From positions 24,284 through 88,283 of the forward strand of contig VXQT01000019.1 in NCBI GenBank assembly GCA_009838915.1: 64,000 nt of DNA, read 5' to 3'. Positions 1 through 64,000 of this stretch are shown here, in pieces (position 1 is the stretch's first letter; the number at the start of each line of letters is the position of its first letter). Made by a program: the position numbers and the translations under genes. This stretch comes from Chloroflexota bacterium (GTDB lineage Bacteria; Chloroflexota; Dehalococcoidia; Bin125). Below the pieces are notes generated by a model. It saw only the letters and a list, made by a program, of their open reading frames with translations. It was not told where the DNA came from and made no database searches.

Positions 1-397
1 GACACACGTCGGTGATCACGACCAGCTCCGGCTGCGCATCTTTGAGCGCCTGCACGGCCTGCTGCACGATTCCATCCGTCTGCCACGCTCCCGAGCCGAC
101 TGCGTCTTTGGTTTCCGGTAGCCCGAAGAGCAGGATCGCGGGGATGTCGAGTGAGCGCAGCTCGGACGCTTCCCGGGGGAGTTGATCGACGGACAGGCGA
201 GACTGTCCCGGCATCGAGGGGATCGGCTGGCGCTCGCCTCGGCCTCCGGTCACGAAGACGGGATAGATGAAGTCGGATGGCGAGAGCGGCGTCTCGCGGA
301 CCATGCGGCGCAGACCTTCGCTGCGCCGCAGTCGGCGCATTCGATGCGCGCTGGCGATCTCGCTGCCCACGTTGGCTGACGACGGAACACTGCTCAC
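1..397 (-). CDS. hemB: delta-aminolevulinic acid dehydratase (porphobilinogen synthase), 3'-truncated by window edge
   Basis: Reading the minus strand from a GTG at 397 gives about 132 residues that continue past the window edge. They match the N-terminal part of HemB: an Arg-rich start (HRMRRLRRSEGLRRMV), then SPSDFIYPVFV, PIPSMPGQSRLS, LLFGLPETKD, GSGAWQTDGIVQQA and ELVVITDVC. HemB condenses two 5-aminolevulinate molecules to porphobilinogen in the cytosol. The first Cys of the family's metal-binding region is just reached; the catalytic lysines lie outside the window. The GTG start overlaps the cobA-hemD stop by 4 bp (GTGA), so hemB is translationally coupled as the last visible gene of a tetrapyrrole operon. 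The family assignment is secure. Confidence 0.93.
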   Translation of the reverse strand, partial: MSSVPSSANVGSEIASAHRMRRLRRSEGLRRMVRETPLSPSDFIYPVFVTGGRGERQPIPSMPGQSRLSVDQLPREASELRSLDIPAILLFGLPETKDAVGSGAWQTDGIVQQAVQALKDAQPELVVITDVC

Positions 398-1926
398 GGT
401 GAGTCCGCGCTTTCCGGTTCGGCCGGCGGAAGGCTGGACAGATAGCGTCCGACCGCCTCCGCGAGACCGCTAATCGTGTGGCACTGAGCGACCCCGACGA
501 CCGGGAAACCTAGCCGGGCTGCGGCCTCCGCGGTCACCGGGCCGATACAGACCACCTGGAGTGAGTCTAAGTCGACACGCCCGCGCACGAGTTTGGCCAA
601 TCCATCGGCGGTCGACGGTGATGTCAACGTCACGACATCGAGTCCGGACTCAAGCTCACGCAGCGCCTCGCGGTCGGCGCTCGGTGTGACCACGTCGTAG
701 AGCGCCAGGTCCTCGACGTCTGCTCCCGCCTTGCGCAATCGTTCAGCGAGCAGCGGGTTGCCGCGCGCCGCTCTGGCCAGCAGAACCGGGCGGCCCCGCA
801 GATCTCGCCCAGTCAACTCGTTGGCAAGCGCTTGCGACGTGAACGTCTCGGGGACCAGGTCGGGCGTGATACCCCGCTCCTCCAGTGCTCGGGCCGTTTC
901 CGAACCAATCGCGGCGACCTGCGCAGCAGAGAAGATGCGCGCATCCAACTCGTTGCGCCGCAGCGCTTCCCACAGGGCCTGCACGCCATTGACACTGGTC
1001 AGGCAGACGATGTCGTACGAGCCCGCCGCGAGGCGGCCCACCGCCGCATCGATCGGGGCCGGATCGACCGGCTTGATCTCAATCGTGGGTAGTTCGATTA
1101 CCTCTGCATTGAAGGCTCGCAGGCGCTCCACCAGCGGCGGCATCTGGGCTCGGGGGCGGGTGACCAGGATGCGGCGTCCCGGGATGGTCCAGGACACCTC
1201 GGGCGTCGCCAGACGCGCCGTCTCGCCGATCACGACCGTGACCGGCGGCGACATCTCTCCGGCCTGCCCGCGCAGCTCGCCCAGCGGCGCGAAGACGGCA
1301 CGCTGCGAGCCGGTCCAGGCCTGTTCGATGGCGGCGGCCGGCGTCGTCGGCGAGAGGCCGGCCTCGGTCAGCCGCACCACGATCTCGTCGAAGTTGCGCC
1401 AGCCCATCATCAGCACGATGGTTCCGCCGACCGCCGCGACTGCGTCCCAGCTGATCGGCGGCGCCTCACCGTCTCCCTCGGAGCCGGTGACAACGGTGAC
1501 CGCAGAGGCGGCTCGGCGATCGGTGACGGCGATCCCAACTGCGGCGGCGGCTGCGAGTGCGCTCGACAAGCCAGGCACCAACTGCATCGGGATGCCAGCG
1601 GCTGCGAGCGCCGAGGCTTCCTCGCCGCCGCGCCCGAAGACGAAGGGATCGCCGCCTTTGAGTCGAACCACGCGGCGACCGCCGCGCGAGTGCTCGATCA
1701 TCAGCGCATTGATCTGTTGCTGAGAGATCGAGGGTGCGCCCGGCGTCTTGCCGACATCGATCAGCTCGGCGTTCTCGGCCAACTTGAGCAACGCGGGCGC
1801 AATGAGCCGATCGTGCAACACCACGTCGGCCGTCTGCAGCGCCTCCGCGCCGGCCAGCGTGATCAGCCGTGGATCGCCGGGGCCTGCGCCGACGATGTAG
1901 ACCGTGCGAGGCTCGTCCGTGGACAC
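394..1926 (-). CDS. cobA-hemD: fused uroporphyrinogen-III C-methyltransferase / uroporphyrinogen-III synthase
   Basis: A 510-residue two-domain enzyme. Residues about 8-245 are the SAM-dependent methyltransferase (CobA/SUMT) that makes precorrin-2 from uroporphyrinogen III. Visible motifs are the N-terminal YIVGAGPGDPRLIT loop, VVLHDRL, and VRLKGGDPFVFGRGGEE. Residues about 250-500 are HemD, which closes and inverts hydroxymethylbilane to uroporphyrinogen III (GRRILVTRPRAQ near its start, LTSPSTADGL near its end). This fusion is known in several Gram-positive and Chloroflexi-type lineages. It starts with GTG 2 bp after hemC and overlaps hemB by 4 bp. Having both activities in one chain places heme and siroheme/cobalamin branches under the same control. 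Confidence 0.95.
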   Translation of the reverse strand: MSTDEPRTVYIVGAGPGDPRLITLAGAEALQTADVVLHDRLIAPALLKLAENAELIDVGKTPGAPSISQQQINALMIEHSRGGRRVVRLKGGDPFVFGRGGEEASALAAAGIPMQLVPGLSSALAAAAAVGIAVTDRRAASAVTVVTGSEGDGEAPPISWDAVAAVGGTIVLMMGWRNFDEIVVRLTEAGLSPTTPAAAIEQAWTGSQRAVFAPLGELRGQAGEMSPPVTVVIGETARLATPEVSWTIPGRRILVTRPRAQMPPLVERLRAFNAEVIELPTIEIKPVDPAPIDAAVGRLAAGSYDIVCLTSVNGVQALWEALRRNELDARIFSAAQVAAIGSETARALEERGITPDLVPETFTSQALANELTGRDLRGRPVLLARAARGNPLLAERLRKAGADVEDLALYDVVTPSADREALRELESGLDVVTLTSPSTADGLAKLVRGRVDLDSLQVVCIGPVTAEAAARLGFPVVGVAQCHTISGLAEAVGRYLSSLPPAEPESADSP

Positions 1927-1928
1927 GT

Positions 1929-2825
1929 CTACGGCTCTCCCTGTTGCAAGAGCGCCGCACCGCCGCGCTCGAGCAGCGTCTCGCCGACCTCGCGACCGAC
2001 CGCTTCGGGGTCCAGACCGGTGCGCTGTAACTCAATTCTCTCTTGACCGTCAACGCTCAGCAGCCGCCCGGCAAGCACGACCTCGCCGCCGCGCACGCCG
2101 CCGAGGGCAGCGAGCGGCAATGAACAGCCGGCGCCGAGCGCGCGCAACATCGCTCGCTCGGCGGTCACGGCCAGCGATGTGGGGCGGTGATCGGCGCGGC
2201 TGATCTGATCTTCATCCTCTTCGCGGCACTGCAACACCAGCGCGCCCTGACCTGGCGACGGCATCACCAGGTCGATCGGCAACAGCTCCGACGCCTCGCG
2301 CCCCAGCCGCTGCAACGCTGCCGCGGCGACGATCACCGCGTCGTACTGACCCCTACCTACTCTCTCGATCCGCGTATCAACATTGCCGCGAATATCGACG
2401 ACTTTCAGATCGGGATTCAGGTGCAGCGCCTGCGCTGCCCGACGGCGCGAGCCGGTCCCGACCCGAGCGCCGGAAGGTAGCACGGCGAGCGTCAGATTGT
2501 CTCGGCTGACCAGCGCGTCGCGGACATCGGCACGTGGCAGATAGGCGGCCAGCGCGGTGCCTTCGGCGATTGCGGGCGGCACGTCCTTGGCCGAGTGCAC
2601 GGCGATGTCGATTTCGCCTTCGAGCAGCGCCTCCTCGACCGCGCGGACGAAGACGCCCTGACCGCCGATCAGGCGCAGGCTGGAGTCTCGGTCTCGATCA
2701 CCCTGGGTGGTGATCGGGATGAACTGGACCTCGATCTTCAGCGCCGCGAGCGCTTCGATCGCGTACTCCGCCTGGATCCGCGATAGCGCGCTGCCGCGAC
2801 CGCCCAGCCGGAGCGTGCGGCTCAT
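1929..2825 (-). CDS. hemC: hydroxymethylbilane synthase (porphobilinogen deaminase)
   Basis: 298 residues, the usual HemC length. The protein polymerises four porphobilinogens to hydroxymethylbilane in the cytosol. Recognisable segments are LRLGGRGSALSRIQAE at the start, TTQGDRD, GGQGVFVRAVEEALL, DIAVHSAKDVP, VGTGSRRRAAQ and DIRGNVDTR. The dipyrromethane cofactor-binding Cys234 sits in LGAGCSLPLA. The ATG at 2825 overlaps the stop of the preceding precorrin-2 dehydrogenase gene (ATGA). It supplies the substrate for the HemD half of the next gene. All expected catalytic segments appear intact. Confidence 0.96.
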   Translation of the reverse strand: MSRTLRLGGRGSALSRIQAEYAIEALAALKIEVQFIPITTQGDRDRDSSLRLIGGQGVFVRAVEEALLEGEIDIAVHSAKDVPPAIAEGTALAAYLPRADVRDALVSRDNLTLAVLPSGARVGTGSRRRAAQALHLNPDLKVVDIRGNVDTRIERVGRGQYDAVIVAAAALQRLGREASELLPIDLVMPSPGQGALVLQCREEDEDQISRADHRPTSLAVTAERAMLRALGAGCSLPLAALGGVRGGEVVLAGRLLSVDGQERIELQRTGLDPEAVGREVGETLLERGGAALLQQGEP

Positions 2826-3484
2826 GACGCCTCATCCGTGGCGCGGATGGGTGCGCCAAGTCGAGCGAGCAGAAGTGCCTTCGCCTGGCCTCGGCGACGC
2901 TGGGCGAGCAGGATGCGCACCTGCCCGTCCATGGCCGACTGCCACGCTTCAGACGGGATCGCGCGAAATGCGTGCAATCGGCGCAGATCGGCCCGCACTT
3001 CAGCCACCAGCTCTGCCATAGAGCTGGTATCGGCGTCAAGGTAGTCGGTCAGTTCCTCGCGGACCCGCCGGGCGACGGCCGGGCTGCCGCCGCCGGTCGA
3101 GATCGCCAGCGTCAGCGGCGGCCGGCGCACGACCGCCGGCAGAATGAAGTCGCAGTGCCCGGGATCGTCGGCGGCGTTCAGCGGAACTCCCAGCGCTCGA
3201 GCATCATCCTGCAGCTCCCGGTTGCTTGAGGCATCCTCGCAGGCGGCCATCACGATCGTCATCCCGCGCATATCGCCGCGTTCGTACTCTTTGGCGATGT
3301 GCGCAATCCGTCCTTCGTCCGCGAGTGAACGTAGCGCCCTGCTCAGCGCAGGCGCGACCACAGTGACGCAGGCTTCCGCCGCCAACAAGCCTTCGACTTT
3401 CTCCAGCGCCAGTCGGCCGCCGCCGATTACCAGCACCGGCCGGTCGCGCAGGTCGAAGTAGACGGGGTAGTAGGGTCGGGTCAC
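2822..3484 (-). CDS. precorrin-2 dehydrogenase / sirohydrochlorin ferrochelatase (Met8/CysG-N type)
   Basis: The open frame extends further upstream, but the protein clearly begins at a GTG at 3484 (VTRPYYPVYFDLRDRPVLVI), preceded by GAGGT about 12 bp upstream. That gives 220 residues. An N-terminal Rossmann fold with VIGGGRLALEKVEGLL binds NAD; the family oxidises precorrin-2 to sirohydrochlorin, and some members also insert iron. Further matches are ANDPGHCDF-like NAADDPGHCDFILPA, ISTGGGSPAVARRVREEL and a C-terminal helical region. With CobA in the same operon it completes a route from uroporphyrinogen III to siroheme or to the cobalamin branch. Whether this copy chelates iron cannot be told from sequence. 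Confidence 0.9.
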   Translation of the reverse strand: MTRPYYPVYFDLRDRPVLVIGGGRLALEKVEGLLAAEACVTVVAPALSRALRSLADEGRIAHIAKEYERGDMRGMTIVMAACEDASSNRELQDDARALGVPLNAADDPGHCDFILPAVVRRPPLTLAISTGGGSPAVARRVREELTDYLDADTSSMAELVAEVRADLRRLHAFRAIPSEAWQSAMDGQVRILLAQRRRGQAKALLLARLGAPIRATDEAS

Positions 3485-3503
3485 GTGGTTGCGGGGACCT
3501 CGT

Positions 3504-4448
3504 TCAGCACTGGTCGATCTGGTCCAGCAGCGCGACCGCGATGCCGCGCTCGCCCTGCACGGTGTACAGCAAGTAGGCCTGTCCGTCGTCCTCGAAGACG
3601 GCGGGATCGCGCAGCTCGTGGACCGGCTGGGGAGCGAAGCCGCGCATGCTCGGCGCGATCGGTAGATGTGCGCCCTCCCAGTCATAGACGGGCCGCAGCA
3701 ACTCCTGCCGCTCCCCAGCCGTCCACGAGCGCCAGTCGCCATCGAGCGCAATCGGCGAGACGTAAATCCGCTCCGGAGCATCGCCGGCGATCGTCCAGAA
3801 CACGTACAGCGTCTCGCCGCGGCGCAGCAGCGCGCAGTGGCGCATCGTGTCGGGGAACACTTGCGGTCCGCGCTCGAATCCGCAGAGGCCGTCGTCGGAG
3901 CGGTAGAGGATGCCCGGCATCGACATCCCGTACCAACCCGGTTCGGCGACGTCGGGAAGTTCGATCACTCGCAGATAGCTGGTCGAGAGCACTTCGTTGC
4001 GGGCCTCGAAGTGGATGCCGTCGGGCGAAGCGGCCACACGCGAGACCTGCGGCCCCTCGTGGAGTTGGCCATGGAAGTAGAGGCGGATGTGACGCGCGTC
4101 GTGATCGACGACCGCGTCGGGCGAGGCGATATGGGGATAAACCCAACCCTGCTGCATTGCGTGCGTGAGCTTGGTGTCGAAGTCATCCGCGGAATGCGGA
4201 AACGCGGTCTGCTGCAGTTGCAGGGCGCCGGGCTCGTGCGTCCGCCAGGGGCCGAGCACGTCGTCGGCGTAGGCCAGGCGAATGTACGTCCCCTTGTGAT
4301 CGGCGAAGTAGAGGTAGAACTCACCGAGTCGATTCGGCAGCCATTCGGGCGCGCGGATCAGCGAGGGGCCGTTGATGTTCGCGCCCATCCGCTCGTCCAT
4401 GTCGGGACGGATGATCGGGCCGTCGGTCGACAACCGAATCGCTCGCAT
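3504..4448 (-). CDS. glycoside hydrolase 43-like five-bladed beta-propeller protein
   Basis: 314 residues from an ATG at 4448 (MRAIRLSTDGPIIRPDM); the frame continues upstream only as non-coding sequence inside lepB. Repeated blade-like motifs include GPSLIRAPEWLPNRLGEFYLYFADH, YADDVLGPW, LYFHGQLHEG, MPGILYRSDDG, LYVFWTIAGDAPERIYVS and a final HELRDPAVFEDDGQAYLLY. These resemble GH43/GH68-type beta-propellers or related uncharacterised sugar-active proteins. No signal peptide is seen, so it is probably cytosolic. It is divergent from lepB with 58 bp between them and lies 19 bp upstream of the precorrin-2 dehydrogenase, so it may be the first gene of the tetrapyrrole transcript. Substrate and activity are not predictable. 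Confidence 0.6.
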   Translation of the reverse strand: MRAIRLSTDGPIIRPDMDERMGANINGPSLIRAPEWLPNRLGEFYLYFADHKGTYIRLAYADDVLGPWRTHEPGALQLQQTAFPHSADDFDTKLTHAMQQGWVYPHIASPDAVVDHDARHIRLYFHGQLHEGPQVSRVAASPDGIHFEARNEVLSTSYLRVIELPDVAEPGWYGMSMPGILYRSDDGLCGFERGPQVFPDTMRHCALLRRGETLYVFWTIAGDAPERIYVSPIALDGDWRSWTAGERQELLRPVYDWEGAHLPIAPSMRGFAPQPVHELRDPAVFEDDGQAYLLYTVQGERGIAVALLDQIDQC

Positions 4449-4506
4449 CGTTAACTCCGTCCCGTTGCCCGTCGCCGTCATGGTAGAGCGGGCTAAGCTC
4501 GCTCGT

Positions 4507-5121
4507 ATGAGCCTGCAATACGGAGCCCTGCGGGAGATCATCGAGACTGCAATCCTTGGGCTGATCGTCTTCTTGCTCGCCCGCGAGGCGGTCCAGAACT
4601 TCCAGGTCGAGGGGCGCTCGATGCAGCCCACGCTGGCCAGCTCGGAGCTGGTCCTGGTCAACAAGATCGGCTACTGGGAGGTCGACCTTGGCCCCTTCGA
4701 CGCCCTGCTTCCCGGCCGCAGCAACGGCGACTTCCTGCTCTCCGGCCCGCACCGCGGCTCGGTGATCATCTTTCACCCGCCCTACCAGAGCGCGCATGAC
4801 TTCGTGAAGCGCGTCATCGGTCTGCCCGGCGACACGGTCGAGATTGCCGCCGGACGGGTGTTCGTCAACGGCGTCGAGCTGAACGAGTACGGATACATCT
4901 TCGAACCGCCCGGCTATCAGTGGGGACCGGCGGTGATCCCGCCCGAGCACTACTTCGTGCTCGGCGACAACCGCAACAGCAGCCAGGACTCGCACGCATT
5001 CGGGCCGATACACGAGGACCAGATCGTCGGCGAGGTGATGTTCCGCTGGTTCCCGTTCAACAAGATCAGCAGCGACATCTCCCGGCAGGCGATCGATTAT
5101 GAGGGGAACATCGTGCCATGA
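4507..5121 (+). CDS. lepB: signal peptidase I
   Basis: 204 residues. One N-terminal membrane helix (about 12-30, ETAILGLIVFLLAREAV) is followed by the extracytoplasmic catalytic domain. The nucleophile Ser38 lies in VEGRSMQPTL and the general-base Lys101 in DFVKRVIGLPGD. The C-terminal box YFVLGDNRNSSQDSHAFGPI is complete. The enzyme cleaves signal peptides from exported proteins. I chose the ATG at 4507 because the protein then begins just before the membrane anchor as in the family; a longer frame upstream would run into the divergent gene. It overlaps pyrE by 4 bp (ATGA), so the two are co-translated although functionally unrelated. Confidence 0.96.
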   Translation: MSLQYGALREIIETAILGLIVFLLAREAVQNFQVEGRSMQPTLASSELVLVNKIGYWEVDLGPFDALLPGRSNGDFLLSGPHRGSVIIFHPPYQSAHDFVKRVIGLPGDTVEIAAGRVFVNGVELNEYGYIFEPPGYQWGPAVIPPEHYFVLGDNRNSSQDSHAFGPIHEDQIVGEVMFRWFPFNKISSDISRQAIDYEGNIVP

Positions 5122-5705
5122 GCGACCTCGACAGAGCTGGGCAGGGCGAGGCGATGCGAATGCTGGAAGATGCCGGTGCGGTGTTGCGCGGACACTTCCA
5201 GTATGCCTCAGGACGGCACGGCGACACGTACATCGAAAAGTTTCGCCTGCTGGAGAAACCGCACGTGACCGAGGCGCTGTGCCGCCGCATCTCCGATCAC
5301 TTTCTCCCGCTCGCGCCAGAGCTCGTCGTCGGTCCGACCACCGGTGGCATCCTGCTGGCCCACGAGACGGCGAAGCATCTGGGCGAAGGCATCAACGCCT
5401 ACTTCGCCGAACGGGCCGACAAGGGGGGGCGCTATCTCGGACGCGGATTCTCGGTCGCGGCCGGACAACGGGTGCTGGTGGTCGACGATGTGCTCACAAC
5501 CGGCGGATCGGTGCGGGACACGCTCGACGCGGTGCAGGCAGTCGGGGGGCTGCCGATCGGCGTCGGCCTGGTGGTGGACAGGACCAACGGCGCGACCGAC
5601 TTTGGCGGTCTCGACCTGTTTGCCTGCCTGTCGATCGACGTGGCCAGTTACCAGCCGTCAACTTGCGCCCTCTGCGCAGACGGCGTCGACTTAACAATCA
5701 CCTAA
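5118..5705 (+). CDS. pyrE: orotate phosphoribosyltransferase
   Basis: 195 residues. Transfers phosphoribose from PRPP to orotate to give OMP in pyrimidine synthesis. Evidence is the N-terminal GHFQYASGRHGDTYIEKF, VVGPTTGGILLAHE, and the PRPP-binding signature VLVVDDVLTTGGSVRDTLDA. The length and motif order match PyrE. The start overlaps the lepB stop (ATGA). The 3' end overlaps the convergent membrane-protein gene by 4 bp, leaving no room for a separate terminator between them. No other pyrimidine gene is nearby. Confidence 0.95.
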   Translation: MSDLDRAGQGEAMRMLEDAGAVLRGHFQYASGRHGDTYIEKFRLLEKPHVTEALCRRISDHFLPLAPELVVGPTTGGILLAHETAKHLGEGINAYFAERADKGGRYLGRGFSVAAGQRVLVVDDVLTTGGSVRDTLDAVQAVGGLPIGVGLVVDRTNGATDFGGLDLFACLSIDVASYQPSTCALCADGVDLTIT

Positions 5706-6385
5706 CCGAGGGCGTGGACGAAGATTCCGGAACCGACGCCAGCCAGGTCTGCGAGCATCGACAACGCCAACGCGTAGATCGCGAAGCCCATACCGACGCT
5801 GATCACCGCGGCGCGGTCGTCGGCGTCCGGGGCGGCGGCGCGTACCGCGAGGATCGCGAGCAACAGGGCGGCCAGGGTCGTTACCAGTCCAACCGCGAAG
5901 CCTGCGGGACCGGCGATCATAAAGAACTGCCAGACGAAGAAGCCGCCGGCCACCGCCATCGTGCGGGCGAGGGCGCGAAGCTCGACCTTGACCTGGAACA
6001 CGACGCCCAGCGCCCGCCAGGTGAGAACCGTCCACAAGCCCCATGCCACCAGTGAGGCGAGAGAGCCAAGCAGCATCACACGCAGTGCAGAGTCACCGAC
6101 CACCGCGCCGCGGCTCTCGATCACCAGCCAGAGCCAGGCGCCCAGGCTTGCGGCCAGCACGCCCAGCACCAGCACCATCGCCGCCGGTCCATTGTCCGAC
6201 TCGGTGCGCGCCGCGTCGCGCAGCACGCTCAGATCTCCGGCCAGCAGGCGGCGATGCAAGGCGACGGCCCGTCGCCAGTCGATTGGCGCGTCGAGTCGTT
6301 CCAAGTAGGTCGCAACCGACACACGAGTGCCGCGACCCTGGGGTCGAGGCAGTGCGGCGGATGGATGGGTCTTGAGCTGAGTCAT
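5702..6385 (-). CDS. Yip1-like multi-pass membrane protein
   Basis: 227 residues. A roughly 65-residue cytosolic N-terminus is followed by about five hydrophobic helices (beginning at AAMVLVLGVLAASLGAWLWL and ending near the C-terminus with VISVGMGFAIYALALSML). The overall pattern, with a polar N-tail and five helices, resembles Yip1-domain proteins. No catalytic motif is visible and the role is unknown. It is convergent with pyrE, overlapping by 4 bp, and divergent from the uracil-DNA glycosylase gene with about 90 bp between starts. Confidence 0.6.
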   Translation of the reverse strand: MTQLKTHPSAALPRPQGRGTRVSVATYLERLDAPIDWRRAVALHRRLLAGDLSVLRDAARTESDNGPAAMVLVLGVLAASLGAWLWLVIESRGAVVGDSALRVMLLGSLASLVAWGLWTVLTWRALGVVFQVKVELRALARTMAVAGGFFVWQFFMIAGPAGFAVGLVTTLAALLLAILAVRAAAPDADDRAAVISVGMGFAIYALALSMLADLAGVGSGIFVHALG

Positions 6386-6478
6386 AACTCCTCGCCTACA
6401 TACGGCGTGCGCGTACGCTCACTATGCATCGGTGTTCATCAGCGCCCGCCAGTGATTCGTAAACTCGGATTCTGCAAC

Positions 6479-7174
6479 GTGAACTCTGCAACGAACGCAC
6501 GGGAGCTCGCCGCGCTAGACCGCGAAGTGTCCGTTTGTCGACAGTGCCCACGCCTGGTGGCCTGGCGCGAGCAGGCGGCAACCGAGAAGCGCGCGGCATA
6601 CCGTGACCAGGATTACTGGGGCCGCGCGGTGCCCTCGTTCGGACCTGCGGATGCGCGCATTCTGGTCGTCGGACTGGCGCCGGCGGCCCACGGCGCCAAC
6701 CGCACGGGACGGATGTTCACCGGCGACCGCTCGGGCGACTGGTTGTACCGAGCGATGTGGCAAGCAGGACTCGCGAGTCAGCCCGAATCCACCTCAATCG
6801 ACGACGGTCTAGAGCTGCGCGGGACGCGAATCACTTCGATCGTCCGCTGCGCTCCGCCGGAGAACAGACCGTCGACCGACGAGCGCGACCTCTGTTTGCC
6901 TTACCTGCGGCGTGAGTTCGACTTGCTCTCGGAGCTGCGAATCATCCTCTGCCTCGGTTCGTTTGCGTGGGAAAACTGCGCGCGCGAACTGGGAGTGCGA
7001 CCGCGTCCGAAGTTCGCACACGGCTTGGAGCACAGGATCAATGACCGCACCTTGATCTGTTCGTATCACCCCAGCCAGCGCAACACCTTCACCGGTCTGC
7101 TGACCGAAGAGATGCTCGGCGATGTGTTCCTGCGTGCCGCGCAGTTGGCTCAGGGTGGCTCGGTCGACTCGTAG
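6479..7174 (+). CDS. uracil-DNA glycosylase, family 5 (UDGb type, Fe-S)
   Basis: About 231 residues from a GTG at 6479; a GTG at 6452 in the same frame is an alternative, and neither has a strong ribosome-binding site. UDGb removes uracil and deaminated purines from DNA as the first step of base excision repair. Motif I is GLAPAAHGANRTGRMFTGDR, and the late DNA-binding loop is SYHPSQRNTFTG. Cysteines for a 4Fe-4S cluster are in VCRQCPRL, IVRCAPPENRP and WENCAREL. Families 4 and 5 share the cluster, but motif I with GLAPAAHG is the family-5 form. The 3' end overlaps the convergent 5'-nucleotidase gene by 25 bp. Confidence 0.9.
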   Translation: MNSATNARELAALDREVSVCRQCPRLVAWREQAATEKRAAYRDQDYWGRAVPSFGPADARILVVGLAPAAHGANRTGRMFTGDRSGDWLYRAMWQAGLASQPESTSIDDGLELRGTRITSIVRCAPPENRPSTDERDLCLPYLRREFDLLSELRIILCLGSFAWENCARELGVRPRPKFAHGLEHRINDRTLICSYHPSQRNTFTGLLTEEMLGDVFLRAAQLAQGGSVDS

Positions 7175-9372
7175 ACCGTGTCCCTGACCCCAGGAATCGC
7201 GAGGTTTTGAATGCGGCGATCTTCGCTCGGCGGCGTCTCGGCTAGATCGAACGGCGTCGTTGAAAAGTAGTGGGCGAGATACTCGGCCAGCGCATCCTGC
7301 TCCGTGCCCGGCGCGGCGAAATCGTACAGACCCGGATCCAGGCTGATCGGCGGATCAATCAGGCCGTTGCCGTTGGTGTCCGGAAACTCGGGCGAGGGCG
7401 GGTTGTATTGGCCAGCTTCTCCGGCCAGGTCAATCCGTCCGGGCGCAGGCTGCGGAAAGGGATAGCCGTCCCCGCCGTTGGCAGTGAAGTTGAGTACGGC
7501 CAACCGCACGGTGCGATTGGGATTGCCGACCAGGGCGCCCTCAACGATCACTGGATCGACAATCCGACCCGCGTCATCGACGATTGCCAGCGAGCGAACT
7601 CTTGAGCCCGGCGGTCTGGTCGGATCGAAGCTGAAGCGCATGCCTGCGATCTGCGGGAAGCGTCCGTCCGGCGCCACCCCGACGCCGTCGAAGCCGACCG
7701 CGTGCTCAAGCAACTCGGCAAGCTGGCGCGCGGTGAGCGGAACGATTACCAGCGCGTTATTGAAACGCAGCACGCTCTCGATGTCGAAGCGTGTGATCTC
7801 GCCCTCGCGCTTGCCGCTGTCCAGATTGGCGGCCGGCGGCGAATAGACGACCTGTTCCGCGTGGTTCGTGCCCGGCGGCTGCCAGACACGGCCAATCTGG
7901 TCGCGGATGCCGCCGGCATTCTTGAGCGCCACCGCGACCCGGGGATCGACCTGGCGCGCCGTCCAGAGAAAGGCGTCAGCGACCAGGTTCCCGAGATTGG
8001 TCTCCTGCGTGCGCACATCGAGTCGGCGGCCAGCGAGATAGACGTTGCTGCGTGCTACGACCTCGCCATCGCGCTCGCGGATCACGGTCTGCAGCGCTTC
8101 CTTGATCCGGCTGACCGCCGGGATCGGCTCGGCTGCGGTCGCCGAGCGGCCCGCGTCGTCGGTCGCGTATGCGCCGCTGACGACCGGATCGACGCTCGCC
8201 GGGTCAACGACGCCACGGTCGTCGAAGCGCACAACCAGGCGGCCCAGGTAGCGATAATCGGCGTCGGTGTTGACCAGCAGAATCGGTTCGCCGACGGCGG
8301 AGGTGATGTGCAGCGGGTAACTGCCGACGGCGCGATCACCCGGACGCAGGCGATCGGTGTGGTCGCCCAGGATCGTGTTTGAGCCGCCGGCCACGATGAT
8401 GTCCACCTCGCGCAGCCGCCCAGCGAGTTGCCGTTCGACTTCGATCTGTTGCATGTGCGCGAGCAGGATGACTTTATCGATGCCTTGCGCCGTCAACTCG
8501 TCGACCGCTTCCTGGATGATTGCCGCCAACGCATCGAGATCGAACCCATCGACAGGCCGGACGGTCACGTCGCCGACTCCCGCAATCGAGGCGAGGTGCG
8601 GCGTAGTCGCGCCGACGACGCCGACTTGCTCTCCGTCCACTACCAGAATCACGCTGCCGGCCAAGCTGCCGGCGGCCAACGGTGCGGACTGGGCGTCGGC
8701 CACGACCAGCGGCAGCAGGTCGCCGTCGTCAGCCAACTGCAGGTTTGCCGACAGGTACGGGAACGCAGCGCCTGCATAGAGGCCATCCTCGCTCTGCTCG
8801 GGCGCGATGATTGCGGCCAGCGTGCGCGGTCCGAGGTCGAACTCGTGATTACCCAGGGCGGAAGCCTGGAAGCCCATCGCGTTGAGCAAGGCGATGTCGC
8901 CGCGCCCGATTCCCGGCAGGCCAAGCTGTCTCGCCGTTGACGCGTCTGCAGCGGCGTAGAAGCGAGGACCAGGCACGAAGTTGTCGCCCGCGCTGAGCAC
9001 GAGCGTCCGTCGCGGCATCTGCGCGCGGAATCCGTCCAAGAGAGCGGAAAACGTCTCCACGTTCTGGAGCGCGCCGGCCGCGCCGTCCATGTCGGCCGCG
9101 TGAAGGATTTGCAGCACGAATCCGCCGCGCGCACTCGTTGACGAAGATTGGGCGGTCTCCGACTGAGCAGCCGTCTGCTGCTCCGGTTCCTGAGTCGGCT
9201 GAGCCGAGTCCGCCTGGCCGCTCCGAGTCACATCGGAATCGTCGCGAGAGTCGCAGGCCGCAATCAGGCACAGCGCCGCGGCCAGTGCGACGGCCGACAG
9301 CGCCGTCGACCAGCGAATGCGACCTCTCAGTCGCGGCGTTAGCCGACGCAAAGGCCGCCATCGGCGCAGCAA
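7150..9372 (-). CDS. 5'-nucleotidase / 2',3'-cyclic phosphodiesterase family lipoprotein
   Basis: 740 residues. The N-terminus has a basic segment, a hydrophobic helix and a lipobox ending LCLIAAC, so it is likely a membrane-anchored lipoprotein. A low-complexity Ser/Gln/Thr linker follows (about 42-85). Next is a calcineurin-like metallophosphatase domain (LQILHAADMDG, LVLSAGDNFVPGP, ALGNHEFDLGPRT) and a C-terminal 5'-nucleotidase domain containing LGNLVADAFLW and NAGGIRDQI. In the first metal motif the usual HTNDxHG is HAADMDG: Asp is kept but the final His is Gly, so metal binding may differ. The family hydrolyses extracellular nucleotides to salvage nucleosides and phosphate. Its first 34 bp overlap the end of the upstream arsI-like gene. 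Confidence 0.85.
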   Translation of the reverse strand: MLRRWRPLRRLTPRLRGRIRWSTALSAVALAAALCLIAACDSRDDSDVTRSGQADSAQPTQEPEQQTAAQSETAQSSSTSARGGFVLQILHAADMDGAAGALQNVETFSALLDGFRAQMPRRTLVLSAGDNFVPGPRFYAAADASTARQLGLPGIGRGDIALLNAMGFQASALGNHEFDLGPRTLAAIIAPEQSEDGLYAGAAFPYLSANLQLADDGDLLPLVVADAQSAPLAAGSLAGSVILVVDGEQVGVVGATTPHLASIAGVGDVTVRPVDGFDLDALAAIIQEAVDELTAQGIDKVILLAHMQQIEVERQLAGRLREVDIIVAGGSNTILGDHTDRLRPGDRAVGSYPLHITSAVGEPILLVNTDADYRYLGRLVVRFDDRGVVDPASVDPVVSGAYATDDAGRSATAAEPIPAVSRIKEALQTVIRERDGEVVARSNVYLAGRRLDVRTQETNLGNLVADAFLWTARQVDPRVAVALKNAGGIRDQIGRVWQPPGTNHAEQVVYSPPAANLDSGKREGEITRFDIESVLRFNNALVIVPLTARQLAELLEHAVGFDGVGVAPDGRFPQIAGMRFSFDPTRPPGSRVRSLAIVDDAGRIVDPVIVEGALVGNPNRTVRLAVLNFTANGGDGYPFPQPAPGRIDLAGEAGQYNPPSPEFPDTNGNGLIDPPISLDPGLYDFAAPGTEQDALAEYLAHYFSTTPFDLAETPPSEDRRIQNLAIPGVRDTVYESTEPP

Positions 9373-9815
9373 TCTTCGATCGCTGTCGCCCCTGCCGACA
9401 CGTCGGTCAGGGCAATCAGGTTCTGCGCTCGGGATGCATACGAGGCTTCCGGCAAGTCATCGGTAATCGTGTACACCTCCCAGCGCGTGCCGGAGGGATC
9501 CGAGACCCAGACCTTGTCCTGTTCCGCATGGCAGCAGACAACGCCGTCTTCGATCTCCGTGTCGAGTCCCAGTTGACCGAATCGCTGGGTCTCGGCGACC
9601 ACTTCGCCCGCCGTCTCGACCTCGACGCCCAGATGGTTGAGCGGCGCAGCCGCACTCGGGTTCTCAATCAGCACCAGCTTGAGCGGCGGGTCGTCGACCT
9701 CGAAGTTGGCATAGCCGGGCCTGACCTTGTGCGGCTCGGTGCGGAACATCCGCGTGTAGAAATCTACTGCCGAGTCGAGTTCCGCAACGTTCAACGCCAG
9801 TTGCACTCGTGACAT
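9339..9815 (-). CDS. arsI: ArsI/CadI-family VOC protein, probable organoarsenical C-As lyase
   Basis: 158 residues from an ATG at 9815 with GAGGAG 7 bp upstream; an upstream ATG at 9839 lacks one. The sequence follows ArsI closely: MSRVQLALNVAELDSAVDFY, PHKVRPGYANFEVDDPPLKL, NHLGVEVE, and the substrate-binding Cys pair in VCCHAEQDKVWVSDP, followed by WEVY. The Fe(II) ligands expected in the family (Gln5, the His of NHLG, the Glu of WEVY) are present. A C-terminal tail has three more cysteines (EDCCADGGLC). ArsI cleaves the carbon-arsenic bond of trivalent methyl- or aromatic arsenicals using oxygen. No other arsenic gene is nearby. It lies between the 5'-nucleotidase and SsuD-like genes on the same strand. 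Confidence 0.85.
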   Translation of the reverse strand: MSRVQLALNVAELDSAVDFYTRMFRTEPHKVRPGYANFEVDDPPLKLVLIENPSAAAPLNHLGVEVETAGEVVAETQRFGQLGLDTEIEDGVVCCHAEQDKVWVSDPSGTRWEVYTITDDLPEASYASRAQNLIALTDVSAGATAIEDCCADGGLCVG

Positions 9816-9835
9816 GTGGGGTCTCCTCAACAGCC

Positions 9836-10954
9836 TCAATCCGCGACAGCCAGGGCCGGCTCGTCACTCGTCACACTCAGCCTATTGCGTTCCTGGACGA
9901 TCGGCATCACCCATTCGCCAAAGCGGGTGGCCTCCTCGTCGTGCGGATATCCCGACAGGCAGAACTCGGTGCAGCCGATATCGACGAACTCCTGCAGGGT
10001 GTCCGCAACCTGATGCGGATTACCGACCACGGCCAGCCCGGCACCGCCGCGCACCGTGCTCAATCCGCTCCACAGGTGCGGCGCAATGCGGTGATCGTTG
10101 TCTTTCGATTCGTCGGCGAGCTGCCACATCCGGCTGTCCGCCTCCGACTCGCCGCGCCAGTTCTTGCGCAGCTCGCGCTGCCGGTCAGTTGTGCCCTCGA
10201 TCAAGCTGTGGGCCGCCGCCCAGGCTTCCTCCTCCGTTTGCCGCACGCAGACCTGAAGCCGCATACCAAAGGTGATTTCGGGGCGCCCGAAACCATCGGC
10301 GCGACGCTTGACGTCGGCGACCTTGACGGCTGTCGCCTCAGGCGTGTCACCCCAGAAGAAATAGCAATCGGCGTGCTTGGCTCCAACCTCGCGGGCCGCG
10401 TCCGACTCGCCGCCGATGTAGAAGCGCGGCCAGGGGTCTTGGTACGGCTTGGGATGGGCGTGCGCGCCGCTGAGCTGATAGTGCTTGCCGTCCCAGTCGA
10501 TCCGCTCCTGCGAGGACCACAGCGCCTTCATCACCTGGACCGATTCGTCCATCACCTCGTAGCGCTCGTCGTGGCTGTAGGTGATCCCGTCGCCCGCCAA
10601 TTCGCGCGCGTTGCCGCCGGCGATCAGGTTGACGTACACGCGACCCTCGGAAAGCTGGTCGAACGCGGCGATCATCCGCGCCATCTGCGTCGGCAGGATG
10701 TAGCCGGGACGGGCGGCAACCAGCATTTTCAGCTTGGTCGTCCTGGCCGACATCATCGCCGTCGAGATCCAGGCTTCCCAGCAGGTCGGCGTCACGGGAA
10801 CCAGCGCGTACTCGAAACCGGCTGCCTCCGCCGCCAGCGCGACCCGATCGAACATCTCCATCGAGGCGGGGATGAACTGGTCAGGATCGGCGAAGTTGGT
10901 CAGGTCGCCGTGCGTCGGGATATACCATCCGAATCGGATCGGGGAGTCAGTCAT
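9836..10954 (-). CDS. LLM-class flavin-dependent monooxygenase, alkanesulfonate monooxygenase (SsuD)-like
   Basis: 372 residues, close to SsuD in length and order of motifs: WYIPTHGD at the start, VPVTPTCWEAW (the Cys of the SsuD active-site region), LVAARPGYILPT, LIAGGNARELAGDG, RFYIGGESDAA, FFWGDTPE, LSTVRGGAGLAVVG, and FCLSGYPHDEEA. SsuD oxidises alkanesulfonates to aldehyde and sulfite with FMNH2 and O2. A flavin reductase partner is not in the window. Close relatives act on other sulfonated, sulfone or carbonyl substrates, so the exact substrate is open. A tandem 15-bp repeat lies just upstream of the start. Confidence 0.88.
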   Translation of the reverse strand: MTDSPIRFGWYIPTHGDLTNFADPDQFIPASMEMFDRVALAAEAAGFEYALVPVTPTCWEAWISTAMMSARTTKLKMLVAARPGYILPTQMARMIAAFDQLSEGRVYVNLIAGGNARELAGDGITYSHDERYEVMDESVQVMKALWSSQERIDWDGKHYQLSGAHAHPKPYQDPWPRFYIGGESDAAREVGAKHADCYFFWGDTPEATAVKVADVKRRADGFGRPEITFGMRLQVCVRQTEEEAWAAAHSLIEGTTDRQRELRKNWRGESEADSRMWQLADESKDNDHRIAPHLWSGLSTVRGGAGLAVVGNPHQVADTLQEFVDIGCTEFCLSGYPHDEEATRFGEWVMPIVQERNRLSVTSDEPALAVAD

Positions 10955-10962
10955 GCGCGATT

Positions 10963-10992
10963 CTCAATCTTGGCCAACTCAATCTTGGCTAA
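10963..10992. repeat. tandem 15-bp direct repeat upstream of the SsuD-like gene
   Basis: Two adjacent 15-bp units, CTCAATCTTGGCCAA at 10963-10977 and CTCAATCTTGGCTAA at 10978-10992, differ at one base. They begin 9 bp upstream of the monooxygenase start. Position and repeat form would suit a regulator-binding site or a leader element, but no regulator gene is adjacent. Confidence 0.6.
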
Positions 10993-11075
10993 TGTAGTGA
11001 GGTTAGTGCGGAATTGCGCGCCATGCCAACGCCGCGGCGGAGCGAACGACGATGGTTTCCTGAGGAGTGCCGACC

Positions 11076-11501
11076 ATGACATTGAACACCTATCTCACCT
11101 TTCGGGACACCTGTCGCGAGGCGTTCGAGTTCTATCGTTCCGTCTTCGGCGGCGAGTTCTCGACGCTGCAGACCTTCGGCGACGGCCCGCCCGACATGGG
11201 CGTGCCCGACGAGGCCAAGGACCTGATCATGCACGTCTCGCTGCCCGTCGGCGACAGCATCCTGATGGGCAGCGACGCCAATCCTGCAGCCGACTCCAGA
11301 CCAATCGTGGGCAACAACTTCTCGATCTCATACTCACCGCCCGATCGCGATGTCGCCGACCGGGCCTTTGCCGCGCTGTCCGATGGCGGCGAAGTCGCAA
11401 TGCCGATGGCCGAGATGTTCTGGGGCGCGTACTTCGGTTCCTGCACGGATCGCTTCGGGATCGCCTGGATGATCAACGTCGAGCCGCCGCTATCTGACTG
11501 A
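11076..11501 (+). CDS. PhnB-like VOC (glyoxalase/3-demethylubiquinone methyltransferase-like) protein
   Basis: 141 residues from an ATG at 11076, chosen because GAGGA lies 9 bp upstream; an in-frame GTG at 11067 overlaps that site. It has the PhnB-like form of the VOC fold: LTFRDTCREAFEFYRSVFGGEF, LIMHVSLPVGDSILMGSD, then FWGAYFGSCTDRFGIAWMIN. These small proteins are common and mostly of unknown function; the family's usual metal-site His appears only in MHVSL. It is followed 53 bp downstream by the SDR gene. Confidence 0.8.
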   Translation: MTLNTYLTFRDTCREAFEFYRSVFGGEFSTLQTFGDGPPDMGVPDEAKDLIMHVSLPVGDSILMGSDANPAADSRPIVGNNFSISYSPPDRDVADRAFAALSDGGEVAMPMAEMFWGAYFGSCTDRFGIAWMINVEPPLSD

Positions 11502-11554
11502 GCGGCGCCCTCGCGTACGATGACGACGCAACAGGCGCCGCACTGGAGGCACTC

Positions 11555-12355
11555 ATGGGCAAGCTCGACGGCAAGGTGGCGATCATCACCGGCGGCAACA
11601 GCGGAATCGGGGCGGAGACGGGCCGCCTGTTCGCCTCCGAGGGCGCGAAGGTCATCCTCATGGCGCGACGCGTGGCGGAGGGCGAAGCGATCGTCGCCGA
11701 GATCAACGAATCCGGTGGAGAAGCGACATTCATTGCCTGTGACGTGGGCGACAACGACTCGGTCGTCGCAGCGGTCGAGCAGGCGGCCGGCACCTACGGA
11801 CAGATCGACCTGCTGTTCAACAACGCCGGCGGCGGCGGCCCCGGAACGTTCCCCAATGAACCCAACGAGGACTGGCTCCGGGTGATCAACGTCAACCTGA
11901 CCGGCACCTTCTATGTCAGCCAGGCAGTCTGGCCGCACATCGCGGCGCAGGGCGGCGGGGCCATTGTGAATATGTCCTCGCTCGCCGCTCAGCGCGGATT
12001 CTCCTCACGCATGCAGGACGAGTTCGGCACCGCCTCGGCCTCCTATTACGCGGCCAAGGCAGGTGTCGACGCGCTCACGCGATACATGGCGGGGGCCGGA
12101 GGCCGGGACCACATCCGCGTCAACTGCGTCAGACCGGGTCAGATCATCACGCCGGGAGCGACGCGCGGCACGTACAACGATCCGGACGGCGGGCATCACG
12201 TCTTTGAGAAGATGTTCGACTTCGCGCAGATCGTGCAGGGGCCCGGCTACTCAATTGATGTCGCCAACCTGGTCCTCTTCCTGTCCTGCGACGATTCCCG
12301 CTTCATCACGGGAGAGATCATCAACATCGACGGCGGCGTCGCGGCGAAGATCTAG
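11555..12355 (+). CDS. short-chain dehydrogenase/reductase
   Basis: 266 residues with GGAGG upstream of the ATG. Classical SDR features are visible: cofactor loop TGGNSGIGAETG, NNAG motif in LLFNNAGGGG, catalytic Ser in IVNMSSLAAQ, and the catalytic Tyr/Lys in SYYAAKAGVDAL. The C-terminus FITGEIINIDGGVAAKI is typical of FabG-like and glucose-dehydrogenase-like SDRs. It oxidises or reduces an alcohol/ketone with NAD(P). The first strand is followed by MARR (about residue 36), which would favour NADP, but this is inference. Substrate unknown. It is convergent with an enoyl-CoA hydratase gene. Confidence 0.92.
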   Translation: MGKLDGKVAIITGGNSGIGAETGRLFASEGAKVILMARRVAEGEAIVAEINESGGEATFIACDVGDNDSVVAAVEQAAGTYGQIDLLFNNAGGGGPGTFPNEPNEDWLRVINVNLTGTFYVSQAVWPHIAAQGGGAIVNMSSLAAQRGFSSRMQDEFGTASASYYAAKAGVDALTRYMAGAGGRDHIRVNCVRPGQIITPGATRGTYNDPDGGHHVFEKMFDFAQIVQGPGYSIDVANLVLFLSCDDSRFITGEIINIDGGVAAKI

Positions 12356-12370
12356 GGCGCGTCGTCAGGT

Positions 12371-13123
12371 TCAGCCCTCGTACTGCGGGTCGCGGCGCTC
12401 GGCAAAGGCGCGCGTGCCCTCGCGGGCGTCGTCGGAGCTGAAGGCGAGGCGCGAGTACTCCTGGTAGAGACGCAGGCCGTCGGCCAGGGACATATCGCGG
12501 CCGCGGCGGGCCAGTTCCTTGGTCAGGCGAATGGCCAGCGGGCTGTTGACTGCAATCTTCTCGGCCATGTCGTTGACTGCGCGAATCAGCTCCGACGGCT
12601 CCACCACCTGACTGACGAGGCCAATCCGCAGCGCCTCTTTCGCATCGATGAACTCACCGGTCAGCAGCAGGCGCATCGCGTCGGACGAGCCGACCAGTCC
12701 CGGCGTGCGCAGCGCCCCGTAGCCGTGCAAGATGCCCCAGCGCGGCTCGGGACAGCCGAACTGGGCGGTCGTGTCGCAGATGCGGATATCGCAATAGAGG
12801 GCGAGCTCCAGTCCGCCTGCGAGACAGTATCCAGTGATTGCGGCGATGGTCGGCTTGGCCGTCTCCAGCCCGTTGTCGAAGCGCTCGCCCGACCACGGCA
12901 TCCAGGATTGTCGGTCGCCGAACTCCGTCAGGTCGTGCCCCGACGTAAACGCGCGGCCCGACCCGCTGATCACCACGCAGCGCACCTGCGGGTCGGCGTC
13001 CGCCTCGCGCAGGTGCTCGCCGATCGCCTGGTACATCTCGTCCGTCATCGCGTTGAGTTTTTCGGGACGCAGCAGCCGGATCGAAGCCGTGCGTCCCTCG
13101 ACCGAGTATCCGATCTCTTCCAT
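12371..13123 (-). CDS. enoyl-CoA hydratase/isomerase family protein
   Basis: 250 residues from an ATG at 13123 with GGAGGG 6 bp upstream; the longer open frame upstream is not coding. Crotonase-fold motifs are RPEKLNAMTDEMY, the first oxyanion strand VVISGSGRAFTSGHDL, and AAITGYCLAGGLELALYCDI. The second catalytic region reads CPEPRWGILHGYGALR. The position where hydratases usually have Glu in the first motif is less clear, so isomerase or hydrolase activity is possible. Likely acts on acyl-CoA esters from the surrounding catabolic genes. Confidence 0.88.
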   Translation of the reverse strand: MEEIGYSVEGRTASIRLLRPEKLNAMTDEMYQAIGEHLREADADPQVRCVVISGSGRAFTSGHDLTEFGDRQSWMPWSGERFDNGLETAKPTIAAITGYCLAGGLELALYCDIRICDTTAQFGCPEPRWGILHGYGALRTPGLVGSSDAMRLLLTGEFIDAKEALRIGLVSQVVEPSELIRAVNDMAEKIAVNSPLAIRLTKELARRGRDMSLADGLRLYQEYSRLAFSSDDAREGTRAFAERRDPQYEG

Positions 13124-13272
13124 GAGGTTCCCTCCGCATTGACCCCAGGGGCCATCGGTGTTGTAGGTCAAGATAAGAAATCGCCCAGGCTGCGGGGCTG
13201 GGTGCAACCTGCATAGAATGGTCCGCAGCAAGCAACCGCTCAGACGCCGCGCAGGAAGCGAAGGAGAGACCG

Positions 13273-13713
13273 ATGCAGGTTCGAGAACTCGGTCACGCAG
13301 TCATCAAGGTTCGCAACCGCGAGCGCTCCGAACAGTTCTACGGCGAGGTGCTGGGCATGAAACTGGCAGCCCGCCACGAGCAGATGCCGATGACGTTCTA
13401 CACGCTCGGCAACCACCACGATCTGGCGCTGCTGGAGGTCGGCGAAGACGGACCCGAGACCGCCGACCCCAAGGCGCCCGGCCTCTACCACCTGGCCTTC
13501 TGCATCGGCGACACGCTGGAGGAATTGAAGTCCGCGCGCGACGAACTCGAAGCCGCCGGCGTCAAGGTCTACGCCACCATCGACCACACCGTCTCGCAAT
13601 CGCTCTACCTCAACGACCCCGACGGCAACGGCGTCGAGCTCTACGTCGACGGCTCCGACGTCTGGAAAACCGATCCGCAAGCCGTCGCCGGCGGAGTCCC
13701 GCTGGAGCTGTAA
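13273..13713 (+). CDS. VOC-family dioxygenase-like protein (extradiol/glyoxalase superfamily)
   Basis: 146 residues, ATG preceded by AAGGAGA. One VOC domain made of two beta-alpha-beta-beta-beta modules. Candidate metal ligands are His8 (LGHAVIKV), the His of GLYHLAF and the Glu of NGVELYVD, the pattern of catechol 2,3-dioxygenase-type and glyoxalase proteins (DPDGNGVELY is the common signature). It lies 46 bp upstream of an acyl-CoA-dehydrogenase-type monooxygenase. The pairing resembles aromatic or sterol-ring cleavage clusters, but the substrate is unknown. Confidence 0.82.
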   Translation: MQVRELGHAVIKVRNRERSEQFYGEVLGMKLAARHEQMPMTFYTLGNHHDLALLEVGEDGPETADPKAPGLYHLAFCIGDTLEELKSARDELEAAGVKVYATIDHTVSQSLYLNDPDGNGVELYVDGSDVWKTDPQAVAGGVPLEL

Positions 13714-13759
13714 GGCGAACTCGTATCCATCATGTCCGCGCTTCGCGCGGGGGAGCCTG

Positions 13760-14926
13760 ATGACCCAGATCTTCGGCGCGACGCTCGAGGAACGCGAAGC
13801 GTTGCTCGCGGATGCCCGACGGATTGCGCCGGCGATCGGCGCGGCGGCGGATGAGATCGAGGCGGCCCGGCAGTTGCCGAAGCACGTGGTCAACCTGCTC
13901 AGGAGCGTCGGCGCGTTTCGGCTGATTCAACCGCGATGGCTGGGTGGACACGCAGCTGATCCGGTCACGCAGATCCTGTTCATCGCCGAGATTGCGAAGG
14001 CCGACGCGTCGGCGGGATGGTGCGTGATGATCGGCTGCGTCAGCGGCTTTGTCTCGCGCGGCGTGGACCGCGACCTGGCGATGCGGATGTTCGCCGACCG
14101 CGATGCGGCATCGTGCGGCGGCGCCTTCCCGCCGGGCGTCGCGCGGCGCGTCGAAGCCGGCTACGTCGCCAACGGACGCTGGCCCTACATGAGCGGCATC
14201 ACCCACTCGACCTGGGCGCAGTTCGCCTGTCGGCTGGTCGACGACGGCGGCGCGCCCGTCTCGCCCGCGCAGATCCTGCGCTTCGTTGTCCCTGTCGGCG
14301 ATCTGATAGTGCACGACACCTGGCACACGTCCGGGATGTGCGGCACCGGCAGCCACGACGCCGAGGCCGTCGAGCTGTTCATCCCCGAAGAGCGCGTCCT
14401 GCCCGAGCGGGACCTGGGCCGCTCGGGTCTGGACGACCCGCTCAGCCATCTGTCCTGGCTGCTGCCCAAGCACATGGGCGTGCCGCTGGGCCTGACGCAG
14501 GGCGCGTACGAGGAAGTGCTGGCGATTGCCCAGGGGCGCGTCGCGATGCGCGGGGCGCTGCGCGACGATCCGCTGATGCAGTCCACCCTGGGCGAGACTG
14601 CCGCGCGGATCGCGTCCTGCCGCGCCTATACGCTGTCGGCGGCCGACGACGCCTGGCGGGAGTGCTGCGACACAGGCGAGCTCTCGGAAGTCACCCGCGC
14701 CCGCCTGCGGCTGGCGATCACGCACGTGCACCAGGAGTCGGCCCGGGTGATGGAGCAGCTCTACTCGGTCGCGGGCTCCGCCGCGCTGTACACGGCACGT
14801 TCAACACTCGGTCGACGCCTGCGCGACATGCAGGCGATGAATCAGCACGTCGTGCTGGGCGCATCGAACTATGCCGCCGCCGCCCGAGTCCTGCTGGGCC
14901 TCAAGCCTTCCGCGCCATTCTGGTAG
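13760..14926 (+). CDS. acyl-CoA dehydrogenase-fold flavin-dependent monooxygenase (HsaA/DszC-like)
   Basis: 388 residues with GGGGAG just upstream. The protein has the acyl-CoA dehydrogenase fold in its group D monooxygenase form: LPKHVVNLLRSVGAFRLIQP, GWCVMIGCVSGFV, ANGRWPYMSGITHSTWAQF, the strand-rich middle domain (DTWHTSGMCGTGSHD), and a helical C-terminal domain. Members such as HsaA, DszC and p-hydroxyphenylacetate hydroxylase use FMNH2/FADH2 from a separate reductase to hydroxylate aromatics or oxidise sulfur. The TSGMCGTGSHD segment fits this group rather than true dehydrogenases. The reductase is not seen nearby. Substrate unknown. Confidence 0.82.
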   Translation: MTQIFGATLEEREALLADARRIAPAIGAAADEIEAARQLPKHVVNLLRSVGAFRLIQPRWLGGHAADPVTQILFIAEIAKADASAGWCVMIGCVSGFVSRGVDRDLAMRMFADRDAASCGGAFPPGVARRVEAGYVANGRWPYMSGITHSTWAQFACRLVDDGGAPVSPAQILRFVVPVGDLIVHDTWHTSGMCGTGSHDAEAVELFIPEERVLPERDLGRSGLDDPLSHLSWLLPKHMGVPLGLTQGAYEEVLAIAQGRVAMRGALRDDPLMQSTLGETAARIASCRAYTLSAADDAWRECCDTGELSEVTRARLRLAITHVHQESARVMEQLYSVAGSAALYTARSTLGRRLRDMQAMNQHVVLGASNYAAAARVLLGLKPSAPFW

Positions 14927-14992
14927 CGGAGCCGGTTGCTGCATAGGAGGCGGCGCTACACTTCAGCGGCGGGTTGGGTGTGGGAAGCTCCG

Positions 14993-16666
14993 ATGTCCAA
15001 GTCAGCGGCAGTTCTGCGACCGCGCGTGATCGTGCGCGATTGTGCCGCGCTCCACAGCCGGTTTCGGTTGTGGCTCGCGTTACTGGCCGTTGCCTCTGTT
15101 TTCTGGATTCCTGCCGCTGAAGGCGCCCAACTCGAGCCCTCGCCGCCATCTATCATCACGGACCATGCCGAGCCGCTCTCAGAGTCGGCGTCGACACCGC
15201 GAACCGCGCGCGTCGTCGCCGCGCATTGGGCGGCGATCACCGACCAGCGTCGCGACGTGCTCGACATCAGCCGCGCGGATGTGATCCGCATCCTCCAAGG
15301 CCGCACGCTCGACTGGTCGGAGCTTGGCGGGACGGCATTGCCGATACGCGTGTACCTGCCCCGATCGCAGGTCCGTCCCGTCGCCCGCGCGCTCGGAGTC
15401 GGGCTGGGCGAACTTCGAGTCGAGCTGGTTGCCGACCATCGAGTCGTGCAGCAGGTAGCAGCGACGCCCGGAGCATTCGCCTTGATCAGCCCTGAGCATC
15501 TCGCCTTGGGCGTTCTGGCCCTGACTGTAGACGGCCACGACCCCTACCGCGATCCCGGGCGAGCGTCGCCGCTGAAGCTCTGGCGTTGGCTCCCTGCACC
15601 GCGAACGCTCGCCGAACTGCAGAGGCTCACCACCGCACTGGCCAGTCATGCGCGGCAGTTCGATCCTGTCGGTATGGCGGTCACCGGCGAACTGATCCCC
15701 GTGCGCTGCGCCAATCACGTGCTGGCACTGCTCGACGACTACGACGCGATGTTCAGTGGCGTGCGCGACTCGCTGCTGGCTGCCGACCTCACCGTCGCGC
15801 CGCTTGAACATCCACTCACCGCGAACGCCGAGTTGACGCCCTGCGTCGAGACCGTGATCTTCACCGGCAGCCACCGCGTCGCGCCGGCGATGGCCAACGC
15901 GGGGATCGATGTGGTGTTCACGATCGGCAATCACATGATGGACTGCTGGGGCGGCTGCAACGGCGTCGCGGCGCTCTACGAGACCTTGGACCGCTTGCAC
16001 GCCGCGGGCATGGTCACGGTTGGCGCGGGCGAGAGCCTTGAGGCCGCCCGAATCCCCGGACTGGTCAGCGTGCAAACGAGGTCAGGACCGGTCAGCTTCG
16101 CCTTCCTCGGCTACGACTTCATCGCGCCGTGGTATCACGCCGAGGACGATCAGCCGGGAACGGCCCCGCTCGAAGCCAGGCATCTGCGCGAGGACATCGG
16201 CGCAGCAAGAGAGCTGGCCGATCACGTGATCGTGGGCGCGAACTGGGGCATCGAGTACGTCTCGAATCCGGTCCTCTACCAGCGCGACCTGGCCGGCATC
16301 GCCATGGAGGCCGGTGCCAGCCTGCTGGTTGGCAATCATCCCCACTGGGTGCAGGCGATCGAGCATTTCGACAATGCGTTGGTCGCCTACTCGTTTGGCA
16401 ACTTCATCTTCGACCAGAGTTGGTCGGTCCAGGTCACCCAGGGCATGTTGATGGAGCTCGGCTTCACCAACGAGCGGCTGCTTGGCTACCGGGTCCGACC
16501 CGTCATCATCCGCGCCCATAGCCGCAATCTGCCCTGGCGCTACCGGCCCGAGTTCGTTGATCCGGCCGGCGCCGGACGGCCGGTCATGGAGCGCATCTGG
16601 AACGCGACCGATCGGCTGCCCAACCGCCCGCCAACAGCAGCTACCATCCCTGAGAACCGCAACTAG
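14993..16666 (+). CDS. CapA-family putative metallophosphatase with N-terminal phosphate-binding-protein-like domain, secreted
   Basis: About 557 residues from an ATG at 14993, with a hydrophobic signal sequence ending near WIPAAEGAQ. Residues about 60-210 look like half of a PstS-type periplasmic binding fold (HWAAITDQRRDVLDISRADV, LGVLALTVDGHDPYRDP). Residues about 220-530 are the CapA domain: VAVTGELIPVRC-like AVTGELIPVR, LTVAPLEHPLT, VVFTIGNHMMDCW, GANWGIEYV, LVGNHPHWVQAIE, and YSFGNFIFDQ. CapA/PgsA proteins take part in poly-gamma-glutamate capsule export, but no capB or capC is present. The substrate-binding half could sense a ligand; this is inference. Confidence 0.8.
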   Translation: MSKSAAVLRPRVIVRDCAALHSRFRLWLALLAVASVFWIPAAEGAQLEPSPPSIITDHAEPLSESASTPRTARVVAAHWAAITDQRRDVLDISRADVIRILQGRTLDWSELGGTALPIRVYLPRSQVRPVARALGVGLGELRVELVADHRVVQQVAATPGAFALISPEHLALGVLALTVDGHDPYRDPGRASPLKLWRWLPAPRTLAELQRLTTALASHARQFDPVGMAVTGELIPVRCANHVLALLDDYDAMFSGVRDSLLAADLTVAPLEHPLTANAELTPCVETVIFTGSHRVAPAMANAGIDVVFTIGNHMMDCWGGCNGVAALYETLDRLHAAGMVTVGAGESLEAARIPGLVSVQTRSGPVSFAFLGYDFIAPWYHAEDDQPGTAPLEARHLREDIGAARELADHVIVGANWGIEYVSNPVLYQRDLAGIAMEAGASLLVGNHPHWVQAIEHFDNALVAYSFGNFIFDQSWSVQVTQGMLMELGFTNERLLGYRVRPVIIRAHSRNLPWRYRPEFVDPAGAGRPVMERIWNATDRLPNRPPTAATIPENRN

Positions 16667-16680
16667 ATGAGGCATTCATC

Positions 16681-17592
16681 GTGAGAATCGAAGACGACAA
16701 TGGCATTTCCGGACTGCTGATCGGTGAGGAGACCCGCCTCTGCGGCGGGTTCGGATTCATCGAGGGGCCGATCTGGATTGCGTCCGATCAGGCACTCGTG
16801 TTCAGCGACATTCCCGGCAATCGCCAGCACATCTGGCGGCCGGGCGACGCCGAGGCGGCCGTCTACCGCGAGCCCTCCGGCTGGTCCAACGGGCTGACGT
16901 TGGACGCCGACGGCAACCTGCTCGCCTGCGAGCACGGCGGCCGGCGCGTGTCCAGCGCGCCGTACGGCTCGCCCGGCGGCGAGACATCGCTGGCCGACAC
17001 CTGGGACGGCAAGCAGCTCAACAGCCCCAACGACCTGGTCGTCCACTCGTCGGGCGCGATCTTCTTCACGGACCCGATCTACGGCATGGATTCGGGCCGC
17101 ACGCCGCGCTTCGGCCAGGAAGGGCAGACGCAGGAGCTTGATTTCCAGGGCGTCTATCGGATCGATCCCGACGGGTCGCTGCACTGCGTCGCGCCGACCG
17201 GCTTCTCCAATCCCAACGGGCTCGCCTTCACTCCGGACGAGTCGCAGCTCTACATCGGTGATTCGCAGGAGGGCTTGATCTGGCGCTACGAGGTGAACGC
17301 CGACCTCACGCTCGGCGACCGCGTGCTGTTCGTCGACCAGTCCAACGACGACCGCCGCGGCGCGCCCGACGGGATGAAAGTCGACAGGGACGGCCGCCTC
17401 TGGACCACGGGCGCGGGCGGCGTCTCGGCGCACGCCGCCGACGGAGCCTACCTCGGCGTATTCGAGATGGACGAGCACGCCGCCAACTTGACCTTCGGCG
17501 GCGACGAATTCTCCACCCTCTACATGACCGCCGGCACCACCCTGTTCAGTATCGAGACGGCAGTGCGCGGGATCGTCCCGGGGTCGCGGTAG
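16681..17592 (+). CDS. SMP-30/gluconolactonase-like beta-propeller lactonase
   Basis: 303 residues from a GTG at 16681. Six-bladed propeller motifs typical of the family are GFGFIEGPIWIASDQALVFS (metal-binding Glu), SNGLTLDADGNLLACEHG, LNSPNDLVVHSSGAIFFTDP (metal Asn and Asp region), NGLAFTPDESQLYIGDS, and APDGMKVDRDGRLW. The enzymes hydrolyse sugar lactones or related esters with a divalent metal. It sits between the CapA-type gene and a Rieske oxygenase gene on the same strand, which suggests a sugar or aromatic-acid catabolic use but does not define it. Confidence 0.88.
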   Translation: MRIEDDNGISGLLIGEETRLCGGFGFIEGPIWIASDQALVFSDIPGNRQHIWRPGDAEAAVYREPSGWSNGLTLDADGNLLACEHGGRRVSSAPYGSPGGETSLADTWDGKQLNSPNDLVVHSSGAIFFTDPIYGMDSGRTPRFGQEGQTQELDFQGVYRIDPDGSLHCVAPTGFSNPNGLAFTPDESQLYIGDSQEGLIWRYEVNADLTLGDRVLFVDQSNDDRRGAPDGMKVDRDGRLWTTGAGGVSAHAADGAYLGVFEMDEHAANLTFGGDEFSTLYMTAGTTLFSIETAVRGIVPGSR

Positions 17593-17630
17593 TAGAGCGC
17601 TTCGACGAGTCCAGAGGGGGCGCGACACTG

Positions 17631-18791
17631 ATGGTCGTCACCAATCCGCTCGACTTGCTCGATTACGCCATGGCGCCGTTGCGCTCGGCCAGAGCGCTGC
17701 CCTTCGCTGCCTATCGCGATCCGGCGCTCTTCAACCTGGAGATGGAGCAGCTCTTCCGCGGCGACTGGGTGGCGGTCTGCCCGGCCAACGCACTGTCGGG
17801 GCCCGGCGACTACATCGCGCTCCACGTCGGCGGCGAACCGCTTGCCATCGTTCGCGGCGAAGACGGTGAGTTGCGCGCGCTCTCCAACGTCTGCCGACAC
17901 CGCGGCACGCTGATGCTTGATTCGGGCGTCGATTGCCTCGAGGGCGGCACGATCGTCTGCCCCTATCACGCCTGGAGTTACGACGACTCCGGCGTGTTTC
18001 GGGGAGCGCCCTACGCACAGGGACTCAAGATCAATCCGCAAGAACACAGCCTGCCGCAGTTCCGGGTCGAAGTCTGGATGGGCGTCGTCTTCGTCTGTCT
18101 CAATCCCGACGCGCCGCCGCTGACGGAGCGGTTGGCCGGCATCGCGCCGCGCCTGGCCGAGTTCGACATGCCGTCCTATCACGTGGCAGGACCGCTGGCG
18201 GCACCCGAAGTCTGGGACGCCAACTGGAAGCTGATCCTCGAGAACGGGATGGAGAGCTATCACCTGTTCAAGGTGCACAAGGACACGCTGGAACAGATCA
18301 CGCCCACGCGCGGCGCCTACTACATCGAGGGTTCCGCCGCCTGGACGCTGACCGGCGGCGCGATCGTCGAGGATTCCGGCTCTGGCATTGTCGGCCAGCT
18401 CCTCAACCGCCTGTTCTGGAGCAGCAGTGGCGGCGACCACTACACCCTGGTCTCGATTCCGCCGTCGTTCGTCGGCGTGGTCACGGACGAGTCCTGGGAC
18501 TGGATCGTAGTCCACCCGATCAGTCCGACATCGACCAGCGTGTTTCAGGGGTCGCTGACGAAGCAGTCGGTCGATCGGGTGAGCCAGCGGATCGCGGACG
18601 GCTACGCGTCGGCGTTTCTCGAAGAAGACCGGGCAATCTGCGAGCGAGCGCAGGCCGGGATGGCGTCACGCCACTCGCAGGGCGGGCGGCTGGTCCCGCT
18701 CGAGCGCGTCGTGGTCGACTTTCACCACTATCTGGGCTGGCGCCTGACCGGCCAACAGCCGCCGGCGCCGCACGTGGAGGTGTCACGATGA
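17631..18791 (+). CDS. Rieske non-heme iron ring-hydroxylating oxygenase, alpha subunit
   Basis: 386 residues. The Rieske [2Fe-2S] site is Cys88/His90 (NVCRHRG) and Cys110/His113 (VCPYHAWSYDD). The C-terminal catalytic domain carries the mononuclear iron His pair in LILENGMESYHLFKVHKD. This architecture belongs to the alpha subunits of aromatic or quaternary-amine oxygenases, which use electrons from a reductase to insert oxygen. No beta subunit, ferredoxin or reductase follows; instead a small membrane protein starts in an ATGA overlap. Its relatives include carnitine/choline- and phthalate-type oxygenases, so substrate class is open. Confidence 0.92.
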   Translation: MVVTNPLDLLDYAMAPLRSARALPFAAYRDPALFNLEMEQLFRGDWVAVCPANALSGPGDYIALHVGGEPLAIVRGEDGELRALSNVCRHRGTLMLDSGVDCLEGGTIVCPYHAWSYDDSGVFRGAPYAQGLKINPQEHSLPQFRVEVWMGVVFVCLNPDAPPLTERLAGIAPRLAEFDMPSYHVAGPLAAPEVWDANWKLILENGMESYHLFKVHKDTLEQITPTRGAYYIEGSAAWTLTGGAIVEDSGSGIVGQLLNRLFWSSSGGDHYTLVSIPPSFVGVVTDESWDWIVVHPISPTSTSVFQGSLTKQSVDRVSQRIADGYASAFLEEDRAICERAQAGMASRHSQGGRLVPLERVVVDFHHYLGWRLTGQQPPAPHVEVSR

Positions 18792-19087
18792 GCTTCGATC
18801 GACGCGGTGAAGGGGGGCTGCTGCAGAGCAAGAACAGCCAGTGGCTCAATCTGGTTGTGCTGGCAATCCTGATTGTCGCGATCGGGCTGGATTTCACACC
18901 TGTATGGGGTTGGCTGTTCCTCGTCTGGGCGCTGCTTGCCGTGGTCAACGGCGCGACCTTCGTGCTTGAGCCGATCTATCGCAGCGAACACCCTCGGCTG
19001 TTCTGGTTCGTGACGTTGTTCTGGTTCGTCCTCAGCCTGGTCGTGATCGCCAACGACTTCGGCGCATTCGGCTCGAGCTACTACTAG
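18788..19087 (+). CDS. small three-helix membrane protein of unknown function
   Basis: 99 residues from an ATG at 18788 that overlaps the Rieske stop (ATGA), which supports it as a real coupled gene. After a short polar N-terminus there are three hydrophobic segments (LNLVVLAILIVAIGL, GWLFLVWALLAVVNGATFVL, LFWFVTLFWFVLSLVVIA). I do not recognise a family. Because it is coupled to an oxygenase, a role in membrane anchoring or electron delivery is possible but not shown. Its stop overlaps the convergent CinA-like gene by 4 bp. Confidence 0.7.
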   Translation: MSFDRRGEGGLLQSKNSQWLNLVVLAILIVAIGLDFTPVWGWLFLVWALLAVVNGATFVLEPIYRSEHPRLFWFVTLFWFVLSLVVIANDFGAFGSSYY

Positions 19088-19572
19088 CCCGCTTGGCGCA
19101 GGACGGACTCGAACACCTCCAGCGTTCGCTTTGTGAACAGCCACATGTTCTCTTCGCGATCCTCGATGCCGGTCTCCAGCGTCTCGACGTATTCGGACGG
19201 CCCGGCGATGGCGATGCAGGTGTGGCCGGAGGCGTCTCCGTAGACGTTGCCGCCCGGTCCGGCGGCGCCGGTCTCGCCGATGCCCCAGGTCGCGCCCAGG
19301 CGCCCGCGGATCGTCTCGGCGATGATCCGCGCGTAGGGTTCGCTGCTGGAGCGGACGCCGGGATAATCGTCGAGGTCGATGCCAAGGAATTCGGTGCGCG
19401 CGACCAGCGTGTAGGTGACGGCCGCGCCCCGGTAGTAGCGCGATGCGCCGGGGATCGACAGCAGCGCGGCCGAGACCATGCCGCCGGCGGTCGTCTCGCA
19501 GATCGCGACTGTCTCGCCTCGCTCGCGCAGCAGTGCGGCGATGCTCTTGGCCATCGGTTGCAGTGGTTGCAT
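19084..19572 (-). CDS. CinA C-terminal domain protein, nicotinamide-nucleotide amidohydrolase-like
   Basis: 162 residues containing only the CinA-C (PncC) domain. Motifs are AICETTAGGMVSAALLSIPGA (family consensus has E-S-C/T-T-G-G), YRGAAVTYT, and GETGAAGPGG. PncC deamidates NMN to nicotinate mononucleotide in NAD recycling. Here the usual catalytic-site Ser-Cys/Thr is CETTAGG, with Thr instead of Ser, so activity may be changed. The start has no strong ribosome-binding site; an ATG seven codons in is an alternative. Confidence 0.75.
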   Translation of the reverse strand: MQPLQPMAKSIAALLRERGETVAICETTAGGMVSAALLSIPGASRYYRGAAVTYTLVARTEFLGIDLDDYPGVRSSSEPYARIIAETIRGRLGATWGIGETGAAGPGGNVYGDASGHTCIAIAGPSEYVETLETGIEDREENMWLFTKRTLEVFESVLRQAG

Positions 19573-19616
19573 GTTGTTCCTCCTCGTCCGACACGCAGGC
19601 TAGTCGGCTGAAGCCT

Positions 19617-19660
19617 GCCCCCTCTGCCTGCGGCAGCTCCCCCCGCTCTGCGGGGGGAGA
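19617..19660. repeat. dispersed double-hairpin repeat, copy A
   Basis: Between the CinA-like and ThuA-like genes. A weaker hairpin (CTGCCTGCGGCAG) is followed by a strong one with CTCCCCCCGC and GCGGGGGGAG arms. The same two-part unit recurs at 42796-42850 and 60691-60737, so this is a dispersed intergenic repeat family. It could also act as a transcription terminator, though no U-tract follows. Confidence 0.7.
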
Positions 19661-19711
19661 GAATCGAGCGGCTAGCATCGGAGCAAGTTCGAGAAGCCGG
19701 AAGGATCCGCC

Positions 19712-20524
19712 ATGAGCACACCGATTCGCGTCCACGTTGTCGCCGGGGGATTTCCTCCAGGGCAGCACGCCGGTCACGACATCGACTACGCGCGCATGCG
19801 CATCTTGACCGCGCTGCAGGCGAACGAGAACGTCCACACGACGGTCAGCGGCGATTTCACCGACTGCCACAAGTGGATCCGCGACGCACACCTGATGATC
19901 TGCTACGTCGCGGGGCCGTTCGCCGACGAGTACCAGACCGGCGTGATCCGCGACTGGCTCGGCGAGGGCGGCCGCTGGCTGGCGCTGCACGGATCCTCGG
20001 GCGGCAAGGCGGAGCGGATCGGCCGCGAGGACGGCCGCCGGCGCTGGGTCAAGACCGACTACCACGAGGCGTTGGGCGGCTTCTTCCTCACTCATCCGCC
20101 GATCCAGGAGATGAACGTCGCGGTGGCCGACGCCAACCATCCGCTGACCCACAATCTGCCGTCATCGTTCCCGGTCCAGGACGAGCCTTACATGGTCGAG
20201 ATCATGCATCCCGACACGCAGGTGCTGCTGACGACCGAGGACATCACCTCGCCGCCCTACGTTGACGAAATCTACGGCGGCGACTCTGCGTTGCTGCCCG
20301 ACGGCAGATCGCACGCGCTCGGTTTCGCGCGCAAGGTCGGCGAAGGCGAGGTCGCCTACATCGCGCCGGGACACTGTCACACGCCCTTGACCAACGTGCA
20401 GTCGTCGGTGCACGAGAGCATCTCGGCAGACGGCGTCCCCCCGCTCCGCTTCCGAGGCCCCTGGGAGACCGACGCCTACGAGCAACTGCTCCGCAACGCG
20501 ATCGACTGGGGCACCGGCGCCTAG
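19712..20524 (+). CDS. ThuA-like domain protein (glutamine-amidotransferase-like fold)
   Basis: 270 residues. The fold is suggested by VHVVAGGFPPGQHAGHD, DAHLMICYVAGPFADEYQ, GEGGRWLALHGSSGG and FLTHPPIQEM, ending with AYIAPGHCHTP. ThuA-type proteins were named for trehalose utilisation and resemble class I glutamine amidotransferases without the catalytic Cys; the nucleophile-elbow position here is LALHGSSG, consistent with that. The role is unclear. It is convergent with the amidase gene, overlapping by 4 bp. Confidence 0.72.
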   Translation: MSTPIRVHVVAGGFPPGQHAGHDIDYARMRILTALQANENVHTTVSGDFTDCHKWIRDAHLMICYVAGPFADEYQTGVIRDWLGEGGRWLALHGSSGGKAERIGREDGRRRWVKTDYHEALGGFFLTHPPIQEMNVAVADANHPLTHNLPSSFPVQDEPYMVEIMHPDTQVLLTTEDITSPPYVDEIYGGDSALLPDGRSHALGFARKVGEGEVAYIAPGHCHTPLTNVQSSVHESISADGVPPLRFRGPWETDAYEQLLRNAIDWGTGA

Positions 20525-21918
20525 AGCGCCGGATTGCGCATGAAGTCAGTCGCCTGCTCGAAGGCGTAGCCGACCTGGCAGAGGGCGGCCTCGCTGCCCA
20601 GCGGTCCGACAAGTTGCAGGGCGATCGGCAGACCCTCCTCGCTCCAGCCGTTGGGCAGCGTCAGCGTGGGCGCTCGGTTCATGTCCCACGGCGCGGTGTA
20701 CTGCAGCCTTGACCACTGAAACTCGCCGGGTGTGTCGTCGTACATCATGTCCTCGGTCACCTGGTGCGGCAGCGTGCCCTGCGCCGGGCAGGCGAGCATG
20801 TCGATGTCGGCGAAGCAGCGGACCAGCAGCCCGCGCAACTCTTCTCGCCGGATGCAGGCGGCGGCGTAGTCGGTCGCGCCGACCGACGACCCCAACTCCA
20901 ACCAGGCGCCGAACCAGTTGCCGTAGTCGGCGGCTCGGCTCGGGTAGTGATCGAGGTGCGCGTAGAGCGCCTCGACCGAGCACAGCGTCGGCCAGTCGGG
21001 CATGTACGGTCCGAAGTCGGGCAGCGTCACGTCGACGATCTCCGCACCCAGCGAAGCCAGCGTCTCCACCGAGGCCGCCACGGCCTCGGCGATCGGCGCG
21101 CTCACAGCCTCGGTCGCGTAGCGCCGGTCGTAGCCGACCCGCATCCCCTCGACGCCGCCGGTGATGCGCTCGATCATCGCTGGAGCTGGTTCGGGCAGCG
21201 TGGTCGGGTCGTTTGGGTCGTCCCCGGCGATCACTTCAAGCGTCACGGCGCAGTCCCAGGTCGAGCGGCACATCGGTCCGACGTGATCCAGCGACTGGGC
21301 CAGATCGAGCACGCCGTAGCGGCTGACGCGGCCCCAGGTCGGCTTCAGGCCGACGATGCCGCAGGACGCCGACGGTCCGCGAATTGAGCCGCCGGTGTCG
21401 CTGCCCAGCGAGGCGTTGCAGAGCCCGGCCGCGGTGGCCACGCCTGAGCCGCTGGAAGAGACACCGGTCCAACGGTCGGAGGCCCAGGGATTGACCGGCA
21501 CCTGGCGTGCTCGGTTGTAGCCGGCCATTGCGCCCTCGGTCAGGTTGAGCTTGCCCAGCAGCACCGCCCCGGCCTCACGGAACCGGGCGACGACGGTCGA
21601 GTCGAACTCGGGGACGAAGTCCTCCAGCACTTTCGTCCCGCCCATCGTGCGCACGCCGGTCGTGTAGCAGAGATCTTTGACCGCGATCGGGATGCCGTGC
21701 AGCGGACCGCGATAGTCGCCGGCGGCGATCTCGTCGGCAGCCCGCTGCGCTTCGGCCAGGGCCGACTCGGCCATCACCGTCGCGTAGCTCTTGAGCCGGC
21801 CGTCGTGCGCGTCGATGCGATCGAGCTGCGCCTCCGTCAGTTCAACCGGCGACAGGTCGCCGGACGCGATCCGGGGCGCAAGCTCTTCGATCGTGGCGTA
21901 AGCGAGATCATCGGTCAT
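20521..21918 (-). CDS. amidase signature family hydrolase
   Basis: 465 residues, the family's usual length. The catalytic Lys is in GIPIAVKDLCYT and the Ser-cisSer-Lys region is SSSGSGVATAAG followed by LGSDTGGSIRGPSASCG. VGLKPTWGRVSRYGV matches the consensus after the triad. It hydrolyses an amide bond; GatA is excluded because no gatB or gatC is near and the C-terminal half differs. It follows the EthD-domain gene on the same strand (45 bp gap), suggesting a shared transcript. Substrate unknown. Confidence 0.92.
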   Translation of the reverse strand: MTDDLAYATIEELAPRIASGDLSPVELTEAQLDRIDAHDGRLKSYATVMAESALAEAQRAADEIAAGDYRGPLHGIPIAVKDLCYTTGVRTMGGTKVLEDFVPEFDSTVVARFREAGAVLLGKLNLTEGAMAGYNRARQVPVNPWASDRWTGVSSSGSGVATAAGLCNASLGSDTGGSIRGPSASCGIVGLKPTWGRVSRYGVLDLAQSLDHVGPMCRSTWDCAVTLEVIAGDDPNDPTTLPEPAPAMIERITGGVEGMRVGYDRRYATEAVSAPIAEAVAASVETLASLGAEIVDVTLPDFGPYMPDWPTLCSVEALYAHLDHYPSRAADYGNWFGAWLELGSSVGATDYAAACIRREELRGLLVRCFADIDMLACPAQGTLPHQVTEDMMYDDTPGEFQWSRLQYTAPWDMNRAPTLTLPNGWSEEGLPIALQLVGPLGSEAALCQVGYAFEQATDFMRNPAL

Positions 21919-21963
21919 GGTTCAACTCCGCTTGCTGGTTGTGCCGGGATTGGGATTCGGAGC

Positions 21964-22710
21964 TCAGGGAATCCCGATCAGCTCCGTGTCGGCGCCAAAC
22001 CAGATGGTCGCTCCTCCGTCGACCATCGGCCCGAATGAGTCGGGCTTGATCGTCTCGCCATAGCGAGCCCAGCCGGATGGATCGCGGAAGTACAGCTCGG
22101 CCATGCCTGCGTAAGGCTCGTCATCCGGATCCATGCTGTGGCTGACCACGTAGCGCAGCCCGCCAACCTGGCGCATGGTCTGCTTGACGTTGGGCGCGTG
22201 GTCTTCCAGCCAGACGCGGAAAAACTCATCCCAGTCAACGCCCTTCTTCGCCTTGACGAGGAACGAGACTTTGAACAGGTTGCTGCGAGTTGTCGGGAAT
22301 GGCTCATTCAGCGTCAACGGCACGACAGGCAGATCGTCGGCCCCGTCGATCACGACGTGTTCGCTGGTCGCCCAGGGCACGAATGGTTCGACCTTCTGAT
22401 CGAAGGTATCTCGCGGTTCGGTAAACATCGGGCCGGTGGGCTTGCGCAACGGCCGGTCAAACCAGAGCTGGGCCATGCCGTCAAACGTCGGCCGAGCCCT
22501 CTGCTCCCCTTGTTCAGCGTTGAACAGCGTGACCAGACATTTGCGAGCCGGCTTGCGGCCTGCCGCGACCGCTTCCTCCTGCGCTCGGAGCACGCCAGGC
22601 ATGTGATTCTTGTACCAGTGCGCGATCATCTCGTCGCGCGACGCGGCCTCGCGTCGGCGGATCATGAACATCATCTTCGCGCCAGGCGTCGTTGAGATTG
22701 CATTGCTCAC
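21964..22710 (-). CDS. duplicated EthD-domain protein
   Basis: 248 residues with two related ferredoxin-like domains. The first begins MMFMIRRREAASRDEMIAHWYKNHMPGVL, the second FKVSFLVKAKKGVDWDEFF followed by WLEDHAPNVKQTMRQVGGLRYVVSH. Each domain ends with an aromatic-rich segment (AQLWFDRP, AELYFRDPSGW). EthD-like proteins accompany catabolic oxygenases, and some are dimeric alpha-beta-barrel monooxygenases or cyclases. Here the dimer is built into one chain. It is divergent from the aminotransferase gene, 94 bp apart, and probably co-transcribed with the amidase. Confidence 0.75.
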   Translation of the reverse strand: MSNAISTTPGAKMMFMIRRREAASRDEMIAHWYKNHMPGVLRAQEEAVAAGRKPARKCLVTLFNAEQGEQRARPTFDGMAQLWFDRPLRKPTGPMFTEPRDTFDQKVEPFVPWATSEHVVIDGADDLPVVPLTLNEPFPTTRSNLFKVSFLVKAKKGVDWDEFFRVWLEDHAPNVKQTMRQVGGLRYVVSHSMDPDDEPYAGMAELYFRDPSGWARYGETIKPDSFGPMVDGGATIWFGADTELIGIP

Positions 22711-22804
22711 AGTCGGTTCCCTTCGGCGGGCAGCGCTCTGCGATTTGGGCCGAGTCTACGCGCCAGAGGTTGCAACCGTCGGGCGCAGCGCTGACAATCG
22801 CCAC

Positions 22805-24088
22805 ATGACAACTGAGACGACTCAAGACCTGCTCGAGCGCCGCGCGCGGTTGCTGGGAGCGGGCATCGCCACCTTCTACGACGATCCGGTGCACATCGTG
22901 CGCGGCGAGGGCGCCTGGCTCTTCGACGCCGACGGAAGGCGCTACCTCGACCTCTACAACAACGTGCCCTGCGTCGGCCATGCGCACCCGCGCGTGGTCG
23001 AGGCGATGCAGCGGCAGACCGAGACGCTCAACGTGCACTCGCGCTACTTGCATGAGGGCATCCTCGACTACGCCGAGCACCTCACCTCACTGCACGCCGA
23101 CCACCTGACGACCGCCGTCTTCACCTGCAGCGGCACCGAGGCGAACGAGGTCGCCATCCTGATGGCTCGCGCCGCGACCGGGGGCCGCGGACTGATCTAC
23201 ACGCAGGCCGCCTACCACGGCAACTCGACCGAAGTGCGCAAGCTCTCGCGTCTGCGCGGCGAGCACGAGCCGCAGTTCCGCTCTATTCCGGTGCCGCAGC
23301 GTTATCGGCCGATTGCAGAGGATCTCGACGACGAGGCGTTGACCGAGGCCTACCTGGCTCGACTGCGCGCCGAGATCGACGGCTTCGCCGAAGACGGCGT
23401 GCCCTTCGCGGGCATGATGGTCTGCTCGATCCTGGCCAACGAGGGCCTGCCCGACATCCCGCCCGGTTTCATGTCTCGGGCAGCGGAGATGGTCCGCAAC
23501 GCGGGCGGGTTGTTCATCTGCGATGAGGTCCAGGCCGGGTTCGCCCGTTCGGGCAACTGGTGGGGCTACGAGACCACGGGCATCAGACCCGACATCGTCA
23601 GCATGGGCAAGCCGATGGGCAATGGGCTGCCTCTGGCCGGCGTCGTCGCCTCGCGCGAACTGGTGGAAACGTTCCGTGACAGGACGCGCTACTTCAACAC
23701 CTTCGCCTCCAGCCCGCTACAGGCGGCCGTCGGCGAGGCCGTGTTGAGCGTGATCGAGGACGAGGGGCTGGTCCAGAGCGTCGCCGACATCGGCGGCTAC
23801 CTGATCGAGAACCTGCGCTCGCTGCAAGAAGGCTGCGAGCCGATGTCCGATGTACGCGGTCACGGCCTGTTCATTGGCATGGAGTGGGTCTCCGATCGAG
23901 CCGCCAGGACGCCCGATCCGGACGGTGCGGACGTCATCGTCAATCGGTTGCGCCGGGCCGGGTTCCTGATGGGTCGCGCGGGCGAGTTCGGCAATGTGCT
24001 CAAGGTGCGACCTCCGTTGGTGCTCCAGCGGGAGCAGGCGGACATGTTCCTCGAAGCGTTCGAGGCCGCCATCGCCGAGCCGGTCTGA
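22805..24088 (+). CDS. class III PLP-dependent aminotransferase or phospho-lyase
   Basis: 427 residues from an ATG at 22805; the frame upstream runs back into the EthD gene and is not coding. PLP Lys269 is in SMGKPMGNGLPLAG, and the ICDEVQAGFARSGNWWG segment holds the cofactor-binding Asp. The N-terminal part (YLDLYNNVPCVGHAHPRVVEAM) resembles the AGXT2-like group, which includes ethanolamine-phosphate and 5-phosphohydroxylysine phospho-lyases as well as 4-aminobutyrate-type aminotransferases. A kinase gene follows after 4 bp, and such kinase/class III pairs are known as fusions or operons. I therefore consider a phospho-lyase as likely as a transaminase. Confidence 0.85.
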   Translation: MTTETTQDLLERRARLLGAGIATFYDDPVHIVRGEGAWLFDADGRRYLDLYNNVPCVGHAHPRVVEAMQRQTETLNVHSRYLHEGILDYAEHLTSLHADHLTTAVFTCSGTEANEVAILMARAATGGRGLIYTQAAYHGNSTEVRKLSRLRGEHEPQFRSIPVPQRYRPIAEDLDDEALTEAYLARLRAEIDGFAEDGVPFAGMMVCSILANEGLPDIPPGFMSRAAEMVRNAGGLFICDEVQAGFARSGNWWGYETTGIRPDIVSMGKPMGNGLPLAGVVASRELVETFRDRTRYFNTFASSPLQAAVGEAVLSVIEDEGLVQSVADIGGYLIENLRSLQEGCEPMSDVRGHGLFIGMEWVSDRAARTPDPDGADVIVNRLRRAGFLMGRAGEFGNVLKVRPPLVLQREQADMFLEAFEAAIAEPV

Positions 24089-24092
24089 TTCG

Positions 24093-25094
24093 ATGCTCGA
24101 GCCCAACAACCTGAGCAACGATGAGTTGCGAGACGTTGCCGAGCGCGCGTTGCCGCACTGGGATCTCGCTGCGGACGCCATCGAGCTGGTCTCGCGCAGC
24201 GAGAACACGGTCTTCAAGCTCACAGTCCGCGAGGGACGCGCGTTCGCGTTGCGGATTCACCGTCCGGGCTATCACACGCTGGCGGAACTCGAGTCGGAGC
24301 TGGTCTGGACCGAGGCGCTGAACGCGGCCGGGATTCACGTGCCCGTCGGCGTGCGCACGCTGGACGGACCCGGCTACGCCACGGTCACCACGTCCGATGG
24401 CTTGTCGTCGCGGGCAGTCGGATTGGTCGAGTGGATGGAGGGCGAACTGCTCAGCAGCGTGATTGAGCGCGAGTCCGACCCGAAGCGCGTTGCCGCTCAC
24501 TTCGCCGAGATGGGCCGGATCCTGGCCGCCTGTCACAACCAGGCGAGCGACTGGACGACGCCGGTGGGGTTCACTCGTCATGCCTTCGATCTCCCGGGGT
24601 ACGTCGGCGATGCGCCGTTCTGGGGTCGATTCTGGGACATTCCGATCCTCACTCCCGATCAGCGTGCCATCCTCGGTCGCGCGCGTCAGGCCATCGCCAA
24701 GCAGCTGGACGAACTGGCGGCGGAGCAGCAAGCCTTCTCAATGATCCACGCCGACCTGCATGCTCACAATGTCCTCGTCCGCCCGGACGGCGCACTGCAG
24801 ATCTTCGACTTCGACGACGCCGGCTGGGGCTGGCACCAGTACGACCTCGCGGTTGCGCTGTTCAGGCTCCAGCAACGCCCCGACTACGACCGCATCTACC
24901 AGGCGATGCTGGCCGGCTACCGCGAAGCGCGACCCTTCAGCAGCCAGTCGGAAGAGTGGTTACCCCTGTTCCTGCTGCTCCGCCATCTCGTCGTGATCAG
25001 TTGGCAATGGGATCGGCCGGAGCTCGGCAGACGCGAGGGCTTGGAGGAGTGGGTCGAGGAGGGCTGTCGGCAGGTCGAAGCCTTCGGCATCTGA
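24093..25094 (+). CDS. APH-family small-molecule kinase (amino-alcohol or hydroxylysine kinase-like)
   Basis: 333 residues from an ATG at 24093, 4 bp after the aminotransferase stop. Kinase features are ENTVFKLTVREGRAFALRIH (N-lobe with its Lys/Arg region), VEWMEGELL, catalytic loop MIHADLHAHNVLV, and metal-binding IFDFDDAGWG. All core residues (His-x-Asp-x4-Asn and Asp-Phe-Asp) are intact, so it should be active. Relatives include homoserine kinase type II, aminoglycoside kinases and hydroxylysine kinase. The strict pairing with the upstream PLP enzyme supports a route in which an amino alcohol is phosphorylated and then eliminated. Confidence 0.85.
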   Translation: MLEPNNLSNDELRDVAERALPHWDLAADAIELVSRSENTVFKLTVREGRAFALRIHRPGYHTLAELESELVWTEALNAAGIHVPVGVRTLDGPGYATVTTSDGLSSRAVGLVEWMEGELLSSVIERESDPKRVAAHFAEMGRILAACHNQASDWTTPVGFTRHAFDLPGYVGDAPFWGRFWDIPILTPDQRAILGRARQAIAKQLDELAAEQQAFSMIHADLHAHNVLVRPDGALQIFDFDDAGWGWHQYDLAVALFRLQQRPDYDRIYQAMLAGYREARPFSSQSEEWLPLFLLLRHLVVISWQWDRPELGRREGLEEWVEEGCRQVEAFGI

Positions 25095-25135
25095 GCGCCC
25101 ATGCAGCAGCGCCTGTCATTTCAACGCGCACGTGG

Positions 25136-27469
25136 CTATCGCGGACTGATCGGGCGCGGCGCGGGCTCTCCGGGGACGCGCCTGTCGGTCAGGCCGGCGA
25201 TCACCTCGTCGGCAAGCAGCCGCTCGATGCGCTCAGCCTCGTAGCCGAGCGTCTCCGACAGGATCTCAACGGTGTGCTCACCCAGTCTTGGCGCCGGCCG
25301 ATCACATGTCGCCGGCCGTCGCCGAAGCCGCCAGGGGAATCCCTGGTACTGGCGTGTGCCCGTGTCGGGGTGCGCCAGGTACAACCACCAGTTGCGCGCG
25401 GCCAGGTGGGGGTCTCGCAGGTGAGTCAACGTTGAGTGCACTGCTGCCGCCGGCACGCCGATGCGCTGCAACCGGTGCTGCAATGTATGCGCGTTCCAGT
25501 TCCGCGTCCACGCCGTCAACTCCTGTTCAAGCGCGGCTTCGCAGTCCTTCCGACCGGCCGAGGTGCGCCACTCCGGGCGATCCAGGTCGGCAAACCCGGC
25601 CAACCGAAGCCAGGTCGCGTCGTCGGGGACGGAAATCGCGATCCACTCGTCGCGCCCGTCGACGGCGTCGGCGCAGCGGAAACACTCGTGCGGCGCGGCG
25701 CCCGGGACGCGGTTCCCGTTGCGCTCGGGCATCTGCTCACCGGCCGAGGCGGCCAGCAGGTACTCGTCGATGTAGGCGACGGCGGACTCGAACATCGAGC
25801 CCTCGACATGAATCGAAGCCCGCCCGTTCTGCGCAGCGAGCACCGCCGCCAGCGCCGCCGCCGCCATTTGCGCACCGACGATCGGATCGGCCTGCATCGT
25901 GCCCAGCATCAGCGGCGCTTCGCCTGCGTAGCCGTAGAGCAGGTCCCAGCCGGCGTTGCCCTCGGTCGTCCCGCCATTGGCGCGGAAGTTGTCGTAGGGA
26001 CCTCCGGTGCCGAATCCCGAGAACGAGACCAGCGCAATTTGCGGATTCACCTCGCGCATGTGCGCGTGCGTGAGGCGCAGATTCTCCAGCACCCGCGGAC
26101 GGAAGTTCTCCAGCACGACATCGGCGCGCGCGACCAGGTCGAGCGCGATCTCGCGTCCCTGATCGGTGTCAAGCGCGACTGATACCGTGCGCTTGCCTCG
26201 ATTGGCCATGTTGAAGTTGGGCCGCACGTTGAGCGGATGCGCGTCCGGCGACACGACACGCATCGGCTCGGCCGCGTCGTAGCGCCAGAGGTCGGGACGC
26301 TTCGGTCCCTCGACCTTGATCACCTCCGCGCCAAGATCGCTCAAGAGCGTCGTCGCATACGGACCCAGCCATGCGTGGGTGAAGTCAACCACCCGCAGAC
26401 CGTCCAACGGACCTGTGCTCGACTGCGGACGCGCCCGCTGTGCGAATCGGTCAGCCCGAGGCACATCGTCCTCGTGCTTCGTCACCCGCATCGCCCGACC
26501 GGCGCCGGTCAGCTCTTGCTCCTCGTGGAAGAATCTGATCGCATTGAGCTGCGGATCCTCCATCAACTGACGCGCCGAGCGATGCATCGCCATCACCGAG
26601 CCCAGCTCGGACAGTTTGGTCCAGATCGCCGCGGCGTCCAGCGACTCGACAATCGGCTGCACGTATGCCTTCGACGGCTCCTGCTCGGCGAACCTGGTCT
26701 CCCCTTCCAGCAGTTCGGCCGGCGGCGGCTCGACGCCGAAGGCGATTGGCAGATTGCGCAGCGTCTCCTTGGACCAGGGTGAGAGCGTGATGTAGCCGTC
26801 GGCGGTTTGGATCACTTCCGCCCAGCCCGGGGTGCCGCCGACCCGGGGCAACGCTTCGCCCGAGAACTCCGAGCGCAGCGACATGATCAGCGTCGAGCAA
26901 GCTTCCAGCGAGGACAACTCGATCCACTCGCCGCGGCCCGAGTGCAGCCGATCGAGCAGCGCCGCCAGCGCGGCGACCGCGCCAAGGATGCCGACCGCGC
27001 GCGGGATGATCGCGGCCGGCGCGGCCAGCGGCTCACGTCCCGCCAGTCCATTGGTACCCATGAATCCCGCCAGCGCCTGCACGATCAGGTCGTCAGCCAG
27101 GAAGTCCGCATAGGGCCCGTCCGTGCCGAACGGGGATGCGTGGACGACGATGAGCGCCGGAGATTCCTCGGCAATGCCGCCAAGCTCGTCGAGCGGCGCG
27201 TCGCTGATCAGCACATCGGCATCCAACAGTTCCGAGCGCCAGTCGCCGGCACCCATCGTCTTGCCGATCATCAGCGAGTGACGCAGCAGCGAATACGGCT
27301 CGCCGTCACGCTCGATGAGCGGCGGCGCGGCGCGCAGGCGGGAGTCCGGCGCTTCAAAGCAATGCACGTCCGCGCCCCAGCGGGCGAACTCGCGGGCGCA
27401 GGCGGCTGCCGGGATGTCGCGGCTGTATTCGACGACCCGCAGGCCCCGGAGCAGGTCCCCCTCGCTCAC
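25136..27469 (-). CDS. tandem-domain CaiB/BaiF family CoA-transferase
   Basis: 777 residues from a GTG at 27469 with CGGAG 9 bp upstream; the longer frame covers the enoyl-CoA hydratase gene in another frame. Two complete family III CoA-transferase modules: one from residue 1 (GLRVVEYSRDIPAAACAREF) and one from about 355 (GLRVVDFTHAWLGPYATTLL, SDLGAEVIKVEGP). The second has the catalytic-position Asp528 in MQADPIVG; the equivalent place in the first (AAIIPRAVG) has none. The family moves CoA between carboxylic acids as a dimer, so this looks like a covalent heterodimer with one active half. It is 14 bp downstream of an enoyl-CoA hydratase gene, suggesting CoA activation and hydration of the same acid. 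Confidence 0.88.
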   Translation of the reverse strand: MSEGDLLRGLRVVEYSRDIPAAACAREFARWGADVHCFEAPDSRLRAAPPLIERDGEPYSLLRHSLMIGKTMGAGDWRSELLDADVLISDAPLDELGGIAEESPALIVVHASPFGTDGPYADFLADDLIVQALAGFMGTNGLAGREPLAAPAAIIPRAVGILGAVAALAALLDRLHSGRGEWIELSSLEACSTLIMSLRSEFSGEALPRVGGTPGWAEVIQTADGYITLSPWSKETLRNLPIAFGVEPPPAELLEGETRFAEQEPSKAYVQPIVESLDAAAIWTKLSELGSVMAMHRSARQLMEDPQLNAIRFFHEEQELTGAGRAMRVTKHEDDVPRADRFAQRARPQSSTGPLDGLRVVDFTHAWLGPYATTLLSDLGAEVIKVEGPKRPDLWRYDAAEPMRVVSPDAHPLNVRPNFNMANRGKRTVSVALDTDQGREIALDLVARADVVLENFRPRVLENLRLTHAHMREVNPQIALVSFSGFGTGGPYDNFRANGGTTEGNAGWDLLYGYAGEAPLMLGTMQADPIVGAQMAAAALAAVLAAQNGRASIHVEGSMFESAVAYIDEYLLAASAGEQMPERNGNRVPGAAPHECFRCADAVDGRDEWIAISVPDDATWLRLAGFADLDRPEWRTSAGRKDCEAALEQELTAWTRNWNAHTLQHRLQRIGVPAAAVHSTLTHLRDPHLAARNWWLYLAHPDTGTRQYQGFPWRLRRRPATCDRPAPRLGEHTVEILSETLGYEAERIERLLADEVIAGLTDRRVPGEPAPRPISPR

Positions 27470-27483
27470 CGCCGCCGACTCCG

Positions 27484-28311
27484 TCAGTCCTGGCGCGGAC
27501 GCGGCCAGGGCTTGAGCTTGGCCAGCGCCTGGGCGACCGGGGAGAGCTGGCGCTTGCCCTTGACCATGCGCGGGTCGGGCTGTCCAAAGCGCGCGCCCAC
27601 GGCATAAGTCATGAAACTGGCGTTGATGTGCGTGGTGAAGCCCTGGCCGTCCTGCATGTTGTTGATCGAGTGCTTGATCTGGCGCAGCACCATCGGCGTG
27701 CGCTCGGCCACTTCGCGGGCGTACTCCAGCGTCTTCCGCTCCAGCACGTCGGCCGGATAGACCTGGTTGACGAAGCCCAGCTCCTTCGCCTCCTGCGCCG
27801 GAATAAACCGGTTCTGGAACAGGATCTCCTTCGCCTTGCGCACGCCCAGGTCCCAGGGCGCGGAGAAGTACTGCGTGTGCGAGGGCAGGAACAGCGCGTC
27901 GTCGGAGGCGAAGATCAGGTCCATCGAGGCAGCCACCATCCAGCCGCCGAAGATGCACTTGCCGTGGACCATCGCGATCGTCGGCTTGGGAATGTTGCGC
28001 CAGCGCATCGTGTTCGTGATCCGCGTGTCGCGCTGGCGGTCGTAGACGCCGACGAAGTCCTCGTCCCAGCCGCGAATCTCGCGGTCGGCCAACTCGGGCG
28101 GCGAGCCAAGGTCGTGCCCGGCGGAGAAGTCGGGTCCGTTGCCCGAGAGCACGATCACCAGCACCTCGGGATCGTCAACCGCCTCCTGGAAGGCGGCATC
28201 GATCTCCTCCAGCAACAACCGCGACTGGGCATTGCGGTACTCGGGCCGATTCATGATCACCCGGGCCACCGGACCCGGTTCGTAGATCACCTCGTGGTAG
28301 GTCACTGGCAT
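27484..28311 (-). CDS. enoyl-CoA hydratase/isomerase family protein
   Basis: 275 residues. Crotonase motifs are IMNRPEYRNAQSRLLLEEID, VIVLSGNGPDFSAGHDLG, and IAMVHGKCIFGGWMVAASMDL, then FGFVNQVYP-like LGFVNQVYPAD. A C-terminal extension (about 30 residues, ending with PWPRPRQD) follows the helical trimerisation region. In the second oxyanion region the usual AGGG is CIFGGW, seen in some acyl-CoA hydratase and hydrolase subfamilies. Probably acts together with the CoA-transferase 14 bp downstream. Confidence 0.88.
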   Translation of the reverse strand: MPVTYHEVIYEPGPVARVIMNRPEYRNAQSRLLLEEIDAAFQEAVDDPEVLVIVLSGNGPDFSAGHDLGSPPELADREIRGWDEDFVGVYDRQRDTRITNTMRWRNIPKPTIAMVHGKCIFGGWMVAASMDLIFASDDALFLPSHTQYFSAPWDLGVRKAKEILFQNRFIPAQEAKELGFVNQVYPADVLERKTLEYAREVAERTPMVLRQIKHSINNMQDGQGFTTHINASFMTYAVGARFGQPDPRMVKGKRQLSPVAQALAKLKPWPRPRQD

Positions 28312-28358
28312 CCTCGTCTCAAGCTCGCGGGAACTGCTCCGAGGCTACCAGTGCTCGG

Positions 28359-29150
28359 CTAGGCAAAGGACTCCGCCAGGAGCGCGTCGAGGATGCGATT
28401 GAAGTCGTCGGGCTGCTCCCAGTAGACGCTGTGTCCGGCCTCGGGCACCTGGAAGTACTGCGCGCCGGGCACCATCTCGGCGGCGCGTTCGATCAGCTCC
28501 GCAGGGATGATCGCGTCCTCGGCCCCGGCGAGGAAGATGACCGGCATCGTCAATGCGCCCAACTCGTCCTTCGAGACCGCGCCGTCCTCTTGTCCGAACG
28601 ACAGCGGTTGGTTGGGGTCAAGCGGAGGATTGAGTCCGCGAATCTGGTTGTAGAGGAAGACGCCGTGGGGCTCCTGTTCGAGATACGCGGGACCGACCAT
28701 CCTGGTCAGGCCGCCGCCCTCCTGGTTCTCCTGCGCCGACTGCACTGCCCTGCGCATCTCCTCGATCAGCTCCGGCGCGTCGATGCCGAGGAAAGTGTCG
28801 GCCATCAGCAGGCCGCGCACGCGCTGCGGATTGCGTACGGCGAAGGGCAGGATTGTGAATCCGCCCATCGACTGGCCGACCAACACCGCCTCAGGGATGT
28901 CGAGCGCGTCCATCAGTTCGCCCAGATCGCGCGCGAATGCCTTGCGCCCCTCGCCCGAGTCGTCGCGGCTGCGGCCCCAGCCGCGCACCTCGTAGGTCAC
29001 GCAGCGGTAGCGGTCTCGGTAGGCCGGGATTTGCTGCCACCAGCTCAGGTGATTGCCGCCCGCGCCGTGGACGAAGACGATCGTCTCCGGACCCTCGCCG
29101 AACTCGTCGTAGACCAACTGTCCGCCTGTCACATCCAGCGTCTCGGCCAT
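28359..29150 (-). CDS. alpha/beta hydrolase
   Basis: 263 residues. The fold is shown by the oxyanion HGAGGNHLSWW motif (VFVHGAGG), the nucleophile elbow VLVGQSMGGFTILP (Ser), an acidic residue in LAGAEDAIIPAEL and the final His in PEAGHSVYWEQPD. Typical of esterases, C-C hydrolases and lactonases; substrate unknown. It shares orientation with the upstream catabolic CoA genes and is divergent from the first selenoprotein gene with 76 bp between starts. Confidence 0.9.
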   Translation of the reverse strand: MAETLDVTGGQLVYDEFGEGPETIVFVHGAGGNHLSWWQQIPAYRDRYRCVTYEVRGWGRSRDDSGEGRKAFARDLGELMDALDIPEAVLVGQSMGGFTILPFAVRNPQRVRGLLMADTFLGIDAPELIEEMRRAVQSAQENQEGGGLTRMVGPAYLEQEPHGVFLYNQIRGLNPPLDPNQPLSFGQEDGAVSKDELGALTMPVIFLAGAEDAIIPAELIERAAEMVPGAQYFQVPEAGHSVYWEQPDDFNRILDALLAESFA

Positions 29151-29226
29151 CTTGCGCGCTCCTGCTCTGCTCTCGGAGGTCTGAACGGCTAAACGCTACT
29201 CTTTTCCCAGTCTGCGAGGTGTAGAG

Positions 29227-30285
29227 ATGGCGTTCGAGTACGCGGGCATCGACTTGCCGATTCGAGAGAAGACGATCGCGTCCCAGCGAATGAGTTGGGA
29301 GATGATCGCCCGTCCGGGCCGCTGGTGGACCGGCGCGGAGCGGGTCGAAATCGCCCGAATCGGTCGCGCCGCCCGAGAGCTCGAGGCCGTTGGCAGCGAG
29401 CTGCTTCCTGAAGCGGCCGTCTACGCGATCCAGAAGCTGGTAGTCGACAACGCCAATCTCAATCGCGAGTTCTACGCGGAGGTCGTCGCCGCCGAGGGCA
29501 TGACCGAGGATCGCTACGTCGAGCTGGTCGCGGTGGTCGTGCACTCGCTCTCGATCGACGAGTTTCATCGCGCCCTGGGAATCGAACCGGAACCGCTGCC
29601 GGAACCGATCGCCGGCGAGCCGAGCAGGCAGCGGCCCGCGCTGGCCGAACAGCGCGACTCCTGGCCGCCGCTCGTGCCCAGGCAGGGTCTCAACCGGGGC
29701 GATGACGTGTTCTACGGACCACTCGAGTGGGGCGCCAACGTGATCTCGGCGCTCTCGCTCGTGCCCGAGAACGTGCGTTGGCTGCACGATCTCTCCGAGG
29801 GTCACTACCTGTCCTTTGCAGAGATGCGGCAGCCCGACCCGCTGCGCGCGATCTCGCGGCCGCAGATCGAGTTGATCGCGTCACGTGTCTCGGCGCTCAA
29901 CGAGTGCTTCTATTGAACTGCCTCGCATGTACGCATGCTCCGTGAGAGCAGCAAACGCAACGGCAGCCTGGACAGCCTCAATCTGCAAGGCGCGGTCGGC
30001 CCCGAGGCCGATTCCGGCGTGCCGCACGGCGACCTGCTGACCGCCTTTGCCGAGGCTGCCGTCCGCCGGACTGACGCGCTGCCCGGTCTGCGCGAGCGGA
30101 TCGCAGCGGAACTCGGTGTGCAGGAATTGGTCGATGCTGCGGGAGTTGTGGCCAACTTTCAACGCATGGTCCGCATCGCAGACGGCTGCGGCATCCCGCT
30201 CGACGAGCTCACCAGGGACGCCACCGACGACGTGCGCGATGAACTCGGCCTGCATGAGTATGCTTCGGCTGCGAACACCGCATAA
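29227..30285 (+). CDS. AhpD-like selenoprotein 1 (Sec230 encoded by in-frame TGA at 29914-29916)
   Basis: Read conventionally, a 229-residue frame ends at TGA directly after ALNECFY. The same frame continues without a stop for 122 codons to TAA at 30283-30285. With TGA as Sec the junction reads Cys227-Phe-Tyr-Sec230-Thr-Ala-Ser-His234, the CxxC-x3-His redox motif of AhpD/carboxymuconolactone decarboxylase-like proteins with Sec for the second Cys. The upstream RQxELIASRVSALNECFY pattern is typical just before that motif. A hairpin at SECIS spacing follows. The predicted 352-residue protein would be a thiol/selenol peroxidase or reductase. GAGG lies 7-10 bp before the ATG. A related copy follows after 35 bp. 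Sec genes (selA, selB, selC, selD) are not in this window and must be elsewhere for this reading to hold. Confidence 0.9.
29933..29952 (+). promoter_or_regulatory. bacterial SECIS-like hairpin of selenoprotein 1
   Basis: Directly downstream of the TGA. Arms GC(A)TGCTC and GAGCAGC pair as seven base pairs with one bulged A, closing a 5-nt loop CGTGA at 29941-29945. The loop begins 25 nt after the TGA and contains GU, within the known range for bacterial SECIS elements that recruit SelB. The second selenoprotein has a loop at exactly the same distance. Confidence 0.75.
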
Positions 30286-30320
30286 CCGCACAGGGCAACG
30301 AGCACCGACAGGAGCCAGCC

Positions 30321-31409
30321 ATGACGACGACGACCTTCCCGTTCGCCTACGCCACGACCGACTGGCCCGTGCTGGAGCGCATGGCCGAGGCGCATCGCCG
30401 CAGTTGGGCCATGCTGGCCGCCCCGGGCGAATGGTGGACGGGCGCTCAGCGAGTCAGCATCGCGGCCGAGTGCCGCCGCGCATCGGCTCTGGTCGACGGC
30501 CTGCCCGATCCCGGGCCTGGTCCGGCCGCATTGTCCGAGGCTGCCCTATTCGCTGTTCACAAGCTGATCGGCGATCTGCCAAACGTCACCCGAGAGTGGT
30601 ACGACGAGACGATCAGCGCCGAAGGCATGTCCGACACCCACTACATCGAGCTGTTGGGCGTCGTCGTGCATATTTGGTCAGTGGACGAGTTTCATCGCGC
30701 ACTGGACATCGAACTGGAACCGTTGCCGGCTCCCATCCCGGGCGAGCCGACGCGCATTCGTCCCCTGGGCGCGAAGCCGCACGGCAGTTGGCCGGCCACC
30801 ATCCGCCCGGGAGATCTGGGCGAAACTGAAGCCGATATCTACGGCGGCGCAGAGTACGCGGCCAACGTCCGCGCCGCGATGAGCCTGCATCCCGACAGTG
30901 TGCGCTGGCTGAGCGATCTGTTCGACGCTCACTACCTGAGCTGGATCGAAATCGGAGGAGAGCAAGAGCCCTTCCGAGTGCTCACGCGTCCGCAGCGCGA
31001 ACTGGTCGCGGCGCGGGTCTCGGCCCTGAACGAGTGCTTCTATTGAACGATTTCCCACGTGATGCTGCTCGGTCGGAGCAGCGAAGAGCACAGCGCGTTG
31101 AACCTGAATGGCACCGTACGTAACGACATCGATAGCGGCGTCGAGCACGGAGACGTGCTGTTGCGATACGCCGACGCCGCTGTCGGCCACACGCCCGATC
31201 TCGCTTCTTCGCGCGAGGCGCTCAACTCTTCGATGGGTCCGGACGCCGTCGTCGATTGCGCCGCGACGATCGCCAACTTCCAGCGCATGGTGCGCATTGC
31301 CGACGGTTGCGGCATCCCCCTGGACTCATTCTCCAGGCAAGAGTCCGCCAAGTGGAGAGACGACCTCGGCATCGATGGCTTCCGCAGCCGAGGCAACACC
31401 TTCGGCTAA
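30321..31409 (+). CDS. AhpD-like selenoprotein 2 (Sec242 encoded by in-frame TGA at 31044-31046)
   Basis: Tandem paralogue of the preceding gene. The frame from the ATG at 30321 (AGGAG 6 bp upstream) meets TGA after ALNECFY and continues in the same frame to TAA at 31407-31409, giving 362 residues. The motif is Cys239-Phe-Tyr-Sec242-Thr-Ile-Ser-His246. Similarity to copy 1 runs along the whole length on both sides of the TGA: RSWAMLAAPGEWWTGAQRV before it, and VxNFQRMVRIADGCGIPLD after it in both. Continued conservation downstream of the TGA is strong evidence that the distal part is translated. Probable selenol-dependent peroxide or disulfide chemistry; substrate unknown. It is convergent with ribH (7 bp gap). 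Confidence 0.9.
31064..31082 (+). promoter_or_regulatory. bacterial SECIS-like hairpin of selenoprotein 2
   Basis: A perfect 7-bp stem, GCTGCTC with GAGCAGC, closes the 5-nt loop GGTCG at 31071-31075. The loop starts 25 nt after the TGA, as in copy 1. The loop sequence differs between copies while the stem and the spacing are kept, which is the pattern expected of a functional RNA element inside coding sequence. Confidence 0.8.
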
Positions 31410-31416
31410 TCGCGGT

Positions 31417-31905
31417 TCAGTTAATCGTCCGCAGGAGGCGGGCAATCTCGATCGCGGCCTGGGCGGCTTCTTCGCCCTTGTTGCCGGCGGAACCTCCGGC
31501 GCGAGCTAGGGCCAGCGCGACGGTCTGCGTGGCCAGGACCTCGAAAATCACCGGCACGCCGGTGTCCAGCCCGATCCGGGCAATGCCCTGCATCGCGCCG
31601 TCGACGACCAGACGATAGTGATCAGTCTCTCCCTCGATCACGGCCCCGAGGCAGATGACCGCGTCGAAGCGGCCGGCTTGCGCACACTTCTGTGCGGCAA
31701 TCGGAATCTCGAACGCGCCGGGTACCCAGTAGATGTCAATCTCGTCGCTGTCCGCGCCGTGCTCTTCAAGATGGTCGATGCAGCCGTCCAGCAGCTTGCT
31801 GGTGACGAAGTCGTTGAAGCGGCTGACTACCACGGCGAAGCGCAGGCCGGCGGCTGGGCCGTGTTCCGGATCGGGATTCGCCGCGCCGTCGTGGACCCTC
31901 GGCAT
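31417..31905 (-). CDS. ribH: 6,7-dimethyl-8-ribityllumazine synthase
   Basis: 162 residues. Makes lumazine from the RibB and RibA/RibD branch products. Motifs are FAVVVSRFNDFVTSKLLDGC, WVPGAFEIPIAAQKCAQ, VICLGAVIEGETDHYRLV (catalytic His), and AMQGIARIGLDTGVPVIF. GNKGEEAAQAAIEIARLL near the end completes the family pattern. It is the last gene of the riboflavin cluster, 17 bp downstream of ribBA. Products assemble as icosahedral or pentameric complexes in the cytosol. Confidence 0.96.
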   Translation of the reverse strand: MPRVHDGAANPDPEHGPAAGLRFAVVVSRFNDFVTSKLLDGCIDHLEEHGADSDEIDIYWVPGAFEIPIAAQKCAQAGRFDAVICLGAVIEGETDHYRLVVDGAMQGIARIGLDTGVPVIFEVLATQTVALALARAGGSAGNKGEEAAQAAIEIARLLRTIN

Positions 31906-31922
31906 CGGCCTCTGCGCCCCCC

Positions 31923-33299
31923 CTAGCCGATCGCCGCGCGGCGCGTCGGAGTCTGTCCATCCTCGTCCGACGACGTCATATCGATCGCGTCCGAATCGAG
32001 CAGGTGGCCCATCTTCTCCTGCTTGGCGGAGAGGTAACGCACATTGTGCGGATTGGCCGGCGCGATGACCGGCACCCGCTCGACAACTTCGAGCCCGTAA
32101 CCGGCCAGGCCGTGCCGTTTGGCCGGATTGTTGGTCATCAGCCGGATGCGCTGGACGCCAAGGTCGCGCAGGATCTGCATGCCGATCCCGTAGTCGCGGC
32201 GGTCGGCGGAGAAGCCCAGCGCCAGGTTCGCCTCGACCGTGTCCATGCCCTGGTCCTGGAGCGCGTAGGCCGCGATCTTGTTATGCAGGCCGATCCCGCG
32301 TCCCTCCTGCGCCATGTAGACGATTACGCCGCGGCGCTCTTCGGCGACACGGCGCATGGCGATATCGAGCTGCTCGCCGCAGTCGCAACGCTGTGAGCTA
32401 AACACATCCCCGGTCAGGCACTGCGAGTGCACGCGGACGAGGATCGGCTCGCTGCCCTCGACGTGGCCCATCGCCAGCGCGACGTGCTCTTCGGCGTGGT
32501 CCTTGGTCCGATAGCCGACCAGGCGCCAGGTTCCCAGCGGCGTAGGCAGCTTCGCTTCGGAGACCCGCTCAACCAGCATCTCCGTGCGCAGGCGGTACTG
32601 GATGATCTGTTCGACCGAAACGATCTTGATCTTGTGTCGCCTCGAGAAGCGCACCAGGTCGGGCAGGCGGGCCATTTCGCCGTTGCGCTTCATCACCTCG
32701 CAGATCACCGCGCCCGGCTGCAAGCCGGCCAGGCGGCAGAGGTCGACCGATGCCTCCGTCTGCCCGGCGCGAACGAGCGTGCCGCCGTCGCGTGCGCGCA
32801 GGGGGAACATGTGGCCGGGCGAGACCAGGTCTTCGGCCGTGGCGTGCGGATCCATCAGCACCTGCACCGTGCGCGCACGGTCCGAGGCGGAGATGCCCGT
32901 CGTTACGCCCGAGCGCGCCTCGACCGAGACAGTGAACGCCGTACCCAGCGGGGCCGTGTTTGCGCCCTGATCGACCATCAGCCGCAGCCCGAGCCGATCC
33001 AGGATCTTGCCGTCCATTGCCACGCAGATCAGTCCGCGTCCGTTGACGGCCATGAAGTTGATCGTCTCGGCCGTGACGAACTGGGCAGGCAGGGCCAGGT
33101 CGCCTTCGTTCTCGCGATCCTCGTCGTCGGTGATAATCAATGGCTCGCCGTTGGCGAAGGCCTGGATTGCCTCTTCCACGGAGCAGAACGGCGACTTGCG
33201 GCGCCGCGTCGTGGTCCGCCGTGCGCGCCGCGGTTTCTCTGCCGGATCAGCCACGGCGGCGTCGGCAGCGGGCTCGGCGGTCGGGTGCAACTCGGTCAT
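31923..33299 (-). CDS. ribBA: bifunctional 3,4-dihydroxy-2-butanone-4-phosphate synthase / GTP cyclohydrolase II
   Basis: 458 residues. A 35-residue basic, low-complexity N-terminus precedes RibB (about 38-235) with IITDDEDRENEGDL and TPGHxFPL-like SPGHMFPLRARDGG. RibA follows (about 245-440) with its zinc site in HSQCLTGDVFSSQRCDCG, QEGRGIGLHNKI and RLMTNNPAKRHGL. It supplies both riboflavin precursors, from ribulose 5-phosphate and GTP. The start overlaps the ribE stop (ATGA). All catalytic residues that I can identify are intact. Confidence 0.96.
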   Translation of the reverse strand: MTELHPTAEPAADAAVADPAEKPRRARRTTTRRRKSPFCSVEEAIQAFANGEPLIITDDEDRENEGDLALPAQFVTAETINFMAVNGRGLICVAMDGKILDRLGLRLMVDQGANTAPLGTAFTVSVEARSGVTTGISASDRARTVQVLMDPHATAEDLVSPGHMFPLRARDGGTLVRAGQTEASVDLCRLAGLQPGAVICEVMKRNGEMARLPDLVRFSRRHKIKIVSVEQIIQYRLRTEMLVERVSEAKLPTPLGTWRLVGYRTKDHAEEHVALAMGHVEGSEPILVRVHSQCLTGDVFSSQRCDCGEQLDIAMRRVAEERRGVIVYMAQEGRGIGLHNKIAAYALQDQGMDTVEANLALGFSADRRDYGIGMQILRDLGVQRIRLMTNNPAKRHGLAGYGLEVVERVPVIAPANPHNVRYLSAKQEKMGHLLDSDAIDMTSSDEDGQTPTRRAAIG

Positions 33300-33934
33300 C
33301 GCGCATCGCCTTCGTTCGACCCGCGCGCGGCGAGCCGTTCGTTCAACAACTGATCGAGCTTCATCTCCAGCAGCTCGTCCACGTAGCGGGCCAAGATGTC
33401 CGTCTCCAGGTTGACGGCATCGCCCGGCCGGCGGTCAAGGAGGTTGGTGTGCTCCTGAGTGTACTGAACCAACGAGACGGCAAAGCCGCGCTCGTCCTTC
33501 TCGATAATCGTCAGCGAGACCCCATCAATGCAGATTGGACCTTTGACGATCATGTGGCGGAGCAGGTCTTTGGGCGCGTCGTAGGTGACGACCAACGCGT
33601 CTGATTCTGGACGGCTGCTGCGAAACGCGCCGCGTCCTTCGACCACCCCGCGCACGATGTGACCCGACAACCGATCAAGCGGTCGCACCGAGCGTTCGAG
33701 ATTGACTCGGTCCCCAATTTTCAGTTCACCCAGGTTGGAGCGGCGGTAGGTCTCAGGCATCAAGTTGGCGAGAAACTCGCCGCCCTGAATCAGCGTGACG
33801 GTGAGGTCGACGCCGTTGATGGCGATGCTGTCACCAAGTTGCGCGTCTTCCAGGATCGTTGGCGCGGCGATCCGCAGCAGGCCTTCTTCGGCCTCAACGA
33901 TTTCGCCGACCTCTTCGATGATCCCGGTGAACAT
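33296..33934 (-). CDS. ribE: riboflavin synthase, alpha subunit
   Basis: 212 residues with two lumazine-binding repeats. The start MFTGIIEEVGEIVE is diagnostic. Repeat one has IAINGVDLTVTLIQGGEF, then RRSNLGELKIGDRVNLERS and LSGHIVRGVVEG. Repeat two has ICIDGVSLTIIEKDERGF, then TNLLDRRPGDAVNLETDILARYVD. The enzyme dismutates two lumazines to riboflavin. It overlaps ribBA by 4 bp. About 140 bp separates it from ribD, and that gap carries an inverted repeat. Confidence 0.96.
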   Translation of the reverse strand: MFTGIIEEVGEIVEAEEGLLRIAAPTILEDAQLGDSIAINGVDLTVTLIQGGEFLANLMPETYRRSNLGELKIGDRVNLERSVRPLDRLSGHIVRGVVEGRGAFRSSRPESDALVVTYDAPKDLLRHMIVKGPICIDGVSLTIIEKDERGFAVSLVQYTQEHTNLLDRRPGDAVNLETDILARYVDELLEMKLDQLLNERLAARGSNEGDAR

Positions 33935-33952
33935 CTCGGTCCTCTCAGGCAG

Positions 33953-33972
33953 AAGGCCGCCGTGGCGGCCTT
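33953..33972. repeat. perfect inverted repeat between ribD and ribE
   Basis: Arms AAGGCCGCC and GGCGGCCTT separated by 2 bp, placed 18 bp upstream of the ribE start. It would form a strong hairpin in the minus-strand transcript but no U-tract follows, so it is more likely a processing, attenuation or stability element than a simple terminator. I see no FMN riboswitch consensus in the gap. Confidence 0.55.
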
Positions 33973-34075
33973 GCGGCTCATGCTACCCGCAGGCATGGGT
34001 CGGCCCCACATAATCCCGAACTTCACACGCAGCAATCCACCCGCTCACCCGCTCAACACGTGCAGCGACGGCTGC

Positions 34076-35686
34076 TCACAGGCGCTTGATCAACACGTCG
34101 CCCGTCTCGAGATTGCGGCGGTAGTAGCGATAGCCGACCAGCTTGAGCTGTTCGTCGCTCAGTCCGGGAGCCTGGTCGAGGGTGCAGGTCAGCCACTCCG
34201 CTTCGCGCCCCGCGGCCGATGCTTCGCACGACTCGCGCAACCGGTCGGCCGCGCTCTGCGGAGCGTCGGTTTGAATTGCCAGGCAGATGATCGCCGCCAG
34301 GCGCGAGTCCGCGGCTTCCCCACCGACGGCGATCGCGGCGACCCCGAGCACTTCCTCGCCGTCCGCGGAAACAGTCCCGGTCTCGATGCCCCCCGCCGGC
34401 GCGACTGCCACCCAAACGACCGCTTCCCCGAGTCGTGCTGCCGCGAGCAGCTCCTCCGCTCCCGGTGCCTGTGCACCGAGATGCGACGCGATGAGCAGGT
34501 CTATGTCTTCTTCGTCGTCCGGTCCCGCGGGCCGCACACGAACCTGCAACTCACGCTCAGGATCTACGGGGTAACCCGTGATCAGCAGGTCTGATCCCAG
34601 TCGCTCGGTTGTCATCCTATTCAGTCGCAAGACGTCTCTCATTCGCTCGGCTCCGCCGCCGCGCACCGCGGCCTGGGCGTCGCCGCCGATGATCATTGGC
34701 GCGACGACGGCGGTCACCTTGTTGATCAAGCGTTGATCGAAGAAGGAACCGAGCACTTCGCCGCCGCCTTCGACCAGCAGGCTCACGACTCCATGCACCT
34801 GGCCGAGCAACTCCAACACCGCCGGCAGCGAGACACGACCGCCGCGTTCGGCATCCACCGGCAACACTGCGATGTCAACACCGCCTTGTGCGATGCTCGT
34901 TCGCCAGTCGACGTCGGCCGCATCGGTCGTGGTGATCAGAGTGGGCGACTGATCCGTGCCCTGCAACACTCGGCTATCGAGTGGCGTGCGGCCGCGGCTG
35001 TCGAGCACAACGCGCAGCGGCTGCGGGATTGGACCACGCCAGTCTTCGGGCCTGGCGGTGAGCTGAGGATTATCGACAATGATCGTCTCGACGCCGACAA
35101 GGATCGCGTCGAACAACGGGCGGTTCCGGTGCGCCCAAACCAGGGTCTGGGGACCGGAGATCCAGCGTGAATCGCCGCTGGTCGACGCGATCCGGCCGTC
35201 CAGCGAGGCCGCGAACTTGGCAGTGACAAACGGCCGACCTGTGCGTCGATGATGGGCGTACGCCTCATAGTGATCAGCACCCAGCGCGGCGCCGTCGCCC
35301 AGGCTGACCTCGACTCCCGCATCGCGAAGCTGCGCTAACCCGCGGCCCGACACCCGCCGGTCGGGGTCGCCGACGGCGACCACCACCCGATCGATTCCTG
35401 TCTCGATGATCGCTTCAGTGCAGGGAGGCGTTCGCCCGACATGCGCACAGGGCTCGAGCGTTACGTACATCGTCGCGCCGCTCGCCTGGTCGCCGGCCTG
35501 GCGCAGCGCCATCACCTCGGCGTGCGGCATGCCCGGCGGTTGCGTAGAGCCTTCGCCAACAATCCGGGAACCGTGCGCGATCACCGCGCCTACAGCCGGG
35601 TTAGGACTGGTCGTGCCTCGCACCGCGCGGGCCAGCTCGAAAGCGCGCGCCATGTGTCGCGAGGCGCGCGCGGGGCGGACGCTCAT
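34076..35686 (-). CDS. ribD: RibD (pyrimidine deaminase/reductase) with an added C-terminal acetyltransferase-like domain
   Basis: 536 residues from the ATG at 35686, which overlaps the anti-sigma stop (ATGA). Residues about 10-150 form the zinc deaminase: TSPNPAVGAVI, GMPHAEVMAL, and EPCAHVGRTPPCTEAII. Residues about 155-365 are the reductase: RPFVTAKFAASLDGRIA, DSRWISGP, ILVGVETIIVDNPQLT, SLLVEGGGEVLGSFF. A further 165 residues, not part of RibD, resemble a GNAT acetyltransferase (LQVRVRPAGPDDEEDIDLLI at its start, KLVGYRYYRRNLETGDVLIK at its end). Standard RibD is about 360-380 residues, so this is a fusion. Its position directly after the anti-sigma gene puts riboflavin synthesis under the nearby ECF promoter. 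Confidence 0.9.
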   Translation of the reverse strand: MSVRPARASRHMARAFELARAVRGTTSPNPAVGAVIAHGSRIVGEGSTQPPGMPHAEVMALRQAGDQASGATMYVTLEPCAHVGRTPPCTEAIIETGIDRVVVAVGDPDRRVSGRGLAQLRDAGVEVSLGDGAALGADHYEAYAHHRRTGRPFVTAKFAASLDGRIASTSGDSRWISGPQTLVWAHRNRPLFDAILVGVETIIVDNPQLTARPEDWRGPIPQPLRVVLDSRGRTPLDSRVLQGTDQSPTLITTTDAADVDWRTSIAQGGVDIAVLPVDAERGGRVSLPAVLELLGQVHGVVSLLVEGGGEVLGSFFDQRLINKVTAVVAPMIIGGDAQAAVRGGGAERMRDVLRLNRMTTERLGSDLLITGYPVDPERELQVRVRPAGPDDEEDIDLLIASHLGAQAPGAEELLAAARLGEAVVWVAVAPAGGIETGTVSADGEEVLGVAAIAVGGEAADSRLAAIICLAIQTDAPQSAADRLRESCEASAAGREAEWLTCTLDQAPGLSDEQLKLVGYRYYRRNLETGDVLIKRL

Positions 35687-36930
35687 GTCTGTCGGCGACG
35701 ATCCATGACGGTCAGCAGGATCCAAGCCAAGAGCGACCCGAACGCCACAATCGCCAACGCAATCTGGAGCGGCACTTCCCAGGCGGGATCGGATGCCAGG
35801 CGCACACTGCTCGACTGTGGTCGCTGCGGCAGCGGCCACTCGGACTCGACGACCCGCGCCGACGACGTCACGGACTGGGACTGGGAGGCGGTCCCGGTGT
35901 CGGCCACCGCCTGGTCCTGTGGCGATTGGCCGGCACCGTCATCGGAACCGGCGGACTCAACAGTCTCAGTCGTCTCGGTTGCTTCTGCGGCGTCGGTGGA
36001 CTCGACCACAGGCGCTTCCCCGTCCTGCTGCGCAGCATCGGCGGGCGTGGTCGCCTGGTCTGTTGGTTCCTCCTGCTTCGCGATCACGTCCTCGGCGTTG
36101 ACCTCTTGCTGCTCGCGCTGGCCGCTGGAACTGCCGGCATTGAGGGCGCGCCGCGACGGATCGGCGGCGGCCTGCTGGTGCGCTGCCCGGGCGGACTCCG
36201 CCTCTTCCTGCGCCGATTGCTGCCACTCCGCTTCCTCTGCCTGCTGCTGGGCCTGCGCTTGCTCCTGGGCGGCCTGCTCCTGGCTCGTCTGCTCGTCCGA
36301 CTCCGCGCGGTATGCCGCTGCGGTCGCCTGCTCGGCAGGTTCGGGCTGCTCGGCCTGCGCGGCCTGCGCGACCTGCTCGGCCGCTTCTGCCTGTCCCGCG
36401 GACTGCGCCTGCTGTGGTTCGGACGACGCGATCGACACGACGGCGACCGCCGTGCCGTCCGCGTCTGTGGCCGCTTCCTGGCGAGGCGCTCGTTCGGCGG
36501 CGACCTGTGCCGTGGCGGCGCCCGTCTGTACATCGCCGGCGGCCGTGGTGGTGAAGGTCACAGTCGGACGGTCGACTGCGTCGAAGATCAGTACGGCGCT
36601 AAACGTAGCGACGCCGATAGCTGCGGTCGTCATCGAGAGTCGGAGCGCGCGCTCGAGGTTGCTCGCGGGCAGCGGCTCAGCTGTCTGCGAGGCGAGCATT
36701 TCGGGTGTGATCTGGAACGGCGCGCGGGACGGTTCGGCGGCGAACCCACGCAGCGCCGCCCGCATTTGCCGCAGCTCATCGAGATAGGCCTGCATATCGT
36801 CCGAGCGCGCCAGCCGGGCTTCGACTCGCTCCCGCTGGCGCGGAGTCAGCTCGTCGTCGAGGTAGGCGGAGACGTCGGCGCGCCAGTCGCGGCGTCCGAG
36901 CAGTTGCCAGAGCTGCCGACCAAACATCAC
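35683..36930 (-). CDS. anti-sigma factor, membrane-anchored with long Ala/Gln/Glu-rich segment
   Basis: 415 residues. The N-terminus (VSAYLDDELTPRQRERVEAR, then MQAYLDELRQMRAAL) is the anti-sigma ASD/zf-HC2-like helix pair, but without zinc-ligand Cys residues. A membrane helix lies near residue 95-115 (MTTAAIGVATFSAVLIF). About 240 residues of Ala, Gln, Glu, Ser and Thr follow, probably extracytoplasmic and disordered or coiled. A second membrane helix is near the C-terminus (LQIALAIVAFGSLLAWILL) with a basic tail. It lies downstream of the ECF sigma gene and likely holds that sigma factor inactive. The two-helix topology is unusual for an anti-sigma factor. Confidence 0.8.
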   Translation of the reverse strand: MMFGRQLWQLLGRRDWRADVSAYLDDELTPRQRERVEARLARSDDMQAYLDELRQMRAALRGFAAEPSRAPFQITPEMLASQTAEPLPASNLERALRLSMTTAAIGVATFSAVLIFDAVDRPTVTFTTTAAGDVQTGAATAQVAAERAPRQEAATDADGTAVAVVSIASSEPQQAQSAGQAEAAEQVAQAAQAEQPEPAEQATAAAYRAESDEQTSQEQAAQEQAQAQQQAEEAEWQQSAQEEAESARAAHQQAAADPSRRALNAGSSSGQREQQEVNAEDVIAKQEEPTDQATTPADAAQQDGEAPVVESTDAAEATETTETVESAGSDDGAGQSPQDQAVADTGTASQSQSVTSSARVVESEWPLPQRPQSSSVRLASDPAWEVPLQIALAIVAFGSLLAWILLTVMDRRRQT

Positions 36931-37000
36931 GTCAACCCGGTTCCAGCATCGCTGCGTCCTAGCGAGACGGAGCGATTGCCGGTTGCTTCGTCTACAAATT

Positions 37001-37028
37001 TAGACGTACGAACGACGAGATAGGTTCC
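37001..37028 (-). promoter_or_regulatory. ECF-type promoter driving the anti-sigma/ribD operon
   Basis: On the minus strand, GGAACC (37028-37023) and CGTCTA (37006-37001) are separated by 16 bp. This is the classic GGAAC-N16/17-CGTC(TA) form of ECF sigma promoters. The -10 element lies inside an inverted repeat (CGTCTA-N6-TAGACG, 36989-37006). It lies between the sigma and anti-sigma genes, about 70 bp before the anti-sigma start, and points to feedback control by the adjacent sigma factor. Confidence 0.75.
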
Positions 37029-37054
37029 CGTCGTTTTTTCAGCGGCGACGCGGA

Positions 37055-37675
37055 TCATGTTCCCGCCTGTTCCCTGTGTTGCTGGATGAAGTCGCGCATG
37101 GCCGATCGACCGCGGCTGATGCGTGACTTCACGGTGCCCATTGACCATCCCGTCGCGTCGGCGATCTCGGCGTACTCCATGTCCATCACATCGCGATAGA
37201 AAACCGCGCGGCGTTGCTCGTCCGGGAGCGAGTCGAGGGCCTCGCGCAGGGCAGCGCTGAGTTCGAGATTGAGCATGTGCTCGTCGAGCGTGCGGTCTCC
37301 CGCTTCGGGCGCGAACTGGTCGCCGAGCAGACCGGTCAGCCGATCCAGCGATGTCGCCGGTCGGCGTTGCCGCTGACGCAGATAGTCGAAGCACGAGCGC
37401 CGCGCGATCACGCCCAACCAGGCCGGGAACTTGCCCCGCTGCTTGTAGGTGCTCAATCGATCCCAGGCCTTGATGAATGTCTCCTGCATGAGATCGTCGG
37501 CGTCTGCCATGCCCACGATGCCCCGGCAGGTCGCCCTCACGCGACCTTGGTGACGAAGCACCAGGACATTGAACGCATCCAGTCGGCCGTCCAACGAGAT
37601 GGTGACGAGCACGTCGTCCTCAAGCGTCGCCAACTCGCCGTGACCACCGAACCGTCCCACGCAGTCGCTCCACAC
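37055..37675 (-). CDS. ECF-type RNA polymerase sigma factor
   Basis: 206 residues from a GTG at 37675; a shorter start nearer FNVLVLRHQ is possible. Region 2 is seen in DADDLMQETFIKAWDRL and FPAWLGVIARRSCFDYLR. Region 4 is LPDEQRRAVFYRDVMDMEYAEIAD followed by MGTVKSRISRGRSAMRDFI. No region 1 or 3 is present, as expected for ECF factors. It is paired with the membrane anti-sigma gene downstream and should recognise the GGAAC/CGTCTA promoter between them. The inducing signal is unknown; co-regulation with ribD hints at redox or flavin stress. Confidence 0.9.
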   Translation of the reverse strand: MWSDCVGRFGGHGELATLEDDVLVTISLDGRLDAFNVLVLRHQGRVRATCRGIVGMADADDLMQETFIKAWDRLSTYKQRGKFPAWLGVIARRSCFDYLRQRQRRPATSLDRLTGLLGDQFAPEAGDRTLDEHMLNLELSAALREALDSLPDEQRRAVFYRDVMDMEYAEIADATGWSMGTVKSRISRGRSAMRDFIQQHREQAGT

Positions 37676-37744
37676 TCACCGCTGACCTGCTGAGCCTTCA
37701 GAGAGTAACAATCCGCTCAACGCCGGCTGTGGGACACTACGGCC

Positions 37745-38581
37745 ATGCCAATCGTCGAGCCTGGTCCACTCGTCGCGCGCGCCCTTTCCGAGGGTCGAGC
37801 GGTGGTCGGAGCCAACGTCTCCACGATCCAGATGGTACGCGGGGTCGTTCGCGCCGCCGAGCAGACTGGGCGACCGCTGCTGGTGCAGTTCAACAGATCG
37901 GGCCTCACTTTGATCGGCGGTGTGGATCTGGCCGCGCGAGTCGTCCGCCAAGCCGCGGAAGACTCGGAGGCCGAGGTCGGTCTTCACCTCGATCACGCCG
38001 ACACGCTGGACGAACTCAGTGCCGCGATCAACGCCGGGTTCGGCTCGGTGATGATCGACGGCTCGACCCTGGCATTCGACCAGCACCTCACGCTCGCTCG
38101 CGAAGCCAAGGGCCTGGTCCAGTGGTCGCGTCTACCGCTGGAGGCCGAACTGGGGCACGTCGCCGGCGACGAGGCCGGCGTGACAATCGGTGATGCGTCG
38201 TGGACGGACCCCGAGCAAGCGGTCCGGTTCGTCGCTGAGACGGGCGTCGACTGGCTCGCCGTAGCGGTCGGCAACACGCACGGCGGTCCACCGCTCGGCG
38301 GGCTGCAGATCGATCGCCTGCACGCCATCCGCGACCGCGTGCCAATCCCACTTGTCCTGCATGGCGCCAGCGGATTGACTGCAGACGAGCTCGGCGTCGC
38401 AGTCGAATCGGGCGTAGCCAAGATCAATGTCGGTACCTCGCTGCACCAAGCCGCAGCGAAAGGACTGACCGAGGCGCTGGAGAGGCATCCGGGCAGCCTA
38501 CGCAGCGCGCTGCTGGAGTCTGAGCGCGCCGTCGAGTCGGAGGCGAGGCGGCTGCTCACCTCGCCGTGGGCACTGGGCTGA
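37745..38581 (+). CDS. class II fructose-bisphosphate/tagatose-bisphosphate aldolase family protein
   Basis: 278 residues, TIM-barrel class II aldolase. Zinc and substrate motifs: GLHLDHADTLDEL, SVMIDGSTLAFDQHL, LEAELGHVAGDE, AVGNTHGGPPLGGLQ (FBA usually has GTxHGxYK), LVLHGASGL, and AKINVGTSLHQAA. The order matches FBA/GatY/KbaY. The enzyme splits ketose bisphosphates to DHAP and an aldehyde; which sugar is used cannot be assigned. It is divergent from the sigma-factor gene, 69 bp apart. Confidence 0.88.
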   Translation: MPIVEPGPLVARALSEGRAVVGANVSTIQMVRGVVRAAEQTGRPLLVQFNRSGLTLIGGVDLAARVVRQAAEDSEAEVGLHLDHADTLDELSAAINAGFGSVMIDGSTLAFDQHLTLAREAKGLVQWSRLPLEAELGHVAGDEAGVTIGDASWTDPEQAVRFVAETGVDWLAVAVGNTHGGPPLGGLQIDRLHAIRDRVPIPLVLHGASGLTADELGVAVESGVAKINVGTSLHQAAAKGLTEALERHPGSLRSALLESERAVESEARRLLTSPWALG

Positions 38582-38674
38582 CTCGCGCGCGGTCATCGAC
38601 CTGCCTTGCTCCACGATGCCCTGACGCTTCGCTAGTCTCCGCATAACCGACGGCTTCACGGAAGGAGGCGAGGC

Positions 38675-41050
38675 GTGCTCAGCGACGTTCGAGTTCTTGA
38701 CCTGACCGACGACCGCGGCCTCATCGGCGGGATGATCCTGGCCGACCTCGGCGCGGACGTGATCGCAATCGAGCCAACCTCCGGCAACACCGCCCGCCGG
38801 CGCGGACCATTCGCCGACGGCTCCAACACCGGAGGCATCGAAGATTCCCTGACATGGCAGTCCTACTCGCGGGGCAAGCGATCGGTGGTGTTGGACCTCG
38901 AGTCGTACACCGGCCGCGAACACTTCCTCGAGCTGGCCCGCAGCGCCGACGCCGTGATCGAGTCTTCCGATGTGGGCGTGATGGACGCGCTCGGCATCGG
39001 CTACGACGCACTCTCCGAGGTCAATCCCGGTCTGATCTACGCGGCGATCACCCCGTTCGGCTCTACCGGACCCAAGGCCGGCTGGGCTGCCACCGACATC
39101 ACCGTGGCCGCCGCGGCCGGACCGATGATCCAGAGCGGAGACCGCGACCGCCCGCCGCTCCGGGTCGGATTGCCGCAGACGGCGCTCCACGCCGGCGCGG
39201 AAGCCGCGCTCGGCGTGCTGATGGGACTGCACGAGCGCAGTCGCTCGGGACGAGGACAGTTCATCGACGTCTCGGCCCAGGCCGCGTACGCCCAGGCGAC
39301 GCAGTCGGGCATCGTCGCCGCCGCGAACAACTCGGGGCAGTTTGAGCGATCCGCCGTGGGAGCGGCGCTGGGTCCGCTCGAGATCCGCCTGTTCTGGCCC
39401 TGCAAGGACGGCCATGTCGCGATCACCTACCTGTTCGGCGCGGCGATCGGGCCGTTCACCGACCGTCTCATGCAGTACGCGCTGGAAGAGGGCTACTGCG
39501 ACCAGGAGACCCGCGACAAGGACTGGCTCAACTACACCAACCTGATCCTCTCCGGACAGGAGCCGATCACGGAGTACTTGCGCTGCTGCGACGTGGTCGG
39601 GGCGCTTTGCGCCGACAAGACCAAGGCCGAACTCTTCCAGGTAGCGCAGGAGCGCCGTCTGCTGCTCGTCCCCGTCTCGACGATGGACGACCTCGACGCC
39701 AACGAGCATCTCGCCGCCCGCTCCTACTGGCGAGAGGTCGAGCGCGGCGGCACGTCGGTCAAGTTCCCTGGGCCGTTCGCCCGCCTCTCCGAGTCGCCGA
39801 TCGAGTATGTCCGTCCCGCGCCGATGCTCGGCGAACACACCGACGATGTGCTATCCGAAGCCCGAGAGCAGGCCAGCCTGCAAGTATCCGACGGTGACGC
39901 GCCGACCGACCCGCCGCTGTCCGACCTCAAGATGCTCGACCTGATGTGGGTCATGGCCGGCCCGGCCGGCACCAGAGCGCTCTGCGACTTCGGGATCCGC
40001 ACGGTGCGGGTCGAGTCCAGCACGCGGATCGACACCGCCCGCACGCTGCAGCCGTTCATCGACGACGAGAACACCCAGCCCGAGGGGTCGTCGATGTTCC
40101 ACAACATGAACGCCGGCAAGCGCATGATCACCGTCGACCCGGCCAATCCCGAAGGCCGCGAACTGGTCCTCGACCTCGTCCGCTGGGCCGATGTCGTCAC
40201 CGAGTCCTTCACGCCGCGCGCCATGCGGGGCTGGGACCTGACCTGGGAGACGATCCGCGAGGTCAACCCTCGCGCGATCATGATGTCGTCCTGCCTCATG
40301 GGACAGGACGGTCCGCTGGCCGAGTTCGCCGGCTTCGGCAATCTTGCCGCCGCCTTCGCCGGGTTCACCCCGCTCTGCGGCTGGCCCGACCGCTCGCCCG
40401 CCGGACCGTTCGGCGCATACACCGACTACGTCGCCCCGCGCTTCGCTTCGGCCGCCTTGCTCGCCGCCCTATACGAGCGCGAGCGCACGGGGCGCGGTCA
40501 GTACATCGACGTCTCGCAGATGGAAGCCGCGATCCACTTCCTCACCCCGGCCTTCCTTCAGTACCGACTGACCGGCGAGAAGTGGCTGGCCGACGGCAAC
40601 AACGATCCCGACATGTTCCCGCACGGCGTCTTCCCCTCGGAGGGCGAGGATCGCTGGGTGGCGATCGCCTGCCGCGACGACGCCGACCGCGCCGCGCTGA
40701 ACTCGGTGCTCAACGGCGCGTTGCTGGAGGACTGGACCGCCGCTCGGTCGCCCGAGGATGCGATGTCGGCCCTGATCGCCGTCGGCGTGCCCGCGCACGC
40801 CGTGCAGGACTCCGCCGCCTGCTTCGCCGACCCGCAACTCCAACACCGCAATCACTTTGTTGATCTCGCCCATCCGACCCAGGGCAAATCGGTCGTCGAG
40901 GGCGCGCGAATCGTCTTCAGTCGCACACCCGCGAGCCGGCCGACCGTCGCTCCCACGATGGGTGCGGACAACGACGCCGTCCTGCGCGAGCTGCTCGGCT
41001 ACTCGGACGACCGAGTCGTCGAGCTGGTAGCGTCGGGCGCGTTGCAGTAG
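38675..41050 (+). CDS. tandem-domain CaiB/BaiF family CoA-transferase
   Basis: 791 residues from a GTG with GGAGG 8 bp upstream. As in the gene at 25136-27469, two family III CoA-transferase modules are joined: residues 1 to about 400 (SDVRVLDLTDDRGLIGGMIL, LGADVIAIEP, RGQFIDVSAQAA) and about 414-791 (LKMLDLMWVMAGPAGTRALC, VRVESS, RGQYIDVSQMEA). The catalytic-position Asp is in the second module (Asp584 in AYTDYVAP). The first has GLPQTALHAG there, without Asp. It probably activates a carboxylic acid as its CoA ester. It is followed 26 bp later by an alpha/beta hydrolase gene. Confidence 0.88.
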   Translation: MLSDVRVLDLTDDRGLIGGMILADLGADVIAIEPTSGNTARRRGPFADGSNTGGIEDSLTWQSYSRGKRSVVLDLESYTGREHFLELARSADAVIESSDVGVMDALGIGYDALSEVNPGLIYAAITPFGSTGPKAGWAATDITVAAAAGPMIQSGDRDRPPLRVGLPQTALHAGAEAALGVLMGLHERSRSGRGQFIDVSAQAAYAQATQSGIVAAANNSGQFERSAVGAALGPLEIRLFWPCKDGHVAITYLFGAAIGPFTDRLMQYALEEGYCDQETRDKDWLNYTNLILSGQEPITEYLRCCDVVGALCADKTKAELFQVAQERRLLLVPVSTMDDLDANEHLAARSYWREVERGGTSVKFPGPFARLSESPIEYVRPAPMLGEHTDDVLSEAREQASLQVSDGDAPTDPPLSDLKMLDLMWVMAGPAGTRALCDFGIRTVRVESSTRIDTARTLQPFIDDENTQPEGSSMFHNMNAGKRMITVDPANPEGRELVLDLVRWADVVTESFTPRAMRGWDLTWETIREVNPRAIMMSSCLMGQDGPLAEFAGFGNLAAAFAGFTPLCGWPDRSPAGPFGAYTDYVAPRFASAALLAALYERERTGRGQYIDVSQMEAAIHFLTPAFLQYRLTGEKWLADGNNDPDMFPHGVFPSEGEDRWVAIACRDDADRAALNSVLNGALLEDWTAARSPEDAMSALIAVGVPAHAVQDSAACFADPQLQHRNHFVDLAHPTQGKSVVEGARIVFSRTPASRPTVAPTMGADNDAVLRELLGYSDDRVVELVASGALQ

Positions 41051-41076
41051 CACCAGGACCCAACGGAGGCAGCGAC

Positions 41077-41973
41077 ATGGCCACCCACCACCCGGAACGC
41101 ATCGTCGAGGGCAACGGCATCGAGATCTGCACGGACGCATTCGGCGAGCCCGCCGATCCCTGCATCCTGCTGGTCATGGGCGCCGGCTCGTCGATGCTGC
41201 TCTGGGAAGTTGACTTCTGCCAACGGCTCGCGGACGGCGGACGCTTCGTCATCCGCTACGACAACCGCGACACCGGCCGCACCACCTCCTGTCCGCCCGG
41301 AGAGCCCGACTACACGCTCGCCGACATGGCCGCCGACGGCGTGGCCGTGCTCGACGCGTACGGAGTCGAGCAGGCGCACATCATCGGCGCTTCGATGGGC
41401 GGCATGATCACGCAGCTGATCGGACTCAACCACCCCGAGCGCGTGCTCACTCTGACGCCGATCATGTCCACACCAAATCCCGGCGCGACGCTCGAGGCCG
41501 CCGACGCCTTCGAATCCGGAGCGCACGGACAATCACTGTCGCCGCCCGAGCCGAAGATCCTCGAGGCGATCGGCTCGATGGCTGATGTCGACTGGACCGA
41601 CCGCGACTCGGTCGTTGCCGTGCAGATGCAGATGTTCCGCGCGCTGGCCGGATCGAAGTATCCCGACGACGGCCACCTGGGCGAAGAGTTCTTCGCCGCC
41701 GACTTCGAGCGCTCGATCAACTACGCCAGCAGCTTCAACCACGGACCGGCCATCGCGCAGTCCGAGCCCTGGGATCAGCGGCTCCAGGACCTCGACGTGC
41801 CGACGCTCGTGATCCACGGCAATGACGACCCGATCCTGCCCTACGACCACGGCCAGGCCCTGCACGCCGCGATCCCCGGCGCGACTCTGCTGACCATGGA
41901 CGGCGTCGGCCACGAACTCCCCCGCCCCATCTGGGACACGGTTGTCCCGGCAATCCTCGAGCACACTGCCTAG
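41077..41973 (+). CDS. alpha/beta hydrolase
   Basis: 298 residues. The oxyanion region is ILLVMGAGSSMLLWE, followed by VIRYDNRDTGRTT. The nucleophile elbow is IIGASMGGMITQLIG (Ser). The acid is in VIHGNDDPILPYD and the His in MDGVGHELPRP. The RYDNRDTGRS-type segment is characteristic of the esterase/aclacinomycin-methylesterase-like group. It follows the CoA-transferase on the same strand. Convergent with the next gene, overlapping by 4 bp. Confidence 0.9.
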   Translation: MATHHPERIVEGNGIEICTDAFGEPADPCILLVMGAGSSMLLWEVDFCQRLADGGRFVIRYDNRDTGRTTSCPPGEPDYTLADMAADGVAVLDAYGVEQAHIIGASMGGMITQLIGLNHPERVLTLTPIMSTPNPGATLEAADAFESGAHGQSLSPPEPKILEAIGSMADVDWTDRDSVVAVQMQMFRALAGSKYPDDGHLGEEFFAADFERSINYASSFNHGPAIAQSEPWDQRLQDLDVPTLVIHGNDDPILPYDHGQALHAAIPGATLLTMDGVGHELPRPIWDTVVPAILEHTA

Positions 41974-42554
41974 CTTCGATACACCGACATCTGCACGCCG
42001 TTCTCGGTCGAAGCTGTGCGCGACAGCTTGAGGTTGGCCGGCGCCGCGCCCTCGCCGAACAACCGCTTGCCGTCGCCGACCACGACCGGGAATGTCCAGA
42101 GGCGGAACTCGTCGATCAGGTCGTGGCGCAGCAGCGTCTGGATCAGCTCGGCGCTGCCGTGCACCTGGAGCAACGGGCCGTCCCCGCGCTTGAGCCGCGC
42201 GATCTCGCCGACCACATCGCCCGTGATCCGCGTCGCCGGACCCCACGGCAACGGCGTGTCGGGCGAGCGCGTGACGACGTACTTGTGCGCGCCGTTGAGC
42301 CTCGCTGCGACCGGATCCTCGGCGGCGTCGACGTGCGGCCAGTGGGACGCGAAGATGTCGTAGGTCTTGCGCCCGAAGAGCAGGTCGTAGGGCGTCGACA
42401 TTGCCTCGGCGTAGACCTGGGGCATCACGTCGGCCCAGTAGGGCGCGCCCCAGCCGCCGCCCGCGAACCCGCCCGAGGCGTCCTCGTCCGCGCTGGTCGG
42501 ACTCTGCATCACCCCGTCCAGGGTGACAAAGCTCAGGATCGCCAGTTCACGCAT
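41970..42554 (-). CDS. dihydrofolate reductase / RibD C-terminal domain family protein
   Basis: 194 residues with the RibD-C/DHFR fold: [63 protein letters not shown], and [19 protein letters not shown]. These stand-alone proteins bind NADPH but mostly have no known substrate; they are not the main folate enzyme. It ends 35 bp before tRNA-Lys on the opposite strand, so it marks the conserved side of the island border. Confidence 0.88.
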
Positions 42555-42588
42555 ATCGCGGCCAAGCCTACCCGCATAGACTGGCTCT

Positions 42589-42665
42589 GGGCCCTTAGCT
42601 CAGTTGGCCAGAGCAGCGGACTTTTAATCCGAAGGTCCTGGGTTCGAGTCCCAGAGGGCCCACCA
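42589..42665 (+). tRNA. tRNA-Lys (anticodon TTT)
   Basis: 77 nt including an encoded CCA. Acceptor arms GGGCCCT and AGGGCCC pair fully. The anticodon loop CTTTTAA carries TTT. The T arm has GGTTCGAGTCC. A degenerate copy of its second half lies about 530 bp downstream, and accessory genes begin beyond it, so this tRNA probably served as an integration site. Confidence 0.96.
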
Positions 42666-42746
42666 GTTCGGGTTGCGTGCACGGCGGGGCCGGGAGGCGG
42701 TTGCGGCCCGGGAGAAAAAAACGCGCGGAGAACAGAGACAGAGGAC

Positions 42747-43079
42747 TTACAGGGGGTCGTCGTCCTCGTCGGGGAGTTGGTCCTCGGTGGGGAAGCCCCC
42801 CTCTGTCCCTACGGGACATCTCCCCCCGCCTGTCGGCGGGGGGAGAACAGATCCGGCGGGGGGAGCGGGGGAGTCGTAGAGGTCGCGGAGCTTGTGGCGC
42901 GCGACGTCGAAGGGGTCGGTGGCGAGGATGAGTGCGTAGTTGGCCTGGGCCTGCGGGTTGGGCGCGAAGAGTTCGCGGGTGACGGTGTTGAGGGCCTTGA
43001 GCCGGACGTGGGCGGGGTTGTGGTCGCCGGACTGACGCCAGATCTGCTCGATTCTGGCTCGGTAGCGGAAGGGGTTCAT
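42747..43079 (-). CDS. small hypothetical protein
   Basis: 110 residues. AGGAGG lies 6 bp before the ATG at 43079, which supports translation. The first 70 residues ([38 protein letters not shown]) look like a compact helical domain; I do not recognise the family. The last 40 residues are Pro, Gly and Asp rich because the dispersed double-hairpin repeat (42796-42850) lies inside the 3' end, so the original C-terminus was probably replaced by repeat insertion. Confidence 0.55.
42796..42850. repeat. dispersed double-hairpin repeat, copy B
   Basis: First hairpin TGTCCCT-AC-GGGACA, second hairpin with CTCCCCCCGCC and GGCGGGGGGAG arms. Same two-part structure as copies at 19617 and 60691. This copy falls within the coding end of a small hypothetical gene. 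Confidence 0.75.
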
Positions 43080-43415
43080 GGCGGCCTCCTGAGGTGAACG
43101 TTTGTTCTCACGGTATCAGGAAGTGGGAGGGTGGGCAGCGGTGCGGTACACCAGCCCTGTGCGCCGTTGGCCAAGGCAGCGGGGCGCTAGTCCAAAGGTC
43201 CTGGGTTCCAGTCCCGGGGTGCCCGCCAGACAATGTCTGACAAGAGAATCTGCATCATTGCTGTCCGGACCATGGAAGCAGAGAAGACGCAGTCAGTAAG
43301 GAGCTACCTGAGCTGAAGGGGCTATGGTCGAAAGTGAAAATCCAATTTGGCTACAGCCACCACTCTCAATCCAGTGCGAGCGGCGACTAGCCAAGAAGGG
43401 AAGCAAGAGAGGACA
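43080..43415. other. 336-bp gene-free stretch containing a tRNA-like remnant
   Basis: Between the small hypothetical gene and the XRE regulator. Apart from the tRNA-like sequence at 43152-43228 I see no coding potential. From about 43230 base composition becomes more A+T-rich, which may mark the real start of imported DNA. Confidence 0.5.
43152..43228 (+). pseudogene. degenerate tRNA-Lys-like remnant
   Basis: The segment keeps GTTGGCC, GCAGCGG, AAAGGTCCTGGGTT and a 3' CCCGCCA in the same order as tRNA-Lys at 42589, but the acceptor and anticodon stems no longer pair well and the conserved U33 is lost. Probably a duplicated or attachment-site remnant of the tRNA rather than a working tRNA. 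Confidence 0.55.
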
Positions 43416-43772
43416 ATGAAGACACTGGGGGAGAGGATACGAGAGCTAAGGGAGCAGAGAGACCTTTCGCTGCGGGAGCTGGCTAGTCAGATTGGCGTGT
43501 CTGCGGCGTTCATGTCTGACGTTGAACTCGGCCGCCGCAATCCGTCAGACAAACACATGAAGGATATCGCCCGAACACTGCTGGCGTCGCTGGATGACTT
43601 GAGGGAGTTCGATACTCGGCCACCACTGCAAGAACTCCGACGGGCTACCTTGACCGATCCTCAAATGGGATTCGCCTTCCGCAGGATGATGGACGAAGGA
43701 GTAAGTTCAGAGGAGTTGTTGGACTTTCTGGAGCGACGTGATAGAGAGAGTCAGGACGAAGGGAGTGACTGA
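43416..43772 (+). CDS. XRE-family transcriptional regulator
   Basis: 118 residues from an ATG at 43416 with GAGAGG close upstream. A Cro/CI-type helix-turn-helix fills residues about 5-62 (LGERIRELREQRDLSLRELA, SQIGVSAAFMSDVELGRRNP). A Glu/Asp-rich tail follows with FAFRRMMDEGVSSEELLDF. It is 1 bp upstream of an ImmA-type peptidase. The pair is a known mobile-element control module in which the peptidase cleaves the repressor upon damage. Base composition differs from the flanking genes. Confidence 0.9.
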   Translation: MKTLGERIRELREQRDLSLRELASQIGVSAAFMSDVELGRRNPSDKHMKDIARTLLASLDDLREFDTRPPLQELRRATLTDPQMGFAFRRMMDEGVSSEELLDFLERRDRESQDEGSD

Positions 43773-43773
43773 A

Positions 43774-44493
43774 GTGAAGATGATCAGGGACCGAACGGGA
43801 CCATTCGAGGAGCGGCCCTTCTTTGAGCAAAGCGAGATAGAGGCTATCTCGGCTGCTGAGCTCCGAGAGGTGGCTCTGTTCCCGAAACAACCAGAACCAA
43901 TCCGTGTTGACAGGTTTATCGAGAAGCGATTTGAACTCGTGGAGGACTACGACGAACTCCCTCCGGGGATTCTTGGCTACACCCGGTTTGGCCTCAAAGG
44001 CGCTGAGGCAGTCATCATCTCCCGAGCACTTGAGGAGGAAGGCAGCCGAGTTGCCAAACGCCGTATTGGGACCACCTTGGCCCATGAGGCTGGCCACATT
44101 TTGCTTCACTCCCACCTCTTTGCCACCGGCGACCTCCATGAGGGTGCTCGACGGTTCGGCGGTGAGTTCGATGCCCAGGAACAGCGCGTTCTCTGCAGGG
44201 ACAACTTCGTCGAGGCTGGAGGTACTTCGAGTGGCGGATACGATGGCCGGTGGTGGGAGTTTCAGGCGAATCAGATTATGGGAGCGCTGCTGCTCCCGAA
44301 GACTCTTGTTCTCGATGCCCTCGACGGACTACTAGACACTGGAGGCCTAATGGGCAGGCGGAGGCTCGACCCGACCAACCGCCAGAGGGCAAACGTCCTC
44401 CTCTCGGCCATGTTCGACGTCAATCCCGTCGTGGCCCAGCGGCGCACTGAGCAACTGTTTCCAGCCAAGGACAGTGCCCAGTTGACTTTCTGA
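43774..44493 (+). CDS. ImmA/IrrE-type zinc metallopeptidase
   Basis: 239 residues from a GTG at 43774, chosen because GGAG lies 8 bp upstream; an ATG two codons later is possible. The zinc motif is His104-Glu-Ala-Gly-His108 in TTLAHEAGHILLHSH. The later WWEFQANQIMGALLLPK contains the conserved Glu and the family's characteristic FxAN-x-LLP pattern. ImmA-type enzymes cleave the XRE repressor encoded next to them, releasing mobile-element or stress genes. Here they may control the ubiquitin-like operon that begins about 90 bp downstream. Confidence 0.9.
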   Translation: MKMIRDRTGPFEERPFFEQSEIEAISAAELREVALFPKQPEPIRVDRFIEKRFELVEDYDELPPGILGYTRFGLKGAEAVIISRALEEEGSRVAKRRIGTTLAHEAGHILLHSHLFATGDLHEGARRFGGEFDAQEQRVLCRDNFVEAGGTSSGGYDGRWWEFQANQIMGALLLPKTLVLDALDGLLDTGGLMGRRRLDPTNRQRANVLLSAMFDVNPVVAQRRTEQLFPAKDSAQLTF

Positions 44494-44581
44494 GAGCACT
44501 GTCATAGTCTGTACGCAGCGTACGCGGACATGGCTGACACCAAGATTCAAGTCAGTCATGAAGTCCGAGAGGAAAACCCTG

Positions 44582-44824
44582 ATGACGCTGCCGGAAAAGC
44601 TGGACATCAAGTACGAGATCGACATCGAAGGCACGCTGAAGCCGTGGGACGAGGACCAGATCACGACCGAACAGATTGCAGCCCTTGGAGGCTGGGATCC
44701 CTCACTCGGTGTGATTCGGATCGACGAACACGATGGAAGCGAGCGAGTTCTTGACCCAAAGGAAGTCGTGAAGCTCACTCCGGGGATCCAGTTCGCCAAG
44801 AACGTCAAGTTCAAGCGAGGATAG
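44582..44824 (+). CDS. ubiquitin-like protein (multiubiquitin-family single domain)
   Basis: 80 residues from an ATG at 44582 with AGAGG 9 bp upstream; an ATG at 44558 in the same frame has none. It reads as one beta-grasp domain of the multiubiquitin type: DIKYEIDIEG, ITTEQIAALGGWDPS, GVIRIDEHDGSE, LDPKEVVKLTPG, ending FKRG. The C-terminal residue is a single Gly, fitting a protein that is adenylated by the E1-like enzyme and attached to targets. The next three genes encode E2-like, JAB and E1-like proteins. Family assignment rests on this context and pattern; repeats common in the family are absent. Confidence 0.7.
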   Translation: MTLPEKLDIKYEIDIEGTLKPWDEDQITTEQIAALGGWDPSLGVIRIDEHDGSERVLDPKEVVKLTPGIQFAKNVKFKRG

Positions 44825-44828
44825 CCCC

Positions 44829-45221
44829 GTGACTCAGCGTCTTCTCGAAGAGCTCGCGCTCATCCGCGACTGCTTTCCTGACGTGAGGTTCAGTGAGGCA
44901 GACCGCTGGTTCCTGGTATCAGCCGTGCCGCTGCCATCCGGGTGGAGTCGGAACTCCACCGATGTCGCCTTCTAGGCAAACGAGCTTCATCCGGCGGCTC
45001 CGCCTTACGGCTTCTATGTGCCCTCCGGCCTAATGTACCAAGGCGAGGTACCGGAGAACTACACGGAACCGGCTCAGAACTCTCCACCCTTCGGGAGCTC
45101 TTGGGGCATGTTCTCGTGGGCGCCAGAAACGGAGTGGCTACCGCGTTCGCCGGCTGAGCGCGGGTCGAATCTGCTTGACTGGGTTCGCAGCTTCAAGGCA
45201 AGATTTGCGGAAGGACGGTGA
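44829..45221 (+). pseudogene. E2/UBC-like protein interrupted by an in-frame amber codon
   Basis: From a GTG at 44829 the frame encodes 48 residues (start VTQRLLEELALIRDCFPDVR, then PLPSGWSRNSTDVAF), meets TAG at 44973-44975, and continues open for 81 codons (NELHPAAPPYGFYVPSG, WGMFSWAPETEWLP, NLLDWVRSF). Both parts match one prokaryotic E2-like family often found beside Ubl, JAB and E1-like genes. A single C to T change from CAG would create this stop. The only Cys is near the N-terminus (RDCFPD), so the canonical E2 cysteine is not obvious even if read through. Likely a nonsense allele or sequencing error; readthrough is possible but unproven. Confidence 0.7.
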
Positions 45222-45224
45222 ACG

Positions 45225-45752
45225 GTGGCAGTTCGCCTAAGCATCGACAGAGACCTGCGCGCTCGTGTATGGAACGAGCTGTTGCTTCAGAACCCGGATG
45301 TCGAAACCGCGGGGTTCCTCTATGCAGCGGTGCACGAAACAGGTGCCTCCGTGGATTTCGAAGCGCGAGATTGGCTCTTGATCCCGCAAGACGGGTACTC
45401 CCTCCGCACTGACCGATATCTCGAACTTACAGACGCAGTCCGGGGCGACGTCATCAAGAGAGCTCACGACAATGGCCATGCGCTTGTCGAGTTTCACTCG
45501 CATCTTGATGAAGTGCCGCCTGCATTCTCACATAGCGATCGCTCAGGCTTCACTGAATTCGTGCCTTATGTGCGTTGGCGCCTGAAAGGGCGACCGTACG
45601 TCGCGGTGGTTGTATCCAAGGCTGGATTCGATGGCCTGGCGTGGTTAGGGAGTTCAGAGTGTCCGACTCGTTTGGACGGAATCGTCGCAGACGGCGAGTT
45701 CATCGAGTCGACAGGCCTGTCGTTGCGGACATTGGAGGATTGTCTTGTCTGA
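45225..45752 (+). CDS. JAB/JAMM-family metallopeptidase (deubiquitinase-like)
   Basis: 175 residues from a GTG at 45225 with AAGGA upstream. The JAMM zinc motif is complete: His91-Ser-His93, then Ser102 and Asp105 (EFHSHLDEVPPAFSHSD), with the upstream Glu in NPDVETAGFLYA. JAB enzymes remove ubiquitin-like proteins from targets or trim their C-termini. It lies between the E2-like and E1-like genes, overlapping the latter by 8 bp. Sequence suggests it is active even though the neighbouring E2-like frame is broken. Confidence 0.9.
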   Translation: MAVRLSIDRDLRARVWNELLLQNPDVETAGFLYAAVHETGASVDFEARDWLLIPQDGYSLRTDRYLELTDAVRGDVIKRAHDNGHALVEFHSHLDEVPPAFSHSDRSGFTEFVPYVRWRLKGRPYVAVVVSKAGFDGLAWLGSSECPTRLDGIVADGEFIESTGLSLRTLEDCLV

Positions 45753-46605
45753 AAGATACAGCCGCAACGTCTTGTTCTTCGGTGCTGCAGGCCAAGCTCG
45801 CCTATCTGCCAAATCAGTCGTGGTGGTTGGCGTCGGAGGTATTGGCAGCCATGTCGTACAACAACTCGCCCTGCTCGGGGTGGGCAAAATCACCTTAGTA
45901 GACGACGAAGAACTTGCCGAGAGCAACCGCAACAGGTACGTCACCGCTCGGCACTCGGATCCGATACCAGGATCATCGAAGGTGACGCTAGGTGAGCGGC
46001 TCGCTGGCGAAACGAATCCGGGCCTAGAAGTCAAGTCGGTTGCCAAACATCTACAGAGCGCCGAAGCGCTCCGGTCAATCATCGAAAGCGACTATGTCTT
46101 TGGCTGCGTCGACAACGACGTTCCCAGGGTGATTCTGACCGAGTTATGCGCGGCCTACGCCAAGCCCTACTTTGATCTCGCATCCGACATTCATGTGAAG
46201 GAGTCGTCGTATGGAGGTAGGGTGTGTACCGCTTGGGATGGTCATGGGTGCTTGATCTGCCTCAGACAGATCGATCTGCTTGGGATTCAGGAGGAACTGG
46301 CTGGTGCGGCAGCGCGAGAGGACCGTAAGGCAATCTATGGGATGCCAAAGAACGACTTAGGCGATTCGGGGCCCTCTGTAGTCTCCATCAATGGTGTCAT
46401 TGCATCGCTAGGTGTCACAGAGTTCTTGCTCGCCGTGACCGGTATCAAGGCCGAGCCCCGAAAGCTGCTAACGTACCGCGCAAACCTCGGAGTTGTGAAT
46501 AGGGGACAGAATCTCTCCGCTGAGGATTGTTACTACTGCTCGGCTCTCTGGGCCAAGGGCATTGGGGCGGGCGTGGAACAGCGGTACTTTCAACACAGTG
46601 AGTAA
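45745..46605 (+). CDS. E1-like ThiF-family adenylyltransferase
   Basis: 286 residues from a TTG with GGAGG 6 bp upstream, overlapping the JAB gene by 8 bp. ATP-binding GVGGIG (29-34) in VVVGVGGIGSHVVQQLALLG is followed by ITLVDDEELAESNRNRYV, the Arg-finger region. Two Cys pairs (CLIC and, near the end, CYYC) probably bind zinc. It should adenylate the C-terminal Gly of the ubiquitin-like protein. The operon order Ubl, E2, JAB, E1 matches that of bacterial ISG15-like (Bil) antiphage systems; E1 subtype cannot be decided here. Confidence 0.88.
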   Translation: MSERYSRNVLFFGAAGQARLSAKSVVVVGVGGIGSHVVQQLALLGVGKITLVDDEELAESNRNRYVTARHSDPIPGSSKVTLGERLAGETNPGLEVKSVAKHLQSAEALRSIIESDYVFGCVDNDVPRVILTELCAAYAKPYFDLASDIHVKESSYGGRVCTAWDGHGCLICLRQIDLLGIQEELAGAAAREDRKAIYGMPKNDLGDSGPSVVSINGVIASLGVTEFLLAVTGIKAEPRKLLTYRANLGVVNRGQNLSAEDCYYCSALWAKGIGAGVEQRYFQHSE

Positions 46606-46879
46606 CCGAATGAGCTCTTGGAGGTCTCGGTTCTCGTCTGCTTCTACGGGTTCGTCATATTCGGCGTTTCCTCCGTTCCGCCCGTCCCGAGCGCCCAACA
46701 CCCCGGTGACGCCCACACCCGACAGTCGAACTCTGCCTGGACATCGGCACAGTATGGGGGGCGGACGGGGCGATCGTCAATCTACGACTGCGAATCCTGT
46801 TGAGGCGGCGCTCGGTTGCTCGTTGCCGAGCCGGGTTGGGCGGGATTAGCCTGTGGGTGCGGACTTGAAGGAGCGGGAT

Positions 46880-47575
46880 ATGAAGCTGACGCGGATTGCG
46901 GACGACCTTTGGGGGACTCCTCACTGGCCGGTGGATGACTATGCGAATACGCGGGGGTACCTCTTGACTCGGGCGGGGGGGAATGTGCTGATCTATGGGC
47001 TCGGCTTCCAGCGCGAGGCGGCGGACGCGGAGGTGCTGGACGAGATCACGGCGCTGGGCGGGGTGCAGGTGCAACTGCTCTCGCACGGCGACGAGGCGAG
47101 CCGGTCGTTGGAAGCGGTGCGCGAGCGGTTCGGCTCGCGGCTGGCCTGCAGCGCGGTCGAGGTCGACCAGATTGACGGCTACGCCGAGGGTCTGGGCATC
47201 GACCTGGCCTGGACGCCGGACTGCGCCGACGAGGCGTTGAACGGCCTGGAGATCATGGCCACGCCGGGTCACACCAGGGGCAGCATCAGCGTCCGCTATG
47301 AGTCGCCGCACGGCCGCACCTACCTGTTCACGGGCGACACGATCGTGCCCAAGGACGACGGCGGCTGGGCGACGGCGGTGGCCGAGCAGCAGGGCGGTAC
47401 GGCCGCCGATCTCGAGCGCACCTTGCTCGCGCTGCGCGAACAGTCCTTCGACCTGCTGGCGAGCAGCGCCTACGTCGGCGAGACCAGCACGGCGTCGCCG
47501 ACGCAGGAGGAGTGGCAGGCAATCGTCGACCACCGCCTGGAGCGCCTGCGCGTCTGGGCGGCCAGTCGGGCCTGA
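46880..47575 (+). CDS. metallo-beta-lactamase-fold protein with atypical metal motif
   Basis: 231 residues from an ATG at 46880 with AGGAG upstream. The fold is shown by NTRGYLLTRAGGNVLIYG, TPGHTRGSISVRYES (His of motif 3) and YLFTGDTIVP (Asp of motif 4). The usual HxHxDH is replaced by SHGDEASRS, so metal binding may be partial. Relatives include hydrolases and regulatory proteins. It is the first gene on the chromosomal side of the putative island; the methyltransferase follows 13 bp later. Confidence 0.78.
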   Translation: MKLTRIADDLWGTPHWPVDDYANTRGYLLTRAGGNVLIYGLGFQREAADAEVLDEITALGGVQVQLLSHGDEASRSLEAVRERFGSRLACSAVEVDQIDGYAEGLGIDLAWTPDCADEALNGLEIMATPGHTRGSISVRYESPHGRTYLFTGDTIVPKDDGGWATAVAEQQGGTAADLERTLLALREQSFDLLASSAYVGETSTASPTQEEWQAIVDHRLERLRVWAASRA

Positions 47576-47588
47576 CGCAGGCTCATCG

Positions 47589-48329
<741 letters not shown>

Positions 48330-48330
48330 G

Positions 48331-49314
48331 TTATCGGAAAATCGATTGCGGACAGAGCAGCGACTGCAGTTCGTCGATGGATTCGATTGGTGCGGGTTGG
48401 CTGCGCTCTTGCCAGAGTTCGATGAGCCCGTCGGCGCCGAAGTCGTGCAGCAGCGACCAGGCGACCGCGCGTATGGGGAACTCCCCATCGTCGAGCAGGT
48501 TGGGATCGTAGGCCTGGAGATAGGCCTGCGCGAGGTTGGCGTCGCGGTCGCAGAAGCCCATCCAGACGGGCATCCACTCGTACTCGGGCGCGCCGATCTT
48601 GGCATCGCCGAAGTCGATCAACGCTTCAATCCGCCAGCCGTCCTCGGTCGGCGCGCAGAGCACGTGATCGGCGCCCAGATCCCCATGGGCAACGACTCTC
48701 GACTCAGGCTTGTCCGCCGCGATCGCGTCATCGAGCAGCGCTTCGAGCGTGCCGGTGAGTGCATCGTCCAGCACGCCTGCAGCGACCAGCTCGCTTACGG
48801 CGGCGCGGCGGCGCTGCGTCAGGAGATCACTCCAGACTCGGTCTGTCGAGGGGCCGACGAACCGGCTGGGGTCGAGCTCGTGCAGCGTCCGCGTGATTCG
48901 ACCTAGCTGCTCCGCGAGAGATACGGATTCTGCGTCGCTGAGTGCCGGACGCAACTCCGAGAACGGTCGAGCAGAGTGATAGCGAGTGATCAGATAGTCC
49001 CAGGAGATCCCGTCGGCGTCGACGACCTGTCCGCAGCCGGTGACTTCGACGACGGGAACCCGATCCCCCGTCGAGAGCGCCTCCAGCAGGGTCCGTTCGA
49101 AGTCGTACTCGTCCCAGAAGGGGCTGTAGATCTTGAGGACGAGCGCGTGGTCCAAGAGAAACACGGCGTTGGTGTTGGCGCTGGCTGAACGAAGGCGGCG
49201 ATAGCTGATGCCCTCTTGCACGCAGATCTCGTCAACCAGCCCGCGCCAGACTGAGACGTCGTTGTAGATCCGAACCCAGTCGTCCCAGCTATCGATTCGA
49301 ATCGCAGGCGGCAT
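48331..49314 (-). CDS. aminoglycoside phosphotransferase-fold protein
   Basis: 327 residues. Features are a nucleotide-binding N-lobe (TNAVFLLDHALVLKIY), SEL-type hinge (WDYLITRYHSARPFSELRPA), catalytic loop VVAHGDLGADHVL, and the metal motif LIDFGDAKIG. The catalytic loop has His where the family normally has Asn (HGDxxxxN becomes HGDLGADH), so activity needs testing. Similar proteins phosphorylate antibiotics such as hygromycin or act on small alcohols. It is divergent from the transporter gene by about 110 bp. Confidence 0.82.
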   Translation of the reverse strand: MPPAIRIDSWDDWVRIYNDVSVWRGLVDEICVQEGISYRRLRSASANTNAVFLLDHALVLKIYSPFWDEYDFERTLLEALSTGDRVPVVEVTGCGQVVDADGISWDYLITRYHSARPFSELRPALSDAESVSLAEQLGRITRTLHELDPSRFVGPSTDRVWSDLLTQRRRAAVSELVAAGVLDDALTGTLEALLDDAIAADKPESRVVAHGDLGADHVLCAPTEDGWRIEALIDFGDAKIGAPEYEWMPVWMGFCDRDANLAQAYLQAYDPNLLDDGEFPIRAVAWSLLHDFGADGLIELWQERSQPAPIESIDELQSLLCPQSIFR

Positions 49315-49422
49315 CGGGGCTGCTTCCCATCAGGCTCAGTTCCGTCAGACAGTAGCGCGCGTCGTCTCACGATGGCGGCGATGACAGGCGATACTCTCTG
49401 ACTACAGGACTCGAGGCTGATC

Positions 49423-50967
49423 ATGAACGACCTGCTGTCCAGATTGAGCATCCTGATTACCAGGCGGCCCTGGATCACGATCGGCGTGTTGCTCGTGATC
49501 ACCGTGGTGATGGCCGCTGGGGCGGATCGGCGGTCGCCGATTATCGACGGCACCGACGTAGGGCTGCTGCCGCAGGATGGGCCGATCGCGACGGCGATTG
49601 CGGAGATCAACCAGCAGTTCGAGGCGACCGGCGACGTCCGTCTGGTCACGCTCGTGTTTCGCGGAGAGGCGATCAGTCCCGAGGGCCTGTCGCAGATGAG
49701 CGACCTGATCGCGGCTGCGGTCAGCGCTCCGGAGGTTGAGTCGCTACTCGCGCCTACTGATGCGGTGGTGGCGCCCAGTCAGTTCTTTCAGGCGGCGCTT
49801 GGCCTGGAACGACTTGATTCGCTGACGCAGACGGAGATCGACGGCGTCAGCAGCGCGCCGCAGATTGGACCTGCGATTGACGCGCTGACGGGCACCGACG
49901 TCGACGGCACACCCGTTGCGATCGCGACGATCCGCCTGCGCAACACGATGGACGAACAGGTCGCGGACGCCGAGCGGCTGATCAGCGATCTAGCGATCAA
50001 CGACGAGGGTCCGCTGCGGGTCAGCAGCGTCTCGCCGGCGATCGTCGAGGACGAATACAAGCAAGCCACCGAGGACAGCATGGCGCCGCTGGTCGGGGTC
50101 GCGCTGATCCTCATCGCGGTTCTGATCCTGCTGTTCTTGCGCACGCTCTCCGACCTCGTGCTGGCGCTGTTCGGTCTGCTGCTCTCGCTGATCTGGGTGA
50201 CCGGCGTGGAGGGCTGGCTTGGTCCGGACGCGCTGGGGATCATCGGTCCGCCCAATGCGCTGACGGCAATGGTGCCGATCATCGTGATCGGCCTGACCGT
50301 GGACTACGCGATCCAGGCGTTGTCGCACTACCGGGAACAACGCAGCGGGGGCGCGGCTGTGCTGGACGCCGTCCGCACCGGCTTGCGCCACGTGGTGATC
50401 CCGCTCCTGTTGGCCGCGGTGACGACGATGGTGAGTCTACTCGCGAATCTGCTCTCGCCGGTCGAGATCGTCAGCGACTTCGGCGTGGTCGCGGCGCTCG
50501 GCGTGGGCATGAGCCTGATCGTGATGTTGACCCTGATTCCAGCGGGCCGGACGATCATCGACCGTCGGCGCGAGGCGAAGGGCACGCTGCCCGAGCCGCG
50601 GCTGGTCTCGCAGGCGCTGCCCGGCATTGAGCGCGCGGCGGAGTGGCTGGGCCGGACCGTCGCGCTGCGGCCGGCGCCCTTCCTGCTGGTCGTCCTGGCG
50701 CTGACCATCGGTCTGGGATTCGCAGCAACCGACCTGGAGTCGGAGTTCAGCATCCGCGACATCCTGCCACGGGGCGGCTCGGTGTTGGAGGACTGGGAGA
50801 CGCTCGATGAGGCGGTGGGCGGCTCGACCGAGATGACCTCGGTGCTGATCCGGGCGGAGGCGACCGAAACGAGAACCTTGCTCAATCTGCGCGACCTGGC
50901 CGACCGCTTTGCGGACGACGCCGAACGGCCGGCTTTTGCCGGGGGGGGCGATTCAGACCTCGTATGA
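49423..50967 (+). CDS. RND/MMPL family transporter, N-terminal part (split by a frameshift)
   Basis: Reads 514 residues before ending at an out-of-frame TGA. It holds the first half of an RND protein: membrane helix 1 (PWITIGVLLVITVVMAAG), an extracytoplasmic loop, a bundle of helices from MAPLVGVALILIAVLILLFL to FGVVAALGVGMSLIVMLTLI, and the beginning of the second half (PFLLVVLALTIGLGFAATDL). Near FADDAERPAFAGG the coding frame is lost at a G8 tract (50941-50948), and the next frame continues the same protein without a gap. Members export lipids, hopanoids or hydrophobic compounds by proton antiport. Confidence 0.85.
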   Translation: MNDLLSRLSILITRRPWITIGVLLVITVVMAAGADRRSPIIDGTDVGLLPQDGPIATAIAEINQQFEATGDVRLVTLVFRGEAISPEGLSQMSDLIAAAVSAPEVESLLAPTDAVVAPSQFFQAALGLERLDSLTQTEIDGVSSAPQIGPAIDALTGTDVDGTPVAIATIRLRNTMDEQVADAERLISDLAINDEGPLRVSSVSPAIVEDEYKQATEDSMAPLVGVALILIAVLILLFLRTLSDLVLALFGLLLSLIWVTGVEGWLGPDALGIIGPPNALTAMVPIIVIGLTVDYAIQALSHYREQRSGGAAVLDAVRTGLRHVVIPLLLAAVTTMVSLLANLLSPVEIVSDFGVVAALGVGMSLIVMLTLIPAGRTIIDRRREAKGTLPEPRLVSQALPGIERAAEWLGRTVALRPAPFLLVVLALTIGLGFAATDLESEFSIRDILPRGGSVLEDWETLDEAVGGSTEMTSVLIRAEATETRTLLNLRDLADRFADDAERPAFAGGGDSDLV

Positions 50968-51907
50968 GTTGCTGATCCATGATTGGGTGACGGACAGCGG
51001 TCAGCCTGGCGACCGTTACGACCCGGCACTGGCCGCGCAATATCGAGACGCAACCGAAGGGTTACAGATCGACTCCACGATCATGCAGTCGATTCTCGAT
51101 CGTCTCGAGTCGCAGGATCCACAGTTCTCCCACAGCCTGAAGAACAATCCGGACGGGATCGACTCCATCCTGGTCCAGTTCCCGACGTACTCCGGCGACT
51201 CGATCGGCGCGAGGCAGGTGCAGGAAGAACTGGAGGCGCTGTGGCAGGGAGACGACCACGTGCTGACGGCGACCTCCGACGCGATCATCGGAGTGACGAT
51301 CACGGACTCGATCACGGAGCGACAAACGGAATCAATCAGCGTCACGATCGCCGTCGCGCTGGGCATCCTGGCGATCTTCTTCTGGCTGACCCATCGCCAG
51401 CCGGTGCTGGCATTGGTCGCCGTCGTGCCGATCGTGTTCGTGCTGATCTGGGTGCTGGGCACGATGGCGCTGCTGGGCATCCCCTATTCGCTGATCACAT
51501 CGATCATTACCGCGCTCTCGATCGGCATCGGGGTCGATTACACGATTCACCTGATCCATCGCTATCGCGAGGAGTTCTCCCGCCTGCGCGATCCGGAGCA
51601 GGCTGCAATCCGCACGCTGGCTACCACCGGCTCGGCATTGCTCGGTTCGGCGATGACGACTGCGCTCGGTCTCGGCGTGCTGATTGCGTCGCCGCTACTG
51701 GCGTCGCAGCAATTCGGGATCACCGCGGCGATCACGATTGCTTACTCGCTGATCATCTCGATCCTGGTCGTGCCGCCGGCCATGACGGTCTGGGGCGCGT
51801 TCCAGAACATGCGCCTGCGCTCGACCATGCAGCGGATGTGGGATGAGCTGGACGAGGCGATTGACGACATCCAGGAGCGACACGAACGGGAGTCGTCGAC
51901 GTCCTGA
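50948..51907 (+). CDS. RND/MMPL family transporter, C-terminal part
   Basis: About 320 codons continuing the upstream protein from AIQTSYELLIHDW. It contains the second extracytoplasmic loop and the second helix bundle (SVTIAVALGILAIFFWLTHR, LALVAVVPIVFVLIWVLG, LITSIITALSIGIGVDYTI, ITAAITIAYSLIISILVVP). HLIHRYREEFSRLRDPEQA is the loop after the proton-relay Asp. If the tract had seven Gs, the two parts would form one protein of about 827 residues, a normal RND length. Confidence 0.85.
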   Translation, partial: AIQTSYELLIHDWVTDSGQPGDRYDPALAAQYRDATEGLQIDSTIMQSILDRLESQDPQFSHSLKNNPDGIDSILVQFPTYSGDSIGARQVQEELEALWQGDDHVLTATSDAIIGVTITDSITERQTESISVTIAVALGILAIFFWLTHRQPVLALVAVVPIVFVLIWVLGTMALLGIPYSLITSIITALSIGIGVDYTIHLIHRYREEFSRLRDPEQAAIRTLATTGSALLGSAMTTALGLGVLIASPLLASQQFGITAAITIAYSLIISILVVPPAMTVWGAFQNMRLRSTMQRMWDELDEAIDDIQERHERESSTS

Positions 51908-51921
51908 GCGCGGCAGGATCG

Positions 51922-54000
51922 CTAGTGAAGCACGGGGCAACCCACGGCAGGCGCTGAGGCGTTCGATGCATCCACCGAGGGAATGTCGTGCCGTTGGCGC
52001 GCGATGTGGAACTTCACCTTGTTGCTGATCGTCAGTGACGGGAATGGGCTGATCCGAAGCTTGGCATTGGATGGTCGCACGTCCAAGTCGAAGTAGTACG
52101 CCACCATCAACAGGTTGACCGCCATTTGCAGTTCAACCCACCGGTTACCCAGGCGGGTGTGGGTGCCCAATCCGAAGGGCGCATATCCGAGAGTGCGATT
52201 CTCCTCCCGACCGGGCAGGTATCGATCGATGTCGAATGTGTGCGGGTCGGGAAACACATCGCTCATGTAATGCGCGGCGGTCTGCACGATCAGCACCCGA
52301 GCGCTCAACGGCAGCTCGTAGTTGCCGACAACACAGCTATTCATGACGTTGCGCAGCGAGCCGGGAACGACCGGGTACATACGCAGGCACTCCATGACGA
52401 AGCGGCGAGTGACATCAATTTCGGGACCCTGGAACACCTCGGCGTCAGGATCGCCGTTGGCAAAGATTGCCTCGGCCTCGGCCTGGATTCTCTTGTACAG
52501 GTCCGGCTGTGACGCCATTGCGTAGAACGCAAAGCCGAGGGTATCGCCCAGGTACATGCTGGCCAGCAGCGGGGCGGACAGCGCAAACTTGAGACTCGAC
52601 TCGGGCAGCAACTGCGGATCGTTTGCGTGCAGGCTGAGCAAGTCGTCAACGATGTCGCGTGGAGCGTCAACCCGCAGGGCCGGTGTATGAGCCCGCTGCA
52701 CGCGCTCAAGCATCTGCTCAATACTCTTGGCGCGTTGCCTGATGGCCGGTGTTCGCAGCAGGAACTTGGGCATCAGTTTGGCAACACGGGTATTGAGCGC
52801 GCGCTCCTTGTAGGCGATCAAGTCCTCGATAATGTCCTGCGAATCGACGCTGGCGAGGACGGGCGAGATTTGCGCATTGGTCATCAGCCGCGACATAGTC
52901 TTCGCCGGCATCACGTCTCCGACGTTCCATTCGGCAATGTGCGCCCGCATCAGGCGATAGAGATCTTCAATCTGGCTCTCAAGTCGAGCCCGAGACAAGC
53001 CGGGTTGCATCGCCTTGCGCATGCGGAAGTGATCCGAGCTGTCCAACGACGGGAGGATCCCATGGGCGCCGTATTCCTCTTCAAGCTCGTTGAGGTACTT
53101 GGTCGAGGTCAGGAATCGCCTGCTCTCCCGCTGAGCCCAGCGATTGGCCTCCAGGCCAGCCAGAAAGATCGTCGGCTCCTGGAAGGGCGGGGCCAATTGG
53201 AAGACCGGACCGTACTCTTCGGCAAGACTCGCGAACAGCGCGGGGATGTTGCCGGTTCGGGCATGCGGATTGAACAGCAGGCGTGTCAGACTGACCTTTG
53301 GAATCGATCTGGTCAGCGCCGATTGTCGAACCAGTGGGCTGGTCAGATTCAGGGAAACGGCGTCGGAGATTGACCGGCCCAACAGATCGAGATTGGCGAC
53401 GAATTCGACGCGTTCCTCATCCTTGGGTTCGAGCTGGAAGATGAAGCGCAACACATCGCAAGTGTTGAGAAGCGAAATCAGGATCGCGTCGCGCGGGTCG
53501 GGAATCTCGTCTTCGAAGATGACCCGCGTTATGCGCGATCTGACGAATCCGGCTGCAGTCACTACCCCGCCTTCGCCTGGCTGATCGGATTGCCAGGCTG
53601 AGTGCGTCAGCGTCCAGAACTCGCCCTCGTGATGCTGCAGGATATCCATCTCGGCAAGCCGCTCGAGCGCAACATCAATAGACGTGTCGGCCCGAGGAGC
53701 GAGGACCTCGACCCAGTACTGCGCGTTGTGTTGGTCCGGGTCGGCGACGATTGCCTCAAGGATGGGGTCCAATGCCGCGTGACCCGTCGGCGTCGAGTCA
53801 AGCAGTTGCAGAGAGTCCATATCCGTGTCGATGCGACCGATCAGAGAGAGCTCTGCCAGCCCGGCGCCGACCATAGCGCAGTTCAAGTTCCAACCGCGCA
53901 CCTGGCGAAAGTAGCCGCTCTCTTCATTGAGCAGCATCAACACCAACTCCTGAGGCAGGCTCAGCTGCCCCACCTCTGCGTCAGCAGTCCCCATCGTCAT
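51922..54000 (-). CDS. GPP34-domain / cytochrome P450 fusion lacking the heme-ligand cysteine
   Basis: 692 residues. The first 215 resemble a GPP34 (GOLPH3-type) domain: LSLPQELVLMLLNEESGYF, MVGAGLAELSLIGRI, DSTPTGHAALDPIL, then IPDPRDAILISLLNTCDVL. Such domains bind phosphoinositide lipids in eukaryotes and are known in some bacteria. From about 225 a cytochrome P450 follows, with ExxR in VMECLRMYP and heme-loop YAPFGLGTHTRLGNRWVE. At the axial-thiolate position (FxxGxxxCxG) the residue is Arg616 (codon CGC at 52153-52155, one transition from TGC). Fold and ExxR suggest it may still bind heme, but normal monooxygenation is doubtful. Divergent from a Rieske gene by 239 bp. Confidence 0.88.
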   Translation of the reverse strand: MTMGTADAEVGQLSLPQELVLMLLNEESGYFRQVRGWNLNCAMVGAGLAELSLIGRIDTDMDSLQLLDSTPTGHAALDPILEAIVADPDQHNAQYWVEVLAPRADTSIDVALERLAEMDILQHHEGEFWTLTHSAWQSDQPGEGGVVTAAGFVRSRITRVIFEDEIPDPRDAILISLLNTCDVLRFIFQLEPKDEERVEFVANLDLLGRSISDAVSLNLTSPLVRQSALTRSIPKVSLTRLLFNPHARTGNIPALFASLAEEYGPVFQLAPPFQEPTIFLAGLEANRWAQRESRRFLTSTKYLNELEEEYGAHGILPSLDSSDHFRMRKAMQPGLSRARLESQIEDLYRLMRAHIAEWNVGDVMPAKTMSRLMTNAQISPVLASVDSQDIIEDLIAYKERALNTRVAKLMPKFLLRTPAIRQRAKSIEQMLERVQRAHTPALRVDAPRDIVDDLLSLHANDPQLLPESSLKFALSAPLLASMYLGDTLGFAFYAMASQPDLYKRIQAEAEAIFANGDPDAEVFQGPEIDVTRRFVMECLRMYPVVPGSLRNVMNSCVVGNYELPLSARVLIVQTAAHYMSDVFPDPHTFDIDRYLPGREENRTLGYAPFGLGTHTRLGNRWVELQMAVNLLMVAYYFDLDVRPSNAKLRISPFPSLTISNKVKFHIARQRHDIPSVDASNASAPAVGCPVLH

Positions 54001-54239
54001 GCTCAGAACCTTCGCACGGAGTCACGCATTTCCAGCACGACACAACTCAAGTCGTCAACCACGCCGGATGCCGTCACTATATGACAACAGCACTTGGGAG
54101 GCCGAAACCGTGCTGATAGGGTGCAGACATAATCGCACCTGCGCGCCAGGCGCGCCGGCGAGCGATCTACTGTTCGTACATTGGAGTTGGCGCGTGACGC
54201 AGCGGTCGATGCGGCTGCGCGCGCGAAGAGGGTTGAACG

Positions 54240-55334
54240 ATGCCCGCCCTGCAGCAGCGCGCGGACGACACGGCGCCGCCGTCTCCGTTCCCAGTCGGCT
54301 GGTATCTCGTCGCCACCCGAGCGTCGGTGCTGAAACACAGGTTGATAGCCAAGCAGTGGATGGGCCAGGACATCGTCGTCTGGTCCGACGACGACGGCAA
54401 CATCTGCGTGGCGGACGCCTACTGCCCGCACATGGGCTCCTTCCTGGGCCCGGAGTCGGGCGGTTCAGTGTGCGAAGGTCGGCTGGTCTGCCCGTTCCAC
54501 GGGTTTGAGTTCGAGGCCGACGGTCGCTGCGCGGCCACGCCCTTCGCCGCCGCGCCACGTTCGGCCAACCTGGGCGTCTATGCCACACGGGAGATCTGCG
54601 GCCTGGTGTTCGCCTGGTGGGGCAACGAAGACCGCGAACCGCAGTGGGAGCTGCCCGACGAGGAGCCGGACCAGACAGGCTGGAGCGGGGTCAGCGTCCA
54701 GACCCTGCGCTTTCCCGGCCATCCGCAGGAGACCGCGGAGAATTCGGTCGACATTGCCCATCTGCGCTACGTGCACGGATATCACCACGTCAACGGGGAA
54801 TACCCGGTCGTGGTCGATGGACCACGCCTGGAGAGCGAGTTCGACTTCAGCAGAACCCAGTCAATCGGCAAGCTCGACATCGCAACCCTGGACGTTCACG
54901 CGCGAGCGGAACTGTACGGTCTGGGATACTCGATCGTCGAAGGCCGCGAGCAATCGATCGGCATGGACTTTCGCCTCTGGGTACTGGCGACCCCCGTCAA
55001 CGGCCGCCTGATCGATCTGACACTGGCAGCTCAGATCGGCGAGCTGACGCGGCCGAATCGACGCATCGTCGGCCTGGGATTCCTGCCGGTGGCCTGGCGC
55101 GCGCCGCTGATGAACAGGATCACGAGCTTCTACCAGCGGAGGGACGTGCTGCAGGACGTGACCGTCTGGAGTCGGAAGCGCTACCGGGCGCGGCCTCGGC
55201 TGTGCCGCTCCGATGGTGAGATCATGACCTATCGCGAGTATTGCACTCAGTTCTACCCCGGGAACGGCGAACCGGACAGCCAGCTCGACCTGCCAAGCGA
55301 ACGCGCCACGACCGCTGAGGCGGCGGCGCGATGA
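54240..55334 (+). CDS. Rieske 2Fe-2S oxygenase (KshA/cholesterol-desaturase-like)
   Basis: 364 residues. The Rieske cluster is Cys62/His64 (AYCPHMGSFLG) and Cys84/His87 (LVCPFHGFEFEADG). The mononuclear iron site is in ENSVDIAHLRYVHGY. The N-terminal FPVGWYLVAT segment and general layout fit the single-component terminal oxygenases such as 3-ketosteroid 9-alpha-hydroxylase or the cholesterol 7-desaturase group rather than multi-subunit aromatic dioxygenases. It overlaps the following flavin oxidoreductase gene by 4 bp (ATGA) and is divergent from the GPP34-P450 gene, suggesting lipid or steroid-like substrates. Confidence 0.88.
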   Translation: MPALQQRADDTAPPSPFPVGWYLVATRASVLKHRLIAKQWMGQDIVVWSDDDGNICVADAYCPHMGSFLGPESGGSVCEGRLVCPFHGFEFEADGRCAATPFAAAPRSANLGVYATREICGLVFAWWGNEDREPQWELPDEEPDQTGWSGVSVQTLRFPGHPQETAENSVDIAHLRYVHGYHHVNGEYPVVVDGPRLESEFDFSRTQSIGKLDIATLDVHARAELYGLGYSIVEGREQSIGMDFRLWVLATPVNGRLIDLTLAAQIGELTRPNRRIVGLGFLPVAWRAPLMNRITSFYQRRDVLQDVTVWSRKRYRARPRLCRSDGEIMTYREYCTQFYPGNGEPDSQLDLPSERATTAEAAAR

Positions 55335-56695
55335 CGGCGCCCCGCCGAATCGCCATTGTCGGAGGCGGCGTCTCGGGCCTGGGAGCGGCCTGGGCGCTGC
55401 ATCAACAGCCGGAGCGGTTCGATTTCCGACTCTACGAGGCCGAGCCGCAGCTCGGCGGCAACGCGTTCACCGCCGACATGCCGCAGGAAGACGGCAGCTC
55501 GATCCCGTTCGATATCTCGGTGACCGCCTGCATTCCATCCGTCTATCACCACATCACCTTGTTGATGGAGCAGTTCGGCATCGAACTCGTGGACACGAAG
55601 TTCAGCTACAGCGTGAGATACAGAGGAGACGTCTACGCGCATGACTTCGACTCCGAGATCCGGCGAGAGCTACAGGGGGAGATTGAACGGTTCCAGCGGC
55701 TGCTGCGGCTACTGCACCGTGCGGGCTGGCTGACCCGCGCGAGGTCGAAACTGCTCAACGCGCTCAATCCGTTCAACTACATCAGCATGGGCACGCTGCT
55801 GAACCTGGGCGGATTCTCGGGAGACTTTCGCTACAAGATTCTCAAGCCGATGTTCGTCAACTTCCTGATGGCGACGAATGTGTTCGACATGCCCGCGGCG
55901 CTCTTTTCGCGCTACCTGGAGTTCTTCGACATCGAGCGGGCCACGCCGATGCAGACCTGGGACCAGGGCACGAGGCGGATCTACGACTGCCTCTCGGAGG
56001 GTTTCGGGGACAAGGTGTACCTGAGCCGGCCGGTGCGCAAGGTGTACCGCCGAGCCTCGGAAGTCATCGTCGAGGACGAACGGGGAGCGCAGGAGGCGTT
56101 TGACGATGTCGTCTTTGCCTGCAATGCGAACCAGACGCTGATGATGCTGAACAAGCCTTCGCTCCTGGAGCGTTACATCTTGTCATCGATTCGGTACGAG
56201 AGTGAACTGCACAATCACGCAATCGTGCACTCTGACGAGTCCGTGCTGCCAGAAAATGACAGCAAACCACTTACTACGCGCAGCAACTTCATCGAACAGT
56301 ACGGCTCGCGCCCGGACAACTACGAGATTACGTACATCATGCACAACCAGCAGCCGTGGGCGGGCGGCTCGGATCGGCCCTGTCTGGTCACATACAACCC
56401 GATCAGCCCGATCGACGAACGCAAGGTCATCACTCGGCGTTGGTTCCAGCATGTGGTCCATGATCTGCGGCACGTGGTGCTGCTGGTCAACATCTTCCGC
56501 GCCATCCAGGGTCGGCGCCGGACCTGGCACTGCGGAGCGCACACGCTGATCAACAGCCAGGAGACCTGTTTCGTGACCGGCCTGGTCGTGGCGCGCCAGC
56601 TTGGCGCGGACTATCCCTTCAGCGACGCGGAGGCGAAGCGCTGGTTCAATCACTACGGGAGCATCATGTTCGGCGGCGGCCTGCGTCGGGCGTAG
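55331..56695 (+). CDS. FAD/NAD(P)-binding oxidoreductase (COG2907-like, amine-oxidase fold)
   Basis: 454 residues. FAD-binding [20 protein letters not shown] is followed by [14 protein letters not shown]. The middle part has [20 protein letters not shown] and a [20 protein letters not shown] region that corresponds to the C-terminal flavin-binding motif. It matches predicted NAD/FAD-binding proteins often found with cyclopropane-fatty-acid synthase-type genes, which suggests lipid modification. Translationally coupled to the Rieske oxygenase, so both may act on one substrate. Product not known. Confidence 0.85.
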
Positions 56696-56805
56696 GCGGC
56701 GAGGACTCGCGCGCTGTCTCTCCACAGCTTGAGCTTGAGCGCACTGCGCGGCTCTGCGAACCTGCGTGCAACGCAGTCATCGGCACAATCATCCAGGAGA
56801 ATTCC

Positions 56806-57831
56806 GTGACGACGAACATCGGCATCAACGGCTTCGGCCGGATCGGTCGGCAGGTGCTCAAGGGCATGCTCGACTTTCACGGCGACGACCTCAACGTCGT
56901 CGCGATCAACGATCTGACCGACTCGGAGACGAACGCGCACCTGTTCAAGTACGACACCAACTACGGCCGCTACCCGGGCGATGTCGACGTGGTCGACGGC
57001 GACCTGGTGATCGACGGCCAGCGGATCGCGGTGATCTCGGAACGCGACCCGGGCAAGATTCCCTGGGGCGACTACGGCGTCGAGATCGTGGTCGAGAGCA
57101 CCGGCATCTTCACCGATGCGGAACGCGCCCGCGGGCACCTCAACCACGGTCCCTCGAAGGTCGTGATCTCGGCGCCGGCGAAGAACGAGGATCTGACGAT
57201 CGTGCTGGGCGTCAACGACGACGCCTATGACCCGGCGTCGCACCACGTGATCTCGAACGCGTCCTGCACCACGAACTGCCTGGCGCCGATGGCCAAGGTG
57301 CTGGACGACACCGTGGGCATCAAGAGCGGGATCATGTCGACGATCCACGCCTACACGAACGACCAGGCGATTCTCGACACCGTGCACAGCGACCTGCGGC
57401 GGGCGCGGGCAGCAGCGATGAACATCATTCCGACCACCACCGGCGCGGCCAAAGCGGTCGGCCTGGTGCTGCCGCACCTGAACGGCAAGCTGAACGGGAT
57501 GGCCTACCGCGTGCCGACGAGCACGGTCTCGGTCGTCGACCTGGTGATCGACGCCGAGCGCGCCACCGACGCGGAAGAGGTCAACGCGGCCTTCTCAAAG
57601 GCCGCGACCGACCTCGAGTCGCCGTTGCACGGGATTCTCGACTACACCGATGAGCCGCTGGTCAGCAGCGACTTCAAAGGCTCGCCGTCGTCCTCGATCA
57701 TCGACGCGCTCTCGACCATGGTGCTCGAAGGCACGCAGGTCAAGGTGGTGAGCTGGTATGACAACGAGTGGGGCTACAGCGTGCGCGTCGGCGACCTCTG
57801 CGTGCGCATGGCTGAGGCTGGGTTGTCCTAG
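56806..57831 (+). CDS. gap: glyceraldehyde-3-phosphate dehydrogenase, type I
   Basis: 341 residues from a GTG at 56806 (about 20 bp after the last clear upstream context). NAD-binding [17 protein letters not shown], catalytic Cys154 in [19 protein letters not shown], and the conserved [12 protein letters not shown] and WYDNEWGYS segments. Oxidises glyceraldehyde 3-phosphate in glycolysis. The bacterial type I form, not GapN. It is upstream of ffh on the same strand (16 bp gap). Confidence 0.96.
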
Positions 57832-57847
57832 CTAGGGTGAACTCCGG

Positions 57848-59191
<1,344 letters not shown>

Positions 59192-59325
59192 GCCGCGCCA
59201 CGGGGCGGCAGACAGGGAGGCGAAGAGGGCGGCGGCGCCTGCGTGACCCAGGGGACAGCGTGGATTGGCGATCGGCGTTAGGCTGAATCGATACGGACCC
59301 AACGCAGGCAGGCAGAGCGAGACAG

Positions 59326-59652
59326 ATGCTGAAGATTCGACTGGCCCGACACGGGCGCAAGGGGCGGCCCTTCTATCGAGTGGTGGTGCAGGATTCGCGC
59401 AACGCGCGAGATGGGCGATTCGTCGAGCGGGTCGGTCACTACGACCCACTGACCGACCCGGCGACCTTCGAGGTTGACGCCGAACGGATCAAGCACTGGC
59501 TCTCGCACGGCGCGCAGCCGACCGAGACCGTGCATCGGTTCCTGGCCAAGGAAGGCTTGATCGAGCCCTTCGAGCCGAAGCCGAGAAGCAAGCGAGCCGA
59601 GGCCAAGAAAGCCGCTGCGGCAGCGGCAGCCGCCGCGGCGTCGGACGAGTAA
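59326..59652 (+). CDS. rpsP: 30S ribosomal protein S16
   Basis: 108 residues. MLKIRLARHGRKGRPFYRVV is the family signature, followed by RNARDGRFVERVGHYDPLTD and EVDAERIKHWLSHGAQPTETV. A C-terminal Lys/Ala-rich tail (about 20 residues) is longer than in E. coli S16. It begins a conserved block rpsP, khpA, rimM. Confidence 0.97.
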   Translation: MLKIRLARHGRKGRPFYRVVVQDSRNARDGRFVERVGHYDPLTDPATFEVDAERIKHWLSHGAQPTETVHRFLAKEGLIEPFEPKPRSKRAEAKKAAAAAAAAAASDE

Positions 59653-59682
59653 CAAGAACGACAAACGACAAGTAGTGGGCTG

Positions 59683-59910
59683 ATGGAAGACTTCATCGAA
59701 TACGTCGCCAAGTGGATGGTGGACGAACCGGACGCGGTCCGGGTTGAGCGCGTGCAGAACGGCGACCACGTGGCGATCCAGCTTCACGTGCACGAGGACG
59801 ACATGGGGCGGATCATCGGCCGTGAGGGCCGCCTGGCGATGGCGCTGCGGACGCTGCTCTCGGTCAGCGGGCACGCGCGCGCGCTGGACACCTCGCTGGA
59901 CATTCGCTGA
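59683..59910 (+). CDS. khpA: KH-domain RNA-binding protein KhpA
   Basis: 75 residues, a single type II KH domain: EDFIEYVAKWMVDEPDAVRV and the GxxG loop MGRIIGREGRLAMALRTLLS. It binds RNA, and in other bacteria pairs with KhpB/Jag to control cell-size and division genes. The usual location between rpsP and rimM supports the identification. Confidence 0.95.
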   Translation: MEDFIEYVAKWMVDEPDAVRVERVQNGDHVAIQLHVHEDDMGRIIGREGRLAMALRTLLSVSGHARALDTSLDIR

Positions 59911-59964
59911 CGCTGGACTCGGGTCATGGCGCTGCGCCTCGGAGGCTCGCAACGGGAAGACCGG

Positions 59965-60474
59965 ATGCCGCGCGACGGGTATCGCGCGGTGGGGGTGATT
60001 GAGCGTCCGCGCGGACTGAACGGCGAACTGAAGGCGCTGCCGCTGACCGACTTTCCCGAGCGCTTCGAACCGGGCGCGCGAGTGTTCATCGCCAGCGCGG
60101 CGCGGCAGGTGGAGCGGTCCACCTGGCAGAAGGACCGCGTCTACCTGTACATCGAGGGGGTCGGCGACCGCGAATCGGCCGAGCGGCTGCGCGGCGAACT
60201 GATCGAAGTGCCGGAGTCCGAGCGTCCGAGCGCGGATGAACCGTTCTGGTACCTCGATGAAATCGAGGGACTGCTGGTGGTCGGTGTGGACGGACGCGAA
60301 CTGGGCACGGTGCGCGAGGTGTTGCGAACCGGCGCGAATGATGTGTACGTCGTCGAGCGCGGTAGCGAACGAGATCTGCTGGTCCCCGCGCTCGCCGACG
60401 TGGTGGTCAAGATCGATGTATCGGCGGGGGTGATGACGGTCGATCTGCCCGACGGTCTGGTGCCGACCGCGTAG
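59965..60474 (+). CDS. rimM: ribosome maturation factor RimM
   Basis: 169 residues from the ATG at 59965, selected because GGGAAG lies 5 bp upstream and the product then starts like RimM (YRAVGVIERPRGLNGELKAL); an ATG at 59926 would add 13 residues. The second PRC-barrel domain is EPFWYLDEIEGLLVVGVDGRELGTV, then ANDVYVVERGSERDLLVPAL. RimM helps 30S head assembly and binds S19. Typically followed by trmD, but here a tRNA gene is next. Confidence 0.92.
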   Translation: MPRDGYRAVGVIERPRGLNGELKALPLTDFPERFEPGARVFIASAARQVERSTWQKDRVYLYIEGVGDRESAERLRGELIEVPESERPSADEPFWYLDEIEGLLVVGVDGRELGTVREVLRTGANDVYVVERGSERDLLVPALADVVVKIDVSAGVMTVDLPDGLVPTA

Positions 60475-60553
60475 CTCGCCGGTTGCAGCGTGTTTGACTC
60501 GATTGAACCGCAGCCTGAGACGGCTGTACGCTGAACCAGTCAGGGTCCAGCGT

Positions 60554-60629
<76 letters not shown>

Positions 60630-60690
60630 TCGCATTCCGTTTCCATCACTCTTGTTGAGTCTCGTCGCTGAGTCCTGCGGGCGGCGCGCG

Positions 60691-60737
60691 CTCCCTCTGC
60701 CACTACGTGGCATCTCCCCCCGCTTGCGCGGGGGGAA
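60691..60737. repeat. dispersed double-hairpin repeat, copy C
   Basis: Between tRNA-Ala and the LRR gene. First hairpin TGCCACTACGTGGCA, second with CTCCCCCCGC and GCGGGGGGAA arms. Same layout as copies A and B. The rest of the 228-bp gap (60630-60857) shows no coding potential. Confidence 0.72.
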
Positions 60738-60857
60738 AGTGTGAGTGGAGGATCGTCCGCTGACTCTCTGTTCCTGGTGAGCGCCAGTCTGAAGCGCCCC
60801 ATATTGTTGCCGGCTGCGTTCTGCAGGCTGCAACAGCGATGCTTACTTTCTGCAGGC

Positions 60858-63800
60858 CTATCTCAGGATGTTTCCTCGACTATTCCCTGGTGTGTCAGGA
60901 TCCACGACCTCGATGTCGGTCCCGAGGTTCAGATTGAAGGGATTGCCGGGGTTGCCCGACAGATCCAGCTTGCTCAAGCTGGACAAGCCGTTGAACAGGT
61001 CTGCCGACAATGCATCCAGGGCGTTCCCACGCAGGCTCAACTCCCTCAGACTCGACAAGCCGTCGAAGACACCGGTAGGCAGCGAGGAGATGAAGTTTGA
61101 GCGCAGAGACAAGGTCTGCAATGCGGTCAGTCCGTCGAAGACGTCGGCCGGCAGCGTGACCAGGTCATTGTGATGCAGATCCAGCATCTGCAGGTTGGAC
61201 AGGCCGTCGAAGACATCTGCCGGCAACTCGTTCAAGGTGTTGGCGTCCAGGTAGAGTTCTCGTAGATTCGACAATCCGTCGAAGATCTCCGCGGGAAGTT
61301 CAGACATGCCCTCGACCGGAGTCAACCCGCCCCCTGGTTGGGCCTGGAGGTAGTCGCCGTTTACGCTCAGATCCAAGACTTGCAGACTAGACAAGCCGTC
61401 GAACAGGTCCTCAGGCAGTGAAGTGATGGTGATGGATTGCAGATCCAGCTCCTCGAGATTGGACAGGCCGTCAAACACGTCCTCGGGCAACTCGCTCAAG
61501 GTGTGGCTCTGATGCAGATCCAGAGACCGGAGGCTGGATAGCCCATCGAACACGTCCTCTGGTAACGCGATCAGTCGGTAGCTGCTGCTGAGGTCCAGAT
61601 GCTCGAGACCGGAAAGTCCCTCGAACAGGTCCACGGGCAACTCAGTCAAGCTGGTGTTCGCCGACAGGTCCAGATTCAGCAGACTGGACAGGCCGTTGAA
61701 CACGCCCTCAGGCAGCGCTGTCAGCTCGTAGTTGCTGCTCAGGTCCAGGTCTTCAAGACTGGCAAGGCCATCCAGCACATCGACTGGCAGCGCTGTCATT
61801 GCGTTGCTCCGCAGGTTGAGCGTCTGCAGCTCGGACAGACCATCAAACAGCTCCGCCGGCAGTGCGGCCAAGCTATTGCTATGCAGGTCCATCGTCCGCA
61901 GGCCGGACAGGTCGGTGAACACACCTTCGGGAAGCGTGGTCAGCTGGTTGTCGGAGAGGTCCAACACTTGCAGACCGGACAATCCACGAAACGCGCCGTC
62001 GGGCAGCGTAGTCAGACCGCATTCTTCGAGATTCAGCGTGTGTAGGCTGGTCAGGCTCTCGAACACGCCGTCAGGCAGCGTGCGAAGCCTGGCGTTGCCG
62101 CTGAGGTCCAGTTCTCTCAGGCCGGACAGGCCTGCGAACAAGTTCTCAGGCAACGCCATCAGCCCACCTCGTCCGCCAAAGGGGCCTGTCCTGATACTCA
62201 AGTCCAACTCCTCCAGGCTGTACAGCTGTTGGAATATGTCCTTCGGCAGCGTGGTCAGTGCGTGGTTCCAGAGGCTCAACTCAGTGACGTTGCGCAAGCC
62301 CTCAAAGTCACCGGTCTTTAGAGTGGTCAGTTGCTCCGGATTCCGGATGCGGATCTTGCTCACCTTGGCGAGATCGTCGGCGGTGATGTCGGCGCATTCC
62401 TTGCGAACAATGCTCACAAGGAGATCGCGCACAGACGGCGTGCGGTCGCAGACGCTGACCGCTAACGCGGGCAGCGGGCCGCTCACGGCCTGTCCGCTGA
62501 AACTGGGCGCCGGGTCGCCGCCCGCAGCGCGCTGCAAAGAGCCCGCCGCGCCCTTCGCGTAATCCAGCGTCACGGTCTGGCCTGCCTCGAGCTCCGAGGC
62601 CAGCGCAAGGGCCAGCGACGCGCCGCTCAGCGTGACCGTGCTGACTTCGATTGTCCTTGATGCTTCGCCCTCATCAACGACGCGCACCGTGAACTGATCC
62701 GCGCTCGGCGGCGAACTCGCGCGCAGCGGCAGATCGTAAGTCAGGACGATGGACTGTTCGTCGGCGACGGCGGACTCCAGCACCGGAGCGCTGTCCCAGT
62801 CAATCACGAAGTCGCCGCTGACCGAGGACGTGAGTCCGTCGGGATCTGTAGCGGTCACTGTCACCGTCACGCGTTGCGGGTCGGCTACGGGCGGAAAAAA
62901 CGCCTGCCAGTCGTCCTGGTCGTCGATCTCGAGGAACACCCGCATGGCTACGTCTTGCGGCCAGGGGCTTTGCGCGGCGACGGGGTCGCTGCCGCCCCAC
63001 GGACCGATCCACAGGTCTTCGGCCAGATTGCGGATCGACCCATCGTCGGCCAACCATCCGTAGTCTCCGGCAATGACAGCCGTGTAGGTGAGTTGATCGC
63101 CGTCGGGGTCCTGGAACAGGCCGCCGAAGGACTTGCTGACGGGGAGCCCTCTGGGGGCTTGCTGTTCCTGGACGAACCGCTTGTAGCCCTGCGTTTCGGC
63201 GTTGACCACCGGGGCGCGGTTGGGCGGCTCGACCGTGAATCGTTTGACCAGGTGCGGTCCGCAGCCGGAGTCGTTGCAGGCCTGGACCCGCACGACCCAG
63301 CCGCCGTAGTCCGCCACGCTGATTGCGGCCTGGGAGGACTGGGTCCCGATGCCGTCATTCAGCCTGGCGCCGGTCTCAACCGCACGCCAGCGGACCCGGT
63401 AGCGGTCCGCGCCGTCCACGTCGTCCCAGTCGAGGGCGACGTTCAACGAACCGCGCTCGGCGGCGGCAGTGAGTCCGGCGGGCTTGCCGGGGATGGGATC
63501 AGGCTCAGCTTCGGGCGTGGGTTCCAGAGTAGGTTCGGGTGTAGGGTCGGGCGCCAGCTCCACGGAGAAGCGTTGGGTGTTGGGCTGGCTGCAACCAGCC
63601 GCGTTGCAGGCCTGGACGCGAACAACCCATGAACCGTAGGCCGGCATTGTCATGCTGACCGAGTTCCCCGCGAGGCGTATGCCGGCGCTCAGCTTCTCTC
63701 CGCTGTCGACCGAGCGCCAGCGCAGCCAGTACTCGTCCGCGCCTGCAACCTTGCTCCAGTTGAGGTTGACGGTGAGCACGCCAGACGTGACGGCGACCAT

Positions 63801-63929
63801 CAAGTCGACGGGCGGGGCCGGGATCTCCTGCGGTTCTGCCTCAGTCGCGCCCCACACGATCGGCGTGAACAGTGCGGCGAGAGCGACCAGCGAAAGCAGG
63901 GCGGCGAGCCGAACGGGGACCGCTACTCC
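60858..63929 (-). CDS. large secreted leucine-rich-repeat protein with fibronectin-III-like domains, 5' end unresolved
   Basis: At least 999 residues are certain (from GTG at 63857), but the frame continues upstream to about 63929 and encodes a hydrophobic segment (RLAALLSLVALAALFTPIVW) that is clearly a signal peptide; the true start lies in or beyond the poly-G artefact. Order: two Fn3-like domains (each ending SWVVRVQACN or GWVVRVQACN), a cadherin/Ig-like region after NRAPVVNAE, a SwmB-like domain (PVLESAVADEQSIVLTYDL), a Cys-containing cap, then about 18 LRRs of roughly 24 residues (pattern LxxLDLSxNxLTxLPxDVFDGLS). Such proteins mediate adhesion or host interaction in symbionts. TAG stop at 60858. 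Confidence 0.85.
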   Translation of the reverse strand, partial: GVAVPVRLAALLSLVALAALFTPIVWGATEAEPQEIPAPPVDLMVAVTSGVLTVNLNWSKVAGADEYWLRWRSVDSGEKLSAGIRLAGNSVSMTMPAYGSWVVRVQACNAAGCSQPNTQRFSVELAPDPTPEPTLEPTPEAEPDPIPGKPAGLTAAAERGSLNVALDWDDVDGADRYRVRWRAVETGARLNDGIGTQSSQAAISVADYGGWVVRVQACNDSGCGPHLVKRFTVEPPNRAPVVNAETQGYKRFVQEQQAPRGLPVSKSFGGLFQDPDGDQLTYTAVIAGDYGWLADDGSIRNLAEDLWIGPWGGSDPVAAQSPWPQDVAMRVFLEIDDQDDWQAFFPPVADPQRVTVTVTATDPDGLTSSVSGDFVIDWDSAPVLESAVADEQSIVLTYDLPLRASSPPSADQFTVRVVDEGEASRTIEVSTVTLSGASLALALASELEAGQTVTLDYAKGAAGSLQRAAGGDPAPSFSGQAVSGPLPALAVSVCDRTPSVRDLLVSIVRKECADITADDLAKVSKIRIRNPEQLTTLKTGDFEGLRNVTELSLWNHALTTLPKDIFQQLYSLEELDLSIRTGPFGGRGGLMALPENLFAGLSGLRELDLSGNARLRTLPDGVFESLTSLHTLNLEECGLTTLPDGAFRGLSGLQVLDLSDNQLTTLPEGVFTDLSGLRTMDLHSNSLAALPAELFDGLSELQTLNLRSNAMTALPVDVLDGLASLEDLDLSSNYELTALPEGVFNGLSSLLNLDLSANTSLTELPVDLFEGLSGLEHLDLSSSYRLIALPEDVFDGLSSLRSLDLHQSHTLSELPEDVFDGLSNLEELDLQSITITSLPEDLFDGLSSLQVLDLSVNGDYLQAQPGGGLTPVEGMSELPAEIFDGLSNLRELYLDANTLNELPADVFDGLSNLQMLDLHHNDLVTLPADVFDGLTALQTLSLRSNFISSLPTGVFDGLSSLRELSLRGNALDALSADLFNGLSSLSKLDLSGNPGNPFNLNLGTDIEVVDPDTPGNSRGNILR

Positions 63930-63951
63930 CCCCGCCGGGGGGGGGGAGGGG

Positions 63952-64000
<49 letters not shown>

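Follow-up and report, generated by a model that had tools for sequence, protein, structure and literature searches.

An adjacent pair of AhpD-type genes with conserved in-frame TGA codons, probable selenoprotein paralogues of a Dehalococcoidia bacterium

In this study, we asked whether two adjacent genes of a Chloroflexota bacterium, each crossed by an in-frame TGA, encode selenoproteins, and of what kind. Both lie on the forward strand of the window, the whole stretch of 64,000 nucleotides that was analysed, and were delimited from their frames, from the NCBIfam model NF041238 and from their relatives. Gene A (29227..30285) consists of 229 codons (ORF 29227-29916), a TGA at 29914..29916, 122 further codons and a TAA ending at 30285; gene B (30321..31409), whose ATG is preceded by AGGAG, consists of 241 codons (ORF 30321-31046), a TGA at 31044..31046, 120 further codons and a TAA likewise ending the frame, at 31409. 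If TGA is read as selenocysteine (Sec), the products are AhpD-like (seleno)proteins of 352 and 362 residues, 50% identical across their alignment, with the predicted Sec at residue 230 of A and residue 242 of B. In both, the TGA is the fourth residue (U) of C-F-Y-U-T-x-S-H, the second redox position, just as a preliminary description of this DNA had stated for the two neighbours, and the more than 115 open codons that it had reported past each TGA are confirmed by the counts above. Our findings make it very probable that A and B are old paralogues in which UGA is decoded as Sec. Both products would be two-domain selenoproteins of the AhpD type, 352 and 362 residues long, that likely act as reductases of hydroperoxides or disulfides.

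The family to which these proteins belong is already catalogued, and A and B are additional members of it, not a new kind of selenoprotein. NF041238 (AhpD_rel_CFYUT), an NCBIfam equivalog model named 'alkylhydroperoxidase-related (seleno)protein' with a cut-off of 175 bits, matches A with 350.6 bits (model positions 1-356 of 357) and B with 337.6 bits (positions 3-357), and its redox motif, CFYU/C-T, reads CFYUT in both. Since this model was already curated, the relationship is closer than a likeness to AhpD-like proteins from metagenomes. The accessible text of a 2026 review lists an 'AhpD-related protein (hypothetical protein 1, Sargasso Sea metagenome)' with a CxxU motif (PMC13188914; PMC1088965), and this review is the sole paper naming the accession NF041238 in the literature searched; the accessible portions of the literature examined state no function, fold, genomic setting or tandem state for the family. 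A and B differ from the family as described by being old tandem paralogues in a conserved setting. Across the phylum, some match to NF041238 was found in 157 of 400 genomes, whereas matches above the cut-off occurred in 4 of the 400, all from this genus. Other AhpD models scored below their thresholds: TIGR01926 (cut-off 81.8) gave 32.1 bits for A and 28.6 for B, and TIGR00777 AhpD (cut-off 191.95) gave 12.5 bits for A, B being unlisted at E values up to 1. Single-domain AhpD-like selenoproteins (AhpD-like 1 and 2 in the accessible text of PMC2398784; TIGR01926-type) share the CxxU motif and the C-terminal domain with A and B but, at about 200 residues, lack their N-terminal half. The phylum commonly carries such single-domain genes of ~200 residues: TGA stands at CxxU-x3-H in 23 of 29 examined loci, the other six being cut or misread.

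The in-frame TGA is conserved with great regularity. When 61 related genomes, the window's own among them, were searched with the B protein, 28 full-length matches were recovered in 14 of them, each with exactly one TGA. Twenty-five of these 28 were aligned, and in all 25 rows, as the preliminary description had proposed to check at residues 230 and 242, the TGA occupies a single column, is the sole in-frame TGA of its row and is never replaced by TAA or TAG. Past the TGA, dN/dS is 0.147 in A (10 rows) and 0.250 in B (13 rows); ahead of it, the same row sets give 0.142 and 0.169, respectively, the pair from the other genus (G017) being excluded from both. Thus, the codons 3' of the TGA are under purifying selection in both genes, and the downstream conservation that the description had asked for in homologues is present in the alignment as in the substitution rates. 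Its assignment to CMD/AhpD-like proteins holds, beside the NF041238 match, for the Pfam CMD domain (cut-off 23) once the frame is continued across the TGA, with 28.9 bits for A and 23.8 for B and the motif covered; with TGA taken as a stop, the first part of A gives no match and that of B 13.6 bits, and the downstream pieces alone match no Pfam family.

The genome has what is needed to decode such codons. In this assembly (2.87 Mb, 38 contigs, 95.2% complete, 1.8% contaminated), a tRNA-Sec was found with 70.8 bits (gathering score 47), its anticodon being TCA according to ARAGORN, together with SelA (425.8 bits), SelB (348 bits, two stretches combined) and SelD (349.6 bits); all four components that had been named for a search of the rest of the genome are therefore in place. 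Given matching frames, this machinery and the downstream conservation, the earlier suggestion of selenoenzymes of about 352 and 362 residues is well supported. Throughout the genus, SelA was found in 15 of 15 searched genomes (this one included) and a tRNA-Sec match of at least 66 bits in 13 of the 15. The coupling between the Sec machinery and the presence of A or B is not strict: one genome (G002) has SelA and tRNA-Sec and neither gene, another (G003, 89% complete) has SelA with no tRNA match at 66 bits and no A or B gene, and a third (G012, 88% complete) carries both A and B with no tRNA-Sec match at 66 bits. Three further likely selenoproteins, their TGA also at the redox site, were seen in the window's genome: SelD itself, with TGA in CGGU-GSKFG (G000:C24:22895-23836), a peroxiredoxin with TGA in TGGU-TNEL (C28:126329-126703) and a thioredoxin-like protein with TGA in YAUINC (C22:56196-56513).

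Could the two TGAs instead be ordinary stops, A and B being proteins of 229 and 241 residues followed by remnants or separate genes? Database relatives would at first sight agree, as 150 of the 152 homologues listed (from two overlapping sets, the top 120 out of 393 and the top 120 out of 808) end in C-F-Y or C-F-F, i.e. at the UGA; yet such entries end there because gene callers do not read Sec. The expectation that automatic annotation would split each gene in two was borne out in part: the piece before the TGA is kept in those 150 relatives, and it is only that piece. Long accidental frames past a TGA also occur in the same window, where two other ORFs read through for 285 and 372 codons, longer than in A or B, because a shadow ORF enters a real gene in frame. 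An open frame past TGA has no rarity value in so G+C-rich a window, and frame length was therefore rejected as evidence. The TGA-bridged long frames at 5099-7171 and 9809-12352 (forward strand) appear accidental, ORFs without Pfam match entering a uracil-DNA glycosylase and a short-chain dehydrogenase gene in frame. Against termination at the TGA of A and B stand the low dN/dS beyond it, the absence of TAA or TAG from its column, the downstream position of the CMD motif's catalytic His, and the curated NF041238 model, which runs to its end in both proteins; we consider such termination very improbable. Even less credence, next to none, is due to a reassignment of UGA to an ordinary amino acid (codes 4/25), by which the residue would be Trp or Gly. 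The frame by itself is compatible with it, and nothing else in its favour was found, while TGA terminates three genes of the window that have Pfam matches (RibH, RibE and one of the APH family), the other SelA/SelB matches and six further CMD stretches contain no internal TGA, and the genome holds a complete Sec machinery.

Reading of UGA as Sec also calls for a signal in the message. Bacterial SECIS hairpins lie within the coding region, just 3' of the UGA. Gene A has a SECIS-like hairpin with the core UGCUC-CGUGA-GAGCA (29936..29950, forward strand), 19 bases past the TGA, and gene B one reading GCUGCUC-GGUCG-GAGCAGC (31064..31082, forward strand), 17 bases past it, both identified from synonymous variation, pairing and fold. 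Synonymous variation, taken as how often orthologue pairs with the same residue differ in codon per 7-codon window, has its minimum at codons +6 to +12 in both genes (A, 0.0 against a median of 0.38 over 351 windows; B, 0.086 against a median of 0.44 over 354 windows), the codons immediately 5' of the TGA being almost as constrained. The residues encoded by the hairpin zone are unlike (RMLRESS in A, MLLGRSS in B), and UGCUC and GAGCA, five bases apart, are found in both, at a constant distance from the TGA. Pairing is possible in 93% of cells over 19 sequences and falls to 25-57% when the partner is shifted by 1-3 columns; the exceptions are six rows without the outermost pair and two in which one inner pair is broken. 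Compensatory double changes are absent from the same 19 sequences, which show G-U wobble alone; pairing shuffles are therefore uninformative, and covariation was not used as support. Folds of 26 bases gave z values of -2.6 (A) and -3.8 (B), in windows picked after the hairpin was seen, and 57-base folds were not distinctive (z about -0.5). SelB would bind the hairpin starting 17-19 bases past the UGA and deliver Sec-tRNA there. The accessible text of the Sargasso Sea study describes such stem-loops in its new selenoprotein families (PMC1088965).

What, then, precedes the motif? The preliminary description had recognized a region of about 225 residues there, which is present, and to which we add that it is predicted to comprise a second AhpD-like domain and a linker. 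Models suggest that A and B each adopt a double AhpD fold resembling Sestrin2. In gene A the N-terminal half, with its predicted AhpD-like fold, spans residues 1-140 (29227..29646, forward strand); in both proteins it is without redox cysteines, and a CxxC occurs in this half in 20 of the 152 relatives listed (e.g. CALCRERAAALS). Comparison of the N and C halves with HHalign was not significant, whether the N profile had 25 or 53 rows. This half may complete a pseudo-dimer of the kind known from Sestrin. Sestrin2 and bacterial fused AhpD pairs have been described, the active half of Sestrin being the N-terminal one (PMC4674687, PMC11429811, as far as their accessible text goes), whereas in A and B it would be the C-terminal, Sec-bearing half, and sequence identity to Sestrin2 is 11%. 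The C-terminal half of Sestrins has an electronegative hinge (DDYDY) instead of a redox site (accessible text of PMC11429811); A and B carry CFYU-T-x-S-H at that place.

As for activity, the Mycobacterium tuberculosis AhpD offers the closest guide. Its proton relay is given as Glu118, Cys130, His132, Cys133 and His137 with a water molecule (accessible text of PMC3141380), and the counterparts in gene A, Glu215, Cys227, Tyr229, Sec230 and His234, keep the AhpD spacing and are invariant in 25 rows. A and B differ from this enzyme in having Sec for the second Cys, Tyr for His132 and an additional N-terminal half; PA0269, with Tyr at the same position, is reported in the same source to reduce H2O2 weakly (PMC3141380). 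By analogy, A and B are likely peroxide or disulfide reductases. The relay would activate Sec, as in the mycobacterial protein; Sec230, in place of Cys133, would attack a hydroperoxide or the disulfide of a partner, Cys227 would resolve the intermediate by forming a selenenylsulfide, which a thioredoxin-like partner might then reduce. Sec could also be inserted into an AhpD-type fold that performs some other reaction, such as reductive dehalogenation, and reduces neither peroxides nor disulfides. This we find unlikely: a common fold is no proof of function, the debrominase Bmp8 (6ohi, 6ohj) is absent from the 11 sequence matches at E values up to 1, and all five AhpD relay residues are present. 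A bolder version, in which A and B are a selenocysteine-only, Sestrin-like branch of the AhpD fold, working as a hetero-pair and engaged in deiodinase-like, Bmp8-like debromination of halogenated natural products and not in peroxide reduction, is more doubtful still and deserves little credence; no evidence for dehalogenation by A or B was found in this analysis, and literature searches on the Bmp8 debrominase, and on sponge Dehalococcoidia with selenocysteine, listed no papers.

The two genes are mostly found side by side. Among the 14 genomes in which full-length matches were recovered, 12 have A immediately 5' of B in the same orientation; one genome has A and B on separate contigs (G014), another retains A with an adjoining remnant of B (G004:C9:138195-139375), and a third carries an extra B copy (G008:C21:22001-23083) apart from its A-B pair. 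A tree of 39 rows places the other genus's A-like protein with the A group (83/85) and its B-like counterpart with the B group (83/87); with this moderate support, the duplication is likely older than the divergence of the genera. Among nine named Chloroflexota/Dehalococcoidia loci, A is followed by B in seven and B stands alone in two. All seven A-B loci have CoA-transferase and enoyl-CoA hydratase genes upstream, and downstream RibH-RibBA-RibE-RibD occurs in six loci and the alpha/beta hydrolase in five. We considered these neighbours as a clue to function and set them aside, being conserved yet uninformative. On the reverse strand of the window, a RibD-type protein (34076-35839) continues for ~170 residues without Pfam match past RibD_C, possibly a fused domain, and a 781-residue frame (25136-27481) holds two CoA-transferase family III stretches, likely two fused copies. 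No relatives were found in the plasmids and viral contigs searched. In the literature on AhpD-like, CFYUT or NF041238 selenoproteins, the accessible text of PMC1088965, PMC2398784, PMC13188914 and PMC1794560 included, no mention of the tandem A/B pair was found, nor does a search by terms of the accessible text of PMC12013277 bring it up.

Does this branch of the family depend on Sec? The motif-onward part of the G017 B-type protein, the single query of a search that required shared 5-residue words and listed the best 120, scored no match at E 1e-5 in 2657 candidates, so that no full-length cysteine form was found; given this word filter and lone query, distant Cys forms may exist, and the accessible table of the Sargasso Sea study appears to give Cys homologues of hypothetical protein 1 (PMC1088965). 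With no full-length cysteine form found, it becomes testable whether this branch requires Sec. As most listed relatives stop at the UGA, their catalytic His and last third are missing, and the locus thus illustrates how gene calling loses such enzymes. The predicted double-AhpD layout would set a bacterial selenoenzyme next to Sestrin. Overall, the locus offers a test case of probably old, side-by-side paralogues, each with its own UGA and candidate hairpin, in a genome that carries all the Sec-decoding genes.
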